From: a bacterium
Lineage (GTDB): Bacteria; Blakebacterota; Blakebacteria; Blakebacterales; Blakebacteraceae
Direction: 5' to 3'
Assembly: GCA_025774615.1 (NCBI GenBank)
Contig: JALGVQ010000013.1
Location: 1 to 24,438, forward strand
Length of the DNA stretch: 24,438 nt
The notes beneath the pieces are model-generated. The model searched no databases. It had not been told where the DNA came from and saw only the letters and a list, made by a program, of their open reading frames with translations. The position numbers were made by a program, and so were the translations under genes. Of this stretch, positions 1 through 24,438 are shown one piece after another (the stretch's first letter is position 1; each line of letters begins with the position of its first letter).

Positions 1-18
1 ACTACTGATTACTCAGAT

Positions 19-705
19 ATGAACGCGCTCTTCCTGAACTGCACCCTTAAGCGCTCACCGGAGATGTCGCATACTGATGGCCTTATCGCCATCTCCATGG
101 CGATCATGGAGAAGAACGGCATCACCGTCGAGTCGCTGAGGCCAGTCGATCACGACATCGCTTATGGTGTCTATCCCGATATGACTGAACAGGGATGGGA
201 TGCCGATGAATGGCCCGAGATCCATGAGAAGGTCATGGCCGCCGATATCCTCGTGATCACCACGCCGATCTGGCTGGGCGAGAAATCCTCCGTGTGCACC
301 AAAGTGATCGAGCGTCTCTACTCCAACTCAGGGATACTGAATGAACAGGGACAGTACGCCTATTATGGGCGTGTCGGTGGATGCCTCATCACCGGCAACG
401 AGGATGGCGCCAAGCATTGCGCCATGAACATCCTGTACTCCCTGCAGCACCTTGGTTATGTCATCCCTCCCCAGGCAGATGCCGGGTGGCTCGGTGAAGC
501 AGGACCAGGTCCATCGTACATGGATCCGGGATCGGGCGGCCCGGAGAACGACTTCACCAACCGGAATACGACCTTCATGACCTGGAACCTCATGCACATG
601 GCTCGAATGATGAAGGATGCCGGAGGCATTCCGGCGCATGGGAACCAGAGGTCGGAATGGGACGCGGGCTGCCGATTCGATTACCCAAATCCGGAATACC
701 GGTAG
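19..705 (+). CDS. Flavodoxin-fold NAD(P)H-dependent FMN reductase-like protein
   Basis: The 228-residue product has the flavodoxin-like fold of the NADPH-dependent FMN reductase family. Its N-terminus (ALFLNCTLKRSPEMSHT, residues 3-19) is the strand plus phosphate-binding loop that grips FMN. TTPIWLGEKSS (about 81-91) matches the second flavin-contacting loop. Proteins of this type pass electrons from NAD(P)H through FMN to quinones, iron or other acceptors in the cytoplasm; the substrate cannot be read here. The frame stays open upstream to the window edge and no clear ribosome site precedes base 19. The start fits the family N-terminus, so the gene is probably complete. It converges on the lipoprotein gene, with 18 bases between the two stops. 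The last 60 residues, rich in Gly, Asn and Pro, are the usual tail of this subgroup. Family confident, role unknown. Confidence 0.85.
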   Translation: MNALFLNCTLKRSPEMSHTDGLIAISMAIMEKNGITVESLRPVDHDIAYGVYPDMTEQGWDADEWPEIHEKVMAADILVITTPIWLGEKSSVCTKVIERLYSNSGILNEQGQYAYYGRVGGCLITGNEDGAKHCAMNILYSLQHLGYVIPPQADAGWLGEAGPGPSYMDPGSGGPENDFTNRNTTFMTWNLMHMARMMKDAGGIPAHGNQRSEWDAGCRFDYPNPEYR

Positions 706-723
706 ACCGCAGGGAAGATGCCT

Positions 724-1542
724 TTACTTCTTCTTCATTGCGATGACCACACCAGCCAGGAAGATCACCAGCAGGACGCCGATTCCGACATACCAGATCG
801 GGAAACTACCACCTGCCCCGAACTCGACCACGATCGGGTTCTCCTCCACATAGGAGACACCGGCTACTCCTGAGAGCTGGGGTCCGCTGTTCGAGTTCTC
901 CATGAAAGCCTTCAGGTTGTCATCATCGGCGGCGATCACATCGAAGTCGAATTCAAAGAGCGTGATCACATTGCCGTCGACGTTATCGGTATTGACCCTG
1001 GCGATCCCCGGCTCGATCTCGAGTTTCATCGTCATCTTCATGCCAGCGAGGAACCCTTTGATCATTCCCAGTGAGCCATCCTCTACTTCATTCGGTTCAG
1101 CCTCACCCGGCTCATCCCCCGGCATGATGACGGTGAGCGTTCCCCCATCGGTCGGAACGAATGTAAAGCGGACCTGTTCCATCGACTTCGCTTCCACATC
1201 CTCCTGGCTGGCCATGGGTGACGCGGAAACCGTATTGATGTCCTCGAACGCATAGACAACCCGCATGCCGACCATGTCCTCGTTGTCTATCTTCTCGTAG
1301 CTGACGAACGTGACGCCCTCACCGTACTGGGCTGCACCCTCTTCGGCTGTTGCCTCGTCGAAGGGGTCGTCCGATTCTCCACCCATCTCTGCCATCATGG
1401 CGAACTGCGTCTTCGCCATACCGATAGTGGTCTCGATGGTTCCGCTTCCATCTGAATTCACCTTGACCAGCAATTCAGCCTGCATACAGCCACTCAGCGC
1501 GAGTGCCGTGAGAAGTACCAGGATTCCGCCATACCGTCGCAT
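724..1542 (-). CDS. LppM-like lipoprotein with C-terminal membrane anchor
   Basis: The product is a 272-residue envelope protein. The reading frame extends upstream to 1644, but the ATG at 1542 is preceded by AGAGGA and gives a clean lipoprotein signal: MRRYGG, a hydrophobic run, then the lipobox LSGC with Cys19 as the lipidated residue. The following segment (LLVKVNSDGSGTIETTIGMA) resembles the LppM/DUF3153 domain, whose members have an N-terminal lipid or signal anchor and one C-terminal helix. Here a helix (about 247-268, WYVGIGVLLVIFLAGVVIAM) is followed by three lysines. The body is acidic, with many Glu and Asp. The product is likely anchored at both ends with the domain outside the cytoplasmic membrane. 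It follows the AAA/DUF4143 gene on the same strand after 98 bases, so co-transcription is possible but not shown. Function unknown. Confidence 0.8.
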   Translation of the reverse strand: MRRYGGILVLLTALALSGCMQAELLVKVNSDGSGTIETTIGMAKTQFAMMAEMGGESDDPFDEATAEEGAAQYGEGVTFVSYEKIDNEDMVGMRVVYAFEDINTVSASPMASQEDVEAKSMEQVRFTFVPTDGGTLTVIMPGDEPGEAEPNEVEDGSLGMIKGFLAGMKMTMKLEIEPGIARVNTDNVDGNVITLFEFDFDVIAADDDNLKAFMENSNSGPQLSGVAGVSYVEENPIVVEFGAGGSFPIWYVGIGVLLVIFLAGVVIAMKKK

Positions 1543-1640
1543 CGTCTGTTCCTCTGATGGTCGTTCAAGTTGAATCTGTATATTCACTCCGGGCAGATCG
1601 CAGTCGCAATGGAATTCGACTAATTCACCTGCGGCGAAAC

Positions 1641-2780
1641 TCAAGGCAGCTCCAACTCACTGCAGAAGGTTGCAAAGGGCAGGACACGTGTACCCGCTGC
1701 CGCGTTACCGAAATCCTTCGTGCCCAGGTGTACCTGATAGAACCTTGGGATGTCTGTCCGCTCCCTGAAGTACCGGCACGCCGGAGAAGCACTCCGTTCG
1801 CCGCTCTTGCATTCGACGGCGAATTCTGGCCGGCCGTCGCGGAGAACGACAAAGTCGACTTCGCGCTTGTCTGTATCGCGAATGAAACGCATCTCCATCT
1901 CATGCCCCTCCGTGTCCTCTACATAATGGCAGTACTTCAGCAGCTGACCGGCCACCATATTCTCGAACCGGGGTCCGGGATCGCTCACCCGAGACCAGTC
2001 CCAGAAATACAGTTTCTTCTCCTTTCGGACGGCCCGGATCCGCTTCGCTCCGAACGGCGGAATGCGGTAACAAACGTAAAGCCGCTCGAAGATCGTCAGC
2101 CATCGTTCTACGGATTCGTGTGCCACCTGCATCAGCTTGCTGAGGCTGTTGACCGAGAGAGGCGATCCCACACACGCAGGCAGATGAGACAGCAGCAGGT
2201 CCAACAAGGACACCTCGCGCACATTCTCCAGATCGCGGAGGTCTTCATGGATGACTCTGGCCGAATGCTCGCGTTGCCACCTGCGGTGAAATAGCTCCTC
2301 TCCCCTGAGATAGGGCTCGGGAAAACCTCCGAATTTGAGAAGTCGCTCCACAGTCGCGGCATCCGGAGTGTCTCCGGACTCCATCAGGGTGAACGGATGG
2401 AGCCGGTAATAGTGGTATCGCCCCTGGAGGGAGTCACCCCCTTTGCGGTAATAGTCCAGCCGAGCAGAACCGGTGACGATAAATGAAACAGACGTCTTGT
2501 TCTTGTCGTACAACCCCTTGATCAGTTTTCGCCACTGGGCGTACTTGTGGACCTCGTCGAAAACAATGCGGGATTGCCCGGACGGAATCCTCTCCGCAAG
2601 GATATCCTCCCGATCTGCCAGAACATCCCAGTTCAGGTATCCTGGAGACGACTCGTCCTGGTCGTGTCCCAGTAGAGATATCGCGAGTGTCGTCTTTCCA
2701 ACCTGGCGTGGACCGCCGACGAAGACCATCCTCTCCTCGAGATCCGCATCGAGATTATCCCTGAGATATCGCTTCTCCAT
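1641..2780 (-). CDS. AAA ATPase with DUF4143 domain
   Basis: This is a 379-residue P-loop ATPase of the common AAA_14/DUF4143 family. Walker A is GGPRQVGKTT (residues 22-31). Walker B is RIVFDEVHK (about 70-78), and FIVTGSARLDYY follows as the sensor-1 strand. The C-terminal half is the DUF4143 domain. It ends with REVDFVVLRDGRPEFAVECKSGE, split by an Asp and an E-C-K triad in the spacing of PD-(D/E)XK nuclease folds. Family members are widespread, often horizontally moved, and of unknown role; links to toxin-antitoxin or defence functions have been suggested but are unproven. The gene stands alone, with an AT-rich upstream region (about 2795-2880) unlike its surroundings. A possible promoter lies there: TTGACC at 2851-2856 and TAAATT at 2829-2834, 16 bases apart on the minus strand. 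Family assignment is firm. Confidence 0.92.
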   Translation of the reverse strand: MEKRYLRDNLDADLEERMVFVGGPRQVGKTTLAISLLGHDQDESSPGYLNWDVLADREDILAERIPSGQSRIVFDEVHKYAQWRKLIKGLYDKNKTSVSFIVTGSARLDYYRKGGDSLQGRYHYYRLHPFTLMESGDTPDAATVERLLKFGGFPEPYLRGEELFHRRWQREHSARVIHEDLRDLENVREVSLLDLLLSHLPACVGSPLSVNSLSKLMQVAHESVERWLTIFERLYVCYRIPPFGAKRIRAVRKEKKLYFWDWSRVSDPGPRFENMVAGQLLKYCHYVEDTEGHEMEMRFIRDTDKREVDFVVLRDGRPEFAVECKSGERSASPACRYFRERTDIPRFYQVHLGTKDFGNAAAGTRVLPFATFCSELELP

Positions 2781-3045
2781 ACCTGCGTACTCTCCCGATT
2801 GAATTATGAGTGTTTTAGCTTATGGTCTAATTTAGTCATTCGTATTTCAGGGTCAATACGATAATACTCACGACTGAGAATAGACGGGTACGGACAGTGC
2901 CGCGCTGGATTCGCCCCGGGACCGTTACTATGACATTTCGGAGTACCCTGACTCTAACCGGGATGCTCCTGACCACTGTTGCTCCACCGCACCGATCCCG
3001 AATAGTATGAACGCACTCCACATCCTTGCGACGAAGGTGATGAGA
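2781..3045. other. Divergent intergenic region with AT-rich patch
   Basis: These 265 bases separate two divergent genes. Bases about 2795-2880 are clearly richer in A+T than the flanks. They carry a minus-strand promoter candidate (TTGACC at 2851-2856, 16-base spacer, TAAATT at 2829-2834) for the AAA/DUF4143 gene. The part nearer the dipeptidase is G+C-rich again. I found no convincing plus-strand promoter, hairpin or small gene there. Confidence 0.4.
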
Positions 3046-4746
3046 ATGAAAAGAGCCCGTTCGTTCCGTGGATCATTCCCCATTCCAGTGGTCCTGCTGC
3101 TTGCCCTTATGCTGCTGGCCGGCTTCTCCATGGAATGCCCTGCCCCTCAGCTGGAAATCCAGCCCGACTTCGACTCCTGTACCGATATCGTGGTCGGAAA
3201 ACTGGCCTCTGTCGATGGCTCGGTCATCACCTCCCACACCGGGTGCTGTGCTGAGTGCCGGGTGCATGTGGTCCCCGCCATGGACTGGCCGGCGGGTTCG
3301 ATGGCACCGGTGCATTACGGACTGCAGAACGTTCGCACTCCGCTGGATGATCACGGCGAGGTACTCGGCTATATCCCGCAGGCAGAACACACCCATGCCT
3401 ACTTCCACACCGGTTATCCGCAGATGAACGAGCACCAGCTGGCCATCGGCGAGAGCACCATGAGCCAGCGTGATGAACTGAAGCTGGATCTGGGTGAGGG
3501 TGGGCAGATCATGACCATCGAACAGGCTCAGCTCTTCGCCCTGCAGCGCTGTACGCGGGCTCGCGATTCGGTCGAGCTGATCGGATCACTGATGGATGAG
3601 TACGGTTTCCTTCCATCCTGCGGACCGGAATCGGAAGCCCTCTGTATCGCCGATCCCGAGGAGGCCTGGATCTTCGAGGTATTCAGTGTCGGTCCAGGCT
3701 GGGAGCGTGACAGTGGCCGGCCCGGCGCCATCTGGGCTGCCCAGCGGGTACCCGATGATCATATCGCCATCGTCCCGAACTGGAGTGTGATCAAGAGGAT
3801 AGATCCCGACGATCACGACAACTTCATCGTCTCGGCCAATTACATGCAGGACGCGATAGACCGCGGCTGGTACGATCCGGATTCAGGTGAACCGTTCATC
3901 TGGCAGGAGATCTATGCCCCCCTGCCCCGGGAATGGGCGGTCAGCCGGTTCTGGCTCTTTTTCTCCACCTTCGCTCCCGACTCTGGTGACTGGCCCGACA
4001 GGGGTTTGCACAATCCCCACTCCGGCTACGACGCCTACCACCAGTATGTCGAACCACTCAGTCTCTACCCCTTCTCGATCAAACCTGATGAACCGGTCTC
4101 AGTCCAGGACGTGATCGCCTTCCAGCGCTCGGTCTTCCCCGGCACGATCTACGACATGACGGCCGATCTCGACTGGCAGGTCCCCGACGGCCAGGGCGGG
4201 CTGAAGCTCAGTCCGTTGGCCACCCCCTTCCCCACCCGCCCGATGCGCGAATTGCTCGACATCACCTGGCGGCGGATGGTCTCCCGCGGCGGTTATGGCA
4301 TGGTGGCCCAGCTCCGTGACTGGCTGCCCGATCCTATCGGCGGGGTCTATTGGTTCTACCTCGACAATCAGCATGTGAGCACCTACGTACCTATCTATGC
4401 GGGGGCGACCGACACCAGTCCGCTCTACCAGGTCTGGGATCCGGATGAGTTCAGTGAGGATTCAGCCCGGTGGGCGATCGACTTCGTCGACAACCTGCTC
4501 CATCTGCGCTGGCAGGACGCCATCCGGGACCTGCACGGGATGCGGGATCCGCTCGAGGCCCGGTTCTTCGAGGAACAGTCACGCATCGACGAGGAGGCAC
4601 TCGAACTGTACCTGAGCGATCCTGAACGTGCCCGGGAGTTCATGACCCGCTACTCGATCGGCACCATGGAGGAGACGGTCGAAATGTACCGGACGCTTCG
4701 GAACCTGCTCATCACGAAGTACACCAACAATCGGCAGGGTGGGTGA
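3046..4746 (+). CDS. Secreted C69-family dipeptidase
   Basis: This product of 566 residues is a peptidase family C69 (PepD-type) N-terminal-nucleophile dipeptidase. The open frame starts at 3007, and ATGs also occur at 3040 and 3046. GAAGG at 3033-3037 sits 8 bases before 3046, and that start gives a normal Sec signal peptide (MKRARS, then a hydrophobic stretch PVVLLLALMLLAGFS). CTDIVVGKLASVDGS follows. Cys45 is the expected nucleophile of the family, exposed after self-processing. The remainder shows family hallmarks such as ESTMS, an EA-[I/W]-I-E-like strand (PEEAWIFEV) and the long C-terminal half with WRRM. The protein probably acts outside the membrane on short peptides, in line with the secreted DPP-IV-like peptidase farther on. 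It converges on the permease gene with 51 bases between stops. No strong terminator hairpin was found between them. Confidence 0.92.
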   Translation: MKRARSFRGSFPIPVVLLLALMLLAGFSMECPAPQLEIQPDFDSCTDIVVGKLASVDGSVITSHTGCCAECRVHVVPAMDWPAGSMAPVHYGLQNVRTPLDDHGEVLGYIPQAEHTHAYFHTGYPQMNEHQLAIGESTMSQRDELKLDLGEGGQIMTIEQAQLFALQRCTRARDSVELIGSLMDEYGFLPSCGPESEALCIADPEEAWIFEVFSVGPGWERDSGRPGAIWAAQRVPDDHIAIVPNWSVIKRIDPDDHDNFIVSANYMQDAIDRGWYDPDSGEPFIWQEIYAPLPREWAVSRFWLFFSTFAPDSGDWPDRGLHNPHSGYDAYHQYVEPLSLYPFSIKPDEPVSVQDVIAFQRSVFPGTIYDMTADLDWQVPDGQGGLKLSPLATPFPTRPMRELLDITWRRMVSRGGYGMVAQLRDWLPDPIGGVYWFYLDNQHVSTYVPIYAGATDTSPLYQVWDPDEFSEDSARWAIDFVDNLLHLRWQDAIRDLHGMRDPLEARFFEEQSRIDEEALELYLSDPERAREFMTRYSIGTMEETVEMYRTLRNLLITKYTNNRQGG

Positions 4747-4797
4747 TTCGAAGCCTGAATCAGTAGGTGCTGCCAGGTCAGGGAATCCCCCGAACCT

Positions 4798-7215
4798 TCA
4801 CTCGGCGTTCAGGGCCTCGATCGGCTCGACCTTCGCGGCGCGGCGGGCGGGAAGCCATGCAGAGAACAGGGCAATCAGCGCCAGGAGTCCGATCATCGAG
4901 AATCCTGCCAGAGGGAGCCGCATGTCACCGGTGAAGAGGAAGATGTTCTTGACGAATCTTGCCATCAGGAAGACCAGCGGTACTCCCAGGATGAATCCTT
5001 TGACCGTCAGCCAGATCCCCTGCCTGGTGATCATGCCTACCACCTGACCGGACTGAGCTCCAACCGATATACGGATCCCGATCTCCCGGGTCCTGAGCAA
5101 TACCGAGTGTGACATGACTCCGAATATCCCCATCGCCGCCAGGAATATGGCGATGGCACAGATGGCGTAGAGAAAATCACCGAACACCGCCGCGGCGCCG
5201 AGTGATTCAGTATAGATCTCGTCGTAAGCCCTCAGAGGACCGATCGGCTGTTCGGAATCCACACTCCAGATAACCTGTCTGGCCGACTCCGCCACCCTTG
5301 ACCGATCGACCGTCGATCTGAGCGCGATCGTCGGGAACCGGAGGGGATACTGTTCAAGTGGAATATAGACCATGGGATCGATCGTCCACTCGTCGGGGAT
5401 GCGTTCCTGACAGATGTTAGCTATCACGCCTACGATCTCGCGGGAGGATCCGAATATCTCGATCGATGTGCTGAGAGGCTCTTCCCCCTCCAGGAAGACA
5501 TCCACGAAGGCCTGATTGACCACTGCTATCGGTTGCGTCTCGTTCTGATCGCTCCTCTCCACGAACCTGCCGGCCAGCAGGGAGGCCCTGAGAGTTGTCA
5601 GATACCCGTCGTTCGCCGCCAGCCAGCCGGTCACCGGTCTCTCACCCGGATCCTCGAACGTCTGGCCGGAAAGGTTGAACCGGGTCGAAGAGTAGTTCTG
5701 AGCTCTCGGCAATCTATTCATGACCGCCACACCCTCGACACCGGGGATCCCCTCGAGCGCCGGGATCGTTTCCCGCTGAAATCGCAGGATGGCATCGCTG
5801 TCGGGATACTTGTAGTTGGGTAATGAGAGTTCGAACGCTATCAGTCCGTCCCCATCGAATCCCGGCTCCGGAGTGAGGATACTTGAGAAAATGTTGGCCA
5901 GCAGACCGGCTCCCGTGAGCACCCCCAGGGCGATCGCCACTTCACCGATCACGAAGGCATGCCTGATCCGCCGCCATTTCCGACCGGCGGTACCGCCACG
6001 CCCACCATCACTGAGCGCTCCCCGGACATCTTTGATCGATGCGAACAGCGCCGGCGCGAGACCGAAAAGGATCCCGGCCAAGACCGAGATACCCGCGGTG
6101 ACAAGCAGGACATTCACATCGATCTGCGGCAGGAACATTCTTGGGATATCGGCCGGGAAACCGGCCTGGAAGATATCCACCGCCCAGAACGCCATGAGCA
6201 CCCCCACGAGGCCGGCTGTGACACCGAGCAGAACACTCTCCACCAGAAACTGCCGGAAGAGTCCTCCTCTGCTCGCACCCAGGGTAATCCGGATCGCAAC
6301 CTCCTTCATCCGGGTCCCCGCTTTGCTCAACAGGAGGTTGGCAATGTTTGCGCACGCGATCAGCACACCGAGAAAGGTGACGATCATGGCCATCGTGATG
6401 AGCATTGTATCGGTCCGGCCTGGAAACCGTTCCCGGAGCCGGCTGACGCTCATGGTCTTCCCGGCATGGGTATCGGAGTATTCCTGCTCAAGACGGGCGG
6501 CAAAGACCGTCAGTTCAGCCTGGGCCTGCTCGATCGAGACACCATCGGTGAGCCTGCCGAACACGAAGTAGTCATGGTTTCCCCGATCGTTGTGTCCGCT
6601 GAAATCAGTCGGGTGATACGCCGCGATATTCCCCTGCAGGAGGTTAAATTCCTCAGGCATGACGCCGATGACGGTGTACGGAACCTGATTCAGGGTAAGG
6701 GTTGCTCCAGGAACACTCTCCTCACCGTTGAATTGCCGCTGCCAGTACCCGTAATCCAGTACCAGGGTATTCTGATCGCCGGCAGTCTCACCCCCGGCGG
6801 CACCGACGCGGCCGATGAGCGGTTCCACCCCGAGCACATCGAAGAGATTCACCGAGACGGTTGTCACCAGAATTTCATGGGGCTGAGCGAAGTCCGAAAC
6901 GATATACGGCTCGTCATCCCAGGCACAAATTCCAGAGAAGGAGGTCATTTGTGACTGCAGCTCGAGAATATCGGGAGGAGATATCTGGTCCCTTGAGTCG
7001 CTGGTCAGTTCATCGATGTCGGCACGCTCGATGAGCAGCAGGTTCTCCTGATCCTCATACGGGAATGGCGCGAAGAGGAGTCCGCCGGCCAGCGCGAACA
7101 TGGTAGTGAAGGCAGCGATAGCCAGTCCCAGCGACAGTATCGTCACCAGCGTTACAACCGGTGTCTTCTTCCACATCCGGACACCGTATATAAGATCGCG
7201 GAGAAGATGCTTCAT
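4798..7215 (-). CDS. ADOP-type orphan MacB/FtsX ABC permease
   Basis: This 805-residue product is a duplicated MacB-type permease. A short N-terminal lead (MKHLLRDLIYGVRM) comes first, then TM1 and a periplasmic MacB core domain (about 50-265). An FtsX block of three helices follows (about 271-390, with ACANIANLLLSKAGTRMKEVAIR). A second periplasmic core and a second FtsX block complete it (about 690-795, with RTREIGIRISVGAQSGQV). This plan is that of the acidobacterial duplicated orphan permeases, fused pairs lacking their own ATPase. No ABC ATPase gene lies in the window, so a partner must be elsewhere. The frame can be read from a TTG at 7245, but the ATG at 7215, preceded by CGGGATGAACAG, matches family N-termini. 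An inverted repeat TTGAAA-N7-TTTCAA (7237-7255) lies 21 bases upstream. Substrate unknown. Confidence 0.9.
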   Translation of the reverse strand: MKHLLRDLIYGVRMWKKTPVVTLVTILSLGLAIAAFTTMFALAGGLLFAPFPYEDQENLLLIERADIDELTSDSRDQISPPDILELQSQMTSFSGICAWDDEPYIVSDFAQPHEILVTTVSVNLFDVLGVEPLIGRVGAAGGETAGDQNTLVLDYGYWQRQFNGEESVPGATLTLNQVPYTVIGVMPEEFNLLQGNIAAYHPTDFSGHNDRGNHDYFVFGRLTDGVSIEQAQAELTVFAARLEQEYSDTHAGKTMSVSRLRERFPGRTDTMLITMAMIVTFLGVLIACANIANLLLSKAGTRMKEVAIRITLGASRGGLFRQFLVESVLLGVTAGLVGVLMAFWAVDIFQAGFPADIPRMFLPQIDVNVLLVTAGISVLAGILFGLAPALFASIKDVRGALSDGGRGGTAGRKWRRIRHAFVIGEVAIALGVLTGAGLLANIFSSILTPEPGFDGDGLIAFELSLPNYKYPDSDAILRFQRETIPALEGIPGVEGVAVMNRLPRAQNYSSTRFNLSGQTFEDPGERPVTGWLAANDGYLTTLRASLLAGRFVERSDQNETQPIAVVNQAFVDVFLEGEEPLSTSIEIFGSSREIVGVIANICQERIPDEWTIDPMVYIPLEQYPLRFPTIALRSTVDRSRVAESARQVIWSVDSEQPIGPLRAYDEIYTESLGAAAVFGDFLYAICAIAIFLAAMGIFGVMSHSVLLRTREIGIRISVGAQSGQVVGMITRQGIWLTVKGFILGVPLVFLMARFVKNIFLFTGDMRLPLAGFSMIGLLALIALFSAWLPARRAAKVEPIEALNAE

Positions 7216-7236
7216 CTGTTCATCCCGTTGGAGATA

Positions 7237-7255
7237 TTGAAACAAATCTTTTCAA
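7237..7255. repeat. Inverted repeat upstream of permease gene
   Basis: TTGAAA and TTTCAA are perfect inverted arms separated by 7 bases, located 22-40 bases before the permease ATG at 7215. It could be an operator, a promoter element or chance; arms of six bases in an AT-rich patch are not rare. Confidence 0.3.
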
Positions 7256-7306
7256 TGAATACGGGGAAACGGGTAATGAGGTTTTGTGGAATCCCGCTGA
7301 ACGATG

Positions 7307-8761
7307 TTATCCCTTGATGTTGCCGATCGGGCGCAGGCGAGCCACCTTGCGCACGATTCCGGCGCCGGTGACGACGTTCACGACATCGGCGACGTCCTTG
7401 TAGGCCTCACTCGCCTCTTCAGCCAGTACCCGGCGTGACGCGGCCCGGACATAGATACCCTTTTCGGCCAGTTCCCGGTCGATCTGGCGACCCTTGAGGT
7501 CCTTTTTAGCCTTTGCCCGGGATTTCACCCGCCCCGCCCCGTGGCAGGTGCTCCCCCAGCTTTCATCCATTGCCTGGTCGGTACCGACCAGTACGTAGGA
7601 ATACCGTCCCATATCACCGGGGATGAGAACCGGGTGCCCCGATTCCCTGTAGACTTCACCTATCTCGGGATGGCCGGCCGGGAAAGCTCGTGTGGCGCCT
7701 TTCCTGTGCACACAGACCGTTCGCTTCCTGCCTTCGAACAGGTGATCCTCGATCTTCGCGATATTGTGGCAGACGTCATAGACCACATCGAGACCGAGGT
7801 CATCCTCGGATCGGCCGAACACCTCGCTGAATACAGTGCGTGCCAGCCAGGTGATCATCTGGCGGTTTGCGAAGGCATAGTTGGCCGCAGCACGCATGGC
7901 CCCCAGATACTCTCGGCCCTCTTTCGAGGTGATCGGCGCGCAGACCAGCTGGGGATCGGGCAGGTCGAGCCCATGCTTCGAGAGCGTGCCACGCATCGAC
8001 TTCATATAGTCATCAGCTACCTGATGTCCGAGCCCCCGGCTTCCACAATGGATGAAGAAGGTGACCATCCCCACTTCGAGCCCGAACAGTGCAGCAGCTT
8101 CAGGATCGCAGATCTCATCCACGACCCCGACCTCGCCGAAGTGGTTGCCGCTGCCGAGGGTGCCCACCTGGTCGAGCCCACGCTCCATGGCACGGGGAGT
8201 GAGAGCATCGGGATCGGCATCGGGAAGGCAGCCGCCGCTCTCAAGCCGTTCGAGATCCGAGGCTCGTCCCCACCCCTGCTTGACCACCCACCCGGCTCCC
8301 TGTTGCAGGAGCGAGCGGAGCTGACCGTCTGAGACCTTTGCCCTCTTCCGGCGGGAACCAACACCAGTCGGGATCTCGGTGAAAAGCCGGTCGACGAGTT
8401 TGCGGATATGGGGTTTTACCTCATCCTCGCGGAGCCCGGTGCGCAGCAGACGCACCCCGCAATTGATGTCATACCCCACTCCACCGGGGCTCACAATTCC
8501 CTCATCGATATCGAAGGCAGCTACCCCGCCGATCGGGAACCCATACCCCCAGTGGATATCAGGCATGGCCATGCTCCTGCCCACCAATCCGGGGAGACAG
8601 GCCACGTTCGCCACCTGCTGGGGGCTGTTGTCGCCCTTCAGCAGCTCTTCGGTGGTGTGATCGGCATAGATGAGTCCCTCCGAACGCATCGCTCCCTCGC
8701 GGGGGATACGCAGGCGGTACTCATCTATCCTCTCAAGACGTACCGGTGACGGCTGCTTCAA
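7307..8761 (-). CDS. rtcB: RNA-splicing ligase RtcB (TTG start)
   Basis: The 484-residue product is RtcB, the Mn2+- and GTP-dependent ligase that joins RNA 2',3'-cyclic phosphate or 3'-phosphate ends to 5'-OH ends in tRNA splicing or RNA repair. Visible signatures are SPGGVGYDINCGVRL with metal ligands Asp98 and Cys101, GTLGSGNHFGEV, FIHCGSRGLGHQ, HNIAKIEDH, VHRKGATRAFPAGHP, and GSTCHGAGR, whose His407 corresponds to the guanylylated nucleophile. All key residues are present and the length is normal. The frame is open to a GTG at 8782. AAAGGAG lies inside that extension, 8 bases before an in-frame TTG at 8761, so translation most likely starts there. The gene follows trpB2 by 52 bases on the same strand and may be read through from the Trp-controlled promoter. 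No archease, RtcA or RtcR gene is adjacent. Confidence 0.95.
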   Translation of the reverse strand: MKQPSPVRLERIDEYRLRIPREGAMRSEGLIYADHTTEELLKGDNSPQQVANVACLPGLVGRSMAMPDIHWGYGFPIGGVAAFDIDEGIVSPGGVGYDINCGVRLLRTGLREDEVKPHIRKLVDRLFTEIPTGVGSRRKRAKVSDGQLRSLLQQGAGWVVKQGWGRASDLERLESGGCLPDADPDALTPRAMERGLDQVGTLGSGNHFGEVGVVDEICDPEAAALFGLEVGMVTFFIHCGSRGLGHQVADDYMKSMRGTLSKHGLDLPDPQLVCAPITSKEGREYLGAMRAAANYAFANRQMITWLARTVFSEVFGRSEDDLGLDVVYDVCHNIAKIEDHLFEGRKRTVCVHRKGATRAFPAGHPEIGEVYRESGHPVLIPGDMGRYSYVLVGTDQAMDESWGSTCHGAGRVKSRAKAKKDLKGRQIDRELAEKGIYVRAASRRVLAEEASEAYKDVADVVNVVTGAGIVRKVARLRPIGNIKG

Positions 8762-8769
8762 TGGCTTGG

Positions 8770-8776
8770 CTCCTTT
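8770..8776 (-). promoter_or_regulatory. Ribosome binding site deciding the rtcB TTG start
   Basis: AAAGGAG on the minus strand stands 8 bases upstream of TTG at 8759-8761 and downstream of the alternative GTG at 8780-8782. It therefore supports TTG over GTG as the start codon. Confidence 0.75.
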
Positions 8777-8782
8777 GACCAC

Positions 8783-8792
8783 TGACCGGTCA
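8783..8792. repeat. 10-bp perfect palindrome between trpB2 and rtcB
   Basis: TGACCGGTCA is a perfect palindrome in the 52-base gap between trpB2 and rtcB. With no loop and no following U-run it is not a standard terminator. It could be a protein site or an mRNA-processing hairpin; chance cannot be excluded. Confidence 0.3.
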
Positions 8793-8813
8793 CGGTGGAC
8801 CAGTCGACTGTCA

Positions 8814-10172
8814 CTATTCTAGCACGGGTACGCTCCTCATCGCTTCATCCACTTCCTCCTGGGAGAAATCGTGATCCACCATATCTCCGTTGAAGTAGCG
8901 TTCATAGGCACCCATGTCGAAGTGGCCGTGACCGCTGTAATTGAACGCGATCACCTTAGCTTCACCGCTCTCCCTGCAGCGCATCGCCTCATCAAATGCC
9001 GTTTTGATCGCATGGGCGGTCTCCGGGGCCGGCAGAAAACCTTCAGCCCGGGCGAAACTCACCGCCGCGTCGAACACCGGTGTCTGCGGGTAGGCGACCA
9101 CGTCGAGTTGTCCAAGCTCGTAGAGATGACACACAATCGGCGACATGCCGTGGTACCGGAGCCCGCCGGCATGGATCGGCGCCGGAACGAAATCATGACC
9201 GAGCGTGTACATCTTGATCAGGGGTGTCGTGCAGGCGGTATCCCCGAAATCGTACCGGTAGAGCCCCTTCGTCATGGTCGGGCAGGCTGTGGGTTCAACT
9301 GCCAGGATCTTCGTGTCGCGGCCGTCTGTGAGCTTGTCCCGGATGAAGGGCAACGCGAACCCGGCGAAGTTGGATCCACCCCCCACACAGCCGATCACGA
9401 CATCGGGGTACTCACCGGCCATCTCGAACTGCTTTATCGACTCTAGCCCGATCACCGTCTGATGAAGCATCACGTGGTTCAGCACACTGCCAAGAGAGTA
9501 CTTCGTGTCTTCCCGTTTCACAGCCTCCTCGACCGCTTCGCTGATGGCGATCCCGAGCGAACCCGGTGAGTCGGGGTCGGCATCGAGAATCCGCCGACCT
9601 GCCTCTGTCTCCCGACTGGGACTGGGCAGGCATTGCGCCCCCCATGTCTCCATCATGAGACGGCGGTACGGCTTCTGATCGTAGCTGATCCGTACCATGT
9701 AGACCTTGCACTCGATGTCGAAGAGGTTGCAGGCAAAGGATAGAGCGCTCCCCCACTGACCCGCCCCTGTCTCGGTGATGATGCGTTTCACACCCTCCTG
9801 TTTGTTGTAGTACGCCTGCGGGACAGCAGTATTCGGCTTATGACTGCCAGGGGGGCTCACCCCTTCCTGCTTGTAGTAGATCTTCGCGGGGGTATCGAGG
9901 GCCTTCTCCCACCGCCGTGCCCGAACAAGCGGGGTCGGACGCCAGAGACGGTAGACTCCCAGAACCTCCTCGGGAATATCGATATACCGTTCCTGGCTTA
10001 CCTCCTGGCCGATCAGCGCCATCGGGAAGAGTGGCGCCAGGTCATCCGGCCCGATCGGCTCTTTCGTGCCGGGATGGATCACCGGCGGGAGCGGGACCGG
10101 CAGGTCAGCCTGGATGTTGTACCACTGCTGCGGTATCTCACTCTCATTGAGGAATATCTTTGTGACTGCCAT
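8814..10172 (-). CDS. trpB2: TrpB2-type tryptophan synthase beta chain
   Basis: The 452-residue product is the TrpB2 form of the PLP-dependent tryptophan synthase beta subunit. It has the long N-terminal region typical of TrpB2 (WYNIQADLP, then [16 protein letters not shown]). The PLP lysine is K112 in [18 protein letters not shown] carries the catalytic Glu134, with Trp where TrpB1 has His. [11 protein letters not shown] is the phosphate-binding loop. TrpB2 enzymes usually act without TrpA, and characterised members use O-phospho-L-serine rather than serine to convert indole to tryptophan. The start ATG has an excellent site, AGGAAAGGAG, 8 bases upstream. The SbnI-like gene ends only 28 bases before the start, so the two share an mRNA. 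The pair lies behind a Trp-codon attenuator, which strongly supports a role in making tryptophan. No trpA or other trp gene is in the window. Confidence 0.95.
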
Positions 10173-10200
10173 CGTTACTGCTCCTTTCCTGCTTTGAGGT

Positions 10201-11049
10201 TCACTCGTCGAACATGAATGTCGGTTCCCGGTAGAAGCGGATCGATTTTTCCGCGACCCTCGAACGGATCGTCTCCTCCAGCCACACCTGTTTCTCCTCC
10301 AGTTTCAGCCCGGATCGCAGAGTATCGAGCCTCAGGTTGAATCGTAGCGCGCGCTTGGGCAGGAGCACGCGGGTGATACCGCTCGGAACGCGCATTCCAT
10401 GGGAGGTGATGGATCGCAGATCGTCTTTGGAATAGCCACGGAAGGATACAAGGGCCGTGAAATTCCGGTAGTTTCGGCGAAGGTGGTCGATGTTCGTGTA
10501 ACTTACGCGGTCGAAGTAGGCGAAACGGTGATATGTCCTGGTGAAGGCCTGCAGTTGCCTGACGCTCTCGATGAGATCGGAGGAACCTCTCAGCAGGAGA
10601 TGTTCTCCGTCGGCGAAGATGAGTCTGCAGAGGAGTGATCTGTCTTCCCGGTCGAGGTGGCTTCCCCGCCCGACCGTGACACCTCCGATGGCTTCCATCC
10701 CGGTCATGAGCATTTCACTGGTGAGGTATTCGACAGCGTGATGCCAGCAATCGATGGTGAGCGAACTGTCAGGCAGATTTACTATCTGAACCAATACATG
10801 AGATATATCCATCTTCTGTAATGATGTTATACGATTAGCACCATCGAGCACGATCAGTTTGTCAGCATCGTCCGCCCTTGCCACGACTGGTGGATTCTTC
10901 AATATGCCATCTGTACTGAAACGCTCGATGAGCTGGGCCACCCGCTCGGTATCAGGGTCCTCATGAAGTACCACATCATCCATCGAAACAATCTGCATCT
11001 CCGGCAATTCACCTATCTTCAGCTGTCCATTGTTCTCTTCCTGCGTCAC
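10201..11049 (-). CDS. SbnI/SerK-like ParB-fold protein, probable free-serine kinase
   Basis: The product is 282 residues. An ATG at 11109 is in frame, but it falls in the loop of the upstream terminator. GTG at 11047-11049 has AGAAGGGG 8 bases before it and is the likely start. The N-terminal ParB/sulfiredoxin-like domain has VVLHE (Glu30), KNPPVV and LDGANR (Asp69-Arg73). A second domain carries CWHHAV and VPSGITR (221-227). This two-domain pattern, including LHE, the DG..R box and the VP[A/S]G[V/I]TR motif, matches SbnI and archaeal SerK as I remember them. Those proteins phosphorylate free serine to O-phospho-L-serine; SbnI also binds DNA. The His usual in the DG..R box is Asn72 here. The gene sits directly before trpB2, whose family uses phosphoserine, and behind a Trp attenuator. 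The kinase role is inferred; a purely regulatory role is the main alternative. It is not a chromosome-partition ParB. Confidence 0.8.
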
Positions 11050-11057
11050 CTGTGCAT

Positions 11058-11065
11058 CCCCTTCT
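11058..11065 (-). promoter_or_regulatory. Ribosome binding site for the GTG start of the SbnI-like gene
   Basis: AGAAGGGG on the minus strand is 8 bases before GTG at 11047-11049 and lies just past the terminator U-run (11083). It is transcribed only when the attenuator is read through. Confidence 0.75.
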
Positions 11066-11082
11066 GTCTGCTGGAACCAAAC

Positions 11083-11123
11083 AAAAAAAGGCCCGCTGCA
11101 GTTTCTCATCTGCAGCGGGCCTT
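11083..11123 (-). terminator. Rho-independent terminator of the trp attenuator (3:4 hairpin)
   Basis: On the minus strand AAGGCCCGCTGCAG (11123-11110) pairs perfectly with CTGCAGCGGGCCTT (11101-11088) around the 8-base loop ATGAGAAA. Seven T residues follow (11089-11083), two of them part of the stem. It lies after the Trp-codon leader peptide and before the GTG start of the SbnI-like gene, which is the expected place for an attenuator terminator. A 14-bp G+C-rich stem with a U-tract is about as strong as such signals get. Confidence 0.93.
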
Positions 11124-11197
11124 GAAGGCGTCCGGTTTCAGGTCTGGATTACACGACAGTCCTCTCCACACGGCTCACACTGCTCTGTAGCGAGAGC
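11112..11197 (-). promoter_or_regulatory. Alternative 1:2 and 2:3 pairings of the trp attenuator
   Basis: In the minus-strand RNA GCUCU (11197-11193), which starts in the last base of the third Trp codon, can pair with AGAGC (11186-11182) around a 6-base loop: the 1:2 hairpin. GCAGUG (11183-11178) plus GCC (11174-11172) can instead pair with CGCUGC (11117-11112) plus GGC (11121-11119), the 5' arm of the terminator: the 2:3 antiterminator. A ribosome stalled at the Trp codons would cover the first arm and favour antitermination. The pairings were drawn by hand, without energy calculation. Confidence 0.6.
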
Positions 11198-11232
11198 CAC
11201 CACCAGGTGCGTGTGCGAGTGTATGCGTTCAT
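11149..11232 (-). CDS. trp operon leader peptide with three tandem Trp codons
   Basis: This is a 27-residue open frame beginning MNAYTRTRTWWW, with TGG-TGG-TGG at 11205-11197 (codons 10-12), and ending at TAA 11149-11151. AGAGGA (11240-11235) gives it a ribosome site, if a slightly close one. The stop is 25 bases before the terminator stem. Three adjacent codons for the rarest amino acid, in a short translated frame right before a strong terminator and a tryptophan synthase operon, are the signature of ribosome-mediated transcription attenuation. When charged tRNA-Trp is scarce the ribosome stalls at these codons and the downstream genes are transcribed. When it is plentiful the terminator forms. 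The peptide is probably made only as a sensor. It is too short for ordinary gene callers. Confidence 0.92.
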   Translation of the reverse strand: MNAYTRTRTWWWLSLQSSVSRVERTVV

Positions 11233-11241
11233 GATCCTCTT

Positions 11242-11283
11242 CTACCCTGTTCCATTCCTGTTCATGACGTTGTCGCGCGCCAT
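11242..11283 (-). CDS. Possible 14-codon upstream mini-ORF
   Basis: A 13-residue frame (MARDNVMNRNGTG) begins inside the promoter-side palindrome and stops at TAG, whose G is directly followed by the ribosome site of the Trp leader peptide. It has no clear Shine-Dalgarno site. If translated it would deliver ribosomes to the leader start; it may equally be chance. Confidence 0.2.
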   Translation of the reverse strand: MARDNVMNRNGTG

Positions 11284-11300
11284 GGAAAACCGGTTTTCCA
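11283..11300. promoter_or_regulatory. 18-bp perfect palindrome, candidate operator of the trp module
   Basis: TGGAAAACCGGTTTTCCA is a perfect 18-bp palindrome about 50 bases upstream of the leader peptide start. It overlaps the end of a candidate -10 box. That position suits a repressor site overlapping the promoter or transcription start. It does not resemble the E. coli TrpR operator. The binding protein is unknown; the SbnI-like protein, which belongs to a DNA-binding family, is one candidate. Confidence 0.55.
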
Positions 11301-11327
11301 ATAAGCGGTTTCAGATCCGGGCGTCAA
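11298..11327 (-). promoter_or_regulatory. Candidate promoter of the trp module
   Basis: On the minus strand TTGACG (11327-11322) is a good -35 box. TATTGG (11303-11298), after an 18-base spacer, is a poor -10 box. It lies 41 bases past the stop of the PHP-domain gene and upstream of the palindrome and leader. The -10 match is weak, so the exact start is uncertain. Confidence 0.4.
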
Positions 11328-11367
11328 GCCCTGATGATCCGTCGATCACAGATCCTCTTATTATCTG

Positions 11368-12585
11368 TCACTTCCTGCCCGGGATGACCGGCTGTGTCCA
11401 GGCATACTCCGGAGCTTCTTCACCGGCGGCTGGATGCTCCTGCAACTTCGATGATACGACACGTGCTCGGACGTACAGTTCATCTCCATCGAACCGGTAG
11501 GTCGCGACATCCCCTGTTGTCTCCTGCAGGATCACTCCGGTCTCCATGACGACTCCATCCTCCATCCGGGTACCGATGAACTGGATGGTGTGCGTTACCC
11601 CTTCTTCGACCGCAACGCGGACTCGATATCGGGAACGGGTACAGCTGACCTCCTCGAGTTCGACCCCTGTGGATGAGTAGAAGTCACCGGCAGTTATGGC
11701 CTCAAGGATGTTCTTCACCGTCAGATCGACTGCCCGAACCTCGATCCAGCCTCTGCCCGGATGTGACACATCGGGGGTGAAGGAGTAATAGTTGTGCGTA
11801 TCGTCCACTGCCAGACCGTAGAGGAGCCCGGCATCACCACTGCTCAAGCGGCGGGTGAGCGCGATATCCCACACTTCATCCATTCCCGGACGCGTTTCAT
11901 CACCATAGTTGTTGCAGCCGGTACTGCCGTTATAGATCTCGAAAAGATGGGTCCCGCGCATGCCTGCGAGCTGTTCGGGGGTCAGGGCCCACCGCCAGTT
12001 CGTATGGTTGATATGCACGATCATCGGGCGCCCCAGCCGCTCGGCCTGCTCGTTGACAGCGGCGAGATTCCGCTCAACGTTCTCCATGATGGTGTCACCG
12101 CCCTGCGTGGGGATCAGTTCGGCCACATTCAACACGTTGAAGTGGAGGGGCTTTCCTTCAGCTCTATCGCTGATCTCCTCGCCATCGATGTAGAGGAATG
12201 CCCCTGGCTCCTCGAAGAAACTCTTCACTTCCTCCAGCGTCTTCAGCTTCATTTCAAGACGGTCATCGCGTATCCTCGTCACCACCCAGTCCCGACCGAA
12301 CCGTGCCCTCAGTTCCTCCAGCCGTTCGTTCGAAATCCGTCCCCTGTCACCGACCGTGACCCATCGCTCACCGCGAGCGATGCGGTCGTGCTCGGTCATC
12401 ACCAGGAAGTGATACCCGTTCGAATGGTACCAGTCTCCAACCTCTTCGGGCGTCGCATCCCCATCACTCCAGAGCGAGTGTGTATGGGTATTGCCCCGGT
12501 ACCACTGCTTCCCGTCTCCACGCGAGCAGCCTGCTGCCAGACTCAACACCGCACATATCACAGCAATGTTCACCATTCTCTTCAT
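11368..12585 (-). CDS. PHP-domain metal-dependent phosphoesterase-like lipoprotein
   Basis: The 405-residue product is a lipoprotein. GGAGGG (12598-12593) is 7 bases before the ATG at 12585; the frame is open farther up, to 12618, but without a ribosome site. Its signal is MKRMVNIAVICAVLSLAAGC with Cys20 in the lipobox. It is followed by a PHP (polymerase and histidinol phosphatase) domain: NTHTHSLWSDGD (His34, His36, Asp41), FLVMTEHDR (Glu65, His66, Asp67), DGEEIS, VHINHTNW and VDDTHNY. These are the clustered His/Asp/Glu ligands for two or three metal ions. The last 110 residues are beta-rich and have no obvious catalytic motif. Family members hydrolyse phosphate esters; exported members of this type are mostly uncharacterised. 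It lies 139 bases after the SRPBCC gene on the same strand. Domain assignment firm, substrate unknown. Confidence 0.88.
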   Translation of the reverse strand: MKRMVNIAVICAVLSLAAGCSRGDGKQWYRGNTHTHSLWSDGDATPEEVGDWYHSNGYHFLVMTEHDRIARGERWVTVGDRGRISNERLEELRARFGRDWVVTRIRDDRLEMKLKTLEEVKSFFEEPGAFLYIDGEEISDRAEGKPLHFNVLNVAELIPTQGGDTIMENVERNLAAVNEQAERLGRPMIVHINHTNWRWALTPEQLAGMRGTHLFEIYNGSTGCNNYGDETRPGMDEVWDIALTRRLSSGDAGLLYGLAVDDTHNYYSFTPDVSHPGRGWIEVRAVDLTVKNILEAITAGDFYSSTGVELEEVSCTRSRYRVRVAVEEGVTHTIQFIGTRMEDGVVMETGVILQETTGDVATYRFDGDELYVRARVVSSKLQEHPAAGEEAPEYAWTQPVIPGRK

Positions 12586-12724
12586 TGAAGAACCCTCCAT
12601 ACGGATACCACCAGACACACCGGGGACACTCGATCCCGTGTGGTGCGCGTACCTGGAACCGATTTAAAAGGTATATCAGGCGGAATCAGAAGGGAAGAAC
12701 TGCGGTGTACTCAGGGAGACGGGA

Positions 12725-13177
12725 TCAGACGGATCGGCCGTTCCGGCCCATCTCAACTTCCTGCTTCAGGTCGATCAGCCAGCCGTTGAGGGAGGCTTCC
12801 AGTGTCTTCTGCATCTTCCCCTTCATCAGACTGACCAGCCATCCATCCATCGATTCCTCGGTTTTCAGGATGGTGCCCTCGCCGTCGGCCTCGAGGGTCC
12901 AGAGGTGCATTGCTGTCGAGCCGGGTCCCTTCCCTGTCCAGCAGAGACGCTTCGAGTCTTCAACCTCCTGCAGGGTGGAGGTGATCTTCACACCCCCTGA
13001 AGTCCATTTGAAGACAGAGCCGGGTGCAAGATCCCCATTCAGTTTCGAGGCCGAGATGTCGGGATTCCAGGTATGCCATCCGTTGATATCGGCATGGGTC
13101 TTCCAGACTTCAGCCGGAGACGCCTCGATGCGTATCTCCTGTGCTGCTACTGCGGGTGCTTTCCTGTTGATCTCCAC
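12725..13177 (-). CDS. SRPBCC-family (START-like) small protein
   Basis: The 150-residue product has the SRPBCC/polyketide-cyclase-like helix-grip fold. Early signs are IRIEASPAEVWKTHADINGW and WNPDISASKL. Mid-protein strands PGSVFKWTSGGVKITSTLQEVE and LCWTGKGPG follow, then a long C-terminal helix region (VSLMKGKMQKTLEASLNGWLIDLKQ, about 115-142). Such proteins bind hydrophobic ligands in a deep pocket; the ligand cannot be told. The start is GTG, with GAGAAAGG upstream. It follows addA by 125 bases on the same strand. No signal peptide is seen, so it is likely cytoplasmic. Confidence 0.82.
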   Translation of the reverse strand: MEINRKAPAVAAQEIRIEASPAEVWKTHADINGWHTWNPDISASKLNGDLAPGSVFKWTSGGVKITSTLQEVEDSKRLCWTGKGPGSTAMHLWTLEADGEGTILKTEESMDGWLVSLMKGKMQKTLEASLNGWLIDLKQEVEMGRNGRSV

Positions 13178-13302
13178 AACACGTACGCCTTTCTCCTCAC
13201 GCCTCGGGTTCCGTCAATCTTCCTGCAATGGATGACCTGCATCTGATACTCTGCAAGCGCTGTGCTTGTTTCAGTCAGATCGTCTGTTTGTGGAGGTTGT
13301 TT

Positions 13303-16300
13303 TCAGAGTCTTACACGCTCACCAGTCGAGAGAGCCCATATCTCCGAGGAAACGGGACGGCCGGAAACAGCGGCAAGCATCAGACGATAAGCCGCGAGCT
13401 GTCCCTCGTACCGGTACTTCAGATCACCGTTCGATATGATGCCGGTCTTGTAATCCACCACGAGCAGTTCGCCTGTCTCGTTCTCCAGGATGAGATCAGC
13501 TGTGCCGGTAAGCACCGAGATATCGCTGCCCGCGTATTCCGCGATCTCCCCGGGAATATCCGCTATCGCCATCGGCCACTCGGTGGCGGTGGGAGTCCAG
13601 CCTTCTGATAGAGCCGTTTCAAGCATGGTCATCCCGTTTGCAGCCAGATTCCGACACTCCTGACCAAACTCTTCAGGATCGGATGGTTGAACAACGATCG
13701 CGCATACAGTCTCTGGTTCCATCCCTGATGAGACAATCAACTCCATGGCCTCGTGGACGCGGGTGCCCCGCAATCTTGCGTACCACCCACTCTTCGTGAG
13801 CGGGATTTTATCGTCAGACTCCCGGTCAGAATCGACCATCCCATGCAAGACACCGAGACCGGACGCCCGTGCGGCCCTGGATGCGCGGGCTCGCTCCACC
13901 ACCTGCCGCCATTCCTGTCTGAACGCCGCTCTTCTTCTGTCCGCGTCCTCGATCTCATCATCTGAGGGTGGGGTGAGGTCGTACGGCAACCGGTGGTGAT
14001 CTACCTCCACTCTCTCCGGCTCCTGGGGTGAATCCCAGACCACCAGGTCTTCCATGCCGGGCACATCACCTGCAGCCAGCCTTCTAAGGCCGTTTTCCAG
14101 CGGGGCGAGGAACCCCTTCTCAGACTGTTCTTCCGATGATCTTGAACAGACCACCACATGTTCACGCGCCCGTGTGAACGCGACATAAAGCATGCGGCCT
14201 GCTTCCCGCTCCTGCTCGAGTTCCTCGGCTTCCTTCCGTTCCGGCCACCCGACCGGTTCCAGGCCTGCCCCTTTCACCGCCACACTGCCCCGTTCCCGAT
14301 CCGGGATCGCCGTATCCTTGAAAGAGGGTGTATAGCTGCGATCGAGGAGCGCGACCACCGGGAACTCAAGCCCCTTGGCCGAGTGGATCGTCATGAGCGT
14401 CACCGCACTGGCACCCTCCCCCATGAGTCCCGATTCCTCCTCGACCGCGGCCTGCCGCTGTTCCTCGATGTACCTCACCAGACCTGGCAGAGTACCTGCT
14501 TCAGCACTGCCGGAGCCGGCCAGGGTCGATGCCGCATCCTCATAGGCAGCCGCCAGATCGAGGAGCTTCAGCAGGTTCGCCATCCGCCGTTCACCATCGG
14601 GTTTGAGCGCATGCAGGGGAATCGAGCGGGTCCGGTCATAGAGCGAACGCAGTACCGCAGAGGGCGCCATGAAGAACGCCTCACGATGCAGATCTGCCAG
14701 GATCCGGCGCGCGACAAGGAGAGGGGCGTCTTTATCGGGATCAAGGAACCCCGCCCCCTCACCGGGCAGTTCCTCCAGATAACTGAATGAACTGCAGCTT
14801 GCTGCCAGCCGCACCAGACTCTCGTCGGAGACACCGAAGAACGGTGAGCGGAGCGCAGCAATGATCGCCACCCCATTGGAGGGATCCGCCAGGGCCCGGA
14901 GTACCGGGATAGTCTGGATGATCTCGAGCCGGTGAAAGAACTCCCGCCCCTTTGCCAGTCGGAATGGGATCCCGTACCGTTCCAGCTCCCGCTCGAATAC
15001 CCGCACTCCGGTATAGGTCCTGACCAGGATGGCTATATCCCCGTAGTCGAACGGCCGGACTTCGCCTGAGTCGCGGTCGATGATCGGGAACGCTTCTGAA
15101 CGCTGCTGCTCGATCCAGCCGGCAAGAGCGCGGGCTTCAGCGACACGTATGGCCCCGGTGCCGGGAGAACGCTCCTCACCGTCATAGTCCATCTTTCCCA
15201 GCACCGGATCGATGTCGAGCAGGCTTACTGAGGCTTTGGTGTTCTCACTACCGCGATAGGCTGTCAGCTCCTGGTAATCATCGGCAGGGAGCAGTTCACC
15301 AAACAGTTTGTTGGCAACGGCTACCAATCCTGGGGTGCTGCGGAAGTTGACGGTGAGCCGGGCTTCGATCCCTGACCGCAACAGCTGTTCTCGCGCCCTG
15401 CGGAACACCTCGAGATCGGCCCGGCGGAACCGGTAGATGCTCTGGTTGGCATCACCCACCAGGAAGAGTCGACCCGCCTGCGGGATCGCATCTTCCACCG
15501 ATTCAGCCCGCACTCCGGGAGCCTCGGTCAACCGCATCACTATCCCTGCCTGGATCGGGTCAGTATCCTGGAATTCGTCTATCAGGACATGATCGAACTG
15601 TCCCTTGATATCCTCGGTAACCTGCTGATCCGTTTCCAGCAGTCGCCCGGTCGCAAGCAGGAGATCGTCGAAGTCGAGGGCTCCCATCTCCTCTTTGCGG
15701 CGGCGGTAGATCGCTCCGGTATCTTCCGCTGCAACTACCACTACCCGCAGCATGGCGCTCCGATAACCGGCGATCGCGTCATCCCGTCGCTGTGAGAGCG
15801 CCTTCCAGGCAGGCTTCAATGCTGTGAATGCTGCCCTGGTCTCTTCATCGGCATCCCATTTCCCCTTCGCGCCAGCCCTTTTATAGATCTTCAATCGTCC
15901 GAGCGTGGCCGCACGATCATGGATATCAGCAGAGGGGCTCCTCAGGTATTCTCCACGGGAGAGCGCGTCTCGAGCCTGAGTAAGAAGCGAATCCCCCTCC
16001 GTCACCACTGCGCTGAATTTCACGACCTCGCGGGCAGTTGCCAGGAGATCTTCCACGACCTCATCGATGTTCTCATCACCATCACCTGGTAATTCGGTTT
16101 CCAGATCCGGGAACCTCAACACGGCCTTTACCAGGTCGCGCAGGCGACTCAGTCCGGCACCAGCAAGAAGTGGTCCCTCCATCGCGCTATCTGGTGATGA
16201 CCGCAGCCGTTCTATCTCTTCGGTGACGATGGAGTCGAGCAGAAGGTCGGATGCCAGCTGGTCGAGAACCACGAATCCGGGCACGATACCGGCTTCGATC

Positions 16301-16662
16301 GGACGGGCAGAGAGAAGCGAACGGCAGAACCCATGGATTGTCGTCAGAGGTGAGATGTCCACGACCGCAAGAGCCGCGCCCCGGAACCGCGCGACCTCAT
16401 TCGAGTGCGGTACCGGCGGCTGTGAAAGCTCACCCCGCACCCGTTCTCTCAGTTCAGCGGCTGCCTTGTCGGTGAAGGTGATCGCCACGATCCGCTCCAA
16501 CGGGACTCCTGAGTCCACCAGACCGGTGACCCGATCCACCAGGACCCGTGTCTTGCCTGATCCCGCGCCTGCGCCCACCGCAAAACTCGACGCTCGATCT
16601 TCGACCAGGCGGGTCCGTTCCTGCTGATCCACGGGCGGAGGCAGCTCCCTGATGCCGCTCAC
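13303..16662 (-). CDS. addA: AddA-type UvrD-family helicase/nuclease
   Basis: This 1119-residue subunit belongs to the AddAB helicase-nuclease that processes double-strand DNA breaks for RecA loading. SF1A helicase motifs appear in order: GAGAGSGKT (30-38, Walker A), ITFTDKAAAELRER (Ia), LIDEFQDTDP (II), LFLVGDANQSIYRFRRAD (III), LTVNFRSTPG (IV), TIHSAKGLEFP (V) and MLYVAFTRAREH (VI). The C-terminus has a PD-(D/E)XK nuclease: GTRVHEAMELI, GTADLILENETGELLVVDYKTG, then a Gln-Tyr-type end (YEGQLAAYRL). Both activities look intact. The GTG start overlaps the stop of addB by 4 bases (GTGA), implying translational coupling. Length is close to AddA of other bacteria. The absence of recC and recD and the Fe-S type of its partner separate it from RecBCD. 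Confidence 0.92.
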   Translation of the reverse strand: MSGIRELPPPVDQQERTRLVEDRASSFAVGAGAGSGKTRVLVDRVTGLVDSGVPLERIVAITFTDKAAAELRERVRGELSQPPVPHSNEVARFRGAALAVVDISPLTTIHGFCRSLLSARPIEAGIVPGFVVLDQLASDLLLDSIVTEEIERLRSSPDSAMEGPLLAGAGLSRLRDLVKAVLRFPDLETELPGDGDENIDEVVEDLLATAREVVKFSAVVTEGDSLLTQARDALSRGEYLRSPSADIHDRAATLGRLKIYKRAGAKGKWDADEETRAAFTALKPAWKALSQRRDDAIAGYRSAMLRVVVVAAEDTGAIYRRRKEEMGALDFDDLLLATGRLLETDQQVTEDIKGQFDHVLIDEFQDTDPIQAGIVMRLTEAPGVRAESVEDAIPQAGRLFLVGDANQSIYRFRRADLEVFRRAREQLLRSGIEARLTVNFRSTPGLVAVANKLFGELLPADDYQELTAYRGSENTKASVSLLDIDPVLGKMDYDGEERSPGTGAIRVAEARALAGWIEQQRSEAFPIIDRDSGEVRPFDYGDIAILVRTYTGVRVFERELERYGIPFRLAKGREFFHRLEIIQTIPVLRALADPSNGVAIIAALRSPFFGVSDESLVRLAASCSSFSYLEELPGEGAGFLDPDKDAPLLVARRILADLHREAFFMAPSAVLRSLYDRTRSIPLHALKPDGERRMANLLKLLDLAAAYEDAASTLAGSGSAEAGTLPGLVRYIEEQRQAAVEEESGLMGEGASAVTLMTIHSAKGLEFPVVALLDRSYTPSFKDTAIPDRERGSVAVKGAGLEPVGWPERKEAEELEQEREAGRMLYVAFTRAREHVVVCSRSSEEQSEKGFLAPLENGLRRLAAGDVPGMEDLVVWDSPQEPERVEVDHHRLPYDLTPPSDDEIEDADRRRAAFRQEWRQVVERARASRAARASGLGVLHGMVDSDRESDDKIPLTKSGWYARLRGTRVHEAMELIVSSGMEPETVCAIVVQPSDPEEFGQECRNLAANGMTMLETALSEGWTPTATEWPMAIADIPGEIAEYAGSDISVLTGTADLILENETGELLVVDYKTGIISNGDLKYRYEGQLAAYRLMLAAVSGRPVSSEIWALSTGERVRL

Positions 16663-19600
16663 TCTCGATCACCTCCCGCGACATGGTCGATCGAACGGAG
16701 TGTGTTCAACGGCTTCAGGAGATCACTCTTCCGGTGACGATTTGATTCCTCGAGCCTCCAGGCCCTGCAGATGGCAGGTGTCGGGCAACCGGTACAGAGA
16801 CCGGTCTGATTATCCGTCCGATCGTCGTGCGGCAACCGTACAAAGACACCCTGCTCGATGGAATGAAGCAGGTCCGCAAGGAGTCGATCGAGGTCGACCT
16901 GAGCCTCCGCTATCGCCTCAACCGGCCAGGCGATCGCATTCGGTGGACTCTCAGGACGGTCGGGGCGCAGATGCAGAAAGAGGCCGCCTGCGATCGTGCC
17001 CGCATCCTTCAACTCTGCTGCCGCGGCCAGCAGATAGAGGTACATCTGGAGGTTGAGTCCTCCTGCAAGACTCCCCTCCTGCCCTGGAGCGCCCCGTCCG
17101 GTCTTGTAGTCGAGTATCCGGATCCTTCCCGCGCCATCCCTGTCCACCCTGTCCCACCGACCCCTGAGATGGACAATGCGTTCCCCGACCCTGATCTCTG
17201 AGGAGAACGCCTCCTCCAGAGCCAGGACCTGCCATCCCTCTGATGCCCCTGAAACGAGATCGGCCTCCTGCTTCCGATCCGAATCCGCTTCCCATCTGAG
17301 CCACCCGAGGACTCTTCCCATCGCCAGCCGGCTGTCGATCCGTTCAAAAAGCGGCGCCGGCGTACCGCGGAGCCGGTAGGCGTTTTGTACATGCTTCTCG
17401 ACAAGCTCCGTGAGCCCTCTCTGCAGATCATCGTCCTTCGAGGATTCAGGCGGCCATAGGCCATCTGCCGATAGGTGGCGGAGATGATCGCAGAAAACAC
17501 CGTGCAGAACCTGTCCCATCTCAAGAGCGTTCAGAAGTCCTTCTATCTCTACTGTCTCCTCCGGCAGCCCCAGCACACTCCTGACGAACACCTTCCACGG
17601 ACAGGTTGCATATGACTCGAGCAGGGACGAAGAAACCGTACCGTTTTCCTGCAGACCGAGAAGCTGCAGTGCCAGCCCGATTGCAGGCTCCGACCGGAGG
17701 AACCCCGACCATGGTCCCGCTTCGCCCCTCCAACGCGATAGCTCCGCGTTCCAGCCCTGCCGGAATGTGGGACTGCCCCACAGTGCGTGCAGGGCCGTAC
17801 GGTCTTCTCCATCGAGCGCTTCACCCACCGCTGCCATGTCCCGGTCGAGATCACCCATCAGAGGGCCACCGGCTACGGGCCTGGTGTCTCCGAGTCGCCG
17901 GGTTCCCTTCTCCGAGATCGTTTCCAGATCACCCTGGGTGAGGTCGCTTCTTACAAGACGCTTCATCAACTCGAGAATGTGAGGGCTGGCCCTCCGTTCC
18001 CGGCCCGATTCATCAAGCCTCGGATAGAGGAGCACTATATGCCGGGCAGTCTCGAGCATGAGCCGGAAGAGGAGCCGCTCTTCATCGACCCGCCTGTGTG
18101 AGGTGGAGAGGAGCCATTCCTCCTTTCCAATGAGTTCTTTCCGCTCAGAATCGATCAGCAGGGGATCCTGCGCCGGCCTGCGGGGCCATGCCCCTTCTGC
18201 CATCCCGAGCACCACCGAGAGATCGTGCCGGGTACCGCGGAGTTCCATGAGATTGTGAAGAACCAGTGCCCCTCCATCGAGAGTCGTTCGCTCCACTTCC
18301 CTGATCGCCTGCACGACTTCGGTTACCCCCACCTCACCCTCCAGCACCAGAAGGTCGCGGAGCTTCTCAAGTCCCTCATCGACTTCCCCGAACCATTCCG
18401 GGGAGGCCAGTGACGCAACGATATCCCGGAGCACATCGACCCACACCCGCCAGGAGGCAACCTCCGGCAGATCGTCAAGAAGATCCTCAACGGTCCCGAT
18501 CCATCCGGAAGCCATCTGGAGCGAGGTTACTCTTGCGCCGCGGCGGCGCAATCGCACCTGGTCCCTGAGGGTGACCTCCTCCGTTTCTGGTTCGGCACGC
18601 TCTCCTTCCCGGATGAAGGATTCCTCCTCCCGGAGCGCCGCCTCCCGGATCCGTGTGGACCACGAATGCAGATCTCCCCCCGCCGAAACACTCCTGAGGA
18701 GAGTGCTGCCCAGCAGCGGGATCGGCTCACCTCCTCCGGCACAGATCACGCAGTTTAGAAGCCTGGTCAGAGCCTCAGGGGAAAGGTCTTCGATACGTGC
18801 GCTCAGCAGGGTGAGCAGGAGATCCCGGACCCTGGCAGGGCATACCGTGTCGGGTGTTGTGTCGCTGAGGAATCCGTTCGATCGGGCCTGTTGCAGGAAC
18901 TGATTGCGATAAAGATCGGGGTCAGCGGTCAGGATGCGTGTCTGCTCATTCCGCTTTCCACCGAGCCAGGCCGCCGTCAGAAGCCTCAGCGCCGTGTCCA
19001 CTTCCCGACCGGTTCCCGGAGCCGAGACAACCGTTATGGTCTCCGCTTCCTCACCCTCGCCCTCACTCTCGCCGAGCAGGGCCCATAGATCTTCAAGAGA
19101 GGTGGGCCGGTGAACAGGTCCCTCCCCCACGTCAATGTTCTCCACCCGCCTGGCGCGATCACGCCAATGGTTCAGCAGCCCTCCCGCATACGCTTCCGTC
19201 TCCGGATAGACCGGCGCGAAGATCCGCAGAGTGGTCGCTTCGATGAGTGACTTGAGCAGTTCCCACTGACCACCGGTCAGATCGTAGAAACCGTAGACGC
19301 ATAATTCCGGCAGTGGAGGATCTGAATCAGGCGCGGGAACCGCTGCCGCGGCACGCACCAGCCCTTCGGGATCGAAGGCATCGACCATTTCAAGCGCCTC
19401 GAGCCATGCCGCATAGAGCCCGGCGACCATTTCGAGCCGTTGCCGGCTCTTTCCTCCTGACCGCCCTGCCAGTTCGCTGACCGCCTCTGCTCCGATACCG
19501 GCCTCCCGGAGGTCGTTCATGGTCTTTCTGGCGGCATCGGCGAACGCCGTCGTCCCGAGGGATACGATACCCAGATCCCTGCCCAGATCGGGCAGACGCT

Positions 19601-19898
19601 GCTGAAGGACCCTCTTCAGCAGGTGGTCCCGGGCCATCTCTCCCATCCGCGGAGCGGGAACTCCGCCATACGAGGTGAGCAGTCGGATCGCGAGATCGGG
19701 GAAACGGAGAAACCGCGTACCACTTGAACCGCCATTGACCAGGACCGCGCGGTGCTGAAGATGACGGGCGAGGCCGGCATGAGGAACCAGCACCCACCGT
19801 TCGGCGAATGGACTTTCAGGGGAGGTCTCGTGCAGGTGGGCAAGGAGTGCTTCCTCGATCGATGCCCAGGCACCTTCAGTGAGCAATTCAAGACTCAT
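16659..19898 (-). CDS. addB: AddB-type exonuclease subunit with Fe-S nuclease domain
   Basis: The product, 1079 residues from ATG 19898, is the partner subunit of AddA. The frame continues upstream to 20033, but that stretch (Arg/His-rich) looks non-coding and its starts lack ribosome sites. The chosen ATG is also not strongly supported by a ribosome site; it fits the domain start (LLTEGAWASIEEALLAHL). The N-terminal half is a helicase-like fold (VPHAGLARHLQHR, LCVYGFYDLT, VVLGMAEGAWPRRP). The C-terminal nuclease has SSSLLESYATCPWKVF, RIRILDYKTGRG and LCTGCPTPAIC. The single upstream Cys plus C-x2-C-x5-C form the four-cysteine 4Fe-4S staple of AddB. No canonical P-loop is seen at the N-terminus, so the ATPase motor may be inactive. 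It runs directly into addA. Confidence 0.9.
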   Translation of the reverse strand: MSLELLTEGAWASIEEALLAHLHETSPESPFAERWVLVPHAGLARHLQHRAVLVNGGSSGTRFLRFPDLAIRLLTSYGGVPAPRMGEMARDHLLKRVLQQRLPDLGRDLGIVSLGTTAFADAARKTMNDLREAGIGAEAVSELAGRSGGKSRQRLEMVAGLYAAWLEALEMVDAFDPEGLVRAAAAVPAPDSDPPLPELCVYGFYDLTGGQWELLKSLIEATTLRIFAPVYPETEAYAGGLLNHWRDRARRVENIDVGEGPVHRPTSLEDLWALLGESEGEGEEAETITVVSAPGTGREVDTALRLLTAAWLGGKRNEQTRILTADPDLYRNQFLQQARSNGFLSDTTPDTVCPARVRDLLLTLLSARIEDLSPEALTRLLNCVICAGGGEPIPLLGSTLLRSVSAGGDLHSWSTRIREAALREEESFIREGERAEPETEEVTLRDQVRLRRRGARVTSLQMASGWIGTVEDLLDDLPEVASWRVWVDVLRDIVASLASPEWFGEVDEGLEKLRDLLVLEGEVGVTEVVQAIREVERTTLDGGALVLHNLMELRGTRHDLSVVLGMAEGAWPRRPAQDPLLIDSERKELIGKEEWLLSTSHRRVDEERLLFRLMLETARHIVLLYPRLDESGRERRASPHILELMKRLVRSDLTQGDLETISEKGTRRLGDTRPVAGGPLMGDLDRDMAAVGEALDGEDRTALHALWGSPTFRQGWNAELSRWRGEAGPWSGFLRSEPAIGLALQLLGLQENGTVSSSLLESYATCPWKVFVRSVLGLPEETVEIEGLLNALEMGQVLHGVFCDHLRHLSADGLWPPESSKDDDLQRGLTELVEKHVQNAYRLRGTPAPLFERIDSRLAMGRVLGWLRWEADSDRKQEADLVSGASEGWQVLALEEAFSSEIRVGERIVHLRGRWDRVDRDGAGRIRILDYKTGRGAPGQEGSLAGGLNLQMYLYLLAAAAELKDAGTIAGGLFLHLRPDRPESPPNAIAWPVEAIAEAQVDLDRLLADLLHSIEQGVFVRLPHDDRTDNQTGLCTGCPTPAICRAWRLEESNRHRKSDLLKPLNTLRSIDHVAGGDRE

Positions 19899-20053
19899 GT
19901 ACTCAATAGAGAGCCCTACTGTGACATGCCGCCGGTCATGAATACGGGAACCCATGTCAGACAGGGTTAATTTAAAAATCCGTATTGGCAGCAGGGGATG
20001 CACCTGCAAGAATCGGCAGTGAGGCCTGTTCACCCATAACCTGGAACAGAGCG

Positions 20054-20731
20054 ATGAACAGCATTGGATCTTCGAGGATGTTCATGGGGCTGGTGGTCAT
20101 CCTTCTCGGCACGTGGCTGCTGCTCGACCGGCTCGATATCATCTATCTCGGATCACCGTGGAGGTGGGCCCCCTCCCTCTTCATCCTCTTTGCACTGTGG
20201 AGTCTCGCTGCGAAGCGATCGGGACACATCATCGGTCCTGTCATCGTGATCGCCATCGCGGGGTTCATCCAGCTTTCTATCGTTGTAGATGATTTCAACC
20301 ACATCGCGCATGACTGGTGGCCGGCACTGCTCATCCTCGTGGGCCTCGGCATCATCTTCGGCAGTGCACGGATCGTCGGAGGGCGGGACGGCGGCGCGTC
20401 AGACCTTCACCTCTTCGCTGTCTTTGCCGGACACGAGGTCCAGAACGCTTCACCTGACTTCAAGGGGGGCCAGCTCACGGCCCTCTTCGGAGGTTTCGAG
20501 GTCGATCTCAGGAATGCCCGGGTTGTGAATCGTCCTGCCGTCATCGATATCACCTGTGTCTTCGGGGGAGGTGAGATCACGCTCCCTGAAGAATGGAACG
20601 TCGAGAACCGTTCGGTGGCTATATTCGGAGCGACCGAGGACAGCCGCTCCAGATCGACAGAACAGAGTGCCGAGGTCGACCTCATCATCAGCGGGGTCGT
20701 CCTTTTCGGAGGCATCGAGATCAAGAGTTGA
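20054..20731 (+). CDS. LiaF-like membrane protein
   Basis: The 225-residue product has an N-terminal membrane part of about four helices (MGLVVILLGTWLLLDRL, WAPSLFILFALWSLAA, IIGPVIVIAIAGFIQLSIVV, WPALLILVGLGIIFGSA), as in the LiaI/LiaF (DUF5668) region. A C-terminal LiaF-type domain rich in beta strands follows (FAVFAGHEVQNASPDFKGGQLTALFGGFEVD split by turns, then CVFGGGEITLP and VVLFGGIEIKS). The repeated FGG/GGxE turns are typical of these solenoid-like domains. LiaF in Firmicutes restrains the LiaRS cell-envelope stress response, but homologues in other phyla are mostly unstudied and no two-component genes are nearby. The frame opens at 19985; ATG 20054 was chosen for the membrane start, with ATG 20084 (GAGG nearby) as an alternative. 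Expressed divergently from addB. Confidence 0.85.
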   Translation: MNSIGSSRMFMGLVVILLGTWLLLDRLDIIYLGSPWRWAPSLFILFALWSLAAKRSGHIIGPVIVIAIAGFIQLSIVVDDFNHIAHDWWPALLILVGLGIIFGSARIVGGRDGGASDLHLFAVFAGHEVQNASPDFKGGQLTALFGGFEVDLRNARVVNRPAVIDITCVFGGGEITLPEEWNVENRSVAIFGATEDSRSRSTEQSAEVDLIISGVVLFGGIEIKS

Positions 20732-20826
20732 ATATGCGGTGCCCGGCTGATTGCGGTGCTGTCATCGAATGACTACACTGCTCTCCGGAACTGTGACCAC
20801 AACATCAACCGTACGGGAGTCGATCA

Positions 20827-22917
20827 ATGCGACGTTCGTGGAGTCTATTCGTACTGGCAGCGGTAATCCTCCTTCCTCTCACCACACAGGCCCAGAACCG
20901 GTTTCAGACCATGCCCGGCTACGACCAGTTCGAGGCAATGGGCCAGGTTCTCGGACGTGGGGGGGCACTTTCCGGCAGTGGAAGCATCACCTCCCCGATC
21001 TGGTCGGAAGACGGGAACACTCTCTTCTTCCAGAAGGCCGACAGTCATTTCAAAGGCAATCTGAGGAATCTGCGTATCTCGGAAATCTCGGAGGATGATT
21101 TTCCCACGCCCGAACGGCCCGCAGGACGGGGCATGCGCAGTGCCGGCAGAGCACGGCAGCTCACCGAGGAACCCTCCCCCGACGGAAAATGGGAAGCCAG
21201 GCACGTCGACTTCAACGTCGTGCTGTTCAACATCGAGACCGAAGAAGTTATCCCGGTCACCAAGCAGGGAACCGAACGCTTCCGCTACGGCACCGCCTGC
21301 TGGGTCTACGGAGAGGAACTCGGTCAGCCCGACGCCATGTGGTGGTCACCCGACTCGCAGATGCTCGGCTTCTACGAGATGGACGAACGGCACTGCAAAG
21401 TCTTCTACCTTGCCGAGGACCTGATCGAGACCTATCCGATCCTGAACACCGAGAAGTACCCCAAAGCGGGCGAGGACAATCCCATCGCCGGACTGCTCGT
21501 CTATAACCTCGAAACCGGCGCGACATCCCGGATCTACGTCGGCGGCGACCCGACACAGTACATCTACGACATCCGCTGGTCACCCGACGGCTCTGAGCTC
21601 CTTTTCAACCGGACCAACCGCCACCAGAACCACCTCGATGTGATGGCAGCCGATCCGGTCACCGGCGCATCGAGAATCGTAGTGAGTGAGACACAGGAGA
21701 CGTGGCAGGAAAACTCCCCCACCATGCGGTTCCTCGAGGATGGCCAGCGCTTCATCTGGGCGACCGAGAAGAACGGATTCCTCCACTACGAACTGCGCCA
21801 CATCGACGGCAGCCTGATCAATACCCTATCGACACCGGGCGATTACCCGTGCGGCAGGTTCATGCAGATCGATGAGGACGCCGGGCTCTTCTACTACACC
21901 GCCAGAAGCGGCGATCACCCCCTGAATGATCAGCTCCACCGGGTCAGCCTCAACGGCCGGAATGACACGCGTCTCACCAGCCGTGAGCTGAACCACAGCG
22001 TTGTCAGTGTCGCTCCCGACCACAAGTGGTTCGTGGCCCGGTACGAGGCGATCGATACCCCGCCGACAACAGTCCTTTTCAACGACAAGGGTGAAGAGGT
22101 CCTGACCCTGAGCGAGTTCGACATGGCAGCCTTCAACGAATTGGGCCTCACCATGCCGGAGGCGTGGTCGTTCACTGCCGATGACGGTGAGACCACGCTG
22201 TATGGCAGCCTTCTTTTCCCCGCCAACTTCGATCCATCCCTAGAATACCCGCTGCTGCTCAGCCTCTACGGGGGACCGGGGTCGGTTGGTATCAGCAACA
22301 CCTTCCGGGCCGGCAACGCAATGTGCGAATTCGGCTTTATCATGGTATCGATGGACTACCGGGGTGGCGGCGGCCGCGGCAAGGAGTTCCTCGGCGAGGG
22401 GTACCTGAAACTCGGCATCGTCGAGATCAAGGACCACGCCGACGGGATCACATACATCAGCCAACAGCGGAGTTACATCGACGGGAACCGCGTTGGCCTG
22501 TACGGACATTCCTATGGTGGGTACATGACCGCGCTGGCGCTGGTGAAGTACCCTGACGTCTTCCACGTTGGAGTCTCGGGCGCTCCGGTGACCGACTGGA
22601 AGAACTACGACACGATCTACACCGAACGGTACATGCGTACACCGCAGGAGAATCCGGACGGTTATCGCGATGGCTCATGCATGACGTACGCCAGCCAGCT
22701 CAAGGGCAAACTGCTTATCGTACATGGATTGATCGACGACAACGTGCATCCGCAGAACACCTTCATGCTGATCGAAGAGTTCCATAAGGCGAACGTGCCG
22801 TTCGATATCCAGGTCTTCCCCACCAGTCGTCACGGAATCGTGTACCGTGACTACTACAATAATATCCGGAATGAGTACCTGATAGATCACCTGAAGCCGG
22901 AGCCGATCAAACCGTAG
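20827..22917 (+). CDS. Secreted S9 (DPP-IV-like) serine peptidase
   Basis: The 696-residue product starts with a Sec signal peptide (MRRSWSLFVLAAVILLPLTTQAQ), and GGGAG lies 7 bases before its ATG. The N-terminal half is the beta-propeller of prolyl peptidases. WVYGEELGQPDAMWWSPD (W159; Glu163-Glu164) corresponds to the DPP-IV Glu pair that binds the free N-terminus of the substrate. The C-terminal alpha/beta-hydrolase part has Ser562 in GHSYGGYM, Asp637/Asp638 in LIDDNVHPQN and His669 in SRHGIVYRD, a complete catalytic triad. It should release dipeptides (often X-Pro) from peptides outside the cytoplasm, matching the secreted C69 dipeptidase in the same window. A zinc-ribbon gene follows after 16 bases. 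Confidence 0.94.
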   Translation: MRRSWSLFVLAAVILLPLTTQAQNRFQTMPGYDQFEAMGQVLGRGGALSGSGSITSPIWSEDGNTLFFQKADSHFKGNLRNLRISEISEDDFPTPERPAGRGMRSAGRARQLTEEPSPDGKWEARHVDFNVVLFNIETEEVIPVTKQGTERFRYGTACWVYGEELGQPDAMWWSPDSQMLGFYEMDERHCKVFYLAEDLIETYPILNTEKYPKAGEDNPIAGLLVYNLETGATSRIYVGGDPTQYIYDIRWSPDGSELLFNRTNRHQNHLDVMAADPVTGASRIVVSETQETWQENSPTMRFLEDGQRFIWATEKNGFLHYELRHIDGSLINTLSTPGDYPCGRFMQIDEDAGLFYYTARSGDHPLNDQLHRVSLNGRNDTRLTSRELNHSVVSVAPDHKWFVARYEAIDTPPTTVLFNDKGEEVLTLSEFDMAAFNELGLTMPEAWSFTADDGETTLYGSLLFPANFDPSLEYPLLLSLYGGPGSVGISNTFRAGNAMCEFGFIMVSMDYRGGGGRGKEFLGEGYLKLGIVEIKDHADGITYISQQRSYIDGNRVGLYGHSYGGYMTALALVKYPDVFHVGVSGAPVTDWKNYDTIYTERYMRTPQENPDGYRDGSCMTYASQLKGKLLIVHGLIDDNVHPQNTFMLIEEFHKANVPFDIQVFPTSRHGIVYRDYYNNIRNEYLIDHLKPEPIKP

Positions 22918-22933
22918 AGGAAAGGGAGTGCAG

Positions 22934-23461
22934 ATGAAGTGTCCAGCCTGTGGTAATGAACTGACCGGGATCGACGTCGGTGAGATCACGGTCGATGCCT
23001 GCCGGAATGGTTGCGGCGGTATCTGGTTCGATCAGCTCGAACTGAACAGGCTGGACGAACAGCATGAAACGGCGGGTGAGTCCCTGCTCGATATAGAGCG
23101 GGATCCCGCCGTCGAGCTGGATCGCGAACGTCGCCGGAAGTGTCCTTCGTGTGAAGACATGGTGTTGTTGCGTCATTTTTTCAGCCCGCTCAAAATGGCC
23201 GAGGTCGATGAGTGCCCCGGCTGTGCGGGTGTGTGGCTCGATGTCGGAGAACTCGCCCTCATCAGGTCTCAGTTCGCAACGAAAGAGGAGCGCGAGAAGG
23301 CCGCCGAGGAGTACTTCGATGATCTTTTCGGTGAGGAACTCGACAAGATGGCTGAAGAGGGTGAGGAACGGCTGAGGAAAGCCCGGAAGTTCGCCAACTC
23401 GCTCAAGTTCATCTGCCCCAGCTACTACATCCCCGGCAAGCAGGAATGGGGCGCTTTCTGA
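22934..23461 (+). CDS. Protein with two TFIIB-type zinc ribbons
   Basis: The 175-residue product contains two zf-TFIIB zinc-ribbon modules. The first is MKCPACGNELTGI...DACRNGCGGIWFDQLEL (residues 1-35). The second is RKCPSCEDMV...DECPGCAGVWLDVGEL (about 67-102). Each has CxxC, a second cysteine pair and the G[GV]WxD end typical of the family. The C-terminal part is a charged helix (KEEREKAAEEYFDDLFG, then EEGEERLRKARKF), probably coiled-coil. Zinc ribbons of this type are common in bacteria, but their role is not known. AAGGGAG (22922-22928) is 5 bases before ATG 22934; a GTG at 22928 overlaps that site and is less likely. It lies 16 bases after the peptidase and 35 bases before the Fe-S gene, suggesting one operon. 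Confidence 0.88.
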   Translation: MKCPACGNELTGIDVGEITVDACRNGCGGIWFDQLELNRLDEQHETAGESLLDIERDPAVELDRERRRKCPSCEDMVLLRHFFSPLKMAEVDECPGCAGVWLDVGELALIRSQFATKEEREKAAEEYFDDLFGEELDKMAEEGEERLRKARKFANSLKFICPSYYIPGKQEWGAF

Positions 23462-23496
23462 CGCTGGAAAGCTTCATCTGATCATGGAAAGCACTG

Positions 23497-24438
23497 ATGC
23501 CTGAAGACACCTTCGATCGACTCAGAAAACACCTCGACGACCTGCCAGGAGGGTACCCCGCCACCGAGAGCGGAGTGGAACTGCGCATCCTCAGGCGGCT
23601 TTTCACTGAAGATGAGGCCGAGCTGGCCCTGAAGCTCACCCCCATGCTCGAACCGGTGCGGGTGATCGCAAAGCGAGCTGGACTCGAGAATGAAGATGCC
23701 TCCGAGCGCCTCTATGAGATGTCGAAGAAGGGTCTGATCTATCGCATCTCGCGGGACGGAGAGAACCAGTACATGGCCCTGCAGTATGTTATCGGTATCT
23801 GGGAATTCCATGTCAACGATCTGAACACCGATCTGATCAACGACATGAACGAGTACCTCCCCTTCCTGATCGACCACGAAGTGTGGGAGAAGGCTCCACA
23901 GCTCAGAACGATACCTATCAATCAGGATATCGCCGTCGAACATGAGATCATGCCGTATGAGCAGGCCGACGAGATCATCAGGAGCCGCAAACGGATAGCG
24001 GTTGCTCCCTGCATCTGCCGCAAGGAGCACGAGATGGTCGGTGAGGGCTGCGATGGAGCAGACTACTACATCGAGAATGGTCTGGGACATGAGATAGATG
24101 TAGAGGAAGCGCTCGAGATCCTGAAAAAGGCTGATGAATCAGGGCTCGTCCTTCAACCGAGCAACTCTCGCAATACGACGAACATCTGCTGCTGCTGTGG
24201 ATGCTGCTGTCAGGTGCTGCTCTCTTTCAAGCGTCATCCCGAACCGGCAAGGCTGGTCCTCTCTCCCTTCATCGTTGCGCATGAGCCGGAGACCTGTATC
24301 GGATGTCAGGACTGCATCGAACGGTGCCAGCTTGATGCCATCGCTCCCGCCGGTGACGTGGTGGAAGTCGACCTGAAGCGGTGTATCGGATGCGGTCTCT
24401 GTGTCACCACCTGTCCTTCAGGCAGTCTCACGCTGGAG
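23497..24438 (+). CDS. Winged-helix / cysteine-rich 4Fe-4S protein (3' end outside the window)
   Basis: The frame is open from ATG 23497 to the last base (314 codons) with no stop, so the gene is incomplete here. The upstream GGAAAG fits a weak ribosome site. Residues about 38-90 (EDEAELALKL, LYEMSKKGLIYR) look like a winged helix-turn-helix. A long linker leads to PCIC (Cys172, Cys174) and Cys185. NICCCCGCCC (229-238) follows, with seven cysteines in eight positions. Two ferredoxin-type clusters complete it: C267-x2-C270-x2-C273-x3-C277 and C296-x2-C299-x2-C302-x3-CP (C306). Proteins of this plan occur mostly in anaerobes and are annotated only as 4Fe-4S binding; a redox-sensing or electron-transfer role is plausible. 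Partner genes, if any, would lie beyond the window. Confidence 0.88.
   Translation, partial: MPEDTFDRLRKHLDDLPGGYPATESGVELRILRRLFTEDEAELALKLTPMLEPVRVIAKRAGLENEDASERLYEMSKKGLIYRISRDGENQYMALQYVIGIWEFHVNDLNTDLINDMNEYLPFLIDHEVWEKAPQLRTIPINQDIAVEHEIMPYEQADEIIRSRKRIAVAPCICRKEHEMVGEGCDGADYYIENGLGHEIDVEEALEILKKADESGLVLQPSNSRNTTNICCCCGCCCQVLLSFKRHPEPARLVLSPFIVAHEPETCIGCQDCIERCQLDAIAPAGDVVEVDLKRCIGCGLCVTTCPSGSLTLE

Follow-up and report, generated by a model that had tools for sequence, protein, structure and literature searches.

Gene order and features of the locus

The DNA analysed is a stretch of 24,438 nucleotides from a member of the Blakebacterota, referred to below as the window. On its minus strand the order is leader, terminator, SerK/SbnI-like gene and TrpB2 gene. 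The leader peptide ORF (11149..11232, -), identified by direct reading and by script, encodes MNAYTRTRTWWWLSLQSSVSRVERTVV up to its stop and carries three tandem Trp codons at 11197-11205. Just 3′ of these codons lies a candidate antiterminator strand, GCAGTGTGAGCC (11172..11183, -), taken from the fold of the truncated leader. The intrinsic terminator that forms part of the putative attenuator (11083..11123, -) consists of a 14-bp hairpin followed by seven T, with a predicted energy of -29.6 kcal/mol for the terminator alone. The first gene (10201..11049, -; 282 amino acids, GTG start) encodes a SerK/SbnI-like predicted free-serine kinase. The second (8814..10172, -; 452 amino acids) encodes TrpB2, a tryptophan synthase beta chain of the O-phospho-L-serine (OPS) type. 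Both genes are on the minus strand with a gap of 28 bases. The first-pass annotation had claimed an adjacent, co-directional pair under one Trp attenuator; its gene coordinates are right, and the leader with its WWW run and the terminator are present just outside the span of 8814-11049 that it gave. The presence of the kinase homologue, TrpB2 and the attenuator in the window is thus confirmed. An RtcB RNA ligase homologue (7307..8782, -) lies 31 bases downstream of TrpB2, and the sister genome (L007) likewise has it after TrpB2. Since RtcB queries gave no match at the other TrpB2-linked loci, it is treated as a neighbour, apart from the kinase-TrpB2 pair. It may also be noted that the window has two overlapping large ORFs at 13303-16662 and 16659-20033 (-), which by eye resemble a helicase-nuclease pair of the AddA/AddB type.

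The two encoded enzymes

By single sequence the match of the first protein to known kinases is weak, while by family profile and fold it is clear. The protein scores 56 bits (E 3.4e-15) with the SbnI model NF033589 and 32 bits with the SerK model NF053625, far below the NCBIfam cut-offs of 350 and 380. Therefore, on sequence grounds, it belongs to a distinct subfamily outside the SbnI and archaeal SerK equivalogs. With a profile built from 34 relatives, the match to SbnI (PDB 5uje) has E 1.7e-34 and that to Thermococcus SerK (5x0b) E 6e-12. The AlphaFold2 model (pLDDT 90.9) gives Z 24.1 across 247 residues with SbnI (5ujd) and Z 21.9 across 220 residues with SerK (5x0b), so that the predicted fold match spans nearly the entire SbnI/SerK length at a sequence identity to the characterised kinases of 14-18%. 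The next fold families, canonical ParB/Noc and sulfiredoxin, reach Z at most 9.2 over 70-95 residues; an identity as a chromosome-partition ParB was rejected on the same measure, with Z no higher than 9.2 over about 75 residues. Glu30 of the window protein aligns with E30 of SerK and E20 of SbnI, and Asp69 with D58 of SbnI; both residues are invariant in 36/36 relatives. E30 of SerK is the residue mutated (E30A/E30Q) in PDB entries 5x0e, 5x0g, 5x0j and 5x0k, and the kinase activity of SbnI is reported to require E20 and D58 (PMC9641203, citing Verstraete 2018). The profile and fold values and the intact catalytic residues support the SbnI/SerK-like kinase identity proposed earlier, and the protein is predicted from sequence and model to phosphorylate free L-serine. 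No relative of the kinase was found in the viral contigs searched, and the plasmids searched gave only distant matches (20-30% identity) in Staphylococcus, Macrococcus and Bacillus relatives.

As the scores lie so far below the equivalog cut-offs, the substrate could have shifted. If the kinase took threonine, a modified serine or some other serine analogue, and the pair made a tryptophan derivative, this would agree with the identity of only 14-18% to characterised kinases. Of the readings considered we give this one the least credence: the SerK of Thermococcus kodakarensis (Tk-SerK) accepts free serine specifically and does not act on threonine or homoserine (PMC5120207), the leader would sense tryptophan itself, and nine of the hosts lack TrpB1. 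A second alternative is that the protein is the regulator of the operon, binding DNA or a ligand as ParB-type proteins do, while TrpB2 takes phosphoserine or serine from ordinary metabolism. SbnI is described as a heme-responsive transcriptional regulator besides being a kinase, EdeB, with its SbnI-like N-terminus, binds the promoter of its own cluster (PMC9641203), and the scores of the window protein fall short of the kinase equivalog cut-offs. We nevertheless regard a regulator as very unlikely, because E30 and D69 are invariant and the fold match runs near the full SbnI/SerK length with no HTH domain detected, the Pfam search of the window protein having given no match. Further points against it come from the attenuator, the partner enzymes and the host genomes described below.

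The second protein passes both curated cut-offs for TrpB2, scoring 751 bits with NCBIfam NF009057 (cut-off 366) and 668 bits with TIGR01415 (cut-off 519), and it matches PDB entries 6hul (446 bits) and 4qys (401 bits). In an alignment of proteins from these genomes, Arg339 is present in 22/22 TrpB2 rows as against Asp in 17/17 TrpB1 rows, and the motif ETGAGQWG of TrpB2 stands against ETGAGQHG of TrpB1 (W140 in 25/25, H in 15/15), these counts including some duplicate rows of one gene. Arg at position 339 is taken here as the residue of OPS specificity. With the cut-offs passed and Arg339 present, the identity given by the first-pass annotation stands. Dependence on OPS has been described for TrpB2 enzymes (Busch 2014, as cited in PMC11917138), and the enzyme of this operon is predicted from its sequence to use OPS and indole. 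Besides its kinase-linked TrpB2, the Eisenbacteria chromosome encodes another (L081, G296:C1:1439238-1440287), with no kinase found in the surrounding 4-kb stretch.

Recurrence of the pair and its attenuator

When species genomes were scanned for the kinase family, 34 loci were obtained. Counting that of the window and its sister (G001), there are 12 genomes, carrying about nine phylum-level labels, in which TrpB2 directly follows the kinase gene; the pairing, whose failure to recur had been set beforehand as a refutation, does recur. Among the scan hits, the kinase gene is followed directly by TrpB2 in the same orientation in RSWS12 (L012), Calditrichota (L013), Gemmatimonadota (L014, L015), a genome labelled Acidimicrobiia (L017), Eisenbacteria (L018), KSB1 (L020), Zixibacteria (L021), Neomarinimicrobiota (L022) and Krumholzibacteriia (L031). 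In one more case (L016) the contig stops inside the kinase gene; its TrpB2 is assumed, and it is counted as linked wherever 13 loci are given. The class and phylum of the window comprise four genomes, and the statistics are drawn from other phyla. In the kinase tree the TrpB2-linked kinases form a supported group that also holds the unlinked L019, L023 and L035, and L017 groups with Gemmatimonadota; this could reflect either a mistaken label or a move of the operon. Among Gemmatimonadota only 2/395 genomes carry the kinase, for which reason we call the module patchy, and its spread between lineages is possible. The Zixibacteria kinase at L019:1699-2568 is 44% identical to that of the window and has no TrpB2 alongside; its genome gave no TrpB2-level match and has TrpA, TrpB1 and indole-glycerol phosphate synthase (IGPS). 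In Chloroflexota, proteins of an uncharacterised family of about 120-180 amino acids are often encoded right after a SerK-like gene or a short way downstream of it (nine loci: L025:6829-7185, L026:6828-7247, L028:2469-2867 and six further loci).

For the attenuator, a locus was scored as positive if the sequence upstream of the kinase gene held a short ORF with tandem Trp codons and, past the end of this ORF, an intrinsic terminator. This arrangement was found at 10/13 TrpB2-linked loci, or 10/12 testable ones (at L013 a contig end cuts the locus), at 0/25 kinase loci without TrpB2, and in 1/3,900 dinucleotide shuffles. The remaining two linked loci, L016 and L021, have their full upstream sequence and no recognisable Trp leader. 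Fisher's test of 10/12 against 0/25 gives about 2e-7, a figure that is only a guide as the loci are related. This recurrence excludes chance for the leader and terminator. The sister genome keeps the WWW run in its leader (MIKGNRTRTWWWRSQQSSGRRVARTVM up to the stop), the terminator, the kinase and TrpB2, its kinase gene being split across two contigs. The antiterminator was compared in the same loci. In the window, GCAGTGTGAGCC is predicted to pair with the 5′ arm of the terminator, GGCCCGCTGC, by a 6-bp core with a bulged extension; this pairing is weaker than in the relatives and does not rise above shuffles (288/500). Six relatives, and L020 as a seventh, show a pairing of 8-10 bp between the terminator 5′ arm and a strand that immediately follows the Trp codons. 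The paired sequences differ between relatives yet match each other (GCAGTGGG/CCCGCTGC, GCGGCGGGA/TCCCGCTGC, CCGTAGTGGG/CCCACTATGG), that is, they show compensating changes. A gathering-threshold search of the window with Rfam matched no family. The Trp leader, terminator and antiterminator at linked loci tie the kinase to tryptophan supply, and on sequence evidence the operon would be controlled by attenuation. Since a Trp attenuator would already supply operon control, there is less need for the kinase homologue to be a regulator.

Elsewhere the kinase family occurs beside other PLP enzymes. It lies among CysO-, CysM- and JAB-type (Mec+-like) genes at L009:1178-3655, L033:5679-8212 and L045:3073-5577, beside CysM/JAB and CysK-CBS at L008:56-3719, and beside CysK-CBS at L032, L041 and L044. 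The gene content of L009, L033, L045 and L008 suggests a CysO-CysM cysteine pathway fed by a serine kinase. With SbnA, CysM/CysK and TrpB2 as partners, the family recurs with PLP enzyme types able to use OPS, which fits a shared substrate and fits less well a shared regulator. These neighbourhoods, together with the role of Thermococcus SerK in cysteine synthesis and serine assimilation (PMC5120207), would also agree with a genuine operon whose kinase mainly serves such other OPS users, TrpB2 being a minor consumer. We hold this to be highly improbable, as the linked loci are under apparent tryptophan control and not cysteine control in ten genomes, and queries for CysM, CysK, CysO and JAB matched none of the TrpB2-linked loci.

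Host gene content, the proposed pathway and known systems

Gene content was compared in 13 genomes, namely the 12 linked ones and that of L016. Genes are called absent on the basis of family searches, the controls of which were found in 14/14 genomes, and most of the genomes are incomplete MAGs (that of the window is 82% complete). Neither TrpA nor TrpB1 was found in 9/13 genomes, in keeping with the earlier claim of TrpA-independence. Eight of these nine (window, sister, L017, L018, L020, L021, L022 and L031) also lack IGPS, and the L013 genome has IGPS only. The genome of L018, recorded as one 2.69-Mb chromosome contig, is among those without TrpA, TrpB1 and IGPS. The other 4/13 genomes (L012, L014, L015, L016) have all three. 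TrpA is also present in 6/6 searched kinase-bearing genomes without a linked TrpB2. The first-pass annotation had described the pair as a bypass; a bypass beside a complete pathway applies only to the 4/13, and in most hosts the pair looks instead like the sole, indole-dependent Trp route. With a threshold of E 1e-60, which 14/14 controls reached, SerA gave no match in 7/9 genomes without TrpA and TrpB1; G291 has SerA, and G298 has a sub-cut-off match only. These seven linked genomes without strong SerA again argue against a regulator beside a TrpB2 supplied by ordinary metabolism. SerC was found in 0/21 genomes, which was at first striking. Other aminotransferases can replace SerC, the control family serC_1 occurs in only 107/290 genomes at large and the kinase-bearing G174 has SerC, so this absence was set aside as weak evidence.

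We consider it very likely that the operon is a tryptophan salvage unit, in which serine is converted to OPS by the SerK-like enzyme and OPS with indole to tryptophan by TrpB2, under Trp attenuation. What is read from the sequence is gene order, recurrence, attenuator parts, intact catalytic residues and missing genes; we infer the enzyme activities, the hand-over of OPS, the indole source, the phosphate donor and the function of the attenuator. In the proposed scheme, the SerK-like enzyme with its ParB-type kinase fold would phosphorylate free L-serine to OPS, from which the PLP-dependent TrpB2 would eliminate phosphate to give an aminoacrylate; this would react with indole on TrpB2, without TrpA, to L-tryptophan. 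When charged tRNA-Trp is scarce, the ribosome would stall on the tandem Trp codons of the leader, the GCAGYGGG-type strand just downstream would pair with the terminator 5′ arm, and both genes would be transcribed; when Trp is plentiful, the terminator would form. The serine-phosphoserine-Trp route put forward in the first-pass annotation is thus well supported by recurrence, attenuator and catalytic residues. Since TrpA, TrpB1 and IGPS are missing in several hosts, these would need indole from outside the known pathway, by uptake or from another source. The simplest reading is that hosts without TrpA and TrpB1 make tryptophan only from indole and serine via the pair. The wider proposal seems reasonably probable, namely that the attenuated pair is the sole Trp route in several uncultured phyla lacking TrpA, TrpB1 and IGPS, and that SerK-type kinases act as a plug-in for OPS supply to SbnA, CysM/CysK and TrpB2. 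As a tryptophan synthase, TrpB2 is known to depend on OPS and to work without TrpA; its role and the source of its OPS are unsettled. If the salvage reading is true, both would be settled here: TrpB2 would be a tryptophan-supply enzyme, with OPS made on demand from serine, and kinase and TrpB2 would form a compact cassette. It would also predict indole-dependent tryptophan synthesis in several uncultured phyla, with indole a shared nutrient in those communities.

The first-pass annotation regarded the pairing and its regulation as undescribed, and in the literature searched we found no paper joining a serine kinase and TrpB2; an earlier description elsewhere is possible. Neither tryptophan nor TrpB comes up in a survey of the ParB-CTPase fold from 2025 (PMC12704722), and the T. 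kodakarensis SerK paper reported no clear bacterial homologues (PMC5120207). The nearest known system is SbnI-SbnA of staphyloferrin B synthesis in Staphylococcus aureus, in which the PLP enzyme SbnA receives its OPS from SbnI (PMC12414870). In both cases a ParB-fold free-serine kinase, here a predicted one, is encoded with a PLP enzyme using its OPS; the fold match to SbnI is near full-length and both SbnI catalytic residues are conserved. Unlike the present pair, SbnA makes ACEGA for a siderophore, whereas here the partner is TrpB2 under tryptophan attenuation, and the identity is about 18%. In T. kodakarensis, SerK supplies OPS for cysteine synthesis (PMC5120207), likewise taking free serine through OPS to the product of a PLP beta-replacement (SerK-CysK) with the same kinase fold and Glu30, but the product is cysteine and serK there lies outside any operon. 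A TrpB2 with a part in indole salvage is also described for this archaeon (Hiyama 2014). The TrpB2 of the window resembles the OPS-dependent TrpB2 (Busch 2014) in scoring above the curated cut-offs and in its TrpB2-specific Arg; in the searched literature no dedicated OPS-making enzyme is linked to known TrpB2, whereas here TrpB2 and a predicted enzyme of this type are coupled physically and, as predicted, regulatorily. The attenuator shares with the classical trp attenuators of E. coli, Corynebacterium and Streptomyces (PMC1262725) the short tandem-Trp leader and the intrinsic terminator before the first gene, with a candidate for the competing antiterminator; it has no Rfam match in the window and would control a serine-kinase/TrpB2 pair instead of trpEDCBA. 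Judged by sequence, the arrangement is of a kind already known from SbnI-SbnA and SerK-CysK, to which TrpB2 would be added as a further partner.
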